DNA of 50,786 nt, taken from Myxococcaceae bacterium (lineage in GTDB: Bacteria; Myxococcota; Myxococcia; Myxococcales; Myxococcaceae). The DNA is taken from NCBI GenBank assembly GCA_019686135.1, contig JADGHL010000024.1, positions 1 through 50,786 of the forward strand, given 5' to 3'. Of this stretch, positions 1 to 50,786 are shown piece by piece (positions within the stretch are counted from its first letter, which is position 1; every line of letters starts with the position of its first letter). The notes below the pieces were generated by a model that was not told the origin of the DNA, did no database searches, and saw nothing but the letters and a program-made list of their open reading frames with translations. A program made the translations under genes and the position numbers.

Positions 1-25
1 TGGTCCCTTCGATGAAGCGGGGCAT
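1..25 (-). CDS. ribH: 6,7-dimethyl-8-ribityllumazine synthase, first 8 codons only (partial)
   Basis: Only the start of this gene lies in the window; it reads leftwards off the edge. The ATG at 25-23 is followed by codons for MPRFIEGT, the usual opening of lumazine synthase in this group. Reading toward the start, an AGGA ribosome-binding site lies about 9 nt upstream. It follows ribBA by 36 nt in the same direction, the expected ribBA-ribH order, which supports the call more than the eight residues do. Lumazine synthase joins the RibBA product to the pyrimidine branch. Confidence 0.7.
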
Positions 26-61
26 GAAGCTTTCCTACTCCAGGGTCAGGGGGGTGGGTAC

Positions 62-1261
62 TTATCGGCGCCGCCGGGGCCGGGGGCGCGCGGACCGGGC
101 CGCGAGCTGGCGCGGCGTCGCCCCTTCGGTGAGCGGGATCTGTTCGACGACCTCGAGCTGATAGCTCTCGAGCCCGACGATCTTCTTGGGGTTGTCGGTC
201 AGAAGCCGCAACCGGCGCAGCCCGAGATCCCGGAGGATCTGCGCGCCGATGCCGAACTCGCGCAGCCGGCCGCGGTCCTCGCCCGGGCGGCGCTCCTGGT
301 CCTGCGCCCGGTGGGTGCACTCGAGCCGTCCGGCGCCGGGGACGTCCTTCTGCAGGTAGACGATCACGCCCCGCCCGGCCTCGCGGATCTTCCGCATCGC
401 CTGGTCGAGCTGGCTCCCGCACTCACACTCCTTCGAGCGGAGCAGATCGCCCGCGAGGCAGGCGCGGTGGACCCGGGTGAGCACGGGCGCCGTCCCGTCG
501 ACCTGGCCCATCACCAGCGCCACGTGCACCGCCGGATCGACGTCGCTCTGGTACGCGATCGCCCGGAACCCGCCGCCGCCGAAGCGCGCGTCGACGCTCT
601 CGCTCACCCGCCTCACCAGGCGGTCGTGCTGCAGCCGGTACCGGATGATGTCGGCCACCGAGAGCAGCGTGAGCCCGTGCTTCGCCGCAAACCGCTGGAG
701 TTGCGGCCGGCGGGCCATGGTGCCGTCCGGGTTCATCACCTCGCAGATCACCCCGGACGGATCGAGCCCCGCCATCCGGGCGAGGTCGACCGACCCTTCG
801 GTCTGCCCCGACCGGACGAGCACGCCGCCGTCCCGCGCGCGGAGCGGAAAGACGTGGCCGGGCCGCACGAGGTCGCCGGGCTTTGCGTCCTTTGCCACCG
901 CCACCTGGATCGTCCGGGCGCGATCCGCCGCGGAGATCCCGGTGGTCACGCCGGTCGCCGCTTCGATCGACACGGTGAACGCGGTGCCCAGCGGCGAGGT
1001 GTTCTCGCTCACCATCATCGGCAGGTTCAGCTGCCGGATCTTCTCCTCGGTGAGCGACAGGCAGATCAACCCGCGGGCGTGGGTGGCCATGAAGTTGATC
1101 GCCTCCGGGGTGACCTTCTCGGCCGCCATCACCAGGTCACCTTCGTTCTCCCGGTCCTCGTCGTCGGTGAGGATCACCATCTTGCCGCGACGGATGTCCG
1201 CGAGCGCCCGCTGCACCAGGGCGATGCTGTCGTGCTCTTCGTTGCGCTTCTTCGTGACCAC
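62..1261 (-). CDS. ribBA: RibBA: DHBP synthase with a degenerate GTP cyclohydrolase II domain
   Basis: 399 residues. Residues 1-205 form 3,4-dihydroxy-2-butanone-4-phosphate synthase (ribulose 5-phosphate to the four-carbon unit of riboflavin), with the acidic metal/substrate loop [10 protein letters not shown] at 33-42 intact. Residues 206-385 are a GTP cyclohydrolase II domain. Its zinc cysteines remain (C268, C279, C281), as do the late motif [12 protein letters not shown] (336-347) and LLTDNPKKI. However, the segment after VYLQ (301-304), which in active enzymes carries the RQEGRGIGL-type motif and a further helix, is replaced by a short unrelated Arg/Glu-rich stretch (305-333). The GCHII half is therefore probably inactive, as in several other proteobacterial RibB proteins, and GTP cyclohydrolase II would have to be encoded elsewhere. 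The C-terminus ends in an Arg/Pro-rich tail. Starts 4 nt after the ribE stop, so probably co-translated. Confidence 0.93.
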
Positions 1262-1265
1262 GTCC

Positions 1266-1928
1266 CTACTCCTTTCCGGGCGCGAAGCCCGCGGACCGCA
1301 AAAGTTCCAGCGTCACCCCCGGCCGGGACTGCTTCGACTCAATGGCGTACAACCGCGCGACGTACTTTCCAATCACATCCGCCTCGAGGTTCACCGCGTC
1401 GCCGACCTTCTTCTGCGCGAGCGTGGTCCGCTCCTGTGTCTCGGGGATCAGCATCACGCTGAACCGGTCTTCCGCCAGCGTGGCCACCGTCAGGCTGATG
1501 CCGTCGATCGTCACCGAGCCCTTCTCGATGACATTCGCGCGCAGGCCCTCCGGCAGCGCGAACCAAAGGTTCAGCGCACCGCCCTTCGGTTCGCGCGCCA
1601 GGATCTGCGTGACCGCGTCGACGTGCCCCTGAACGAGGTGCCCGCCCAGCCGGTCGCCGGCCCGGAGAGCGCGTTCAAGGTTCACCCGCACGCCCGCCTT
1701 CAAACCACCGAGCGTCGTGACCCTGAGCGTCTCGGGCCCGGCCTGGACACGGAACCAGTCCGCGCCGGCTTCCACGACCGTCAGGCACGTCCCATCCACG
1801 GCGATCGACTCGCCCAGCACGAACGGCCCGTCCGCCGGAAGCCGCCGCGCGCGGATCCACACGTCGGTCATCCCACCCGGGACCACCCGTTCGACGACGC
1901 CGATGTCCTGCACGAGCCCGGTGAACAT
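1266..1928 (-). CDS. ribE: riboflavin synthase, alpha subunit
   Basis: 220 residues from the ATG at 1928. The reading frame is open further upstream, but [10 protein letters not shown] is the invariant N-terminus of this family, so this start was chosen. The protein has the two tandem lumazine-binding barrels of the family: the first opens with MFTGLVQ, the second with [11 protein letters not shown] at about residue 99. It dismutates two 6,7-dimethyl-8-ribityllumazine molecules to riboflavin. It lies directly upstream of ribBA (4-nt gap) and ribH. The ribD gene that normally precedes it is 5.7 kb away. A head-to-head gene (VIT/vWA) starts 122 nt away, so 1929-2050 must hold both promoters. 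I saw no FMN riboswitch there. Confidence 0.95.
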
Positions 1929-2050
1929 GCCTGCGCCGCATATAACGAATCGCCCCCCGGCTGGACAGCGGGAGCGGTCCGCCGCTTCGGGACAGATCCT
2001 TTTCGGCCTCCGCGCGTTGAACGCCCGTCCGCTCACTGAGGAGGCCACCC

Positions 2051-4561
2051 ATGCAACGGCTTCTGTCCGGGACGCTTCACGCGTTCGCGCTCACCCTGCT
2101 GCTCCCACTGCTGCCGTCCACGGCGTACGCGTCGGCGAACGATCCCGGCGCGATCACCGAGGGATCGATGCGCGCTCTGCGCGACGACGGCGCCCCCATC
2201 CCGCTGCCGCTCGAGCACACGGATGTGCAGGCGGAGATCTCCGGCTTCGTCAGCCGCGTCCAGGTGGTGCAGACCTTCCACAACCCATTCCAGGAGCGGA
2301 TCGAGGCCATCTACGTCCTCCCGCTGCCGGACAAGGGCGCAGTGGACTCGATGACGATGGAGGTCGGCCAGCGCACGGTGCGGGGCGTGATCAAGAACCG
2401 CGAAGAGGCGCGGCAGCTCTATGAGGCAGCGAAGAACAGCGGCCGCACCGCCGCGCTGCTCGATCAGGAGCGTCCCAACATCTTCACGCAGTCGGTGGCG
2501 AACATCCTGCCGGGCGAGCGGATCACGGTGACCCTCACCTACGTCGCCCCGCTCGAGTACGACCACGGGCAGTACACCTTCAACTTCCCGATGGTGGTGG
2601 GACCCCGATACATCCCGGGCACGCCGCTGGGCGGGCAGTCACAGGGCACCGGAACCCACGCGGACACCGACCGCGTGCCGGACGCATCCCGCATCTTTCC
2701 GCCGCTGTTGCCCGAGGGCACGCGCAGCGGCCACGACATCAGCCTGACCGTGAAGCTGGACGCGGGCGTGCCGATCCAGAAGATGGAGTGCGTCTCCCAC
2801 GACGTGGAGATCATCCGGTCGGGGACGCGCAGGGCGGAGGTCCGGCTCAAGCCGTCCGACGCGATCCCCAACAAGGACTTCATCCTCCGCTACGACGTCG
2901 CCGGGGATCAGCTCGAGGCCGGCATCCTCACCCACAAGGACGAGCGCGGCGGCTTCTTCACGCTGATGCTCCAGCCCCAGGCGGACTTCCGCACCTCGGA
3001 GATCACGCCGAAGGAGATGTTCTTCGTCATCGACCAGTCCTGCTCTCAGAGCGGCCTGCCGATGGAGAAGCAGAAGGGCATCATCTACGAGGCCCTCGAT
3101 CACATGAACCCGGGGGACACCTTCAACATCGTCAGCTTCAACTCCGGCGTGAATTTCTTCGCGCCGAAGGCGCTGGCGAACACGCCGGAGAACGTGGCGC
3201 GCGCGCGCCGCTTCGTCGACGGGCTCCAGGCCAACGGAGGCACCGAGATGCTCCAGGGGGTGCTGGCCTGCCTCGACGCCGAGCGCGATCCCCAGCGGCT
3301 GCGGATGGTCCTGTTCCTCAGCGACGGCTACGTGGGCAACGACGAGGAGATCATCCACGCGGTGGAGCAGCACATCGGCAACGCGCGGATGTTCACCTAC
3401 GGCGTCGGGGCGTCCGTGAACCACTACCTGCTTGACCGGATGGCCGAGGTGGGCCGCGGCGACTACCAGTACGCACGTCCGGACGAGGACACGAAGCAGT
3501 CGGTGGCGCGGTTCTACGATCGGATCTCGAAGCCGTACCTCGTGGACATCGAGCTCGACTACGGAGACCTCGGCGTGGAAGAGGTCTACCCGAAGCGGGT
3601 GCGGGACCTGTTCGCCTCGCAGCCGATCATCCTCACCGGCCACTACGGCGCGGGGGGCCACGGGAAGTTCACCCTCAAGGGACGGATCGCCGGCAAGCCG
3701 TATGTCGAGGAGATCGAGGTCGATCTGCCGAAGGCGGCGCAGCCGGAGAACGAAGCGCTGGCGTCGATGTTCGGCCGCGCGAAGATCGAGCACCTCGCCG
3801 GGCTGCAGCACGGGGGTGAGAAGCCCGAGATCGTGAAGGCGATCACCGACACCGCGCTGCGCTTCCGGCTGATGAGCGCGTACACGTCGTTCGTGGCGAT
3901 CGACGACGTGGTGCGCACCGGCCAGGGCGCGCCCATAAGCGTCCAGCAGCCCGTGCCCACGCCGGAAGGCACCCGGTACGAGGCCTTCGCCGCCACCGGT
4001 CCACGCCGCGCCGCCGCACACGGCGCTGCCTGGAGCGGAGTGGCCGCCAGCGCGAGCGTCCCTGCTCCCACCGTGGCGATGCCGCCTCCGCCGCCGGTCC
4101 CGTCCCGGAATGCCCGCGCGCCGGCACGGATGATCGCCGCCGAGGCGAAGGAGGTGGATCTGCCGGCGAAGGACGTCGCGCTGGACGTCGACGAGCAGAA
4201 GGAGGCGAAGCCAGCGGAGGAGCGCAAGCGCGACAGCGACGTCAAGAAGGTGCGCGCGCTGCGCCTGCAGGTCCGTGAGCTGATCATCCGCGGGCCGATG
4301 ACCCGAGCCGCCGCACAGCGCCAGCTGCAACAGGCGCTGGAACAGGTGGCGCACAGGCTGGCCGGCAGATTCGAGGCGACCGGCGATCTGACGCTCTCGC
4401 TCACCATCGGCGCCGACGGCACGGTGACCGCGATCGCGGTGATCCACGACGGACTGCACGTCGCAGACCTCACCACGGAGCTGCGCGCGGTGCTGAAGAC
4501 CATCCGGTTCGCCGCGAACCCGTCCGGATCGGTGGTGACGGTGCGGATCAGCGCCGGGTAG
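2051..4561 (+). CDS. secreted VIT and von Willebrand factor A domain protein with TonB-like C-terminus
   Basis: 836 residues. Signal peptide 1-28 (hydrophobic core, AYA-SA cleavage). VIT domain about 45-185, with the typical TFHNPFQERIEAIYVLPLP. vWA domain about 320-500: the metal (MIDAS) site is complete, with D328-x-S330-x-S332, the Thr in GGTEM and the Asp in FLSDG. A Pro/Ala-rich then charged linker covers about 635-735. The last 65 residues resemble the small C-terminal fold shared by TonB and AgmX-type proteins. Inter-alpha-trypsin-inhibitor-like VIT/vWA proteins are envelope or exported proteins of mostly unknown role, so the substrate is unknown. An ATG with GAGGAGG 8 nt upstream fixes the start. 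A GC-rich hairpin follows the stop. It is transcribed against the surrounding rib genes and appears inserted there. Confidence 0.9.
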   Translation: MQRLLSGTLHAFALTLLLPLLPSTAYASANDPGAITEGSMRALRDDGAPIPLPLEHTDVQAEISGFVSRVQVVQTFHNPFQERIEAIYVLPLPDKGAVDSMTMEVGQRTVRGVIKNREEARQLYEAAKNSGRTAALLDQERPNIFTQSVANILPGERITVTLTYVAPLEYDHGQYTFNFPMVVGPRYIPGTPLGGQSQGTGTHADTDRVPDASRIFPPLLPEGTRSGHDISLTVKLDAGVPIQKMECVSHDVEIIRSGTRRAEVRLKPSDAIPNKDFILRYDVAGDQLEAGILTHKDERGGFFTLMLQPQADFRTSEITPKEMFFVIDQSCSQSGLPMEKQKGIIYEALDHMNPGDTFNIVSFNSGVNFFAPKALANTPENVARARRFVDGLQANGGTEMLQGVLACLDAERDPQRLRMVLFLSDGYVGNDEEIIHAVEQHIGNARMFTYGVGASVNHYLLDRMAEVGRGDYQYARPDEDTKQSVARFYDRISKPYLVDIELDYGDLGVEEVYPKRVRDLFASQPIILTGHYGAGGHGKFTLKGRIAGKPYVEEIEVDLPKAAQPENEALASMFGRAKIEHLAGLQHGGEKPEIVKAITDTALRFRLMSAYTSFVAIDDVVRTGQGAPISVQQPVPTPEGTRYEAFAATGPRRAAAHGAAWSGVAASASVPAPTVAMPPPPPVPSRNARAPARMIAAEAKEVDLPAKDVALDVDEQKEAKPAEERKRDSDVKKVRALRLQVRELIIRGPMTRAAAQRQLQQALEQVAHRLAGRFEATGDLTLSLTIGADGTVTAIAVIHDGLHVADLTTELRAVLKTIRFAANPSGSVVTVRISAG

Positions 4562-4584
4562 CGCCGCCGTGCGATGACAGCACG

Positions 4585-4615
4585 CGGGGCGGCAGCCTGA
4601 GGGCTGACCGCCCCG
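4585..4615 (+). terminator. GC-rich hairpin terminator after the VIT/vWA gene
   Basis: CGGGGCGG (4585-4592) pairs with CCGCCCCG (4608-4615). An inner AGCC/GGCT stem extends it around a TGA loop, and TTT follows. It lies 23 nt past the stop at 4561, the right place for an intrinsic terminator, though the T tract is short. Confidence 0.65.
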
Positions 4616-4960
4616 TTTGCGTATGGCCGGTGCGCTCGGTGAGCGCGGGCGGCTTCCCTCCGGCGCCCCGGACCGGGCCCGTGCCCAGATCGGAGCCCTG
4701 GCAGATGCCTGCGCACGAGGGCCTCCACCCGGCTGCCACGACGGAGCGGGCCGTCGGCGAATAGGAGAGACACCGTGCGCCGTCGGGCAATGTCCCCGCG
4801 CTTGACGTCGGGCTGGTGCCGCGTGGGATGGCCTCGAGGCTGACTTCGTCGGCGCACGCCGCTTCGTCCGGTCCATGCACTCCTGGCCCACCATCGAAAG
4901 CGCTCCGGGGCCCACCCGGACGGATCGCGCGGTGACGCGATGGCCCCCGCAGAACGACTC
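4616..4960. other. intergenic stretch without a recognisable gene
   Basis: Between the convergent VIT/vWA and M4 protease genes (gap 4562-5032) I see no ORF with family resemblance, start signal or codon pattern; the open frames here are shadows. Apart from the hairpins at 4585-4615 and 4961-5001 nothing stands out. Confidence 0.6.
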
Positions 4961-5001
4961 GGACCGGCAACCCGCGGCAGTGAAGCCGCGAGCGCCGGTC
5001 C
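4961..5001 (-). terminator. long nested hairpin after the M4 protease gene
   Basis: GGACCGGC (4961-4968) pairs perfectly with GCCGGTCC (4994-5001). Inside it CGCGGC (4973-4978) pairs with GCCGCG (4985-4990) around an AGTGAA loop. It lies about 30 nt beyond the protease stop (5033-5035 on the minus strand). No T tract follows, so it may act as a transcript end or as mRNA 3' protection. Confidence 0.55.
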
Positions 5002-5032
5002 ACGAGCGCCCCCTTGGATGCCCTGCGCAGGT

Positions 5033-7303
5033 CTACTGGTAGGTGGCGACCAGCGACAGGTTGCTGTACGCCTTGTAGCCGCGGACCATCACGTACCAGG
5101 TGCCGGCCACCGGCTGCGCGTTGACGGTCTCGTTGTTGCCGTTGACGTACGGCCTGTAGTCCCAGGTGGAGGTGGTGGGCGCGGCGCCGTACCGCACGTA
5201 GAGATCGGCATCGCCAGTGCCGCCGCTGATCTTGAACTGCAGCGCGCTCACCCCCGAGGGCACGGTGAAGGTGTACGTCGTCTGGCTGTTGGTGGCGCCG
5301 GAGAGGGTGACCGGGACACCGTTGGACAGGACGTTGGACCCGCCGCCACCGCCACCACCGCCGCCCGAGCCGGTGGTGTACGAGACCACCAGAGTCACGC
5401 CGGAATAGGCGGCGTACCCATCCAGCATCACGTACCAGGTGCCGGCCTGCACGTTGGTCACGTTGACGGTCTCGTTGTTGCCGTTGAGGTACGGGCGGTA
5501 GTCCCACGTAGAGGTGGTGGGCTTGGCGCCGTAGCGGACGTAGAGGTCGACATCACCCGTGCCGCCAGAGATCTTGAAGGTGAGATTGCTGGCGCCCGAC
5601 GGAACCGAGATGGAGTAGAAGTTCTGGCTGCCGGTGGAGCCGGAGACGGTCACCGGAACGCCGTTCTGCAGCGTGGTCACCCCGGACGAGGGCGGCGGGT
5701 TGGACCCACCACCGCCACCGCTGGAGCCGCCCGGCACACCCACCGCCGTCCATGCCGCGTCGACCGCCGCCGCCGTGGCCGCGTCGTAGAGATCCTCCGC
5801 CGCCTGGGTGGTCGCGGTGCGCGCGCCGGCGAAGTTGGTGCTGGAGGTCATGTACGTGGTGAGCGCGCGGTAGAAGATCCGGGTCGCCTTCTCGAAGCCG
5901 ATCGCCGGGACCTGCACGTTCGTCTTCCCGCGCGGGTGCGTGCCGCCCTTGACCAAAAGCGCATACGCGAGGTTGGCGATGCCCGAGTTCAGGTGCACTC
6001 CGCCGTAGTCCTGCGAGCCGGTGTAGCGGGTCGGGTAGTAGTCGTAGGACATTCCGTCCTTCACCGGATCATCCAGGTAGCGCAGAGCGTCGCCCGGGGT
6101 GCCCGGCGTGTAGCAGTCCTCGCCGACCATGAAGAAGTTCGCGTTCACCCCGCCCGCGTGCCACGCTTCGGCGGCGGACCCGAGGATGTCGCTCATCGCC
6201 TCGTTCAGCGCACCCGGCTCGTTCTGGTAGGCCAGGTTGGCGGTGTGCTCGGTGACCGCGTGGGTCAGCTCATGGGCGGTCACGTCCAGCGCGCCGGCGA
6301 GCGAGCTGAACTCCCACCCATCACCGTCGCCGTACACCATCTGCGTCCCGTCCCAGTACGCGTTGCTGTAGTTCTTCGCGTAGTGGACGCTGCTGATCAG
6401 CGTGGCGCCGTTGTTGTTGTAGGAGTCGCGGTTGAAGTACGCCTTGTAGAAGTCGTAGGTGATGCCGGTGTTGTCGTAGGCGGCGTTCACCGCCGAGTCG
6501 CTCGTCGCCGCGCTGCCCTCGCTCCGCTTGAGCGTGCCGGGCAGGCTGGTCTTGTTGTTCGCGGAGTACACCTTGCGGTTGCGCGCGCTGTGGATGGTGG
6601 GGCGCCGGTCGACGATGCTCCCGGTCACCGCGTCCACGTAGACAAAGTCGCGCATCGGCAGATCGCCCATCTGCCCTTCCGCCAGGACCTCCCACGCCAG
6701 GTGCATCGCGCTGTCCTGCGTGGAGATCACGTAGACCTTCCGCCCGCCGGAGACGATGACGTCGTGACCGAGCTCGTTCTGCACCGCCGCGCGCGCGTCC
6801 TCGACCGTCAGCGACGCCTCGGTGGGCAGGGCGATCCCATCGCGCGCCTCGCCGTTGACCGCGTAGATGGTGCCCGCGGGATTGAGGTGGACGATCAGGT
6901 CACCGCCCACCACCGGGAGCCCGTTCTTGGTCTGGCTGTACCGGGCGTGCCGCAGCCCGAGCACGTCACCCTCGAAGCGCTCGAACTTCAGGCTCTGCGC
7001 ATCGAGCCGGAACACCGGCGCGATGTTGAAGAGCTGCACCTTGAGCGACCCCTGCGCGTCCGCATCCGAGTCCACCTGCGCACTGCCGAGGTCGCCCACC
7101 ACGAACGCGGGAATCCCATCCCGGTGCAGCCGCTTCACGCGCGCGTTCGGCAGCGCCTTGAGCGCGCGCTGGATGTCGTCCGGCAGAGTGCCGATCTGCT
7201 CGTCGGAATCCGTCGCGCTCAGGATCGACGCTTCGTTGTTCCCACATCCGAGGGAAACGGCCAGCAGTGCAGCGAGGGCTACGGAAGCAGCGGTGCGGTT
7301 CAA
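5033..7303 (-). CDS. thermolysin-family (M4) neutral metalloprotease with two C-terminal PPC domains
   Basis: 756 residues. An export signal (1-20) ends in SLGC at 17-20, a poor lipobox, so lipidation is uncertain. An FTP/PepSY propeptide spans about 30-235. The catalytic domain runs about 245-525: zinc ligands H344 and H348 in HELTH with catalytic E345, third ligand E368 in GALNEAMSD, and the active-site histidine H437 in GGVHLNSG. The Ca-binding and substrate motifs (YAKNYSNAYWDG, 308-319) are present. Gly/Ser/Pro linkers lead to two near-identical PPC (pre-peptidase C-terminal) domains at about 545-645 and 657-756, both with GGTGDxDLYVRYGA and NGNNETVN. The family is secreted as a zymogen and degrades proteins; a predatory or scavenging role is inferred from lifestyle only. 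It is transcribed from the AT-richer region 7304-7645. Confidence 0.96.
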   Translation of the reverse strand: MNRTAASVALAALLAVSLGCGNNEASILSATDSDEQIGTLPDDIQRALKALPNARVKRLHRDGIPAFVVGDLGSAQVDSDADAQGSLKVQLFNIAPVFRLDAQSLKFERFEGDVLGLRHARYSQTKNGLPVVGGDLIVHLNPAGTIYAVNGEARDGIALPTEASLTVEDARAAVQNELGHDVIVSGGRKVYVISTQDSAMHLAWEVLAEGQMGDLPMRDFVYVDAVTGSIVDRRPTIHSARNRKVYSANNKTSLPGTLKRSEGSAATSDSAVNAAYDNTGITYDFYKAYFNRDSYNNNGATLISSVHYAKNYSNAYWDGTQMVYGDGDGWEFSSLAGALDVTAHELTHAVTEHTANLAYQNEPGALNEAMSDILGSAAEAWHAGGVNANFFMVGEDCYTPGTPGDALRYLDDPVKDGMSYDYYPTRYTGSQDYGGVHLNSGIANLAYALLVKGGTHPRGKTNVQVPAIGFEKATRIFYRALTTYMTSSTNFAGARTATTQAAEDLYDAATAAAVDAAWTAVGVPGGSSGGGGGSNPPPSSGVTTLQNGVPVTVSGSTGSQNFYSISVPSGASNLTFKISGGTGDVDLYVRYGAKPTTSTWDYRPYLNGNNETVNVTNVQAGTWYVMLDGYAAYSGVTLVVSYTTGSGGGGGGGGGSNVLSNGVPVTLSGATNSQTTYTFTVPSGVSALQFKISGGTGDADLYVRYGAAPTTSTWDYRPYVNGNNETVNAQPVAGTWYVMVRGYKAYSNLSLVATYQ

Positions 7304-7645
7304 GGCGGTCCTCCAGCCTGAAAAACGACGGCGGACCCATGGGCAAGAGGCGCGCCAGCCCTCAAACCGTTGAAATCATTGATGTCCTACACCGAAATAG
7401 CGATTGTCACGCCGCGGCGTCACCGCACCAGCCCGGGCGGCATTTTGTAATGTTTTGCTACAAGTATGACGCTTTCCTTTTATTTTTCGCGGGAGTTGGC
7501 CCGTTCGCATCTGACCTGATTCAGGACAGCCAGGCGGGGCGACTGGCCAAGCTCAGGACACCCGTGTTCTGGATGTGAACGGCATCCGATCAGGCTGTCC
7601 TGCGTCGATGCAGATTCGCGGGGAGTCCTGCCACAGAAGACGGGC
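7304..7645. other. AT-richer intergenic region upstream of the M4 protease
   Basis: No gene seen. This 342-nt stretch is clearly poorer in G+C than its surroundings around 7360-7500. It contains a small inverted repeat TTGTA-N9-TACAA (7445-7463) that could be part of the protease promoter or an operator. A structured element occupies 7522-7602 and is listed separately. It also holds the 3' end of any ribD transcript. Confidence 0.5.
7522..7602. repeat. branched inverted-repeat element (possible structured RNA or terminator)
   Basis: CAGGACAGCC (7522-7531) is the exact reverse complement of GGCTGTCCTG (7593-7602). Inside this 10-bp outer stem are two further hairpins: CAGGACAC/GTGTTCTG (7554-7561 with 7564-7571, one G-U pair on the plus strand) and GGATG/CATCC (7571-7575 with 7583-7587). 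The result is a multi-branched fold. It lies 43-124 nt past the ribD stop. Confidence 0.45.
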
Positions 7646-8848
7646 TCAGCGCGCGCGGGCGGCGGAAGGCTCGTCGTCGTCCCGCAACCGCGCACGCAGG
7701 AGAAGGTCGCGCCCGAGGTGCTCCACCTCGAGCGCGCTGGCCGTCATGGCCTTTTCCATCTGCGAGATGCCGAGCTCACCCACCCAGGACAGCCCGGAGC
7801 GACCGACGACCTTCGGCGCGACGAACAGCAACAGCTCGTCCGCGAGCCGCTCCCGCAACAAGGTGGCGAACACCTCCGCGCCGCCCTCCACCATCACGCT
7901 CAAAAGGCCCGCCTTCGCCATCCGCTTCAACAGCGCGCGGAGATCCACCCGGCCCGCCTTCGCACGCAGCGACCACACCTCCACGCCGAGCGCCTCCAAC
8001 CGGCGCGCTCGCCGCGAGCCCGCCGGCTCCACCGTGGCGACGATCGTCCGGGCCTTCGAGCGGAGGTGGAACACCTTGCGGTCCAGAGGCAGCCGGAGGT
8101 GCGAGTCCACCACCACCCGCACCGGATCCCTTGTCTCGACGTCCGGCCCGAGCCGCGTGGTGAGCTGCGGGTCGTCCCGCAGCACCGTGTTCGCCCCGAC
8201 CAGGATGGCGTCCACGCGGTCGCGCAGCTCGTGCACCCTGCGCCGCGCCTCTTCGCCGGTGACCCAGCGCGAGTCGCCGGTGGCGGTGGCCAGCTTGCCG
8301 TCGAGCGTGACCGCGGCCTTCAGCGTGACCCACGGCATCCCGGTCCGGATGTAGCGGAAGAAGGGGCGGTTGAGTGCGTCCGCCTCCGCCTTCAGCACTC
8401 CGGTCATCACCTCCACACCGTGGCGCCGCAGCCGGGCGATGCCCTTGCCGTTCACCAGCGGGTTCGGATCCGCCGAAGCGGTGATCACCCGCTTGATGCC
8501 CGCCTCGAGAATCGCCTCCGAACACGGGCCGGTGCGGCCCCAGTGATCGCACGGCTCCAGGGTGGTGTAGAGGTCCGCGCCACGCGCTCTGGGGCCGGCG
8601 GCCTCGATCGCCACGATCTCCGCGTGGGCGGTGCCGGCGCGGCGGTGGTGGCCGCGGGCGATCACCCGCCCGTTCTTCACGAGGATCGCCCCCACGGTGG
8701 GGTTGGGGTGGGTGCGGCCCACGCCCTTCTGCGCCTCCTCCAGCGCGATCCGCATGAAGAACTCCGCCACCGCGCGGTCGAACTCCGCCGCGCGGCGCGC
8801 GCGGGGAACCCGTCGCGTGAGCGTGCGCGCCCGTCCGAGCAGCCTCAT
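7646..8848 (-). CDS. ribD: bifunctional pyrimidine deaminase/reductase of riboflavin synthesis
   Basis: 400 residues. The N-terminal deaminase domain has the cytidine-deaminase-type zinc site H75-A-E77 and PC(100)...GRTGPC(109). The C-terminal reductase domain (about 180-390) has the NADPH/substrate motifs GDSRWVTG and DAILVGANT and a late VEGG. It deaminates and then reduces the GTP-derived pyrimidine, feeding RibE/RibH. The ATG at 8848 overlaps the nrdR stop by 4 nt (ATGA), which argues for coupled translation and fixes the start. The frame is open upstream but that part is an nrdR shadow. About 30 basic residues precede the usual family start. No rib gene follows directly, unlike the usual ribD-ribE order. 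Confidence 0.96.
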
Positions 8849-9354
8849 CCGCCGTTCGACCCCCGGGGCCGGCCGCCCTTGCGCGCACCGGCCGACTGCG
8901 CGCGTTCGTCGATCAGTTCCTTCAGCTCGCTCATGAACTCGGAGATGTCCCGGAACGAGCGGTAGACGGAGGCGAACCGCACGTACGCCACCTCGTCCAG
9001 ATCCTGCAGCGCCTGCATCAGCCGTTCGCCGATCTGCGACGAGGGCACCTCCTTCTCCCCCATCTCCTGGAGCTGGCGTTCGAGGTCGTCGGCGATGTGC
9101 TCGAGCTGCTCCATGGAGACCGGCCGCTTCTCGCACGCCTTCTTCAGCCCGGAGAGCAGCTTCTCCCGGTCGTACGCCTCCCGCCGCCCATCCTTCTTCA
9201 CGATGAGCGGCAAAAGCTCCTCGACCCGCTCATAGGTGGTGAACCGCCGCTGGCACGCGAGGCACTCGCGGCGCCGGCGGATGACGGACCCCTCCTGGGA
9301 CTCGCGGGAGTCGATGACCTTGTTTTCGGGATCCTGGCAGAAGGGGCAACGCAT
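8845..9354 (-). CDS. nrdR: transcriptional repressor NrdR
   Basis: 169 residues. The N-terminal zinc ribbon is CPFC (3-6) with CLAC (31-34), followed by RRRRECLAC and RFTTYERVE. The ATP-cone domain covers about 49-139. NrdR senses dATP/ATP and represses ribonucleotide reductase genes. Length and motifs are typical, with a slightly longer basic Gly-rich tail. It sits between glyA (15-nt gap) and ribD (4-nt overlap), a conserved arrangement in many bacteria. No NrdR box was noticed in the window. Confidence 0.97.
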
Positions 9355-9369
9355 CGGCTTTTGCGTCCG

Positions 9370-10626
9370 CTACCTCAGCCTCGAAGCGTAGAGGGGGAAC
9401 TGCTGGGTGAGCTCCTTCACCCTGCCCTTGACCTTCGCGAGGTGGGCGTCGTCGTTGGCGTGGTCGAGCGCCTCGCCGACGAGCTGGGCGATCCGCTTCA
9501 TCTCGTCCTCTTTCATCCCGCGCGTGGTCACCGCCGGCGTGCCGACGCGGATGCCGGAGGTCACCATCGGCTTCTCCGGGTCGAAGGGGATCATGTTCTT
9601 GTTCACGGTGATCCCCGCCTTGCCCAGAGCCTCTTCGGCGATCTTCCCGGTGAGCCCACGGGGACGCAGGTCGACCAGCATCAGGTGGTTGTCCGTGCCG
9701 CCAGAGACGAGCCGCAGGCCCACGGAGTTGAGCGCCTCCGCGAGCGCCTGCGCGTTGGCGACGATCTGCCGCTGGTAGTCCTTGAACGAAGGCTGCAGGG
9801 CCTCGTGGAGCGCCACCGCCTTGGCGGCGATGATGTGCATCAGCGGGCCGCCCTGGATGCCAGGGAAGATTTTCGAGTTCACCGCCTTCGCGAACGGCTC
9901 CTTGCACATCACCATCCCGCCGCGCGGGCCGCGCAGCGTCTTGTGCGTGGTGGTGGTGACGAACTCGGCCACCGGCACCGGGCTGGGGTGCAGCCCGGCG
10001 GCAACGAGGCCGGCGATGTGCGCCATGTCCACCACCAGCTTCGCCCCCACGCCGTCGGCAATCTCCCGGAAGCGGGCGAAGTCCAGCGTGCGCGGGTACG
10101 CGGAGGCGCCCACCACGATCACCTTCGGCCGGTGCTCCTTCGCCAGCGCCTGCACCTGCCCAAAGTCGATCGTCTCGGTCTTCGGCGACAGGCCGTAGTG
10201 CACGACCTTGTAGAGCTTCCCGGAGAAGTTCACCGACGAGCCGTGGGTGAGGTGCCCGCCGGAGTTGAGGTCCAGCGACAGCATCGTGTCGCCCACCTCC
10301 ATCAGCGCCATGTACGCGGCCATGTTGGCCTGCGATCCGGAGTGCGCCTGCACGTTCACGTGGTCCGCTCCGAAGAGCTGCTTCGCACGGTCGATCGCCA
10401 GCTGTTCGACCTGATCCACCACCTCGCAGCCGCCGTAGTAGCGCTTGCCCGGGTAGCCCTCGGCGTACTTGTTGGTCAGAGTCGATCCCATCGCCTCCAT
10501 CACCGCCGGGCTGACGAAGTTCTCGGAGGCGATGAGCTCGAGCCCCTCTTCCTGCCGTCGGGTCTCTTCGTCGACGAGGCGGGCGATCTCCGGGTCGACC
10601 TGCGCCAGGCGTGCGGTGTTCTCCAT
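9370..10626 (-). CDS. glyA: serine hydroxymethyltransferase
   Basis: 418 residues. A fold-type I PLP enzyme that interconverts serine and glycine with tetrahydrofolate. The PLP lysine is K229 in [15 protein letters not shown]; other markers are LIASENF (31-37), AHSGSQAN and the conserved [10 protein letters not shown]. The start is the ATG at 10626, preceded by GAGAGGAT; the open frame continues upstream but [14 protein letters not shown] aligns with the family N-terminus. It leads the glyA-nrdR-ribD operon; its promoter must lie in 10627-10747. Confidence 0.97.
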
Positions 10627-10733
10627 GGGATCCTCTCTCCGAAGTGACGGGTAGACGCGCGGCGTACTTAGCGCACGGACGTGGCGCGCGCCGCACCCAA
10701 ATGGCGACCGGCCGGCGTGGTGGCAAACCGCGG

Positions 10734-10745
10734 GGGCGATCGCCC
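10734..10745. terminator. GGGCGATCGCCC palindrome at the end of the zinc-ribbon gene
   Basis: This perfect 12-bp palindrome starts 3 nt past the stop of the 10748-11377 gene. The identical palindrome follows acpP at 13591-13602. It may help end transcripts or may be chance in GC-rich DNA. Confidence 0.3.
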
Positions 10746-10747
10746 GC

Positions 10748-11377
10748 TCAGTCACGGAAGATCTTCCACAAGAGCCACCCCCACCCGCCCCAGCTGCCGA
10801 TCCGCCGGTTCTGCGCGAAGAACATCAGCTCGTCCTGGAGCCGGCGGGGGGAGGTGTCCAGCGTGCTGGGCGTCGCATCCAGCGCGCCGTAGCAGCCCGA
10901 GCAGGCCAGGCCGCGACCGGTGGGCATCCCCTCGTCGTACGGGAGCTCCCGGGCGCACCCGGCGCAGCGGAAGGTGAGCGTCACGTGGCCATCCGCGGCC
11001 AGAGGATCGTCCCCGGGGCGGCGGAGCGGAAGCTCTCCGCCGGCGATCCGTTCCACCGTGTCCGCTTCCACGAAGACCGAACGGCACCCGGGGCAGACGT
11101 CCGCCCGCACCCTGCGCACGAGCGCCGGCACCAGCGACTCGCCGCACGCGGCGCACGTGCGCTGGGCAGTGCCCGCGCAGAACTCGGGGTGGACGTCTCG
11201 GCCGGTGACGCGCTCCAGCTCGCCCGCGTCGAACCAGAAGCCGCCGCAGAAGAAGCAGCGGTCGATCTCCACCGGCCGGTCGTTCCGGGCCGCCGTCCGA
11301 TCGCGCGCATGGAACACCTGCATCGCGCTCTGACACCCCGGGCAGATGCGGCGCGGCGGCGTTATGGCAGCACCCAC
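10748..11377 (-). CDS. protein with three zinc ribbons (zf-TFIIB-like)
   Basis: About 209 residues with three pairs of CxxC knuckles: C12/C15 with C41/C44, C75/C78 with C95/C98, and C138/C141 with C159/C162. The first two sets match the zf-TFIIB-like domain (ICPGC ... [18 protein letters not shown]), often found in small bacterial proteins of unknown role. The C-terminus has a Trp/Gly-rich short hydrophobic segment ([14 protein letters not shown]) that might contact membrane. The GTG at 11377 was chosen because it keeps the first CxxC and overlaps the end of the upstream lipoprotein gene; it has no clear ribosome-binding site, so the start is uncertain. Same direction as rpiB and glyA. Function unknown. 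Confidence 0.75.
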
Positions 11378-11724
11378 GCGTTGGCGGTCAACTTCGGCTC
11401 CTCGTCCCCCGGGTCCTTCACCCACGCAGCCTGCGAGAGCGCGTCCCCGCCCATCTCGCAGATCTTCTTCCGCAGCGCGAGCAGTGTCTCCTCGTCGCTG
11501 CCGGTCCGCTCCACCGTCACCCAGCCCAGGTTCTTCGCGCCCGCCGGCACGTCCGTCGCCGTCGGAAAGTCGCGGACGTTGCACCCGATGGGCGCCACGT
11601 AATTCGCCTGGGCGGACGTGCGGTGCGGCAGGGGGTCGATCCGCGTGCGCGGGGTGCAGCCTGCGGCAGCCAGAATCGCCAGGGCCCACACCGCCCCGGC
11701 GAATCCGGCGGCCGCGCGGTTCAC
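11362..11724 (-). CDS. small lipoprotein, DUF4156/RcsF-like pattern
   Basis: 120 residues from a GTG at 11724 with GAGGAGGGG just upstream; this GTG overlaps the rpiB stop by 4 nt (GTGA). A signal peptide with lipobox AAAGC puts the lipidated cysteine at position 23. The mature part has a single extra Cys pair (C48, C89) and a pattern of invariant Gly and Ala (GAKNLGWVTVE ... ICEMGGDALSQAAW). This resembles small lipoproteins with a YbjQ/DUF4156 or RcsF-like fold, a weak call by eye. Probably periplasmic. Lies between rpiB and the zinc-ribbon gene, overlapping both. Confidence 0.8.
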   Translation of the reverse strand: MNRAAAGFAGAVWALAILAAAGCTPRTRIDPLPHRTSAQANYVAPIGCNVRDFPTATDVPAGAKNLGWVTVERTGSDEETLLALRKKICEMGGDALSQAAWVKDPGDEEPKLTANAWVLP

Positions 11725-12164
11725 TTCCCCTCCTCGGCGTCGCGAATCTTCTGAACCCGCCGTTCGTGGCGCCCACCCTCGAACGGCGTATCCAGGAACG
11801 CCTGGAGGATCGTCCCCGCAAGGCCCGGGCCGATCACCCGCTGCCCGAGGCAGAGCACGTTCGCGTCGTTGTGCGCGCGCGCCATCTTCGCCTCGAACTC
11901 GCTGGTGCACACCGCCGCGCGGATGCCGCGGTATTTGTTGGCCACGATGCTCATGCCGATCCCGGTGCCGCAGATCAGCACCCCGCGGTCCGCCCGGCCT
12001 TCGCGCACCGCGAGCGCCACCTGGGTGGCGAAGTCCGGGTAGTCCACCGAGTCGTTGTTGTAGGTGCCGAGATCGTCGAGCTCGTGGCCGCGGGACAGAA
12101 GCAGCTCCACCAGCTCCACCTTGAGGCGCAGACCGGCGTGATCCGACGCGATGGCGATCTTCAT
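11721..12164 (-). CDS. rpiB: ribose-5-phosphate isomerase B
   Basis: 147 residues, usual length. Interconverts ribose 5-phosphate and ribulose 5-phosphate; the latter is the substrate of RibBA. Motifs: MKIAIASDHAG at the N-terminus, the phosphate loop and catalytic Cys in GVLICGTGIGMSI, the ANKYRGIRAAVC stretch and the late HNDANVLCLG. Its position upstream of glyA-nrdR-rib genes is common in deltaproteobacteria. fabF ends 77 nt upstream in the same direction, so read-through from the fab cluster is possible. Confidence 0.96.
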   Translation of the reverse strand: MKIAIASDHAGLRLKVELVELLLSRGHELDDLGTYNNDSVDYPDFATQVALAVREGRADRGVLICGTGIGMSIVANKYRGIRAAVCTSEFEAKMARAHNDANVLCLGQRVIGPGLAGTILQAFLDTPFEGGRHERRVQKIRDAEEGK

Positions 12165-12241
12165 GACCGATGGACCTTACCCGAGCCGGAGGCGCACGAG
12201 CACGGCGGATCGCGCTCCGCCGGGCCGGGCGAGCGCTGGCG

Positions 12242-13501
12242 CTACTTGAAGCGGTGGAACACCAGCACCGCGTTGGTGCCGCCGAACCCGAAGGAGTTGG
12301 ACATCACCGCGTCCACCCGCACCTCGCGCGCCTGGTTGGGCACGTAGTCGAGGTCGCACTCCGGATCTGGGTTCTCGTAGTTGATGGTGGGCGGCAGCAG
12401 GTTGTGGGTGAGCGCCTTGACCGCCACCACCGCCTCCGCGGCGCCGGCGGCGCCCAGCATGTGCCCGGTCATCGACTTGGTGGAGGACACCGCCAGCTTC
12501 TTCGCGTGGTCGCCGAACACCGTCTTGATCGCCTTCGTCTCGTTGGCGTCGTTGTACGGGGTCGAGGTGCCGTGCGCGTTGATGTAGCCGATCTGTTCCG
12601 GGTTCAGCTTCGCGCTCTGAAGGGCGAGCCGCATGCAGCGCGCAGCGCCCTCGCCCTCGGGCGCCGGCGCGGTCTGGTGGTGCGCGTCCGAGTTGGCCGC
12701 GTAGCCCACCAGCTCCGCGAGGATGTTCGCGCCGCGCTTCCTGGCGTGCTCGTACTCCTCCAGCACCAGCATCCCCGCGCCCTCGCCCATCACGAAGCCG
12801 TCGCGTTCGCGGTCGAACGGGCGCGAGGCGCGCTGCGGTTCGTCGTTGCGGGTGGACAGCGCCTTCATCACCGAGAACCCGCCCACCGACAGCGGGGTGA
12901 CGGACGCCTCCGCGCCGCCGCAGATCACCGCGTCCGTCTCGCCCACCTTGATCGACTTCCAGCCCTCGCCGATCGCATGCGCCGAGGTGGCGCAGGCGGA
13001 GACCGGCGACCAGTTCGGCCCCTTCGCGCCGTAGCGGATGGAGATGAGCCCGGGCGCCATGTTGATGATCATCTGGATGATGAAGAACGGGCTGAGCCGG
13101 TCGAAGCCCTTCTCCAGCCCCTTCTTGTGCTGCTCCTCGAGGGACGAGATGCCGCCGATCCCCGAGCCGACGATGACGCCCACCCTTGTGGGGTCGTAGC
13201 CGTGCGGCTTGTCGGTGCCGATGGGGAGGCCCGACTCGCGCATCGCCATCTCGGCGGTGGCCATGGCGTACTGGGCGAAGAGGTCCATCCGGCGCGCCTC
13301 GCGGCGGTCGATGCCGTACTCCTCGCCGTTGAAGTCCTTCACCTCGCCGGCGATCCGGGTGTCGAGCTTGTCCGGCGCGAACCGGCTGATGGGGCCGATG
13401 CCGCTGCGGCCCTGCACGAGGCCCTGCCACGACTTCTCCACGCCCGTGCCGAGCGCAGTGATGAGGCCGGTTCCTGTGATGACGACGCGACGTTCCGACA
13501 T
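12242..13501 (-). CDS. fabF: beta-ketoacyl-ACP synthase II
   Basis: 419 residues. Elongating condensing enzyme of type II fatty acid synthesis. Thiolase fold with the active-site cysteine C170 in [10 protein letters not shown]. The two catalytic histidines are in [11 protein letters not shown] and [11 protein letters not shown], and a C-terminal [10 protein letters not shown] is present. The start is the ATG at 13501 ([12 protein letters not shown]); the 13 residues encoded upstream have no family support. The 105-nt gap to acpP holds a strong hairpin (13534-13573). Confidence 0.96.
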
Positions 13502-13533
13502 GAGGATCTCCGGGGGCTGCGGTCGAAAGGAAA

Positions 13534-13573
13534 CGCTCACCTCCGCGGGCGCGATTCCCGCTGGAGGTGAGCG
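13534..13573 (-). terminator. strong hairpin between acpP and fabF (attenuator or processing site)
   Basis: CGCTCACCTCC (13534-13544) is the exact complement of GGAGGTGAGCG (13563-13573). An inner GCGGG/CCCGC stem (13545-13549 with 13557-13561) leaves a 7-nt loop and one bulged base. On the minus strand it is followed by TTTCCTTTC. It could end part of the transcripts after acpP, keeping acyl carrier protein mRNA above fabF mRNA. Confidence 0.65.
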
Positions 13574-13590
13574 TGTCGCACCAGGGCTGC

Positions 13591-13602
13591 GGGCGATCGC
13601 CC
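13591..13602. terminator. GGGCGATCGCCC palindrome just after acpP
   Basis: Perfect 12-bp palindrome 6-17 nt past the acpP stop, identical to the one after the zinc-ribbon gene at 10734-10745. Function unproven. Confidence 0.3.
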
Positions 13603-13607
13603 GGCCG

Positions 13608-13853
13608 CTAGGCCTTCTTGTGGGTGTTGATGTAGTTGATGGCGTCGCCGACGGTCTTGATGTTCTCGGCCTCCTCGTCGGGGATCTCGACCTCGAACTC
13701 CTCTTCCATCGCCATCACGAGCTCAACGATGTCGAGGCTGTCCGCGCCGAGGTCCTCGATGAAAGAGGACTCCGGCTTGATCTCGTCCTCACCCACGCCG
13801 AGCTGGTCGGCGATGATGGACTTGACCTTGGCCTCGATAGCAGTCGTCGACAT
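13608..13853 (-). CDS. acpP: acyl carrier protein
   Basis: 81 residues, acidic, four-helix ACP. The phosphopantetheine attachment serine is S39 in [19 protein letters not shown]. It carries the growing acyl chain for FabD/H/G/F, and might also load the KAS III-like enzyme at 43908 (inference). The ATG at 13853 is preceded by GAGGGAG. It sits between fabG and fabF as in most bacteria. Confidence 0.98.
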
Positions 13854-13950
13854 AGAAGTGTGCTCCCTCTTGGGGTTTCCGGTGATGCCCCGTCAGGGGG
13901 GCCGTTGAAGCGCGCGGGGTATACCCGACCGCGCCGGATGACGTCACCAA

Positions 13951-13990
13951 CAACTACGAACCACGAACTACGAACCAGCCACTACAAACC
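13951..13990. repeat. short direct repeats of ACTACGAACC type
   Basis: Between fabG and acpP, 13951-13990 reads as imperfect repeats of a 7-11 nt unit (AACTACGAACC, ACGAACTACGAACC, then a decayed CACTACAAACC). It is the only low-GC, repetitive patch in this operon and lies just downstream of the fabG stop. Confidence 0.6.
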
Positions 13991-14008
13991 GCGGCAGCGC
14001 GGCGGCCG

Positions 14009-14755
14009 CTACATATACATGCCGCCATTGACTTTGAGGACCTCGCCCGTCACGTAAGCCGCCGCGTCGCTGGCAAGGAACAGCACCGCGTTCGCGACGT
14101 CCTCCGGCGTCCCCAGCCGCGCCAGGGGGATCGCCTCCATCATCTTCGCCCGCGTGTCCTCCGGCAGGTGCGCGGTCATGTCCGTCCCGATGAACCCGGG
14201 CGACACCGCGTTGCAGCGGATGTTGCGCGACGCCAGCTCCCGCGCGATCGACTTAGTAAGGCCGATGAGTCCCGCCTTGGACGCGGCGTACGCCGCCTGG
14301 CCGGCGTTGCCCATCTCCCCCACCACCGAGGTGAGGTTCACGATCGCCCCGGCGCGCGCCTTCATCATCGGCCGCGACGCAGCGCGGATGAGCGCGAACG
14401 CGCCCTTGAGGTTGGTGTCGAGCTGCTTGTTCCAGTCCTCGTCCTTCACCCGCATCACCAGCCCGTCCACCGCGACGCCCGCGTTGTTCACGAGCACGTC
14501 CAGCCGGCCAAACTCCTTCACCACGCCGTCCACGGCTTCAGCGCACGCGCGCGTGTCCGCGACGTCGAACCGGATGGCCTTCGCCCTGCCCCCGGCCGGC
14601 GCAATCAGCTGGGCGGTCTCGTTTGCCGCGGCCTCGTTGCCCGCGTAGCTGAACACCACCGTGGCACCCGCCTTCGCAAACGCCACCGTGATCGCCCGCC
14701 CGATGCCCCGGGAGCCTCCGGTGACCAGCACCACCTTGTCCTTGAAGTCGAACAT
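14009..14755 (-). CDS. fabG: 3-oxoacyl-ACP reductase
   Basis: 248 residues. Short-chain dehydrogenase that reduces 3-oxoacyl-ACP with NADPH. Nucleotide-binding TGGSRGIG at 12-19, NNAG at 90-93 and the catalytic Ser143-Tyr156-x3-Lys160 (AAYAASK) are all present. The ATG at 14755 follows GGAAGGACG. It is separated by 139 nt from fabD and 155 nt from acpP, looser than the usual packing, so extra promoters are possible. Confidence 0.97.
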
Positions 14756-14894
14756 CGAAGCGTCCTTCCGGGCGCGCGGGCCGTCTGCACAGCCTGCGCC
14801 AGCTCAGCGGTCCAAGTGAACTCGCGCGCTTGACCGCTTTATGGCGCGCGAGGAAGGGGCGATGCTGCGAAGCGCCGTTCGCACCACCGTGGCC

Positions 14895-15836
14895 CTAAGC
14901 GCCACGCAGCGCGGCGAGCGTCTTCTCGAGCGAGCCTGCGTCCTCCACGTTGAAGCATTCCAGGTCCCGGGCGATCCGCTTGACCAGGCCACAGAGCACC
15001 TTACCGGGCCCCAGCTCCACCACCCGGGTCACCCCGGCCATCTTCAGCGTCTCCACGCACTCGATCCACCGCACCGGCGCGGAGACCTGTTCGATCAACA
15101 GCGGCACCACGCGGTGGGGATCCGCGTTGGCCTTCGCGTCCACGTTCGCCACCACCGGCACCTCGGGCGCGCGGACCTCGATCCCCTCCAGCACCGCCTG
15201 CAGCCGGGGCTTCACCGGCACCATCAGGGCGCAGTGGAAGGGCGCGCTCACCGGCAGGGGCACAACCCGCTTCGCGCCCGCTTCCTTCAGCTTCGCCTGC
15301 GCGCGCTCCACCGCAGAAGCGTGGCCGGCGATCACGGTCTGTTCGGGCGAGTTGTAGTTCGCCGGGGCGACCACCTCGTTCTGAGCGACCTCGTCGCAGA
15401 CGGCCTTCACCTTCACCGGGTCCAGCCCGAGCACCGCAGCCATCGCGCCGACGCCAGCGGGCACCGCTTCCTGCATGAAGGTCCCGCGGGCGCGGACCGC
15501 GCGCACCGCGTCGGCCAGCGAGAGCGCCCCCGCCGCCACCAGCGCGGAGTACTCGCCGAGCGAGTGCCCAGACACCAGCGCCGGCCGCACGTTCAGCCGC
15601 TTCGCGATCACCGCGTGCGCCGCCACAGACACCGTCAGGATCGCCGGCTGGGTATTGGCGGTGAGCTTGAGCGCGTCCTCCGGGCCGTCGAAGCAGAGCG
15701 CGGAGAGCTTCTCGCCGAGCGCGTCGTCCGCGGCGTCGAACACCGCCTTCGCCTCGGGGAACTTCTCGTACAGCTCCCTGCCCATCCCGACGGACTGGCT
15801 GCCCTGCCCCGGGAAGATGAACGCGACCTTGGACAT
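14895..15836 (-). CDS. fabD: malonyl-CoA:ACP transacylase
   Basis: 313 residues from the ATG at 15836, which has AGAAGGAG 6 nt upstream. The FPGQGSQ motif is at 8-14 and the nucleophile S92 in GHSLGEYSAL. The second catalytic residue is the His in SAPFHCALM, and the arginine that binds the malonyl carboxylate lies in the VRARGTFMQEA stretch. Loads malonyl units on ACP. Lies 17 nt after fabH. Confidence 0.97.
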   Translation of the reverse strand: MSKVAFIFPGQGSQSVGMGRELYEKFPEAKAVFDAADDALGEKLSALCFDGPEDALKLTANTQPAILTVSVAAHAVIAKRLNVRPALVSGHSLGEYSALVAAGALSLADAVRAVRARGTFMQEAVPAGVGAMAAVLGLDPVKVKAVCDEVAQNEVVAPANYNSPEQTVIAGHASAVERAQAKLKEAGAKRVVPLPVSAPFHCALMVPVKPRLQAVLEGIEVRAPEVPVVANVDAKANADPHRVVPLLIEQVSAPVRWIECVETLKMAGVTRVVELGPGKVLCGLVKRIARDLECFNVEDAGSLEKTLAALRGA

Positions 15837-15853
15837 GGTGGCTCCTTCTCTCG

Positions 15854-16837
15854 TTACCAGCGGACCAAAGCCGACCCCCACGCCATCCCGGCGCCGATCG
15901 CCATCATCGCGATGACGTCGCCCTCCTTGAGCCGGCCGGCGCGGTTCGCCTCGTCCAGCGTCATCGGCAGCGACGCCGAAGACGTGTTTCCGTACCTGTG
16001 GATGTTGAGCCAGACCTTGTCCCGGGACAGGTCCAGTCGCTCGAGCACCGCGTCGATGATCCGCACGTTGGCCTGGTGCGCGATCACATGGTCCACTTGT
16101 GCGGGCGCAAGCTGGTTGGCGTCGAGCGCCTCCTTCACCGCGTCGGTGAGGGCGCGGACGGCGAACTTGAAGACCTCCCTGCCGTTCATCGACACCTTGT
16201 TGAGCTTCTTCGCGAGGACCTCGGGCGTAATGGGCGTATGCGGCCCGCCCGCCTGGATGAGCAGGATCGGCCACTGCGAGCCGTCGGTGTGCAGGTGCGT
16301 GGAGAGGATGCCCCGCTCACCGTCCGAGGACGGCCCCAGCACCATCGCGCCGGCGGCGTCGCCGAACAGCACGCAGGTGTTGCGGTCCTCCCAGTTGAGG
16401 ATCGACGTGAGCAGCTCCACGCCGATCACCAGCACCCGCTTCGCGTTGCCGTTGCGGACGTACTGGTCGGCGATCGACATCCCATACAGCGAGCCCGCGC
16501 AGGCGGCGCTCACGTCGAACGCAAACGCCTTCTTCGCCCCGAGCTTGTGCTGCACGAACGCCGCGCACGAGGGCATCGGCATGTCCGGCGTCACCGTGCC
16601 GACGATGATCGCGTCCAGATCCTCGGGGCGGGTCCGCGCCATCTCCAGCGCCTGGACCGCCGCCTTCACCGCCATGTCCGAGGTCAGCTCGCCCGGCGCC
16701 GCCATCCGGCGCTCCTTGATGCCGGTGCGCTCGGAGATCCACTGGTCGCTCGTCTCGACGATCTTCTCGAGATCCGCGTTGGTGACCACCTTCTCGGGGA
16801 CGTAGGAACCGGTGCCGATGATCTGAGTTCGGGGCAT
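15854..16837 (-). CDS. fabH: beta-ketoacyl-ACP synthase III
   Basis: 327 residues. Starts fatty acid synthesis from acyl-CoA and malonyl-ACP. Catalytic triad C113 (SAACAGSLYG), H254 (VIAHQANVRI) and N284 (YGNTSSASLP) complete. The ATG at 16837 has GGAGG 8 nt upstream; the ATG 15 nt further up overlaps that ribosome-binding site and is rejected. It is a useful internal reference for the divergent KAS III homolog at 43908. Follows rpmF directly, without plsX between them. Confidence 0.97.
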   Translation of the reverse strand: MPRTQIIGTGSYVPEKVVTNADLEKIVETSDQWISERTGIKERRMAAPGELTSDMAVKAAVQALEMARTRPEDLDAIIVGTVTPDMPMPSCAAFVQHKLGAKKAFAFDVSAACAGSLYGMSIADQYVRNGNAKRVLVIGVELLTSILNWEDRNTCVLFGDAAGAMVLGPSSDGERGILSTHLHTDGSQWPILLIQAGGPHTPITPEVLAKKLNKVSMNGREVFKFAVRALTDAVKEALDANQLAPAQVDHVIAHQANVRIIDAVLERLDLSRDKVWLNIHRYGNTSSASLPMTLDEANRAGRLKEGDVIAMMAIGAGMAWGSALVRW

Positions 16838-16904
16838 GATCGAGGCCTCCAAAAGCCGAGGAGGCGCTCCTTAATCTCAAAGCTGCTCGGCTGTCCTTAA
16901 CATT

Positions 16905-16922
16905 CCGTATCGGCGGATACGG
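16905..16922. terminator. small perfect hairpin between rpmF and fabH
   Basis: CCGTATC (16905-16911) pairs with GATACGG (16916-16922) around a 4-nt loop. It lies in the 190-nt rpmF-fabH gap, where plsX is usually found. It could separate L32 from fab transcription or be an operator. Confidence 0.4.
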
Positions 16923-17027
16923 AGTTCCGGCAGCCGGGGGAGAGGGCGCACACACCTCGACCGTCCGGCCCCACGCCGGCAGCCCGTTTCACGTGTCGCT
17001 GCGCACCACGGACCGCTGTCGCGCCCG

Positions 17028-17213
17028 TCAGGACTCGACCGCGATGACCTCGCGATTCTTGTAGTAGCCGCAGGCCGCGCAGGCACGGTGCGGCAGCACC
17101 GGCTCCTTGCACTTCGGGCACTGGTTCACCTGCACCGGCGTGCGGAGATTGCTGTTCGCGGCGCGGCGGCGATCGCGGCGCATCTTCGAAGTACGCTTCT
17201 TGGGAACTCCCAC
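17028..17213 (-). CDS. rpmF: 50S ribosomal protein L32
   Basis: 61 residues, basic N-terminus MGVPKKRTSKMRRDRRR followed by the zinc-binding pairs CPKC (32-35) and CAACGYY (45-48) of the cysteine-containing L32 form. Lies 70 nt after yceD in the conserved yceD-rpmF pair. Confidence 0.97.
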   Translation of the reverse strand: MGVPKKRTSKMRRDRRRAANSNLRTPVQVNQCPKCKEPVLPHRACAACGYYKNREVIAVES

Positions 17214-17283
17214 GGCTGTCTCCTGAAAATCGGGGCGGCCGCTCTACCAAAGAAGGCAGCGCGAGCGCCAGTGGTACCTGCGC

Positions 17284-17856
17284 TCAGTTGAGCTTGATGT
17301 CCTTGAGGGCGCCCAGGCGGGGGTCGATCACCTTCGTGTCGCAGCCGCACCGCTTCTCGTTGAGGTTCTGCCCGCACACCGTGCACAGCCCGGCGCAGTC
17401 GTCCCGGCACACCGCGGACATCGGCAGCGCGAGGAGGATCTGCTCGCGGATGATCGGATCGAGATCAATCACCTTGCCGTCGAAGGTGTCCTGCTCCGCC
17501 TCGTCCAGGCTGAAGGACCCGTTGCGTTCGCCCTTGCCGTCGTCCTCGCCTTCGTCCTCCACGCCCATCTGCTGCGCGAGGCTCGCGTCGACGAGGTTGA
17601 GCGTGAAGGAATGCGGCAGCGTGAGCAGCACGTCGGTGACGCACCGCTTGCACGGAGCCACCACTTTCGCGGTGAAGTCGCCCTTGAGGAGCACGCCCTC
17701 GCCCACCTTCAGAAGGTGGGCCTTGAGCTGAAAGCCCTCGTCCGCGCGCCACCCGTCCTCGAAATCGTCCAGGGCCGCCTGCACGGTCTGCTTCGGGATG
17801 GGCTCGTCGAGGTGGAGCCCGCCGTCCTTCTGAATTTCCTCGATCTTGACCCGCAT
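17284..17856 (-). CDS. yceD: DUF177 / YceD family protein (large ribosomal RNA accumulation)
   Basis: 190 residues from the ATG at 17856 (MRVKIEEIQKDG). Typical family pattern: a CKRC-type motif mid-protein (APCKRCVTDVLLTL), an acidic middle (VEDEGEDDGKGE), then DLDPIIREQILLALP and a Cys-rich end (VCRDDCAGLCTVCGQNLNEKRCGC). The family is needed for normal 23S rRNA levels in some bacteria and plants. It is almost always upstream of rpmF, as here. The open frame extends far upstream but that part is antisense to the TPR gene. Confidence 0.93.
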   Translation of the reverse strand: MRVKIEEIQKDGGLHLDEPIPKQTVQAALDDFEDGWRADEGFQLKAHLLKVGEGVLLKGDFTAKVVAPCKRCVTDVLLTLPHSFTLNLVDASLAQQMGVEDEGEDDGKGERNGSFSLDEAEQDTFDGKVIDLDPIIREQILLALPMSAVCRDDCAGLCTVCGQNLNEKRCGCDTKVIDPRLGALKDIKLN

Positions 17857-17884
17857 CTGCCACTCACCCTGAAAGGGGGCGCGC

Positions 17885-17914
17885 ACCCTATCGACGCGGC
17901 CCGGTGGAACGCAA
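17885..17914 (-). promoter_or_regulatory. candidate sigma-70-type promoter for yceD-rpmF-fab
   Basis: On the minus strand TTGCGT (17914-17909) and TAGGGT (17890-17885) are separated by 18 nt, ending about 28 nt before the yceD start. Matches are partial, and only the position supports it. Confidence 0.35.
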
Positions 17915-17980
17915 ACAAGTAAGGAGACCGGTTGAGTCTCGCCCAGGCGCTGCGGGGAAGCCGCCCGCCCGGCAGGAACA

Positions 17981-18009
17981 TTGGTCGGCCCACCTCCCTC
18001 TGCTACGGT
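17981..18009 (+). promoter_or_regulatory. promoter of the TPR gene, apparently giving a leaderless mRNA
   Basis: TTGGTC (17981-17986), a 17-nt spacer, then TACGGT (18004-18009). The next ATG is at 18019, only 9 nt past the -10 hexamer, so transcription would start at or within a few bases of the start codon. No ribosome-binding site precedes this ATG. Confidence 0.5.
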
Positions 18010-18018
18010 TTTGGGCCG

Positions 18019-18930
18019 ATGGCTCGCCTCGCCGGGCTCCTGTCGGCCGCACTCCTGCTCCCCACGCCTCCTGCGCTCGCAGCCGCGATGGCCGTGTTCC
18101 CGTCCGACGCGCCGGTGCTCCTCGCCCAGCTCGGCCCGCGTTCCCCCGAGGCCGAAGAGGCCAACGAGCTGATGGAACAGGGCGAGTTCGAGCAGGCGGT
18201 CAAGGTGCTGCAGCGCGGCCTTTCGCAGCCGGACGTCAGCGACGACGTCCTCGTGGAGCTCTACCGGTTGATGGGCCTCGCCCAGCTCTACCTCGGCAAC
18301 GAGGCCAGGGCGCGCGAGGCGTACGAGAAGCTGCTCCAGGCGCGGCCAGACTATGAAATCCCCCACAGCGCGCCGCCCAAGATCCGCGAGCTCTACGCGC
18401 GGATCAAAGAGGACATCCGCAAGCGCCGGGTGCGGCCGGTGACGCTGGACGCCGCGCCCATCGACGTGCACGAGGGCGGACGGCCGCTGGAGCTGAACGC
18501 GCGGATCGAAGACATGGCGCTGGGCGCGAAGGCCAAGCTCTACTACCGCCGCGCGGGCGCGCAGTCGTACAGCTCGGTCGACTTTGGCCGGGCGAAGGGC
18601 GGCGCGCGCGAGGACTATTCGGCGACGATCCCCGCATACGAGCTGCCCGCCGAACCTCGCGGCTACGACATGGAGTACTACCTCGAGGTGGCGGACGCGG
18701 CGCAGCGCCGGCTGGCCGGCAAGGGCGACGCGTTCAACCCGCTCCACTTCAGGGTGACGCCCGCGGGCGAGGAGGTGCCGGGCAGCACAAAGGCGTCGGC
18801 CTGGTACGAAAACCCGTGGGTGTGGGCCGGCGCCGGGGCGATCGTCGTGGCCGGCACGGTGACCGCGGTGGCGATCGCCAGCAGCCAGCCCGCCGGGAAC
18901 CTGCCGGTCACCATCCGGGTGAATCCATGA
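18019..18930 (+). CDS. TPR-containing envelope protein with C-terminal membrane segment
   Basis: 303 residues. N-terminal export signal (MARLAGLLSAALLLPTPPAL). Tetratricopeptide-type helices at about 45-110 (EANELMEQGEFEQAVKVLQRG, MGLAQLYLGNEARAREAYEKLL). A beta-rich domain covers about 130-260. One hydrophobic segment near the C-terminus (AGAGAIVVAGTVTAVAIAS) is followed by a few residues. The ATG at 18019 was chosen over the frame's earlier ATG because a signal peptide begins there and a promoter sits immediately before it. Function unknown; probably a structural or assembly protein anchored from the C-terminus. Its stop overlaps the next gene (ATGA). Confidence 0.85.
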   Translation: MARLAGLLSAALLLPTPPALAAAMAVFPSDAPVLLAQLGPRSPEAEEANELMEQGEFEQAVKVLQRGLSQPDVSDDVLVELYRLMGLAQLYLGNEARAREAYEKLLQARPDYEIPHSAPPKIRELYARIKEDIRKRRVRPVTLDAAPIDVHEGGRPLELNARIEDMALGAKAKLYYRRAGAQSYSSVDFGRAKGGAREDYSATIPAYELPAEPRGYDMEYYLEVADAAQRRLAGKGDAFNPLHFRVTPAGEEVPGSTKASAWYENPWVWAGAGAIVVAGTVTAVAIASSQPAGNLPVTIRVNP

Positions 18931-19475
18931 AGGCCGCGGCGTGGTGGACGATGGGCCTCGTGGCCCTGTGCCTGTTTTCCGGGTGCGGCGAGGCGCCTGT
19001 GCCGGGCACGGGCAGCGTGGGCTTCGACGTCTACGTGTCCGCCGCGGCGATCGACGAGATCGGCGGCTTTCAGCTCGCGCTGGTCAAGCCCGGCGTGTTC
19101 TCCGACTGCACGTCCATCACCGAGACCTGTCTGAAAAATCAGCTGAGCAGCACGAACCAGCTGGTCCCCGTCAAGGACGACCAGGGCAACACCGTCCCCG
19201 CGCTCTTCGTGCCGAACGCGCTGACCACCTCCGGCCCGGTGCGCACGCAGGACACCACGCTGCGCGACGTCCCGGCGGGGAAGGACTACTTCCTCATCGT
19301 CGAGGCGCTCTCGCGGCAGAACCCGCCGCGGCTCCTCGGCGCTTCCTGCACGCAGCGGATCGAGGTGCGCACCGGGACCAACGAGCGCGTCCAGGCCGAA
19401 CCGATCGTCTTCTTCACGGATCAGGGGGGCGGCGCGGACGGAGGCCTCGGGGTCCCGTGCGATCCGCGCTTCTAG
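18927..19475 (+). CDS. hypothetical lipoprotein
   Basis: 182 residues. Signal peptide with lipobox LFSGC, lipidated Cys at about 20. The mature protein is beta-rich by appearance and contains three more cysteines in its body (DCTSITETC, GASC) that may pair. It ends in a Gly/Asp-rich tail (QGGGADGGLGVPCDPRF). No family recognised. Translation is coupled to the TPR gene by a 4-nt overlap, so the two probably act together at the envelope. Confidence 0.85.
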   Translation: MKAAAWWTMGLVALCLFSGCGEAPVPGTGSVGFDVYVSAAAIDEIGGFQLALVKPGVFSDCTSITETCLKNQLSSTNQLVPVKDDQGNTVPALFVPNALTTSGPVRTQDTTLRDVPAGKDYFLIVEALSRQNPPRLLGASCTQRIEVRTGTNERVQAEPIVFFTDQGGGADGGLGVPCDPRF

Positions 19476-19485
19476 ACAGGGCGCC

Positions 19486-19806
19486 CTACGCGCCCGGGTG
19501 CGAGTCGATCAGCGATTCGATCCGCCGCAGATCCTCCGGCTTGAGATCGAGGAAGCGGACGCCCATCCCCAGCTCTTTGGTGTTGACGATCTCCGCCTGA
19601 CACTCGATCGGTTCGGACGCGCCGGGGAGCGTGAACCGCAGGTGGGCCCGGCTGCCGAAGGGAAGCGGGAACGTCTGGGTGAAGTAGGCGCCGCCGACCG
19701 AAAGGTTCGAAGCGCGCTGGTAGTACAGCCCACCCTCCCCTTCGACCTCCATCCAGATGTCGACGGGGATGCGCCGCTGGAGGCGCTTGTCTTCGACCGG
19801 CTTCAT
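19486..19806 (-). CDS. PilZ domain protein
   Basis: 106 residues, a single PilZ domain. It has RLQRR for the RxxxR motif and NLSVGG for the D/NxSxxG motif, the two cyclic-di-GMP contact elements. Asn in place of Asp is frequent in Myxococcota, where ligand binding is not assured. The start is the ATG at 19806 (MKPVEDKRLQRR). Convergent with the lipoprotein gene (10 nt between stops). Single-domain PilZ proteins tune motility or envelope functions; the target is unknown. Confidence 0.9.
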   Translation of the reverse strand: MKPVEDKRLQRRIPVDIWMEVEGEGGLYYQRASNLSVGGAYFTQTFPLPFGSRAHLRFTLPGASEPIECQAEIVNTKELGMGVRFLDLKPEDLRRIESLIDSHPGA

Positions 19807-19921
19807 GGCGGCGCGCTTATGCCATGGCGGCGCCCCGCCTGTCATGCAAGCGGCCGCGTTTCAGGATTGTCACGGTGGGAGGGACGCGGACTGGTTAAGG
19901 TGGCGCCACAAGGAGCCGGAT

Positions 19922-20623
19922 TTGGCGCGCATCCTCATCGTCGAGGACGAGCAGGACCTCGCCGGGTTGCTCGTCTACAACCTGGGCCCGCTGGGTCACA
20001 CCACCGAGACCGCGACGACCGGGGCCGGAGCGATCGCCCAGGCCCGCACCTTCCGGCCGGATCTCGTCCTGCTCGATCTGATGCTGCCGGACATCTCCGG
20101 CCGCGACGTGATCCGCGCACTCAAAGCGGACCCGGCGCTCGAGCGCACAGCGGTGATGATGGTCACCGCGCGCGGCCAGGAGCACGAACGGATCGAAGGC
20201 TTCGAGCTCGGCGCGGACGACTACGTGGTCAAGCCGTTCGCGGTGAAGGAGCTGCTGCTCAGGGTGCAGGCCGTGCTGCGGCGTCTCGACGCGGACGCGA
20301 CGTCCCGGACGGGCGGGCCGCTCCGGGCCGGGGCGATCGAGCTGGATCCCGTCCGTCACGAGGTGCGTGTCGGCGGTGAGAAGGTGTCGCTCACCGCCCT
20401 CGAGTTCCGCCTGTTGAAGACGCTGCTCGAGCGCCCGGACCGGGTGCAGACCCGCGAAGTGCTCCTGGCCGACGTGTGGGGAATCGAGGTGGAGATCGAA
20501 ACCCGCACCGTGGACACGCACATCAAGCGGCTGCGGGAGAAGCTGGGTTCGGCGGCGGAGATCATCGAGACGGTCCGCGGAGTCGGATACAAGCTGGTCC
20601 CACCCGGCCGGGGCCCCGGGTGA
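19922..20623 (+). CDS. phoB: phosphate-regulon response regulator PhoB
   Basis: 233 residues. Receiver domain with acidic pocket EDE (8-10), phosphoacceptor D52 and the Lys of VVKPFAVKELLLR. The OmpR/PhoB winged helix follows (about 140-228), with EFRLLKTLLERPDRV and TRTVDTHIKRLREKL. Start: TTG at 19922, preceded by AGGAG 6 nt away; the longer open frame upstream has no domain. It lies 4 nt before phoR, and the pst genes are a few kb downstream, which supports the PhoB identity. It likely binds the tandem repeats described at 29567, 30914, 38820 and 40539. Confidence 0.93.
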   Translation: MARILIVEDEQDLAGLLVYNLGPLGHTTETATTGAGAIAQARTFRPDLVLLDLMLPDISGRDVIRALKADPALERTAVMMVTARGQEHERIEGFELGADDYVVKPFAVKELLLRVQAVLRRLDADATSRTGGPLRAGAIELDPVRHEVRVGGEKVSLTALEFRLLKTLLERPDRVQTREVLLADVWGIEVEIETRTVDTHIKRLREKLGSAAEIIETVRGVGYKLVPPGRGPG

Positions 20624-20627
20624 GCCC

Positions 20628-22040
20628 ATGCGCCTGCGCCTCATCGTCCCGCAGCTGGTGCTCTCCGCCATCGGCGTGGCCGTGATGGTGGGCGAGGTCG
20701 CAGGTGACTGGACCGCCGGCCTGCTCGCGGGTCTGGTAGCAGGGGTGATGACGGCCATCACCGGCGCCGTGGTGCTCTCGCCGGTGGTGGCGCGGATCGA
20801 GGCGCTCGACGCTGCGGTGCGCAGCGCCGCCGAACGCGAACCCGCCCCCCCGGACGGAGCGCCCGAAAGCCCGGCGCCCATGGGCGAGGACGCGCTCGCG
20901 CACGCCGCCCGGACGTTTGCCGGGCTGACGCTGCGCTGGGAGGAGCGCCTGCGTGCGCTGACCGCCGAAAGCGCCTCGCTCGCCGGCGTGCTCGACAGCC
21001 TCGACGAAGGGATCTGGGTCACCGATACCGAGGGGACGATCGTCCGGCACAACGCCGCGCTGATCGGGCTGTTGCGCCCCACCGGCACAATCGTGGGCGA
21101 AACCCCGCTCCGGCTGGTGCCGAGCGCCGAGCTCCACGAGGCGGTCCTTGTTGCGTGCCGGAAGATGACCACCACCGTGCTGGAGCTCTCCATCGGGACA
21201 CCCCGGGCGCGCACACTGGCAATCCAGGTGCTGCCCCTCCGCGGCGGACTCAAGGGGAGCGCGGCGGTGTTCCGCGATCTCACCGAGCTGAGGCGGCTGG
21301 AGAAGGTCCGCAAGGACTTCGTTGCCAACGTCTCCCACGAGCTGCGCACGCCGATCGCGGCCATCCGCGGCTACGCCGAGACCCTTCGGGCCGGCGCGCT
21401 GGAGGACCGCGAGCACGCGCCGAAGATGGTGGAGATCATCCACCGACAGTCCGAACGCCTCTCCGCGCTCGTGAACGATCTGCTGGAGCTGTCCCGGCTG
21501 GAGTCGGGCGCACAGACCCTGGAGCGCGCACCGGTCCAGCTGGCGGAGGTGGCCACCCGCGCCGCCGACGCGATGCGACCGCGGGCCGCCACCAAAGCGC
21601 TCGCGCTGATGGCCGAACTGGATCCGATTCTGTGGGTTCTGGCGGACGCGCGGGCGCTCGAGCAGGTCCTCCTCAACCTTCTCGACAACGCGGTGAAGTA
21701 CACCCCCTCGGGCGGCCGGGTGCAGATGGACGCGCAGCGCGTGGACGGCCGGGTGACCGTGAGCGTGCGCGATACCGGCGGCGGCATCGACGAGAAGCAC
21801 CTCGGCCGGATCTTCGAGCGCTTCTACCGGGTGGACAAAGGACGCAGCCGCGACACCGGCGGGACCGGGCTGGGGCTGTCCATCGTCAAGCACCTGGTGA
21901 CCGCGATGGGCGGTGAAATCCGCGTGCGGAGCGACGCTGGCCAGGGGAGCGAGTTCACGGTCTCGCTGCCGGCGGCGCCGCCGCCCGGGCCGGGCCATCC
22001 GGGCGGAGCGGAACTCGTTTCAGGGCGGCCGTCCCGCTAG
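20628..22040 (+). CDS. phoR: phosphate-regulon sensor histidine kinase PhoR
   Basis: 470 residues. Two N-terminal membrane helices (about 5-23 and 28-52) with almost no periplasmic loop, as in PhoR. A PAS domain spans about 110-215. HisKA follows with H237 in FVANVSHELRTP, and HATPase_c with an N-box (NLLDNAVKYTPSGG), DTGGGI and GTGLGLSIVK. Autophosphorylates and passes phosphate to PhoB in response to the state of the Pst-PhoU complex. Four nt after phoB. The C-terminus is a Pro/Gly-rich tail. Confidence 0.94.
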   Translation: MRLRLIVPQLVLSAIGVAVMVGEVAGDWTAGLLAGLVAGVMTAITGAVVLSPVVARIEALDAAVRSAAEREPAPPDGAPESPAPMGEDALAHAARTFAGLTLRWEERLRALTAESASLAGVLDSLDEGIWVTDTEGTIVRHNAALIGLLRPTGTIVGETPLRLVPSAELHEAVLVACRKMTTTVLELSIGTPRARTLAIQVLPLRGGLKGSAAVFRDLTELRRLEKVRKDFVANVSHELRTPIAAIRGYAETLRAGALEDREHAPKMVEIIHRQSERLSALVNDLLELSRLESGAQTLERAPVQLAEVATRAADAMRPRAATKALALMAELDPILWVLADARALEQVLLNLLDNAVKYTPSGGRVQMDAQRVDGRVTVSVRDTGGGIDEKHLGRIFERFYRVDKGRSRDTGGTGLGLSIVKHLVTAMGGEIRVRSDAGQGSEFTVSLPAAPPPGPGHPGGAELVSGRPSR

Positions 22041-22051
22041 GATGGTGCCCC

Positions 22052-23056
22052 ATGCGGGTCGCGATCCTGGCCGACATCCACGGCAACCTGCCTGCGTGCG
22101 AGGCCGTGCTCCAGGATATCGAACGGCAGTCGCCCGACTACATCGTCGCCGCCGGAGACCTCGCGCTGCGCGGCGCCCACCCGCGCGAGACGGTGGAGCT
22201 GCTCGTCGACAAGTGCGACGCCCTGCTGATGGGCAACACCGACTGCTACATCTCCGGGAACTATCTGAGCGGCGCCTACCGCGAGAAGGATCACTGGAAG
22301 CGCGAGCTTTTGGAGTGGACGCGCGCCGAGCTCGGGCCCGAGCTGGTGTCGATGCTGGGCGCTTTGCCCTTCTCCGTCCGCTACACGCCGCGGCGCGGCC
22401 AGGACCTCTTCGTCTGCCACGCCAACCCGAAGAACCTCGAGGACTCCCTCGAGCCGACGATGGAGGACGCCGCGCTCAAGCGCTTCCTTTCGGGGTTGGA
22501 CGCCGCGGCGCTGGCGTTCGGGCACCTGCACTTCCCGTATCGCCGCCGGCTGGGCCGGCTGCTCATCGCCGACGTCGCCTCCGCCGGAATCCCGCGCGAT
22601 GGCGATCTGCGTCCCGCTTACGGCGTCTTCACCTGGAACCCGCGGGGCTGGCGCGTTCAGATCCGCCGGGTCCGCTACCCGGTGAAGCGGGCCACCGAAG
22701 CGTTGCACCAGCGCCATGTCCCCGGCGCGCCGCTGCTCATCCACAAGCTGCTCGAAGGCCGCTACCGCCACCACCCGCAGCTGCTCGCCGCCGCGCGCCG
22801 ACACTCTGGCCTCCCGCCGCCGCCGGTGCTCCGTCCACCTCCGGGGATGAAACCGGACCACCGCCCGCTGCACCCGGACGTTCCGCATCCGCCCCTCCCC
22901 CTCGTCGACGGGCATGATCCGGAGAATTCGCTCCCGGACGCGCGCCCGCTGGAGCACGACCTGGACGAGGTCGGCCCAAGGACGCTGTCCGCCCGGGAGG
23001 CCGGGAACCTCGACGATGACCCGGGTTCCCGGACCGAAGCGGGCGCGGAAGGCTGA
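22052..23056 (+). CDS. YfcE/MJ0936-type metallophosphoesterase
   Basis: 334 residues. Calcineurin-like metal motifs: D8-x-H10-GN (LADIHGN), GD (AAGDLAL), GNTD (MGNTDCY), CHANP and GHLHFP. Residues 1-245 form the esterase domain, likely a cytosolic phosphodiesterase or phosphatase. From about residue 250 the protein becomes Pro/His/Arg-rich with no recognisable fold; this tail may be disordered or the true end may be earlier. The ATG at 22052 has AGGA 9 nt upstream. It follows phoR by 11 nt and so is likely co-transcribed with phoBR, suggesting phosphate-regulated phosphate salvage. Confidence 0.88.
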   Translation: MRVAILADIHGNLPACEAVLQDIERQSPDYIVAAGDLALRGAHPRETVELLVDKCDALLMGNTDCYISGNYLSGAYREKDHWKRELLEWTRAELGPELVSMLGALPFSVRYTPRRGQDLFVCHANPKNLEDSLEPTMEDAALKRFLSGLDAAALAFGHLHFPYRRRLGRLLIADVASAGIPRDGDLRPAYGVFTWNPRGWRVQIRRVRYPVKRATEALHQRHVPGAPLLIHKLLEGRYRHHPQLLAAARRHSGLPPPPVLRPPPGMKPDHRPLHPDVPHPPLPLVDGHDPENSLPDARPLEHDLDEVGPRTLSAREAGNLDDDPGSRTEAGAEG

Positions 23057-23100
23057 CGCCCGCACGCCGGGTGCGTGACGGGTTACCCCGATTCCGCGCG

Positions 23101-23122
23101 GGTGCGCAGCACGCTTCGCACC
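23101..23122 (+). terminator. hairpin after the first metallophosphoesterase gene
   Basis: GGTGCG (23101-23106) pairs with CGCACC (23117-23122), 45 nt past the stop at 23056. No T tract. The rest of the 295-nt gap to the glycosyltransferase shows no gene. Confidence 0.35.
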
Positions 23123-23351
23123 GAAAGCCCCTGTCACCCCTCCAACCCCGCGATTCGTCGACGCGCTGCGGCGGCCGGACAAATGCATTGTCGGCAGTGC
23201 GTCATGCAGCACGGACGGAACTGACGGTGGGGGTGAGGCCGGAGAGCGGGCGGGCGACCCGTCGCAAAAACACGGTGCCGGGATACCGGTGTAGCGTGCG
23301 CGTCAACCGGATCGGTGGCGCGGTGCGGCACCCTTTCAGGAGCCTGACTGG

Positions 23352-24560
23352 ATGGGCCTCTACCTCGCCGGGTTTCTCCTCGCGGGTGCCACGGGCGGAA
23401 TCGTCGCGCTGGCGATCATCGCCGTGCTGGTGCGGCGGCACGTGGTGGGTTCACCGCCTTCGCCCCGAAGGAACCCGCCGGAGGGGATCTCCATCCTCAA
23501 GCCGCTGTGCGGGTTCGACGACGACCTGGAGGCGAACCTCGAGCGCTTCGCCACCATGGATCACGCGCGTTTCGAGCTGTTGCTCGGCGTGAAGAACACC
23601 GGGGACACCGCCTTCCCGGTGGCGCTGGCGGCCGCGAAGCGCTGGCCGGATCGCGTGCGCGTCGTGGTGCAGAACGGCGAGCCGGGCCTCAATCCGAAGG
23701 TGAACCAGCTCGTCACGCTCGCGCGCGCCGCGAAGTACGAGATCCTCGTCGTGAGCGACTCCAACGCAATCGCCGGGCCCGGCTACCTTCAGGAGATTTC
23801 GGCGCTCTTCGAGGACCCGAATGTCGGCTGCGTCACGAACCCGGTGGCGGGCGAAGGCGAGGCCTCGCTGGGGGCGCTGCTCGACAACCTCCACCTTTCC
23901 TCGGCGATCGGCCCGGGGCAGATCGGCGCGATGTGGTCGGTGAAGCAACCGCTGGTGGTGGGCAAGTCGATGGCGCTGAGAAAGAGCGACCTCGCCGCGC
24001 TCGGCGGGTTCGAGGCCTACACGTCCGCGCTGGCGGAGGACTTCGTCATCGGCCGCGCAGTCCGAAACCAGCTCCAGAAGGACGTGGTGATCGCCCGGAT
24101 GCCGGTGCTGAACCTGGCGCGCCACCGCAGCGTGGGCGACTTCGGCCGCCGCTACATCCGCTGGAGCGTAATCCACCGGACCGCGGTGATGCCCACCACC
24201 TACGCATCGCAGGGGCTGCTCAACCCCGCACCGCTGGCGTGGCTGGCCTGGCTGTTCCACCCCACCGGCACCTTCGCGCTCGCCGCCGCCTTCATCACCA
24301 TCGCCAAGGCGGCGGTCGATGTGGCCTCGGCGTCCACGCTGCGCGGCCGCTCGTTCGGGCTGGTGGGGCTGGCGGTGGTGCCGCTCAAGGACTTCCTCAT
24401 CTTCATCGCCTGGCTCAATGGCTGGTTCGCGCGCACCGTGAACTGGCGGGGCAACCGCCTCCGGGTCACGCACGGGTCACGGCTCATCCCGCCGGATGAC
24501 TTCGTACCGCTGCCGGCCACTTTCCCCGAGCCCGAGCCGGTGCAGACGCCGGAACCGTAG
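23352..24560 (+). CDS. ceramide-glucosyltransferase-like glycosyltransferase (GT21)
   Basis: 402 residues. N-terminal membrane helix (about 5-27), GT-A domain, then hydrophobic segments at about 300-365. It carries the full GT21 signature of ceramide glucosyltransferases. D1 is in SILKPLCGFDDDLEANLE, D2 in VVSDSNAIAGPGYL and D3 in LAEDFVIG. The acceptor motif (R/Q)xxRW is present as RRYIRW, and the C-terminal VNWRGNRLRV matches the family's WR-x-NRYRL ending. Such enzymes add a sugar from UDP-sugar to ceramide or a similar lipid on the cytosolic membrane face; HpnI-type relatives exist. It lies between phoBR and pst-phoU, so phosphate-regulated glycolipid synthesis is a reasonable inference. 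The exact acceptor is unknown. Confidence 0.88.
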   Translation: MGLYLAGFLLAGATGGIVALAIIAVLVRRHVVGSPPSPRRNPPEGISILKPLCGFDDDLEANLERFATMDHARFELLLGVKNTGDTAFPVALAAAKRWPDRVRVVVQNGEPGLNPKVNQLVTLARAAKYEILVVSDSNAIAGPGYLQEISALFEDPNVGCVTNPVAGEGEASLGALLDNLHLSSAIGPGQIGAMWSVKQPLVVGKSMALRKSDLAALGGFEAYTSALAEDFVIGRAVRNQLQKDVVIARMPVLNLARHRSVGDFGRRYIRWSVIHRTAVMPTTYASQGLLNPAPLAWLAWLFHPTGTFALAAAFITIAKAAVDVASASTLRGRSFGLVGLAVVPLKDFLIFIAWLNGWFARTVNWRGNRLRVTHGSRLIPPDDFVPLPATFPEPEPVQTPEP

Positions 24561-24586
24561 CGGGTCTTTCGGATCATCGGAGCCTG

Positions 24587-24703
24587 CTACGCGAGGGCGT
24601 TCACGACGAACAGCACCAGCGCGAACACCATGAGCGCCGCGACCGCTGCGGCGAAGAGCACGTCGAACGTCAGGTGAACGGAGCAACGGCGCAGCGATCG
24701 CAT
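24587..24703 (-). CDS. possible small single-span membrane protein
   Basis: 38 codons, ATG at 24703 to TAG at 24587. A basic N-terminus (MRSLRRCS) is followed by one strongly hydrophobic stretch of about 24 residues (FAAAVAALMVFALVLFVVNALA), which looks like a real membrane segment rather than a shadow. No clear ribosome-binding site precedes the ATG. It lies 56 nt after the small lipoprotein gene in the same direction. Unknown role; may be chance. Confidence 0.4.
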   Translation of the reverse strand: MRSLRRCSVHLTFDVLFAAAVAALMVFALVLFVVNALA

Positions 24704-24758
24704 GGCGCCATGGATCCATCGGCTGCGGCGGCGCTCCGTGAACTTTGTGCAACGACCA

Positions 24759-24977
24759 TCAACGACGGCTGGCGGTGATGCGGGCCGCGTGCACGCCGCG
24801 GTGCACGCGCACGGATGGCGAGCCGACGATGGTGACCGGTTCGAAGGTGATGTGAGCCCCGGCCGGAGAGGTGCTCACCTGGGTCGTGGCAGGCGAGGTC
24901 GTGGAGGCGCCGCGTTCCGGGCGGCGGACGCAGGCGACGGAAGACAGGAACAATAGGACGCAGAGGGCGAATCGCAT
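24759..24977 (-). CDS. small lipoprotein
   Basis: 72 residues. MRFALCVLLFLSSVAC is a signal peptide with lipidation Cys16. The mature part is short, Ser/Thr/Pro-rich, then ITFEPVTIVGSPSVRVHRGV. A perfect AAGGAG lies 6 nt before the ATG at 24977, which makes it a real gene despite its size. No family recognised. It sits alone between the glycosyltransferase and phoU. Confidence 0.7.
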   Translation of the reverse strand: MRFALCVLLFLSSVACVRRPERGASTTSPATTQVSTSPAGAHITFEPVTIVGSPSVRVHRGVHAARITASRR

Positions 24978-25160
24978 GGACGCTCCTTTCGAATGAGCGC
25001 CGCGCTTGTAGCGCCCGAGCGCCGAGACGCCTGTGAAGTCGGAGCGAGTTCGCGGTGACGGGTCGCGTCGATCGACGCCATCGCGTTGTCACCTTCGGCC
25101 TCAAAACGATCGCCCTCATGTTCGCGCTGGGGAGCGACCGAATCACGCCGCTGGGCACCC
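24978..25160. other. intergenic stretch before phoU
   Basis: No gene supported here. It must contain the promoter of the small lipoprotein (minus strand) and the end of the pst-phoU transcript. I noticed no clear promoter hexamers or Pho-box repeats. Confidence 0.5.
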
Positions 25161-25189
25161 TGAGCCGGATCACTCGCAACGCCGGCTCA
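25161..25189 (-). terminator. hairpin overlapping the phoU stop codon
   Basis: TGAGCCGG (25161-25168) pairs with CCGGCTCA (25182-25189); the right arm contains the phoU TGA. Likely the 3' end of the pstSCAB-phoU mRNA, though no T tract follows. Confidence 0.45.
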
Positions 25190-25870
25190 GGTCAGATCGC
25201 GGCTCCGAGGATGGCGGACGTCGGTGCCCTTCACCATGTAGATGACCATCTCGGCGAGGTTGGTGGCGTGGTCACCGATCCGCTCGAGGTGCTTGGCCAC
25301 GAACATCAGCCCCATCGCGCGGCGGATGTTCTTCGAGTTCTCGAGCATGAACGAGAGCAGCTCGTTGAAGATCTTGAGGAAGAGCGCATCGACGAGGTCG
25401 TCGCCCTTGAGGACCTCCTCGGCCATCTCCGGGTTCGCGGCGACGAACGCGTCCAGCGCCTTCTTCACCTGCCGCTGGGTCAGCGCCGCGAGCTTCGGGA
25501 GATCCTGATACTGCGCCAGCGGCGGCGCCTGGTTTAGGTCGATCGCCCGCTCGGCGATGTTCACCGCGAGATCGCCGATCCGCTCGAGGTCGGTGACGAT
25601 CTTCAGCGCGGTGGTGATGAGGCGCAGATCGCTCGCGGCCGGCTGGCGGAGCGCGAGCACCTTGCGGCAGAGGTTGTCGATCTCCACCTCCAGCCGGTTC
25701 ACCTCCTGGTCGGACGCCTTCACCTGCTCGGCGAGCTTCGAGTCGCGATCGGTGAGCGAGCGCATGCTGGCGGCGATCTGCCGCTCGACGGATGCGCCCA
25801 TCCCGAGCAGCTTCTCGCGGATCTCGCGCAGGTCCTGTTCGAAGGCCTTGTCGGTGTGGACTTTGGGCAT
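25187..25870 (-). CDS. phoU: phosphate transport regulator PhoU
   Basis: 227 residues from the ATG at 25870. Two three-helix PhoU repeats, each with the metal-binding E/DxxxD-type motif: DLERIGDLAVNIAE in the first and HLERIGDHATNLAE in the second. It links the Pst transporter to PhoR and represses signalling when phosphate is plentiful. Last gene of the pstSCAB-phoU operon, 17 nt after pstB. Confidence 0.97.
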   Translation of the reverse strand: MPKVHTDKAFEQDLREIREKLLGMGASVERQIAASMRSLTDRDSKLAEQVKASDQEVNRLEVEIDNLCRKVLALRQPAASDLRLITTALKIVTDLERIGDLAVNIAERAIDLNQAPPLAQYQDLPKLAALTQRQVKKALDAFVAANPEMAEEVLKGDDLVDALFLKIFNELLSFMLENSKNIRRAMGLMFVAKHLERIGDHATNLAEMVIYMVKGTDVRHPRSRDLT

Positions 25871-25887
25871 GGCGATCTCCCGGTCGA

Positions 25888-26654
<767 letters not shown>

Positions 26655-26658
<4 letters not shown>

Positions 26659-27503
26659 CGTGCGCCCTTGAGCCTCGTCCGGGTCATCTGCCGAGCCAGC
26701 AGGTTGAGCACGCCGACCACCAGCAGCAGCACCAGCGCCGCCGACCAGGCCTTGGCGTGCCAGTCCTCGTACGGACTGATCGCGTAGTTGAAGATCTGCA
26801 CGGTCAGCGTGGAGGTGGGCTGATCCGGCCGCAGGTTCCAGTACTGGTTGTTGAGCGCGGTGAACAGAAGCGGCGCCGTCTCGCCCGCCACCCGGGCGAT
26901 CGAGAGCAGCACCGCGGTGACGATCCCGCCCATCGCGGTCCGCAGCACCACCCGCAGGCTGGTCTTCCACTGCGGCACGCCCAGCGCCAAAGACGCCTCG
27001 CGCAGCGAGCCCGGCACCAGCCGCACCAGGTCCTCGGTGGCGCGCGCCAGCGTGGGGATCATCAGCAGGGCCAGCGCCACCCCACCGGCGAGGGCGGAGA
27101 AGCGCTTCATCGGCACCACCACCACGCCGTACGCGACGATGCCGATCACGATCGACGGCACGCCCGCGAGCAGCTCGGCGGTGAAGCGGATCCCGCGCGC
27201 GAAGAGGCCATTCCGGCTCTCGGCGAGATAGACACCCGCGCCGATGCCCAGAGGCAACCCGAACGCGCAGGCGATGGCGACGATGTACAGCGTGCCGACC
27301 ACCGCGTTGCCGACCCCGCCCCCCTCCTCGCCCACCGGCCTGGGGAGCGCGGTGAAGAACGTCCACGACAGCCCGGCGGCGCCGTTCTTGATCACCAGCC
27401 ACAGCACCGACACCAGCGGGAGGAGCGCCACCAGCACCATCAGCGCGCAGAGCCCGGTGAGCAGGTGGTTGACGGCCTTGCGGCGCAAGAGCGAGCCGTT
27501 CAT
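26655..27503 (-). CDS. pstA: phosphate ABC transporter permease PstA
   Basis: 282 residues, about six membrane helices. It has the BPD_transp_1 EAA-type loop ([20 protein letters not shown]) that contacts PstB, and the conserved [13 protein letters not shown]. Cytoplasmic-membrane channel half. Overlaps pstC upstream and pstB downstream by 4 nt each, so the three are translationally coupled. The open frame upstream is a pstC shadow. Confidence 0.97.
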
Positions 27504-28492
27504 GCCGCCCTCCCCTGCAGCTTCCGCTGACCGCGCTGCATGATCAGCCGAGCCACCGAGTTGAGCAGCAGGGTGATCCCGAAGAGCACCAGCGCGAGCG
27601 CGGCGAGCGCGCCGGTGTGGCGATCCCCGGCGGCCTCCGCGAACTCGTTGGCGATCACCGAAGGCAGCGTGTACCCGGGCGCGAAGAGCGACGCGCTGAT
27701 CGTCGGCGAGTTGCCGATCACCATGGTCACCGCCATCGTCTCGCCGAGCGCGCGCCCCAGCCCGAGCAGCGTGGCGCCGAAGATCCCGGGCCTCGAGTGC
27801 GGGAGCACGGCCATCCGGATCGCCTCCCAGCGGGTGGCGCCGAGCGCGAGCGCGCCCTCCTTCACCGCCACCGGCGCGGTCTTCAGCACTTCGCCGGTGA
27901 CCGAGGCGATGGTGGGGAGGATCATGACGGCCAGCACCAGCGCGGCGGCGAGGTAGCCCAGCCCCAGGGGCGGACCGGAGAAGAGCGGGAGGAAGCCGAG
28001 GTGATCGCCGAGGAACGGCTGCACCGTCTGGCGGAGCCACGGCACCAGCACGAACAAGGCCCACAACCCGTAGACGACCGAGGGGATCGAAGCGAGCGTC
28101 TCCACCGCGAACGCCACCGGCTGCCGCAGCCACTTCGGTCCCATCTCCGCGAGGAAGAGCGTCATCCCCAGTGCCACCGGCAGCGCGATCAGGATCGCCA
28201 GCACGCTGGTGACCACGGTGCCGTAGATGAAGGGGAGCGCCCCGAAGACGTCCGAGAGCGGATCCCAGTCCTGCCCGGTGAGGAAGTCCTCGAGCCCCAC
28301 CTCGGCGAACACGGGGCGCGCCACGCGCACGAGCGAGAGGATGATCCCTCCCGCGATGATCAACACGGCGCCGCCCAGGGCGCTGAGGATCAGGCCCCAG
28401 GCGCGGTCGCCACGGTTGACGCGAGGCCGCGCCGCCGCGGGCTGCGGCGTGTCGGCCCGCGCCCTCAACGTCGTGTCACTTGCTGGAACCAA
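27500..28492 (-). CDS. pstC: phosphate ABC transporter permease PstC
   Basis: 330 residues, about six membrane helices, with the family's [28 protein letters not shown] loop ([21 protein letters not shown]) and [17 protein letters not shown]. Partner of PstA. The start is uncertain: TTG at 28492 overlaps pstS by 17 nt, and another TTG at 28468 is possible; neither has a good ribosome-binding site. The first 28 residues are a polar N-terminal extension. Confidence 0.95.
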
Positions 28493-29510
28493 GCGCGACC
28501 GGCTTCCCCTGAACGGTGAGCGTCTTCAGCTTCCTCTCCACCTTCTCCACCACCGGCTTCGGCAGCGGCGCGTAGTCCAGCGGCGTGGCGAACTTCTGGC
28601 CGTCGTGGGTGGCCCACCACAGGAACTTCACCAGCGACTGGCCCTTCACCGGGTTCTGGAAGTTCTTCGGGACGAGCAGGTAGGTGAACGATGCGATCGG
28701 ATAGGCGCCTTCGCCGGCGGCGTTGGTGATTGACGTCCGGAAGTCGTCCGGCAGCTGCACGTCCGCCGCGGCGGCGGTGGTGCTCTCCACCGACGGCTTC
28801 ACGAACCTGCCCGCCTGGTTCCGGAGCTCCGCCATCGGGAGCTTGTTCTGATCCGCGTAGGCGAGCTCGACGTAGCCGATCGCGCCCGGCATCTGCTTGA
28901 CCATCCCGGTGACGCCCTCGTTGCCCTTGGCGCCCAGCCCCACCGGCCAGCGCACGCTCTTGCCCGCGCCCGGCTTCTGCTTCCACTGCGGCGAGACCTT
29001 GGCGAGGTAGTCAGTGAACACCGCGGTGGTGCCGGAGCCGTCCGAGCGGTGCACCACGGCGATCGCCTTGTCCGGGAGGGCCACCCCCGGGTTGACCTGG
29101 GCGATCTTCGGGTCGTTCCACTTCGTGATCTGCCCGAGGAAGATCCCCGCGAGCGCCTCGGGGGTGAGCTTGAGCGCGGTGACACCGGGCAGGTTCCAGG
29201 TGACCACCACCGCACCGAGCACGGTGGGGATGTGGACGAGGTCCGGCTTCTTCGCCAGCTCCTCGTCGGTCATCGGCGCGTCGGAGGCGCCGAAGTCCAC
29301 CGTGCCGCTGACGATCTGCCGGATGCCGCCGCCCGAGCCGATCGACTGGTAGTTGAAGCGCTCATCCGGGTGCAGCTTGTTGTACTCGCTGAACCACTTT
29401 GAATAGAGCGGGTACGGGAAGGTCGCGCCCGCGCCGTTGATGAGGACCGGTTCGCCGGCGAGCGCCGTTCCGGCCACGCCGAGGAGCACTGCGAGGAGGA
29501 GCTTCTTCAT
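28476..29510 (-). CDS. pstS: periplasmic phosphate-binding protein PstS
   Basis: 344 residues. Signal peptide MKKLLLAVLLGVAGTALAG. Phosphate ligands of the family are visible: INGAGATFPYPLYSKW (with the invariant AGATF), GSGGGI, DFGASDAPM and RSDGSGTTAVFTDYL. Captures inorganic phosphate for PstCA. First gene of the operon. A Pho-box-like tandem repeat lies 57-75 nt upstream and a 6-bp hairpin (29546-29560) in the leader. Confidence 0.97.
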   Translation of the reverse strand: MKKLLLAVLLGVAGTALAGEPVLINGAGATFPYPLYSKWFSEYNKLHPDERFNYQSIGSGGGIRQIVSGTVDFGASDAPMTDEELAKKPDLVHIPTVLGAVVVTWNLPGVTALKLTPEALAGIFLGQITKWNDPKIAQVNPGVALPDKAIAVVHRSDGSGTTAVFTDYLAKVSPQWKQKPGAGKSVRWPVGLGAKGNEGVTGMVKQMPGAIGYVELAYADQNKLPMAELRNQAGRFVKPSVESTTAAAADVQLPDDFRTSITNAAGEGAYPIASFTYLLVPKNFQNPVKGQSLVKFLWWATHDGQKFATPLDYAPLPKPVVEKVERKLKTLTVQGKPVALGSSK

Positions 29511-29545
29511 CGGGGATGTCCTTGGGGAAAGATGCGGCTTCTACA

Positions 29546-29560
29546 CACCGCGCCGCGGTG
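29546..29560 (-). promoter_or_regulatory. hairpin in the pstS leader region
   Basis: CACCGC (29546-29551) pairs with GCGGTG (29555-29560) around a 3-nt loop, between the Pho-box-like repeat and the pstS start. Could be part of the leader or an operator. Confidence 0.3.
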
Positions 29561-29566
29561 GGACTC

Positions 29567-29585
29567 AGTGACGATTCCGTGAACT
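29567..29585 (-). promoter_or_regulatory. Pho-box-like tandem repeat upstream of pstS
   Basis: Read toward pstS the site is GTTCACGGAATCGTCAC: two TCAC cores 11 nt apart, the spacing of a PhoB dimer site. The same layout recurs upstream of the porin at 30914-30932. Confidence 0.55.
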
Positions 29586-29604
29586 CGGCCCGCGACCAGG
29601 CGGC

Positions 29605-30825
29605 CTAGAGTTTGATTTCCATCTGCGCCTGGACGATCGCGTTGGTCAGGCCGCCTGCCCGGCTGGAGGGGAGGTTCGCCTCGAAGTCGACGATGGTCCG
29701 GGCGTGCTTGTTCCAGCGCCAGCCGAGCCCGCCGATCACCGTGCTGACCTCGTTGTCCGCGACGCTGGTCTCCGGATCGATGTAGTCGAAGCGGGCGAAT
29801 AGATCCCAGCCGCGCGCCACAGGGCTGAACTTGACGAGGCCGAGCACACCGAACGCGCTGAACCCGACTCCGTGCGCGACGGAGGTGTAGCCGAGGTCGT
29901 ACCTCTTGCTCAGCGCCGCCGAGGCATCGGTGAGGAAGGCGTACTCGGCGGCGAGGGTAAGGTCCTCGTCGTGGTAGCCGACCTGGCCGATGTAGCGCTG
30001 GCGCGCGTGCTCGGTGAAGCCGGCATTGTCGTAGCCACCGTAGTAGCCGAAGCCAGAGAGGAAGAGGTTCGCCACCACCCCGCCCATCGAGGCGAGCGGG
30101 TTGACGGTGAGGCGCGCTTCAATCGCCTTTCGCTTGAAGAGCTCGGGAGACTTCCAGCCTTCGCCGTTGCCCACGTCGACCTGGAAGCTGCCGTAGCTCA
30201 TGGGGAGCTTTCCGCCGAACGCGATCCCGAGATCCGTCGAGGTCATGTAGCCGGCGCGGTCCATGAACACCGAGCCCTGCATTCGCAGGCCCCACAGATC
30301 CTCCTCGTAGGGAACCCAGGCGAGCGGCAGCTGGCCGACGCGCAGGTACGTGCCGGTGAAGCCGAGGTCCTTCGCCTCGAAGAACAGGTACTTGGTCACC
30401 ACGTCGAGCGGACCACCGCCTCCTTCGCGGAGGTCGCCGGCCTCGAGCGTGACCTGCGCGAGCAACCGGTCGGTGAACCGATACTCGGACTGCAGGTAGA
30501 GGCGATCGATGGCGAAGGCGTTCGCGTTCCCTGCCGCCTCGTCGAGCTGCCACGTGTAGCGGAGGTAGGTCTTCCCGGAGAGGGAGATGCGATCCGTCCA
30601 CGAGCTCGGCTTCTGCATGACCTCGGGAGCCGGAGCTTCGACCACCGGAGCTTCGCTCGCCGGCGAGGACGCCGGCGCTTCACCCGCCGACGCCGGCGAC
30701 GAAGCTGGAACGGGCATCCCGGAAGCCTGCGCGGGTGCGACAGCCGGTGCAGAGGCAGGAGCCTGGGCAAGCGCGAGCCTCGGTGTGGCGAGGGCGACGA
30801 TCAGGGCGAGGAGAAGGCGATTCAA
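29605..30825 (-). CDS. phosphate-selective porin (OprP/OprO-like)
   Basis: 406 residues from a TTG at 30825 with AGAGGA close upstream; a GTG at 30864 is the alternative. Signal peptide LNRLLLALIVALATPRLALAQ, then an Ala/Pro/Ser-rich stretch (about 22-65). A 16-strand-type beta-barrel follows, with DRLYLQSEYRFTDRL, LRVGQLPLAWVPYEEDLWG and a terminal QAQMEIKL. Matches the OprP/O porin pattern of anion/phosphate channels. Lies between pstS and the TonB receptor group, with a Pho-box-like repeat upstream. Confidence 0.85.
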   Translation of the reverse strand: MNRLLLALIVALATPRLALAQAPASAPAVAPAQASGMPVPASSPASAGEAPASSPASEAPVVEAPAPEVMQKPSSWTDRISLSGKTYLRYTWQLDEAAGNANAFAIDRLYLQSEYRFTDRLLAQVTLEAGDLREGGGGPLDVVTKYLFFEAKDLGFTGTYLRVGQLPLAWVPYEEDLWGLRMQGSVFMDRAGYMTSTDLGIAFGGKLPMSYGSFQVDVGNGEGWKSPELFKRKAIEARLTVNPLASMGGVVANLFLSGFGYYGGYDNAGFTEHARQRYIGQVGYHDEDLTLAAEYAFLTDASAALSKRYDLGYTSVAHGVGFSAFGVLGLVKFSPVARGWDLFARFDYIDPETSVADNEVSTVIGGLGWRWNKHARTIVDFEANLPSSRAGGLTNAIVQAQMEIKL

Positions 30826-30913
30826 GGTGTTCCTCTGGCGTCCGCGCCAGCGGGATGCCGGCACCGGAGACGCGCACTGAGTCCCCTGCCACCGTCACTG
30901 CTTCATGGCCCTC

Positions 30914-30932
30914 CTGTGACATTCCTGTGAAC
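30914..30932 (-). promoter_or_regulatory. Pho-box-like tandem repeat upstream of the first porin
   Basis: On the plus strand CTGTGACATTCCTGTGAAC; read toward the porin it is GTTCACAGGAATGTCAC, nearly identical to the pstS site with TCAC cores 11 nt apart. Confidence 0.6.
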
Positions 30933-31010
30933 ATCGAAAATAGGAGGCCCCCCGCCCGCGTGGCCGCGCGCGGGCGGAAGGCCGGGTGCCACTCTCGGTT
31001 CGGCGGACGA

Positions 31011-32390
31011 TCAGTTCGCCGGGAACGCCGTCCAGCCAGCGGTCCAGTCGGTGGTGCCGACCGCGCCGATGAACTTCGCCTCGGCGTCGAAGAAGCCGTC
31101 CGCCGGCGGCTGCGCAGCCGTGGCGCCGTCGAGCAGCGGAGAGCCGGCCGCGGGCTTGAAGTTCGGGTCCGCCAGGTTCTTCGCGCCGTCCAGCATCGGA
31201 TCCGCCCAGACGTTGGAGGCGTCCTTCGCGATCTGCTGGTTCTCGTCGAAGCCGCTGTCGTTGTCCGTCGCGTCGGCGGGGAAGTCGGTGTTGGACCCGC
31301 CGATTGACCAGAAGAGGCTGTTCTTCACGAAGAGGTCGCCGTCGTTGACGTGCGCCACCACCTCGTCTCCGGCCACGTCCACGCCCAGGTTGGCCACGTA
31401 TGCGGCCGCCAGGTTGTAGATGTGTCCCGCGGCGCCGTTCTTGAAGTTCGCGATCACCTGGCTGGTGCCCATCACGCCCGGGTCACGGCCGGAGCCGATG
31501 ATCGAGACGTTGTAGACGGTAGGCAGGGTCTGCGGGGTGGCGGTTTTGTTGTTCGGGTTGTCGTCCCACTCGAAGCCGTTGTTCCCGACGCTCTCGTTCT
31601 GCTGGATCACCACGAACTGCACCTTCCCGCGGTAGCCGAGGTCGAAGTCGAGGCCATCGTCGTCCGGCTGGCTGATCACGATGTGCTTGAGGTTCGCGGT
31701 GCCGCCGAAGGCCTCGATGCCGTCGTCATTGCCCTTGTGGATCTGGACGTAGTCGATCTCGGTCTTCGAGCCGCAGCCGCCAAGCGAGAGGCCGTTGAGC
31801 TCGTTGTCCTCGGAGACCTTGATCCCGGCGAACTCGATGCGCGCGTACTTCAGCTTGCCGCAGTCGTGGGTGTCGTCGCTGCCGCCGTAGAGGCCCTCGG
31901 ACGCGGTGCTGTTGATGCCCTCGATGTACGTCTCGCCGTCCTGGGCGATCTCCACGCCGTGGGCAGTCTCGCCCGCCTTCACGTTGATCCTGGCCTTGCC
32001 GAGCATCACCACGCCGCCCCAGTCACCCGGCTTGCGCTCGCCCTCGGGCTTGAACGAGGTGAAGACGATGGGCTTCTCGGCGGTGCCCACCGCGTTCAGC
32101 TTGCCTTCGCGGGTCACCACCAGCGCCGCGGTGCCCTCGCCGGTGATCTTCGTGCCCGGCTCGATGGTGAGTGTGGCGCCGTCTTTCACGAAGACGTTGG
32201 TCTTCAGGTGGTAGACCTTGTCGGCCGTCCAGGTGGTGTCCTCGGTGATCGGCTGGGTGACCGAGACATCACCACCCTCTCCGCCGTTGCCGTCGCCACC
32301 GTCGGGGGTGCCGTTGTTGTTGTTGTTGGGACCGCACGCGGCCATCGACAGCAGGGCCAGCGCGAGGAGGGACTTCATGAGCTTCTGCAT
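31011..32390 (-). CDS. surface/periplasmic lipoprotein with parallel beta-helix, partner of the TonB receptor
   Basis: 459 residues. Signal peptide with lipobox SMAAC (lipidated Cys19), then a flexible Asn/Gly/Asp linker ([16 protein letters not shown]). The body looks like a right-handed parallel beta-helix: repeated short turns such as [33 protein letters not shown] and [16 protein letters not shown], many Asp/Asn/Gly turns, and three cysteines (DCGK, GGCG). This family commonly sits next to TonB-dependent receptors. It follows the receptor gene by 33 nt, so both belong to one transcript. A role in capturing a phosphorylated substrate is inferred from context. Confidence 0.82.
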
Positions 32391-32423
32391 TGCGGTGCTT
32401 CCTTTCGGTGGGAGTACTGCCGA

Positions 32424-35400
32424 CTACAGGGACAACCCGACCGACACCGAGAACGCGACGCCGGGCCGGTATTCGAGGACCGTCAGCCCGCCGGCCTGCA
32501 GCCGGACGGACGAGTTGAGGAGGTTGGAGGCGGTCAGCTTGAGCTGCGCGGCGCCGCCTAGCTTCTGGGTGCAGGCGAGATCGAGCCGGTGAAACGGCTC
32601 CTCGTAGACGTCGGGGCGCGCGTCGAAGCCCACATCGGCGATGCGCGGGCCGTAGACGTTGTAGAGCACCGCCACCTCGGTGCCGGACTGCGTCCGGTCG
32701 TACCCGAGGTTCACGTTGACCACGTACGGCGACTGCCCCTGGAGCGGGCGAAGCAGGGTGGTGGAGGCGCCGCCCTGATCGCCGAGATCCACCTGCGAGT
32801 GGATCAGCGTGAGGTTCGCGCCGAGGCGGAAGTCGGAGAGCGCGGCGACCAGCCGGCCCAGGCCGGCGCGCGCCTCGAGCTCCGCACCGTAGACGTCGGC
32901 GCTGGGGGCGTTGCGGTAGCTGACGTCGCCGGTGCCGACGGTGACGATCACCCGTTCGATCGGCTCGTTGAACCGCTTGTAGAAGACGCTCGCCGCGAGC
33001 ACCTTGCTCTCGCCGGGGAACCACTCCACCCGCGCGTCGGCGTTGTGGATCCGCGTCTCGTGCAGATCCGGGTTGCCCTGGACGTTGCGACGGCGGACGA
33101 AATCGAAGAACTGGAAGGGGGCGATCTCGCGGAAGGTCGGCCGCGCCAGCGTGTAGCTGTAACCCGCGCGGAAGTTGATCGCGTCGGCGAGGGTCCAGGT
33201 GAGGTTGATCGACGGCAGCACGTCGCCATGGGCCAGCCGCGCCTCCCGGCCTGGCGCGTACGAGCGCGAGAAGTCGCTCTTCGCGAGCAGGTTGAGGTCG
33301 GAGTACTCGTAGCGGAGGCCGGCGAGGACCCGCAGCGGCTCCAGCGGCTTCCAGTCCGCGGACAAGTACCCAGCGGCGATCTCGAGCCCGGCGGTGTAGG
33401 CGTCCTCCGGGAGGGTGACCTCGCGCGGGGTGAAGACGCTGCCGACGTTCTGCGGCCCGAGCAGCTCGTTGGGACGATCGCCGAGGCGCTCGTTGTAGCC
33501 GTCTTCCAGATCCCAGTGGAACCGGCGCGCGTTGAAGCTGCGCGCGGAGCTCTGGAACATCCCGCCCACCTTCAGGCGCAGGCTGGGCATCGGGAGCGTG
33601 AGGTTCGCGGCGCCGCCCGCCGACTGCTCGGCGAGGTCGGCGTAGAAGCGGTCGCCGTTCCCCGGCTGATCCTTGAAGAAGTAGTCCGCGTCCTGCGGCG
33701 AGTAGTAGGTGACGTCGCGCGTGTCCGGCTGCGCGCGGTCGACGCGCGAGTAGTTCGCCTGCCAGTCCACCTCGGCGTCCCCGAGGATCCCCAGCCGGTG
33801 GAAGCCGCGGAGCTGGTTGAAGGTCAGCGCCCGGTTCACGAACAACAGGCGGGTGCCCTGGAAGAACGGATCGGTCGACCCGTTCTGGAGCTGACCCCGG
33901 GTGCTGACCGTCTGCGCCTCGGAGGAGCGCGTGTAGAGGCTGAACAGCGTGAGCTCGTGATCGCTGCTGAACTGGTAGCCGGCGTTGAGCAGCCCTCCGA
34001 ACGCAGCGGTCTGCTTGCCGACGTCGGCGGTGGAGGTGGAGTCGTACTCCGGCCCGTCGATGCCCATGGTCACCCGGCCGGACTTCTGGTGCAGGAGGGA
34101 TTCGGCGCGCGAGTACTGGACGGAGGCGAGGTAGCCGAAGCGCTGGTTCCCGAAGCGGAGCGTGTCGCCGACCGAGACGCCGAGCGTCCCGGTCGGCAGC
34201 GAGCGGCTGCTGGTGGCCTCCCACTCGCCGGGGAAGGACTTGCCGATCTCCACCACGTCGGAGTTGTGCAGCCCTCCGTACCCGGACTCCAGCGGGCCAT
34301 CATCCGGCACGCTTGAAGGGAGCGCGCGCGACGGATCGGAGAACCCGAGCGCATCGAGCGCTCCGCCGGGCTGGGACGGACGCATCTGGAAGGTGGTCGT
34401 GCTGTTGCCACTGAGCGAGAGCCGCGGCTTGAGCTCGAAGCGTGAGGGATAGGAGTGGGTCTCGATCTGCAGCGCGCCGCCGCCGAAGGTGCCGGGCAGA
34501 TCGGACGAGTACGACTTCACCACGTTGAGGTTGGCGAGCAGCGGCGTGGGGAACATGTCGAGCGGGACGGAGGGCTCGTCGGGCTCGGGGCTGGGCAGCG
34601 CGGCGCCGTTGAGCAGCGTCACCGCGTAGCGGCCGCCGAGCCCGCGCAGGAGCACGAACTTGTTGTCGACGATCGTGGCGCTGACCACCCGCTTCACCGC
34701 GTCGGAGGCAGTGGAGTCCGGGGTGCGGGCGATCTCCTGCGAGGAGATTGCGTCGGAGACCGTGGCCGACTTGCGGCGCTCCTGCAGCAGCGCGCTCTCG
34801 GAGCGGTGGTCCGCGCGCACTTCGACCACGACCTCCTGGACCGCACCGGTGTCCGCCTCGAGGGAGACGTCCAGCCGGTACGCCTTGCCCTGCTCCACCG
34901 TCACGCCAAAGAGGCGGCGGCCCTGGTACAGCTCGTAGAAGACGTGGAGGTCCCAAGTCCCCGGTGCGAGCTGCAACTGGTAGTAGCCGTCGACGTCCGT
35001 GCGCGCCGTCCGCGAAGGCCCGGTGGTCACCTTCACCGTGGCCTCGATCAGAGGCTCCTTCGTAGCCGCGTCGATGATCCGGCCCCAGACGCCGGTGAAC
35101 CCGGGAGGAAGGCTGGGCGGCCCTCCCACCTTCGCGGCCTCCGCGCTTTCGGCTGCGGTGGCGTCGTCACCGAACGCGGACTGATCGCCGAACACGGACT
35201 GATCGCCGAGCTGCGGACCGGCGGCGGGCGGTCGCGTCGCCCCCGAGTCCGTCGCTTCGAGCGCGGCCTCGTCGGACAGCGCAGCTTCATCCGAGAACAC
35301 GTCCTGATCGGAGAGCGCCGCCTCACCCGAGGGCGCACCGCGAAAAGCAGGCGCGTTCATCCCGCTCGCGCCCGAAGCCGCAGGCGCGGCAGCCTGGGCC

Positions 35401-36155
35401 GGGCCCGGCGCGCCCGGGTCCGTTGCGCTCGACGAGGCGGCAGACCGCGCCGCCCCCGCCTCCGTTGCGCTCGACGGCGGCGGGGCCGCGGATCGCGCCG
35501 CGCCTCCTGCGCTCGCCTCCGCTGCGCTCGACGAGGCGGCAGACCGCGCCGGGCCCGCCTCCGTTGCGCTCGAGGTCGATGAGGCTGCGGATTCCACAGC
35601 GCCCGGCGCGCCCGCCTTCGTAGCGCTCGACGCCGGTGAGGCGGCGGATCGCGCCGTACCTGGTGCGCCCGCCTCCGTTGCGCTCGACGAGGCGGCAGAC
35701 CGCGCCGCCCCCGCCTCCGTTGCGCTCGAGGCCGATGAGGCTGCGGATCGCGCCGGGCCTGGTTCGCCCGCCTCCGTTGCGCTCGACGAGGCGGCAGACC
35801 GCGCCGCCCCCGCCTCCGTTGCGCTCGAGGTCGATGAGGCTGCGGATCCCACCGCGCCCGGCGCGCCCGCCTTCGTAGCGCTCGACGCCGGCAAGGCGGC
35901 AGACCGCGCCGGGCCCGGCGCGCTCACGTTTGTTGCGGTCGGTGCGGGCGTGGTCGCGGGAGCGGCCGGCTTCAGTGCCGGGCTCATTGGCGCGGTGCCG
36001 CCGTCCACCGCCGAGGACACGACCGACGATGTTCCTGCGCACGTCGCCGCCGGGACGGAAAGCACCGGGCCCCCGCCGTCGGTCGAGGTCTGCGCCAGCG
36101 CCACCGGGGCGAGGAGGAGCAGCAGCGTGTTGAAGCAAAGGGGAAGTGAAGACAC
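32424..36155 (-). CDS. TonB-dependent outer-membrane receptor with a long Ala/Ser-rich N-terminal repeat
   Basis: 1243 residues. Signal peptide 1-21. Residues about 60-265 are low complexity (Ala, Ser, Thr, Gly, Pro), built from SSATEAGAARSAAS-type units arranged as two 85-residue blocks. A short acidic repeat follows (SDQDVFSDEAALSDEAAL, then GDQSVFGDQSAFGDD, about 282-331). A carboxypeptidase-regulatory-like beta domain spans about 353-435, a plug about 445-570 (LRGLGGRYAVTLLNG, GTFGGGALQIET), then the beta-barrel to a C-terminal VSVGLSL. Energised by the adjacent TonB-ExbBD. No strong Pho-box was seen directly upstream. The substrate is unknown; phosphate esters or chelated phosphate are suggested by the neighbourhood. 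Confidence 0.92.
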   Translation of the reverse strand: MSSLPLCFNTLLLLLAPVALAQTSTDGGGPVLSVPAATCAGTSSVVSSAVDGGTAPMSPALKPAAPATTPAPTATNVSAPGPARSAALPASSATKAGAPGAVGSAASSTSSATEAGAARSAASSSATEAGEPGPARSAASSASSATEAGAARSAASSSATEAGAPGTARSAASPASSATKAGAPGAVESAASSTSSATEAGPARSAASSSAAEASAGGAARSAAPPPSSATEAGAARSAASSSATDPGAPGPAQAAAPAASGASGMNAPAFRGAPSGEAALSDQDVFSDEAALSDEAALEATDSGATRPPAAGPQLGDQSVFGDQSAFGDDATAAESAEAAKVGGPPSLPPGFTGVWGRIIDAATKEPLIEATVKVTTGPSRTARTDVDGYYQLQLAPGTWDLHVFYELYQGRRLFGVTVEQGKAYRLDVSLEADTGAVQEVVVEVRADHRSESALLQERRKSATVSDAISSQEIARTPDSTASDAVKRVVSATIVDNKFVLLRGLGGRYAVTLLNGAALPSPEPDEPSVPLDMFPTPLLANLNVVKSYSSDLPGTFGGGALQIETHSYPSRFELKPRLSLSGNSTTTFQMRPSQPGGALDALGFSDPSRALPSSVPDDGPLESGYGGLHNSDVVEIGKSFPGEWEATSSRSLPTGTLGVSVGDTLRFGNQRFGYLASVQYSRAESLLHQKSGRVTMGIDGPEYDSTSTADVGKQTAAFGGLLNAGYQFSSDHELTLFSLYTRSSEAQTVSTRGQLQNGSTDPFFQGTRLLFVNRALTFNQLRGFHRLGILGDAEVDWQANYSRVDRAQPDTRDVTYYSPQDADYFFKDQPGNGDRFYADLAEQSAGGAANLTLPMPSLRLKVGGMFQSSARSFNARRFHWDLEDGYNERLGDRPNELLGPQNVGSVFTPREVTLPEDAYTAGLEIAAGYLSADWKPLEPLRVLAGLRYEYSDLNLLAKSDFSRSYAPGREARLAHGDVLPSINLTWTLADAINFRAGYSYTLARPTFREIAPFQFFDFVRRRNVQGNPDLHETRIHNADARVEWFPGESKVLAASVFYKRFNEPIERVIVTVGTGDVSYRNAPSADVYGAELEARAGLGRLVAALSDFRLGANLTLIHSQVDLGDQGGASTTLLRPLQGQSPYVVNVNLGYDRTQSGTEVAVLYNVYGPRIADVGFDARPDVYEEPFHRLDLACTQKLGGAAQLKLTASNLLNSSVRLQAGGLTVLEYRPGVAFSVSVGLSL
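35405..35912 (-). repeat. coding tandem repeat, two ~255-bp blocks of shorter units
   Basis: Within the receptor gene, residues 82-166 and 167-250 align as two 85-residue copies (PARSAALPASSATKAGAPG versus TARSAASPASSATKAGAPG). Each contains several 14-23-residue sub-repeats with near-identical DNA (for example CTCCGTTGCGCTCGACGAGG on the plus strand recurs several times). Confidence 0.85.
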
Positions 36156-36256
36156 GAGGTTCCTCGAACCGCGACCGCGGCGCTCATCTACGGGCGGTGA
36201 GCGGCGATCGCGTGGACGGTGGGTGACGTTGAGGGGAGGGTTGCGAAACGTTCAGG

Positions 36257-36724
<468 letters not shown>

Positions 36725-36734
36725 GGGAGCTCCG

Positions 36735-37167
<433 letters not shown>

Positions 37168-37184
<17 letters not shown>

Positions 37185-37926
37185 GGCTGGTCTCCGGTCC
37201 GGTGGCGATGGCCGCCGCGGTGGTCGCGCCGTTCGCGGGATGCGCCGCGGGCGCGCGCCCGTGGTCCTCGGCGTTCTCGAGGAAGTCGAGGAACTCGCCC
37301 CGCGACTGATCCAGCGCGCGCAGGATCCCGTCGCTCTGGGTGGTGAGGAAGTTGAAGGCGAGCACCGCCGGGATCGCCACCACCAGGCCGGCGGCGGTGA
37401 CGATCAGCGCCTCGGAGATCCCGGAGGACACCGTGCCGAGCCCGCCGCTCCCCTCCTTCGCGATGCTCTGGAAGGAGTTGATGATCCCGAGCACCGTTCC
37501 CAGCAGCCCAACGAACGGGGCCACCGAACCGACGCTGGCCAGCACGCTCAACCCCCGCCGCACGTCGGCGGCGAGCGCCTCGGTCTTCCGGAGCATCTCG
37601 CGCCGCGCCAGCTCCACCGGGCTCACCTTGCCGCCGGACTTGCCGCGTTCGGCGAGGAAGACCCGCGCGCCGGCGCCGAGCAACGACGCGAGATGGCTGC
37701 CACCGGTCTCGTCGGCCTTCTTCGCGAGACCGGCGAGATCATTCCTGGCGAGCAGCTCGGTGGCGGTGGCGGCGAACGCGCGGCTGGCGCCGCGGCTGCG
37801 GAGAAAGGCGATCACCCGCTCGAAGAAGACAATCAACGAGGCGAGCGCCATCAGGGTCAGCGTGACGAAGATCGCCTTGTCGAACACACCCATGTGCTCG
37901 ACGATCTGGATGAGGTTGAAGTTCAT
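37168..37926 (-). CDS. exbB: ExbB/TolQ-family proton channel protein
   Basis: 252 residues from the ATG at 37926. Three membrane helices (about 17-36, 135-158, 172-196) with the family's GSVAPFVGLLGTVLGIINSF and ISEALIVTAAGLVVAIPAVLAFN. C-terminal Ala/His/Thr-rich tail. Forms the proton-conducting complex with the two ExbDs and the TonB encoded 38 nt upstream. Confidence 0.95.
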
Positions 37927-37964
37927 GTCGCTTTCCGATCGGTTGGAGGGAATTCGGGCGAGAC

Positions 37965-38741
37965 TCAGCTGCGGAGGCGGAACGGGACGCGGACGATCTT
38001 GAAGTGCTTGACGGGGACGCCATCGAGCGTGGCGGGCGTGTAGCGCCACGTCTTGACCACCTTCAGCGCGGCGCTGACGAAGGGCTCCTCGCCGCGCAGG
38101 ACCTTCGCGGCGGTGATCCGTCCGGCCTCGTCGATCACCACCTTGAGGATGACGATGCCCTCCTTGCCGGCGGCCCTCGCCTCCTGCGGGTACTCCGGCG
38201 TGAGATTGTCCTCGCGCGGCACGGCTGCGATCGCGTTTTCGGGCAGGTTGATCGGCTTCGAGCGCACGATCCCGGCTCCGGTGCCTCCCGGCACGCCCCC
38301 GACCGCGCCGGTGCCGGAGCCATCCCCGGTGCCGCCCACCGCGACCGAGATCGCCGCCACCGCCTGATCGGCGGAGGCCTCCGGGGCCTTCTGCAGCGGA
38401 ATCTCCTTCGGCGCGACGATCGGCGCGGGCGCGGCCACCGGAGCGACCGGAGGCGGCGCCACCGGGCGCGGAGTGACCGCCTTCGGCGGCGGAGGTGGCG
38501 CCCTCGGTTTCGGTTTGGGTTTCGGCTTCGGCTTTGGCGGCTCCGCCTTCGGTGGTGGAGGCGGGGGCGGCGGCCGGAAGGACACGTCCACCTTCTCCGT
38601 CAGCTTCCGGGTGACCTCGTTGCCCGCGAGCGCGATGGCCAGCACCGCGAGCGCCGCGAGCACCACCACCGCCATTCCAGTCGAGGCCGCGAAGCGACGG
38701 GCGGCGCGCGGGTCGGTCTGGACTTCGAAGGCCTCGAACAT
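37965..38741 (-). CDS. tonB: TonB energy-transducing protein
   Basis: 258 residues. N-terminal membrane helix about 23-40. A Pro/Lys-rich spacer follows (PPPPPPPPKAEPPKPKPKPK, about 57-110) that spans the periplasm, then a Gly/Thr-rich segment. The C-terminal TonB domain is at about 180-258 (TPEYPQEARAAGKEGIVILKVVIDEAG, VKTWRYTPATLDGVPV). First gene of the tonB-exbB-exbD-exbD-receptor-lipoprotein set. Its promoter region carries a Pho-box-like repeat shared with the divergent phosphoesterase. Confidence 0.95.
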   Translation of the reverse strand: MFEAFEVQTDPRAARRFAASTGMAVVVLAALAVLAIALAGNEVTRKLTEKVDVSFRPPPPPPPPKAEPPKPKPKPKPKPRAPPPPPKAVTPRPVAPPPVAPVAAPAPIVAPKEIPLQKAPEASADQAVAAISVAVGGTGDGSGTGAVGGVPGGTGAGIVRSKPINLPENAIAAVPREDNLTPEYPQEARAAGKEGIVILKVVIDEAGRITAAKVLRGEEPFVSAALKVVKTWRYTPATLDGVPVKHFKIVRVPFRLRS

Positions 38742-38819
38742 GGGAACGGCGAAGTAGAGGACCGCCGTTTCGCTTTCATGGAGCGCGGGTAACGATTGCG
38801 TGGCGCGGGGTCGCCTCCG

Positions 38820-38843
38820 GAATCGTCACCCAATCGTGACACA
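38820..38843. promoter_or_regulatory. Pho-box-like repeat between tonB and the second phosphoesterase
   Basis: Read toward tonB: GTCACGATTGGGTGACGATT, two copies of an 11-nt unit. A related half-site GGTAACGATTG lies at 38788-38798. It is 79-102 nt from tonB and 64-87 nt from the phosphoesterase start, so it could serve both. Confidence 0.5.
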
Positions 38844-38906
38844 ACGCCGCCGTTCTTTTCCCGCCGCGGTCACTGCGCTGACGCACGCGCCCGCCATCCT
38901 TCGCGC

Positions 38907-39737
38907 ATGACCGTTCGCACGCTCGCGCACCTCTCGGATCTCCACCTCGGCCTCGATCCCTCCTTTGATCACGCGGCGGAGGCGCTGTGCCGCACGCTCC
39001 TCGCGCTTGACGTCGATCACGTGATCGTCACCGGCGACCTCACCCACAAGGGCAGGCACTCGGAGCTCGCGCGCTTCACCCGCGCCTTCGAGCCGCTGAT
39101 CGACGCCGGGAGGCTGAGCGTCGTGCCGGGCAATCACGACCGGGTCGGCGAAGACGCGGGTCGGGATCTGCTCGGTGGCTCGCGGGTGGTGGCTCGGGAG
39201 AGCGACGGCGTATTCCAGGTGCTGGTGGACTCCACCGGCGATCACAACCGCTCCTACTTCGCACCGCACGGCGAGATCTGCCGGACGGTGCTGCGGAAGG
39301 TGGACGCGCTGCTCGACGCCGCGCCGGAGCATCACCTCGTCGTGATCGCGCTCCACCACCACCCGGTGCCGATGCCGGAGGAGACCCTGGGGGAGCGGCT
39401 CGCCTCTTCGATCGGCCTGCCCCACGCGCGGGAGCTCGCTCTCGGCGAGGAGCTGGTGAAGCTCGCCCACGGCCGGGCCGACCTCATCCTCCACGGCCAC
39501 CGCCACGTCCCGCGCGAGCGCTCGATCCCGGGCGCAGGCCCGCGCGCACTCTCCATCTACAATGGAGGCGCCTCCACCGAGCTCCAGCGCTTCCGGCTCT
39601 TCTCGCACACCGAGGGGCGCGTCCTCGACCCGCCGAGGTGGATTCACGCGGGCGCCATCCCCGCGCGCCCGGAGCGCGCCGTCCCGCAGACCTGGGCGCG
39701 CTCGGCGCTGCGCGAGCTCTCGGCCGTCTTCGCCTGA
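38907..39737 (+). CDS. CpdA/calcineurin-like metallophosphoesterase
   Basis: 276 residues from the ATG at 38907. Complete metal site: DLHLG, TGDLTHKG, GNHDR, HHHPVP and LHGHRH. The pattern is that of the cAMP phosphodiesterase/purple-phosphatase-like group. No signal peptide is obvious, so cytosolic; substrate unknown. Divergent from tonB across a shared Pho-box-like repeat, so probably induced by phosphate limitation to release phosphate from esters. Confidence 0.9.
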   Translation: MTVRTLAHLSDLHLGLDPSFDHAAEALCRTLLALDVDHVIVTGDLTHKGRHSELARFTRAFEPLIDAGRLSVVPGNHDRVGEDAGRDLLGGSRVVARESDGVFQVLVDSTGDHNRSYFAPHGEICRTVLRKVDALLDAAPEHHLVVIALHHHPVPMPEETLGERLASSIGLPHARELALGEELVKLAHGRADLILHGHRHVPRERSIPGAGPRALSIYNGGASTELQRFRLFSHTEGRVLDPPRWIHAGAIPARPERAVPQTWARSALRELSAVFA

Positions 39738-39827
39738 GCTCGACTGGCCGCCCCTCGGCTCCACAGTTTTTCGCATTCGTTGCGCGCCCGCCACGGAGCG
39801 GTCGCGACGGACGCGTTGAGTGCTCCC

Positions 39828-40532
39828 GTGCCCCTCGTGCTGATCGTCGAAGACGAGAAGGATCTCGCCGCGCTGCTGGAGCTCAACCTCTCGCAGGCGG
39901 GCTTCGAGGCACGCGTCACCCACTCCGGCGCCGAAGGCCTGCGCCTTGCCGCGGAGGTGACGCCGGAGCTGGTCCTCCTGGATCTCAACCTCCCCGACCT
40001 CTCCGGCCTCGACGTCTGCCGGCAGCTCCGCGTGAGCACGGCGACGCGATCGATCCCGGTGGTGATGCTCACCGCGCGCAGCGACGAGCGCGATCGCGTG
40101 TCGGGCTTCGAGTCGGGCGCCGACGACTACGTGGTAAAGCCCTTCAGCATCCGCGAGCTGGTGCTCCGGCTGCGCGCGGTGCTGCGCCGCACCTCTGCCG
40201 AGGACGAGTCCAGACCACCGGTGGTGGCGGGGATCATCCGCCTCGAGCCGGCGATGCACCGCTGCTTCATCGGCGGCGAAGAGGTCCACCTCACGCAGCT
40301 CGAGTTCCGGCTGCTGCATCATCTCTCCTCGCGCGTGGATCGGGTGCAGACCCGCGAGGTCCTGCTCGAGCAGGTGTGGGGCCTGTCGACCGCGCTGGAG
40401 ACCCGCACCGTCGACACCCACGTGATGCGGCTCCGCGACAAGCTGGGGCCGGCGCGCGATTACCTGCAGACGGTGCGCGGCGTCGGCTATCGGCTGGTGA
40501 TCCCCGAGGAGGCCGCCAGGGCGGCGCGCTGA
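39828..40532 (+). CDS. second PhoB-like response regulator, no kinase beside it
   Basis: 234 residues from a GTG at 39828; TTGs at 39780 and 39816 are alternatives and none has a strong ribosome-binding site. Receiver with EDE (8-10) and D52 in LVLLDLNLPDLSG, the Lys of VVKPFSIRELVLR, then an OmpR/PhoB winged helix (LEFRLLHHLSSRVDRV, TRTVDTHVMRLRDKL). Many stretches are close to phoB at 19922, including VDRVQTREVLL and the recognition-helix region, so the two may bind similar DNA. It lies 90 nt after the phosphoesterase and about 110 nt before a porin. No histidine kinase is adjacent; PhoR may serve both. Confidence 0.88.
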   Translation: MPLVLIVEDEKDLAALLELNLSQAGFEARVTHSGAEGLRLAAEVTPELVLLDLNLPDLSGLDVCRQLRVSTATRSIPVVMLTARSDERDRVSGFESGADDYVVKPFSIRELVLRLRAVLRRTSAEDESRPPVVAGIIRLEPAMHRCFIGGEEVHLTQLEFRLLHHLSSRVDRVQTREVLLEQVWGLSTALETRTVDTHVMRLRDKLGPARDYLQTVRGVGYRLVIPEEAARAAR

Positions 40533-40538
40533 AGCAGG

Positions 40539-40558
40539 CTGTTCACAATCGGGACACG
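40539..40558 (+). promoter_or_regulatory. Pho-box-like repeat upstream of the second porin
   Basis: CTGTTCACAATCGGGACACG: GTTCAC and GACAC cores 11 nt apart in the direction of the porin, agreeing with the site at 30914 (GTTCACA-N5-G-CAC). The porin start is 85 nt downstream. Confidence 0.5.
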
Positions 40559-40642
40559 GAGGGCGCGCACGCGGGTGGGATCCGAGGCGCGCGTGTAGAT
40601 CGGCGGTTGGGAACCGGTCGGCCGACTCGCTCGGAGGTCACC

Positions 40643-41830
40643 GTGAACCGCACCGCAGCCGTCGCCATCCTCGTCGCGGCCCGGCTCGCCTTCGCGCAGG
40701 CCTCCGGCGGCGAAGACGACGCCTCCGGAGCGTTGCAGCAGAAGATCGACGAGGTGGTCGAGGAGGCCGTCGACTCGAACGAGCTCCTCGAGGCGTTCAC
40801 GCACCTCAGGTTCAGCGGCTACGTCCAGGCGCGCTACCTCTACTCGGAGGCGTCGGGCGAAGGGCTGAACGCGCGCGGCAAGCCCGACGTCACCGACGGG
40901 TTCATGGTGCGCCGCGGCCGGCTCAAGGCGACCTATGCGCTGGACTGGTCGGAGTACGTCCTCAACATCGACGCCACCGGGCAGGGCGTGACGCTCAAAG
41001 ACGGAGAGGTCCACCTGATCGAACCGTGGACCGGGCAGCGGCTGGAGCTGGTGGTGGGCCAGACGAAGTACCCGTTCGGCTTTGAGGTGGGGCAGTCCTC
41101 CAGCGTGCGCGAGCTGCCGGAGCGTTCGCGGGTGGTGCGCGCGTTTCTGGCCGGCGACCGCGATCGGGGAGCCAAGCTGCTCGTCGACATCGGCGTGCTG
41201 CGCGCGATGGTCGGCGTGTTCGACGGGAACGGGATCGACGACGCCGGCTTCGTGGGCGTGGACAACGACCAGAACAAGGACCTCATCGGCCGCGTGGGCG
41301 TGGACTTCGGGTTCATCTCGGGCGGTGTCTCCGGCTGGTACGGGCGCACGTTCCGCCCCGACACCGTCGACAGTGCCGGCGCGGTGGTCACGCCGGGCAC
41401 GACCTTCGACCGCACACGCCTGGGGATGGACCTCCAACTGTCGGGCGCCGTCCTGTCCATCGGCCGGACCGAGCTTCGCGGCGAATTCATCGCCGGCCGC
41501 ACGTACCAGACGAACGGCGTCGAGCAGTTCGGCGTGCCGGCGATCGGCTGGTACGCGGTGGTCGTGCAGCATTTGGGGGACGAGGACTTTCTGGCCGTGC
41601 GCTACGACTACTTCGATCCTTTGGCGGGCACGAAGGACACCGCCTCCGCGGACGGCACCGCTCCGGCACCCACCAACAGCGTGGGCACCGTCGGCATGGT
41701 GGTGGGCCACGAGTGGAACCGGAGCGTGAAGCTGAGCGCGGCCTATGAGATCGTCGTGACCGGCACACCCCAGGGGATCGCTGATCCCGACGACAACGTT
41801 CTCACGCTGCAGTTTCAGGCGAGGTTCTGA
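40643..41830 (+). CDS. OprP/OprO-like porin
   Basis: 395 residues from a GTG at 40643 preceded by GGAGG 5 nt away; the long open frame upstream is a shadow. Signal peptide to about AFAQA. The beta-barrel has the porin O/P markers GFMVRRGRLKATYAL, LVVGQTKYPFGFEVGQ, ELPERSRVVRAFLAGDRDRGAKL and a final LTLQFQARF. Distantly related to the 29605 porin. Together with the regulator just upstream it looks like a second phosphate (or polyphosphate) entry route. Confidence 0.87.
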   Translation: MNRTAAVAILVAARLAFAQASGGEDDASGALQQKIDEVVEEAVDSNELLEAFTHLRFSGYVQARYLYSEASGEGLNARGKPDVTDGFMVRRGRLKATYALDWSEYVLNIDATGQGVTLKDGEVHLIEPWTGQRLELVVGQTKYPFGFEVGQSSSVRELPERSRVVRAFLAGDRDRGAKLLVDIGVLRAMVGVFDGNGIDDAGFVGVDNDQNKDLIGRVGVDFGFISGGVSGWYGRTFRPDTVDSAGAVVTPGTTFDRTRLGMDLQLSGAVLSIGRTELRGEFIAGRTYQTNGVEQFGVPAIGWYAVVVQHLGDEDFLAVRYDYFDPLAGTKDTASADGTAPAPTNSVGTVGMVVGHEWNRSVKLSAAYEIVVTGTPQGIADPDDNVLTLQFQARF

Positions 41831-42055
41831 GCGGTGCGGATCTCACTCGCAGTGTGAGCTCCGGGTTCGTTTGCGACCCGCGGAGGTCAGAACCACCCCA
41901 CCCAGCCAACCCTTGAGAAGGGTTCACCCCGGGGAGCGAAGACCCGGAGTGCCCCGGGCCCCGGGTGCCGAATGACCCCCGATCGAGGATTTCACGGATT
42001 CTAAATTTCCTCGTTATTCCAGAGGGTTGACATCTGCCCACGTTCGCGGACACCT
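41831..42055. other. intergenic region between the porin and the ThDP operon
   Basis: No gene seen. It contains one terminator-like hairpin (41908-41924) and a GC-rich stretch of CCCGGG motifs (41941-41975). A conspicuously AT-richer part (41990-42055) leads into the promoter listed at 42056. Confidence 0.55.
41908..41924 (+). terminator. hairpin after the second porin
   Basis: AACCCTT (41908-41914) pairs with AAGGGTT (41918-41924) around GAG, 78 nt past the porin stop. No T tract. Confidence 0.4.
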
Positions 42056-42071
42056 TGGAACGAGGGCTGCA
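42056..42071 (+). promoter_or_regulatory. candidate sigma-54 (-24/-12) promoter of the ThDP-KAS-kinase operon
   Basis: TGGAAC-N5-CTGCA matches TGGCAC-N5-TTGCW at all invariant positions, with GG and GC exactly 10 nt apart. It lies 112 nt upstream of the first start codon at 42184. A TTGACA at 42027 has no convincing -10 partner. Confidence 0.45.
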
Positions 42072-42183
42072 TCTCCAGAAATCGGACGATAAGGTGGCGA
42101 TAGAACTTTTCGGGGGGATGCAACGCGGGGCGCGGAGCCCACGGTGCATTCGGTTTCTTCCGCATCAGAGGTCGAGGCCCCCA

Positions 42184-43896
42184 ATGGTTGCCCCCAAAGT
42201 TACCGAGTTGTTCCCCAGCTATTCGGCCCGGACCCAGCCCAGGATTCGCGTCGCCAACCTCCTCGTTCAGACCCTGGGAGAACTCGGCGTCGACACCTTT
42301 TATGGGATCCCCGGTGGTGCGATCTCGTCGGTGTACGACGCGCTGATCGACTTCCCCAACGCGCGGGTCATCAACGCCCGGCATGAGAGCGGCGCGGTGT
42401 TCATGGCGATGGGCCACGCGCGCTCGGGCGGATCGCTTCCCTGCGTGCTGATGACCAGCGGCCCCGGGATCACTAACGCGCTGACCGGCTTGGCGGCGGC
42501 GCACGCGGACGGGGTCCCGCTCATCGCGATCGGCGGCGAGGTGCCGAAGAAGAACTTCGGGCGCGGCGCGCTCCAGGAAGGGAGCCGGTACCACCTGGAC
42601 ATCCTCGGGATGGCGCGCAGCGTGACCAAGTACGCCACCGAGCTGACCAACCCGCGCGCGGTGGCCACCACCATCCGCCGCGCCGTGGCCACCGCCCTCT
42701 CCGGCAAGCAGGGGCCGGTGCTCCTCAGCCTGCCTCTCGACGTGGGCAACGAGGAGGTCATCCCCACGAGGTCCCCCACCCAGGTCTCGACGTCGTTCGG
42801 GATCGATCACGACGTGGTGGCGGCGGCCGCCGAGGCGCTGATGAGCTCCCGGCGCGCGGTGATCCTCGCCGGCAGCGGCGCGCGCAACCCCGAGGCGGTG
42901 CGGTTGATCGGCGTGCTCGCGGCGTCGCTGCAGATCCCCGTGATCACCACGCCCAAGGCCAAGGGGCTGTTCCCCGAGACCGATCCGCTCTCCCTGGGTG
43001 TGTTCGGCGTGGGTGGGCACCCCTCCGCGTTGGAGTACCTGGAGGGCGGGATCGACACCATCCTGTGCGTGGGCTGCGGGCTGGGCGAGACCGGGACGAA
43101 CAGCTGGAGCCCGCTTCTGCAGGCCTCCAACGCGTTCATCCAGATCGACATCGACGCCACGCAGATCGGCAAGAACTACCACGTGGACTACGGGATCGTC
43201 GGGCCGGCGCAGCTGGTGTTGCGCGAGCTGGCCGCGCGGATCTCCCGTCGCCCGACCGCGGCGCCGGCCACCGGGATCCGCTACTACGAGCCGGAGAAGA
43301 TGGAGCAGGACACCACGCCCATCGAACCGGCGCGGGCGATCAAGCTCCTTCAGCTGAAGATGCCGGAGTCGACCATCTTCACCAGCGACGTCGGCGAACA
43401 CCTGATCTACGCGCTGCACTACCTGCGCATCGAGAACCCCGGGTCGTTCATCGCCAACACCGGCCTGGGATCGATGGGGTCGGGCATCGGCGCGGCGATC
43501 GGCGCCAAGGTGGCCAACCCGAAGCGGCCGGTCGTCTCCATCTGCGGCGACTACGGCTTCCAGATGTTCGGGATGGAGATCGCCTCCTGCGTGGAGAACC
43601 GCATCGGGGTCGTGTTCGCGATCTTCAACGACGCCCGGATGCGGATGGTGGAGGGCGGGATGAGGACCATCTTCGGGCGCACCCCGAAGGTGGACTCGCA
43701 GCGGGTGGACTTCTCCCTGCTCGCGCGCAGCGTGGGCGCCAACGGCTACCTGATCCGGTCCGCCGAGGATCTGGACCGGGTCCCGCGCCAGCACCTGGTC
43801 GGGGACATCCCCTGCGTCCTCGACTTCGAGATCAACCCCGACGCCTCCTTCCCGGTGAACGGCCGCGTCACGCAGATCAAGAACTTCTCCAACTAG
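42184..43896 (+). CDS. thiamine-diphosphate enzyme of the acetolactate synthase family
   Basis: 570 residues from the ATG at 42184 (AGAGGTCGAGG upstream). Three-domain ThDP fold. N-terminal Pyr domain with FYGIPGG and catalytic E68 in NARHESGAV. Central domain at about 205-350. C-terminal PP domain with the metal/ThDP motif G455-D456 ... N482 (ICGDYGF ... IFND, where the usual GDG reads GDY). The family decarboxylates a 2-oxoacid and transfers the two-carbon (or larger) unit. No ilvN/ilvH regulatory subunit or ilvC is adjacent, so branched-chain amino acid synthesis is unlikely. Its downstream partner is a KAS III-like enzyme 11 nt away, which suggests acyloin, diketone or modified ketone formation (inference). 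Confidence 0.9.
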   Translation: MVAPKVTELFPSYSARTQPRIRVANLLVQTLGELGVDTFYGIPGGAISSVYDALIDFPNARVINARHESGAVFMAMGHARSGGSLPCVLMTSGPGITNALTGLAAAHADGVPLIAIGGEVPKKNFGRGALQEGSRYHLDILGMARSVTKYATELTNPRAVATTIRRAVATALSGKQGPVLLSLPLDVGNEEVIPTRSPTQVSTSFGIDHDVVAAAAEALMSSRRAVILAGSGARNPEAVRLIGVLAASLQIPVITTPKAKGLFPETDPLSLGVFGVGGHPSALEYLEGGIDTILCVGCGLGETGTNSWSPLLQASNAFIQIDIDATQIGKNYHVDYGIVGPAQLVLRELAARISRRPTAAPATGIRYYEPEKMEQDTTPIEPARAIKLLQLKMPESTIFTSDVGEHLIYALHYLRIENPGSFIANTGLGSMGSGIGAAIGAKVANPKRPVVSICGDYGFQMFGMEIASCVENRIGVVFAIFNDARMRMVEGGMRTIFGRTPKVDSQRVDFSLLARSVGANGYLIRSAEDLDRVPRQHLVGDIPCVLDFEINPDASFPVNGRVTQIKNFSN

Positions 43897-43907
43897 TCGA
43901 GGCACCC

Positions 43908-44984
43908 ATGAACGTCGGCATCCACGGTGTCGGGATCTATCTCCCGGAACAGGTTCGCAAGAATGACTGGTGGCCGGAATCGGTCGTGAAGCGGTGGCTC
44001 GAGGAGCGCAAGGCGCGCGATCTGGTGCGCGCCTCGCGCGATCCCGAAGAGACCCGCTCGGAGGGGGCGCGGCTGCTCGCCGAGGCGATGGCCCGCTTCT
44101 CCGACGATCCGTTCAAGGGCGCCCGCGAGCGGCGGATCATGCCGGAGGGGATGAAGACCTCCGACATGGAGGTGGCCGCGGCCCAGGACGCGCTGGCCCG
44201 CGCCGGCGCCCGGCCGGAGGAGATCGATCTCCTCCTGGTGCACAGCCAGCTCCCCGACTTCCTCGAGGTCTCCAACGCGCCGCTCATCCACCGAAAGCTC
44301 GGGCTGCCCGCGCGGTGCTTTTCCAGCGGGAACGAGAGCGCCTGCGCGAGCTTTCTGCACCAGCTCTCGCTGGCCGACGCGATGATCCGCTCCGGCCGCG
44401 CGAAGAAGGCGTTGCTCATCCAGTCCAGCGGGTTTGCGCACCTGTGCCGGATGGAGGATCCGCACTCCGCCTGGTTCGGGGACGGCGCCACCGCGGTGGT
44501 GGTGGGCGAGGTCGGACCGGGGCGCGGGCTGCTCGGGCAGGCCCACTACACCGACGGGTCGATGCACGAGGCCCTGGTCGGCGGCTACCCGGAGTCCACC
44601 TGGTGGGCCGACCACCCGGTGGTGATGTACACGAAGGACCGCGACGCGGCCCGGCGCATGCTCCTGTCGGTGGCGGATCTCGGCAAGGAGGTCATCCACG
44701 AAGCGCTGCAGCAGGCGGGGCTCAGCCCCGACGACGTGGGCTTCTTCGCCGGCCACCAGGCGACGTGCTGGATGCGGGAGGTCACCCAGAAGGTGATCGG
44801 CCTGAAATCGGCGCGGTCCTTCGACTCGTTCCCCTGGACGGGGAGCCTCGGCTCCTGCAACACCCCGTTCATGCTGGGGATGGGCGAGCGGGAGGGCCTG
44901 CTCCAGGCCGGCGATGTCACGGCGATCTACGCGGGAGGAAGCGGTATCGTCTGGTCCGGAATGATCCTCCGGTGGGGCCAGTGA
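43908..44984 (+). CDS. divergent KAS III-like condensing enzyme
   Basis: 358 residues from the ATG at 43908 (GAGG upstream). Thiolase fold of the FabH family with C146 in GNESACASF and H283 in FAGHQATCW. At the place of the catalytic Asn (GNTS in FabH) it reads TGSLGSCNTP, with Ser at the expected Asn position. It is longer than the housekeeping FabH at 15854 and very different in sequence; an insertion around residues 30-80 (KARDLVRASRDPEETRSEG) is specific. Substrate not predictable by eye: acyl-CoA or acyl-ACP priming, or acyl transfer rather than decarboxylative condensation. Its last codon overlaps the kinase start (GTGA), so synthesis and sensing genes are translationally linked. Confidence 0.88.
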   Translation: MNVGIHGVGIYLPEQVRKNDWWPESVVKRWLEERKARDLVRASRDPEETRSEGARLLAEAMARFSDDPFKGARERRIMPEGMKTSDMEVAAAQDALARAGARPEEIDLLLVHSQLPDFLEVSNAPLIHRKLGLPARCFSSGNESACASFLHQLSLADAMIRSGRAKKALLIQSSGFAHLCRMEDPHSAWFGDGATAVVVGEVGPGRGLLGQAHYTDGSMHEALVGGYPESTWWADHPVVMYTKDRDAARRMLLSVADLGKEVIHEALQQAGLSPDDVGFFAGHQATCWMREVTQKVIGLKSARSFDSFPWTGSLGSCNTPFMLGMGEREGLLQAGDVTAIYAGGSGIVWSGMILRWGQ

Positions 44985-47900
44985 GCGCCGAAGTCTCCTG
45001 CAGCGTCCTCGACATCTTCTTTCAACGGCTCAAGCGCGAGGGACGCCCGCCCGAGATCCTCCTCGAGGGGCTGAACGTCTCGTACGCCGACGTCCGCAAG
45101 AAGAACGCGCGCATCGACTGGGACACGTTCTGCCGGTTCATGGAGAACGTGACGGCGCTCTGGCCCACCGAAGAGGAGTTGGCCGACATCGGCGAGTCGT
45201 TCTTCCAGGTGCCGGCGATGAAGCCGTTCTCGCTGGTGGCCCGGATGCTGTTCGACGCGCCGGCGTTCTACCAGTACGTCTTCGAGCAGCAGACCGGGGT
45301 GGGCGACCAGTCGTTCACCAACATGATCCACACCATTGAGCAGCTCGGCACGCGCCAGCTCCGGATGGACCTCAAGATCCGCCCCGGCTTCGTCCCGTGC
45401 GACGCGTTCTACGTGGTCAGCCTGGGGACGTTCCGCGGGATGCCGCGCGCGCTCGGGCTGGGGCCGTCGGAAGTGAAGATGACCCGCATCGATGGTGGGG
45501 CACGCTACGAGGTCACCGTGCCCGAGGGCGGCGGCTGGCTCCGGCGCGTGTGGCGGGCCATCTCCATACCATTCACCGCCCCGGCCATGGCCGCCGAGCT
45601 CAAGGAGTCGATGGGCGAGCTCCAGAAGCGGTTCCTGGAGCTCTCCGAGGCGCGCTCCGCCCTGGCCGTGCAGACCGAACGCCTGAAGATCGTAAACCGG
45701 CTGGGCCGCGAGCTCGCCGCCCACACCGACCTGCTCGGGCTGGCCGAGGCGCTGGGAAGGGTCTTCGGCGAAGAGCTCTCGGCGATCGGGATCGTCGTCC
45801 TCGTGTCGGGCGAGGCGCCGGGCGAGTTCGACGAGCTGGTGCGCAGCGGGCCCTGCACCGGGTCACCGACCCGGGAGATCGACCTCGTCTCGGGCGAAGA
45901 ACAGGTCGGGCGGATGCGGGTGTTCGCCGAAGGGAAGGACGCGAGCGACCCGTTGACCCTGGTGGACGACCTCGTCCCGTGGATCTCGATCGCGCTGGGG
46001 AATGCGCGGTCGTTCACCCTTTTGCGCGAGTACCGGGACCAGCTCTCGGTGAAGGTGGAGAAGCGCACCCGCGAGCTCAACGCGGCGATGCAGAAGCTCG
46101 AGGAGAGCCTCGAACAGCAGCGCGAGGCGACCCGGCTCAAGACCGAATTCTTCGACAACGTCAGCCACGAGCTCCGCACGCCGCTGACACTCATCCTGCT
46201 CACGCTGGAGTCGCTCCAGCAGAAAGAGGACACGCTGGACGCGGTCACCCGCCAGCACCTCGACCGGATGGAGCGCAGCGCGTCCCGGCTCTTACGGCTC
46301 ATCAACGAGCTGCTCGATCTCGCCAAGATCGGCGCTGGGAAGATGCGGCTCCGGTACGAGGCGATCGACGTCCCGGAGCTGGTCTCCGCGGTGCTCATCC
46401 CCTTCCGGGTGCTGGCGGACGAGAAGAAGCTGGGCATGCGGATCGACGTCCAGACCGAGGTCGAACGCGTGCACGCCGATCCGGAGAAGCTGGACCTCGT
46501 CTTCCAGAACCTGGTGTCGAACGCGCTCAAGTTCACCCAGGAGGGGGAGGTCGTCGTCGCCATCCGGCAGGACGCGTTCTACGTCTACGTGGAGGTGCAG
46601 GACACCGGCACCGGCATCCCGCCCCAGGATCTCGCCATCATCTTCGATCGCTTCGCGCAGGCGGACTCGCAGGGCACCCGCCGCATCGGCGGCACCGGGA
46701 TCGGGCTCGCACTGGTGAAGGAGACCGTCGAGCTGCACGGCGGCAACATCCGCGTGGAGTCCGAACCGGGGAAAGGGTCGAAGTTCATCGTCGCGCTGCC
46801 CCGCGGAACCCAGCACATCCGCGAGGACCTCCGCGAGCGCCGGACCACGGAGGTGCCGGTGCACCGCGACCGCCGGTCGGACGATCACGTTCTTCTGCGC
46901 CAGCGGCGCCGCCTCAGCCATCAGCGCGCCGAGGAGCTCGCCGCGGTGGCCCGCGAGAACGCAGAAGGAACCGCCGCGCCCAGCCCCAACCGCCCGCTGA
47001 TCCTCGTGGTGGAGGACGAGCCCGAGCTACGGTCCTTCATCGTCTCCACCCTGCGCGAGCTCTACGAGGTGATCGAGGCGGAGAACGGTGAGCGCGGGCT
47101 GGCCCAGGCGCGCGCGCACGGGCCGGTGCTGATCGTCTCGGACGTGATGATGCCGCGGATGTCCGGGCTGCAGATGCTGGCCGCGCTCAGATCGGATCCG
47201 CGGACGGTGGACATTCCGGTGATCCTTCTGACGGCGCGCCAGGACGTGGAGGCGCGGGTCCACGGCCTCAGCGAGGGCGCCAACGACTATCTGGGCAAGC
47301 CGTTCTCGCCGCGCGAGCTCATCGCCCGCATCGACGCCCAGCTCCGGCTCCGCGACGCCGCCGCGCGCGTGGCCCAGACCGAGCGCCTCGCGGTGGCGAG
47401 CCTTCTCACCAGCGGGTTCGCCCACGAGGTCCGCAACCCGCTCAACGGGCTGATGAACGCGCTGGCGCCGCTCCGCGAGAGCCTTAGGCCCGGCGGCGAC
47501 CCCGCCGTCGCCGCGGCGATGCTGGAGATCGTGGAGGAATCCGGGGAGCGGATCCGCCACCTCGCCGAGTCCCTGCTGCTGATGGTCCGGACCGGCGGGA
47601 ACCGCCAGACGATCGACCTGCCGGACTCGGTGGCCGCGGCGATCCGCGCGCTCAAGTGGAAGACGCCGGCCACGGTGAGCATCACCCAGACGGGCCGCGT
47701 GGACGCGCAGGTGGTGGGCGACCCGGCCGCGCTGACGCAGGTGTGGATCAACCTGCTCGACAACGCGCTCCGCGCTCTGGACGAGAGCGGGACGATCGAG
47801 GTCCGCCTCTCCCAGACGAAGACGGACGTCGTCGTCGAGGTGATCGACTCGGGCGCGGGGATAAGGCCGGAGGATCTGAAGCGGCTGTTCGAGCCCTTCT

Positions 47901-48115
47901 TCTCCACGCGCTCCGCTGGGGAGGGATCCGGGCTGGGGCTCGCTCTGTGCCGGCGGATCGTGGTGAGCCACGGCGGGCAGATCACCATCGACAGCACGGT
48001 GGGCCAGGGCACGCGGGTGACCGTGCGGCTCCCCATCACGCCGCCACAGCTCGTGACCGCGCCCGTGGCGACCGAGGAGAGCCAGCCTCCTGTGCTGGCG
48101 CGCACGGGCACATAA
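44981..48115 (+). CDS. hybrid sensor kinase with two kinase modules around a receiver
   Basis: 1044 residues from a GTG at 44981. Residues 1-195: an unrecognised soluble domain (VLDIFFQRLKREGRPPEILLEG ... ARYEVTVPEGG), presumably the sensor. 200-240: coiled coil. About 235-345: GAF-like domain. 350-385: second coiled coil (EKRTRELNAAMQKLEE). 388-455: HisKA with H396 in FFDNVSHELRTP. 495-607: HATPase_c. 672-790: receiver with EDE (678-680) and D721. 805-870: second HisKA-like segment with H815 in GFAHEVRNPLNG. 910-1018: second HATPase_c (NLLDNALRAL, DSGAGI, GSGLGLALCRR). No membrane helices, so it senses something in the cytoplasm or freely diffusing. A plausible relay is H396 to D721, then H815 to the receiver at 48206. 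Confidence 0.92.
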   Translation: MSAEVSCSVLDIFFQRLKREGRPPEILLEGLNVSYADVRKKNARIDWDTFCRFMENVTALWPTEEELADIGESFFQVPAMKPFSLVARMLFDAPAFYQYVFEQQTGVGDQSFTNMIHTIEQLGTRQLRMDLKIRPGFVPCDAFYVVSLGTFRGMPRALGLGPSEVKMTRIDGGARYEVTVPEGGGWLRRVWRAISIPFTAPAMAAELKESMGELQKRFLELSEARSALAVQTERLKIVNRLGRELAAHTDLLGLAEALGRVFGEELSAIGIVVLVSGEAPGEFDELVRSGPCTGSPTREIDLVSGEEQVGRMRVFAEGKDASDPLTLVDDLVPWISIALGNARSFTLLREYRDQLSVKVEKRTRELNAAMQKLEESLEQQREATRLKTEFFDNVSHELRTPLTLILLTLESLQQKEDTLDAVTRQHLDRMERSASRLLRLINELLDLAKIGAGKMRLRYEAIDVPELVSAVLIPFRVLADEKKLGMRIDVQTEVERVHADPEKLDLVFQNLVSNALKFTQEGEVVVAIRQDAFYVYVEVQDTGTGIPPQDLAIIFDRFAQADSQGTRRIGGTGIGLALVKETVELHGGNIRVESEPGKGSKFIVALPRGTQHIREDLRERRTTEVPVHRDRRSDDHVLLRQRRRLSHQRAEELAAVARENAEGTAAPSPNRPLILVVEDEPELRSFIVSTLRELYEVIEAENGERGLAQARAHGPVLIVSDVMMPRMSGLQMLAALRSDPRTVDIPVILLTARQDVEARVHGLSEGANDYLGKPFSPRELIARIDAQLRLRDAAARVAQTERLAVASLLTSGFAHEVRNPLNGLMNALAPLRESLRPGGDPAVAAAMLEIVEESGERIRHLAESLLLMVRTGGNRQTIDLPDSVAAAIRALKWKTPATVSITQTGRVDAQVVGDPAALTQVWINLLDNALRALDESGTIEVRLSQTKTDVVVEVIDSGAGIRPEDLKRLFEPFFSTRSAGEGSGLGLALCRRIVVSHGGQITIDSTVGQGTRVTVRLPITPPQLVTAPVATEESQPPVLARTGT

Positions 48116-48205
48116 TCCGCCCGGGGGACGGCCGGGCGGCCCGGCGCAGCCCCGCCCCGCCCGAAGGCAACCCGACGCGCGATCCGCTCCCGGAACTTTC
48201 ACCGC

Positions 48206-48598
48206 GTGCCAATGGTTCGGCAATCGGTGATGCCGAAGCCCAACCCCGCCTCACACCGCATCCTCATCGTCGACGACGATCCCGACTGGCGGAGCGCCCT
48301 GCGCCTGATGCTGGACGACCTCGGCTACGACAGCGTGGAGGCGGCCAGCGGCGAGGAGGCGCTCCTGCTCCTGGAGCAGGAACCGTTCCGGATCGTCCTT
48401 CTGGACATGAACATGCCGGGGCTGAGCGGATACGACGTGATCGCGCGGCTGCCGGATCCGTCCACGCGGGTGGTGCTGCTGACCGCGTCCTCGGCCCAGG
48501 AGGTGGGCGACACGCTCAACAAGACGGCGGCCTACTACCTGCCGAAGGACGCCGGCGAAGAGGCGCTCGGGTTGATCCTGGAGTCCCTGCAGGCGTGA
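48206..48598 (+). CDS. stand-alone receiver domain response regulator
   Basis: 130 residues, CheY-like, with no output domain. Acidic pocket DDD (23-25), phosphoacceptor D67 in VLLDMNMPGLSG, then the Thr in LLTAS and Lys in YLPKDAGEE. The GTG at 48206 has GGAA 11 nt upstream; ATG 48212 or 48230 are alternatives. It lies 90 nt after the hybrid kinase and is its likely partner. Such receivers act by protein contact or pass phosphate onward. Confidence 0.9.
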   Translation: MPMVRQSVMPKPNPASHRILIVDDDPDWRSALRLMLDDLGYDSVEAASGEEALLLLEQEPFRIVLLDMNMPGLSGYDVIARLPDPSTRVVLLTASSAQEVGDTLNKTAAYYLPKDAGEEALGLILESLQA

Positions 48599-48608
48599 AA
48601 AACAGAGG

Positions 48609-48638
48609 CGGCCGGGCCCCGCGGTGGAGACCCGGCCG
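48609..48638. terminator. hairpin between the receiver gene and tRNA-Arg
   Basis: CGGCCGGG (48609-48616) pairs with CCCGGCCG (48631-48638), 11 nt past the receiver stop. It can serve as the end of both convergent transcripts. Confidence 0.55.
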
Positions 48639-48646
48639 TCGTGCAG

Positions 48647-48720
48647 CGCGGGATACAGGATTCGAACCTGTGGCCTTCGGCTCCGGAGGCCGACGCTCTA
48701 TCCAACTGAGCTAATCCCGC
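48647..48720 (-). tRNA. tRNA-Arg (anticodon CCG)
   Basis: On the minus strand the acceptor stem GCGGGAT pairs with ATCCCGC. The D arm is TAGCTCAGTTGGATAGAGC, the anticodon stem-loop TCGGC-CTCCGGA-GCCGA with anticodon CCG, and the T arm CAGGTTCGAATCCTG. 74 nt with G as discriminator; CCA is not encoded. It reads CGG arginine codons, common at this GC content. Confidence 0.97.
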
Positions 48721-48745
48721 AGTCGGCGCGGCACACCTAACCGAC

Positions 48746-49654
48746 TTACCGGGGCATGGCAAGCGCGCGCTCTTCCAACTCCTCCAGCGTCTTCGGCCAG
48801 TCCGAGTGGAGCAGCTTCGAGAGCGCGCGGTCGGCCAGAAGCCTCCCTTCGGTCTGGCACCTCGGGCAGTAGTTGGTCTCGTTCTCGGCATGCACGATGC
48901 GCTGCACCGGCGCGCCGCACTCGGGACAGGGTTGACGGTACTTGCCGTGCACGGCCATCTCCGGCCGGAACGCGGTCACCTTCTCCGGAAAGCCCTCGCC
49001 GGACTGGCTGCGGAGCCGTTCGGTCCACTCCTGGAGGACCGCCCGAGTCGCCGAGAAGAGGCGGGCCATCTCCTCATCCGAGAGCCTTTGGCTGAGCTTC
49101 ACCGGGGACAGCTTCGCGCGGTGGAGGATCTCGTCGGAGTAGGCGTTGCCGATCGCGCTGAGCAGCCGGGGATCGGTGAGCGTGCGCTTGAGGGTGTGGT
49201 TCTCGCTGCGCACGACGCGGGCGAACTCCTCCAGCGTGGCGGTCATCACCTCCAGCCCGCCGCGGTCGAACTGCCGGAGCTCGTCTTCGCCGCGGACCAG
49301 GTGGATGGCCGCGCGCTTCTTCGTGCTGGCCTCGGTGAGGATGAGCGTCCCTTCGGGAAAATCGAACGCCGCCAGCCCCACCTTCCCGGGGATCTTCGCG
49401 CCGCGGTCCTTCCACTGAAAGCGCCCGGCGATCATCAGGTGGATCACCAGGAACAGCTCCGCTTCGAGTTCGAAGACGATCCGCTTGCCGATCCGGCGGA
49501 AGCCGAGCACGCGCCTGCCGTGCGCCTCGCGGATGGGCGGATCGAACGAACGCACCACGAAGGGGCTGGCCAGCCGCACCGCCTCCAGCGGGTGCCCCAG
49601 GACGCGCTTCGAAATCGCCTCGATGTACACGGTGATGTCGGGGTACTCAGGCAT
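48746..49654 (-). CDS. formamidopyrimidine-DNA glycosylase family (Fpg/Nei) protein
   Basis: 302 residues from the ATG at 49654 ([10 protein letters not shown]). The family needs Pro then Glu directly after Met, which excludes the TTG two codons upstream. P2/E3 is the catalytic N-terminus, and the conserved Lys is in [11 protein letters not shown]. The H2TH region carries [18 protein letters not shown], and the zinc finger CPEC...CPRC is at about 246-270. Excises oxidised bases from DNA. PEYPD in place of PELPE and long family-specific segments suggest a divergent subgroup rather than classical MutM. Divergent from the aldo-keto reductase. Confidence 0.9.
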
Positions 49655-49689
49655 CTGCAAATCCCACGGTAACGGGTAGGAGGCTCGAC

Positions 49690-50673
49690 ATGGACATGAT
49701 TTATCGCCGGCTCGGTCGCAGTGGTCTCAAGGTCAGCGCTCTCTCTTTCGGCTCCTGGGTCACCTTCGGAAACCAGCTCGACCTGAAGAAGGCGCGCGAG
49801 TGCCTCGCGGCGGCCTGGGATGCGGGGGTGAACTTCTTCGACAACGCCGAGGTGTATGCGGACGGCGAGTCGGAGAAGCTGATGGGCCAGGCGATCCGCG
49901 AGCTCGGGTGGCCGCGGCACGAGTACGTGGTCTCCACCAAGTTCTACTGGGGCATCTACGAGACCAGGCGCCCGAACATGCGCAAGACGCTGAACCGCAA
50001 GTACCTGATGCAGGCGATCGACGGCTCGCTTCGGCGCTTCGGGCTGGACTTCGTGGATCTCGTCTTCTGCCACCGGCCGGATCCGGAGACGCCGGTCGAG
50101 GAGACGGTGTTCGCGATGCACGACATCATCTCCTCCGGCAAGGCCCTGTACTGGGGCACCTCTGAGTGGCCCGCCGACGACATCCGCGCTGCGTGGGAGA
50201 TCGCCGAACGGCACCACCTGCACAAGCCGGTGATGGAGCAGCCGCAGTACCACCTCTTCGAACGCCGGCGCGTGGAGGTCGAATACGCGCGGCTGTACGA
50301 AGACATCGGGCTGGGGCTGACCACGTGGAGCCCGCTCGCCTCGGGGCTGCTCACGGGCAAGTACATCGACGGGATCCCCGAGGGCAGCCGCGGCAGCCTC
50401 CCCGCCTACAGCTGGCTGCGCGACAAGCTCACCGATCCGAAGGCCAACGCCGCGGTGAAGCAGCTCAAGGCGGTGGCGGACGGGCTGGGGTGCACGCTGG
50501 CGCAGCTGGCCATCGCCTGGTGCGCAAACAACCCGCGCGTCTCCACGGTCATCACCGGCGCCTCCCGGCCGGAACAGGTGCGCGAGAACATGAAGGCGCT
50601 GGAGGTGCTGCCGAAGCTGCGCGACCCGGAGGTGCTGGCCCGCATCGACGCGGCGCTCCCGAAGACGAAGTAA
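49690..50673 (+). CDS. aldo-keto reductase, Kv-beta/YghZ-like
   Basis: 327 residues with AGGAGG 7 nt before the ATG at 49690. (beta/alpha)8 barrel with the catalytic set Asp in [14 protein letters not shown], Tyr, Lys in VVSTKFYWG and His in [11 protein letters not shown]. The NADPH-binding end is [15 protein letters not shown]. The [19 protein letters not shown] opening and [13 protein letters not shown] place it with the AKR group that includes potassium-channel beta subunits and YghZ, reductases of aldehydes or methylglyoxal. Physiological substrate unknown. 13 nt before the next gene. Confidence 0.93.
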
Positions 50674-50686
50674 GGTCGCCGGGGCC

Positions 50687-50786
50687 ATGACCCGCCCCAC
50701 CCTGCTCGCCCTCTCCAGCTACTTCAAAGGCAACCGGTTCCTCGAACGCGCGAAGGCCGAAGGCTGCCGTGTGTTCCTGCTCACCA
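50687..50786 (+). CDS. ATP-grasp family protein, N-terminus only (partial)
   Basis: The gene begins at the ATG at 50687 and runs off the window. The 33 visible residues (MTRPTLLALSSYFKGNRFLE...) resemble the opening of stand-alone ATP-grasp ligases related to carbamoyl-phosphate synthase large chain (a strand, then GxxFLxxAKxxGxRVxLLT). 13 nt after the aldo-keto reductase, so likely in one operon. Confidence 0.55.
   Translation, partial: MTRPTLLALSSYFKGNRFLERAKAEGCRVFLLT

Follow-up and report, generated by a model that had tools for sequence, protein, structure and literature searches.

The window analyzed here, a 50,786-nucleotide stretch of a Myxococcaceae contig (JADGHL010000024.1), carries a gene module that, on balance, we take to encode a two-enzyme acyloin or ketone synthase together with its cognate soluble receptor kinase. 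The module is made up of four plus-strand genes, with 11, -4, and 90 nt between successive genes. This layout, claimed in a preliminary description, is borne out by the coordinates and the Pfam domains, as is the claim that the sensor kinase is soluble: no transmembrane-like segment was found in it (top 19-residue Kyte-Doolittle mean, 1.58). The features are as follows.

42184 to 43896, plus strand: ThDP-dependent carboligase of 570 aa, the first enzyme of the pair (Pfam TPP_enzyme_N/M/C).
43908 to 44984, plus strand: KAS III-like enzyme of 358 aa, the second enzyme of the pair (Pfam ACP_syn_III, ACP_syn_III_C).
44981 to 48115, plus strand: soluble hybrid kinase of 1044 aa with a GTG start (Pfam HisKA-HATPase-Response_reg-HisKA-HATPase).
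44981 to 45595, plus strand: NT sensor domain, kinase residues 1 to 205, a remote relative of PF12625 Arabinose_bd.
45611 to 46105, plus strand: kinase linker, residues 211 to 375 (from the identity profile; GAF-like by position only).
47000 to 47332, plus strand: internal receiver of the kinase, residues 674 to 784, between the two kinase cores (Pfam Response_reg).
48206 to 48598, plus strand: single-domain receiver of 130 aa (Pfam Response_reg).

A phylum-wide sample of 195 genomes was searched for this arrangement. The ThDP gene, the KAS gene, and a kinase with the NT sensor domain (NT-kinase) occur together in 12 of them, from at least seven families, with KAS identities of 35 to 57%. A 13th genome (G043) has the ThDP and NT-kinase genes without the KAS gene; counted from the NT-kinase, a KAS-family gene is a neighbor in 12 genomes and a ThDP-family gene in 13. 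At every locus that holds both, the KAS gene is followed directly by the NT-kinase gene (12/12; gaps of -4 to 28 nt at the ten measured), and in G022 this order is kept though the other module genes are reordered. Counted from the ThDP family, 20 of 21 members are accompanied by a family KAS (directly adjacent in 19, and in the remaining one inferred over a break between contigs), and an NT-kinase accompanies 13 of the 21. The enzyme pair lacks an adjacent kinase in G076, G072, and G185, the last close to a contig edge. Scanning contigs with the ThDP alignment gave one real relative, in Polyangium (L060), where the pair again has no adjacent kinase; the other matches were IlvB-like in appearance, leaving aside L061 and L062. 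Chance adjacency of enzymes and kinase was considered and dropped, the linkage being kept over deep divergence.

The enzyme-kinase linkage on which the preliminary description built thus recurs widely, even where gene order is rearranged, and on sequence criteria the adjacency is that of a conserved module. The four-gene operon did not stand whole as the unit: the ThDP, KAS, and NT-kinase genes are its conserved members, and the single-domain receiver, in the same orientation, is not conserved in related modules. Most relatives encode a receiver-histidine-kinase protein in its place, and their HTH_17-receiver gene adjoins the ThDP gene; neither regulator lies beside the window module. A linked receiver-histidine kinase of the PhcR type is found in nine related modules, and the window's own genome (G000, 97% complete) has one homologue elsewhere (C77, 407.7 bits). 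In three genomes, more distant ThDP-KAS pairs adjoin chemosensory genes (MCP with varying CheA/CheW/CheR/CheB sets).

The kinase runs from the NT sensor domain through the linker to HisKA/HATPase, receiver, and a second HisKA/HATPase, an architecture shared by 12 relatives. Pfam searches returned no family for the first ~205 residues (NT) and no match for the linker. The PF12625 model scored 12.7 bits against the window NT, below its gathering cut-off of 27.6, with a best E value among NT members of 0.0061; hhalign of NT with PF12625 gave a probability of 83.8 (E 7.9e-6, 113 columns; control, 0.3). When 398 Pseudomonadota genomes were searched with NT, only weak matches were obtained, and all six that were tested were PF12625 AraC regulators. 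These comparisons indicate remote homology between NT and Arabinose_bd, the ligand-binding domain of AraC proteins. The NT profile had no match among PDB sequences, and an AlphaFold model from the single sequence (pLDDT 51) was too poor for a fold search. NT also is found fused to LuxR-type HTH domains, and many kinases and regulators carry it without ThDP/KAS enzymes.

Distances and trees were compared between the parts. NT distances correlate with those of KAS (r 0.70; Mantel p 0.0005), also with the kinase body controlled (partial r 0.62 to 0.68), and the correlation with ThDP is 0.14 to 0.20; NT follows KAS better than it follows either its own kinase body or the ThDP enzyme. A grouping of the window module with that of G019 is supported by the ThDP and kinase-body trees (100/100) but rejected by KAS (AU p 0.0023) and NT (AU p 4e-5); in an 11-module set, NT does not reject it (AU p 0.134). 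In the identity profile, the linker shares the history of ThDP and kinase body, not that of KAS and NT. The window KAS and NT look as if they had been swapped in as one cassette. It is rather unlikely, in our estimate, that the correlation reflects nothing beyond physical linkage within one recombination tract, an explanation compatible with any other reading of the module. KAS and NT are physically adjacent, their genes overlapping by 4 nt, and neighboring DNA is exchanged together in tracts; agreement between the two trees could thus arise from one such tract and nothing more. However, the tract stops close to where NT ends (kinase residue ~205 to 240), the ThDP gene, which is as near to KAS, does not follow the tract, and the correlation remains when the window and G005 are left out (partial r 0.46 to 0.52). 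NT appears to have evolved in step with KAS, the pattern that a chemical signal and its receptor would be expected to show. The earlier suggestion that NT senses the product has gained the remote AraC-domain homology and this co-evolution; binding itself is an inferred step.

A second explanation, which we hold to be unlikely, is cluster-situated regulation: the kinase would answer another cue and switch on the pair, whose product would be an antibiotic, a pigment, or a lipid and not the ligand. ThDP and KAS III pairs are known from carbazole synthesis, in which a ThDP enzyme and then a KAS III-like enzyme act (CqsB3 and CqsB1, NzsH and NzsJ; PMC7466098), and xenocyloin biosynthesis includes a ketosynthase with acylating activity (PMC4578411). 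The nearest solved structures to the window ThDP enzyme are BbmA (PDB 8x3x) and CsmA (8x3z), the former sharing a GKGALQE-type stretch with it, and at L185 and L187 ThDP-KAS pairs occur without a kinase. The window pair resembles the carbazole pairs in enzyme classes, but carbazole clusters add a cyclase (CqsB2/NzsI) and tailoring genes, whereas the conserved partners of the window pair are signaling genes; the review of carbazole clusters describes no sensor kinase (PMC7466098). Among the mapped relatives, no tailoring, cyclase, resistance, or export gene is conserved with the pair, and, judged by gene content, a third enzyme gene is neither present in the window operon nor conserved in those relatives. 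That NT shows closer covariation with KAS than with the remainder of the kinase also argues against a kinase tuned to another cue. The defense-metabolite reading offered earlier found no support and was dropped.

Intracellular feedback, in which NT would sense precursors (2-oxo acids or acyl-CoA) or the product in the same cell only, without cell-cell signaling, seems distinctly improbable. Since the kinase is soluble, any ligand acts in the cytoplasm, and no exporter gene is linked at the module loci, both of which would suit feedback. However, KAS and NT are inherited together in the manner of a cassette, which is easier to reconcile with the matching of product and receptor than with the sensing of common precursors, and permeant signals with soluble receptors, those of the LuxR type, are well known.

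Sequence comparisons place both enzymes among carbon-carbon-bond enzymes of non-housekeeping subfamilies. The window ThDP enzyme has the catalytic Glu (RHE) and the GD...N ThDP/Mg motif. Its best NCBIfam model is TIGR00118, at 362.3 bits against a cut-off of 538.35, which no other enzyme in a scan of G000 exceeds. The acetolactate synthase substrate motif, GMVxQWQ, is absent, with RMVEGGMRTIFG in that place; seven IlvB-like comparison sequences have GM[VI]RQWQ (5/7) or GMVRQLQ (2/7). No ilvN is present in the window operon, and KARI (PF01450) was not found in G000 but was found in 14 of 14 controls. Because it fails TIGR00118 and lacks GMVxQWQ, in a genome without KARI, the enzyme is judged not to be an acetolactate synthase; by sequence, then, this reading, which would have refuted the preliminary description, is not borne out. 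The window KAS has Cys146, His283, and Asn318 at the FabH triad positions; the Cys-His-Asn triad is not universal in the family, Ser replacing Cys in G077 and G189. It falls below both FabH subfamily cut-offs (144.6 versus 249 bits and 136.3 versus 292 bits), and FabH matches to the family model span residues 68 to 357 only, leaving an N-terminal stretch of ~65 residues outside them, as in a subfamily of its own. An ordinary acetolactate synthase and a fatty-acid FabH set beside the kinase by accident is extremely improbable: TIGR00118 as the best model and the lack of any other G000 enzyme above its cut-off would favor it, but the scores, the motif, KARI, and ilvN speak against it, G000 has FabH-like genes elsewhere, and the linkage is conserved.

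In the synthase-receptor reading that we favor, the ThDP enzyme would couple a 2-oxo acid either to a second one or to an aldehyde, giving an acyloin or an alpha-hydroxy-beta-keto acid. The KAS would load an acyl group on Cys146 and either condense it with the ThDP product, with decarboxylation (compare CqsB3/CqsB1), or acylate that product, yielding a small ketone that can probably cross membranes. Ligand identity would be decided at the KAS step, so that KAS and NT stay matched. We infer that the signal is made, leaves the cells, and is bound by NT: accumulated ketone would bind NT inside the cell and shift the kinase/phosphatase balance, and phosphate would be relayed, by way of the internal receiver and the second kinase core, to proteins of the receiver-kinase and HTH_17-receiver types, whose genes adjoin the module in relatives and lie at other sites in G000. 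Myxobacteria show elaborate social behavior, and we know of no acyl-homoserine-lactone-type self-made signal established in them. Tentatively, the module may represent an undescribed class of Myxococcota cell-cell signaling, with an acyloin-derived ketone from a ThDP/KAS III pair, an AraC-type domain on hybrid kinases, specificity switched by KAS-sensor cassette exchange, and related pairs feeding Che arrays. A literature search on acyloin- or ThDP-based signaling, and on BbmA, found no report. The module is a testable candidate: its synthase-receptor set is conserved, its receptor is modular, and its enzyme pair is tractable. Exchange of the KAS-sensor cassette would provide a natural experiment on the matching of signal and receptor specificity, and a ligand class can be proposed for a sensor domain found in kinases and LuxR-type regulators.

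Among known systems, the window module shares a KAS-type enzyme with the PpyS and DarB systems, and NT, too, occurs on LuxR-type HTH proteins; unlike the window module, those systems have no ThDP partner. The known receptors for photopyrone and dialkylresorcinol are LuxR solos, not hybrid kinases. PpyS and DarB are Photorhabdus ketosynthases that make these cell-cell signals (PMC4578411). In PhcBSRQ of Ralstonia, the signal synthase, the sensor kinase, and the receiver-plus-kinase PhcR are encoded in one operon (PMC10653808), and most relatives of the window module have such a gene set; the window module itself, unlike PhcBSRQ, has no linked receiver-kinase of the PhcR type. PhcB is a methyltransferase that gives a fatty-acid methyl ester, whereas Pfam analysis found no methyltransferase in the window operon. 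For CqsA/CqsS and LqsA/LqsS, co-evolution of synthase and receptor specificities has been proposed (PMC3285556, PMC3376566). As in those systems, a dedicated sensor kinase gene adjoins the synthase gene and the product is probably of the ketone type. CqsA and LqsA are single PLP enzymes, whereas the window module has two unrelated ones (ThDP and KAS III only, by Pfam), and CqsS and LqsS sense through transmembrane helices, whereas the window kinase would do so through its soluble N-terminal domain. By analogy, the best reading is that the module works like CqsA/CqsS or PhcBSRQ, with an unrelated synthase and an unrelated sensor.

The preliminary description had listed four plus-strand genes, and both their positions and the gaps between them (11, -4, and 90 nt, in order) were borne out:

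42184-43896, plus strand: ThDP enzyme gene (Pfam TPP_enzyme_N/M/C)
43908-44984, plus strand: KAS III-like enzyme (KAS) gene (Pfam ACP_syn_III, ACP_syn_III_C)
44981-48115, plus strand: hybrid kinase gene with a GTG start (Pfam HisKA-HATPase-receiver-HisKA-HATPase)
48206-48598, plus strand: single-domain receiver gene (Pfam receiver)

No transmembrane-like stretch was found in the window kinase. Elsewhere in the window, tandem DNA repeats (35409-35911; periods 57, 99, 156, and 255) lie inside a minus-strand gene (32424-36155) adjoining likely TonB and ExbB/ExbD genes; they encode the Ala/Ser-rich N-terminal region of its product, which is likely an outer-membrane receptor.

In the ThDP enzyme, both the ThDP motif and the catalytic Glu are intact. 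The enzyme's TIGR00118 score (362 bits) is below the cut-off (538), however, and the GMVxQWQ motif is absent. Neither KARI (PF01450) nor an acetolactate synthase above the TIGR00118 cut-off was present in the window's own genome (97% complete), while both were present in 14/14 control genomes. Given these two absences, a part for the ThDP enzyme in branched-chain synthesis is unlikely; an ordinary acetolactate synthase, which the preliminary description had named as a refuting case, is not supported by the sequence. On the same two absences, the organism is probably a branched-chain amino acid auxotroph. The closest solved structures to the ThDP enzyme are BbmA and CsmA. The KAS protein scores under the FabH cut-offs and belongs to a separate subfamily whose N-terminal ~65 residues lie outside FabH matches; in the window protein, Cys, His, and Asn are retained at the FabH triad positions. 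In two relatives (L166 in G077 and L165 in G189), the active-site Cys is replaced by Ser in modules that are still intact. A FabH-type gene of ordinary appearance elsewhere in the window (15854-16852), only 31% identical to the module KAS, lies near likely fabG, acyl carrier protein, and fabF genes.

The first ~205 residues of the kinase (NT) matched no Pfam family above threshold. In a profile-profile comparison with PF12625 (Arabinose_bd), represented by eight domains from AraC regulators, NT aligned over 113 columns (probability, 83.8; E, 7.9e-6; control alignment probability, 0.3). The NT profile gave only weak matches in 398 Pseudomonadota genomes, and those tested were PF12625-AraC proteins (6/6). 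Within the phylum, NT is fused to a LuxR-type GerE HTH in three genomes (G154, G095, and G056) and is also attached to other kinases. From this likeness and these fusions, the most likely role of NT is to sense small molecules in the cytoplasm. In one genome (G043:C10:49863-52156, locus L183), three consecutive NT matches occupy adjoining open frames.

NT, KAS, and ThDP profiles were run against 195 genomes of the phylum, which the kin recovered (Polyangium among them) point to as Myxococcota, and the loci were gene mapped. The KAS gene directly preceded the NT-kinase gene, with a ThDP gene alongside, in 12 genomes spanning at least seven families (the window's own, G005, G038, G022, G052, G019, G194, G193, G192, G189, G077, and G182; the ThDP gene of G193 is split over contig ends). 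The four-gene co-occurrence anticipated earlier thus held for the ThDP, KAS, and kinase genes but not for the single-domain receiver, which had no counterpart in any other module locus mapped. Identity to the window is 35 to 57% for KAS and 20 to 38% for NT. In G022 the remaining genes are rearranged, yet KAS still lies directly upstream of the kinase. Members of the ThDP family have a family KAS at hand in 20/21 cases and an NT-kinase in 13/21; the chance of an NT gene within 5 kb is roughly 3e-4 per locus, estimated from ~40 NT genes in ~1.4 Gb. The G043 module (L169, G043:C6) consists of ThDP, NT-kinase, and receiver-kinase genes and lacks KAS; in sequence, its ThDP and NT group as sisters with their counterparts in G052, where KAS is present. 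The analysis directly supports the module's gene content, its motifs and homologies, and the linkage and covariation of its parts.

Across 11 complete modules, NT distances correlated with KAS distances (r = 0.70; Mantel P = 0.0005), compared with r = 0.48 for the kinase body and 0.14 to 0.20 for ThDP. With the kinase body held, the partial NT-KAS correlation was 0.62 to 0.68, and it stayed at least 0.46 in all leave-one-outs and without the window and G005 together. The window ThDP is G019-like (67% identity versus 45% to G005), as is the kinase from residue ~211 on, and trees of ThDP and of the kinase body join window and G019 (100/100). KAS (57% versus 35% to G019) and NT (38% versus 29%) are G005-like. 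Because this contrast was picked once identities had been seen, its P values are descriptive: the KAS tree rejects window plus G019 (AU P = 0.0023), and NT rejects it in a 20-sequence tree (P = 4e-5) but not in an 11-sequence tree (P = 0.134). The simplest account is that a KAS-plus-NT cassette was exchanged in the window lineage. KAS and NT are adjacent, and their agreement could reflect linkage without functional matching; however, the switch point falls near the NT boundary, and ThDP, as close to KAS, does not follow the same history, which argues for functional matching of KAS and NT.

Other signaling genes accompany the module in relatives. Next to ThDP is a gene for an HTH_17-receiver protein, which in G022 is placed between the kinase and ThDP genes; a receiver-histidine-kinase gene follows the kinase. 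Neither is near the window locus; its genome carries one clear homologue of each elsewhere (contig C168, 219.6 bits, and contig C77, 407.7 bits, respectively). More distant ThDP-KAS pairs lie beside genes for an MCP and varying CheA/CheW/CheR/CheB sets in three genomes:

L025 (G046:C26): CheA-CheW-MCP-HEAT-CheR-CheB-SnoaL-ThDP-VOC-KAS
L026 (G037:C122): pair with MCP and CheB
L028 (G012:C35): pair with MCP and CheR

By gene neighborhood, chemosensory genes are a second kind of predicted sensory partner for the ThDP-KAS pair. The window's genome has a second, distant pair near a contig end (L027, G000:C19:19023-22239), with a receiver gene just upstream.

We infer the chemistry, ligand, permeation, and output of the module. 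The ThDP enzyme would form an acyloin or alpha-hydroxy-beta-keto acid, which the KAS III-like enzyme may condense or acylate, by analogy with CqsB3 and CqsB1, a precedent for ThDP-then-KAS III-like chemistry (PMC7466098). The resulting ketone would bind NT and alter the phosphorelay. The two Ser-bearing KAS proteins and the KAS-less G043 module suggest that the KAS step can change or be lost.

A 2026 quorum-sensing review (PMC13220807) mentions neither thiamine, acyloins, nor acetolactate; the literature covered was open access, so that work published behind a subscription may have been missed. Unlike CqsA/CqsS and LqsA/LqsS, the module has no PLP synthase, and unlike PhcBSRQ, it has no methyltransferase synthase; it also lacks the membrane sensor of the known systems. 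These differences place it outside all three. In its working, the module would nevertheless resemble these systems: the synthase gene adjoins that of a dedicated kinase in CqsA/CqsS and LqsA/LqsS, and likewise in PhcBSRQ (PMC10653808). For CqsA/CqsS, coevolution of synthase and receptor specificities has been proposed (PMC3285556, PMC3376566).
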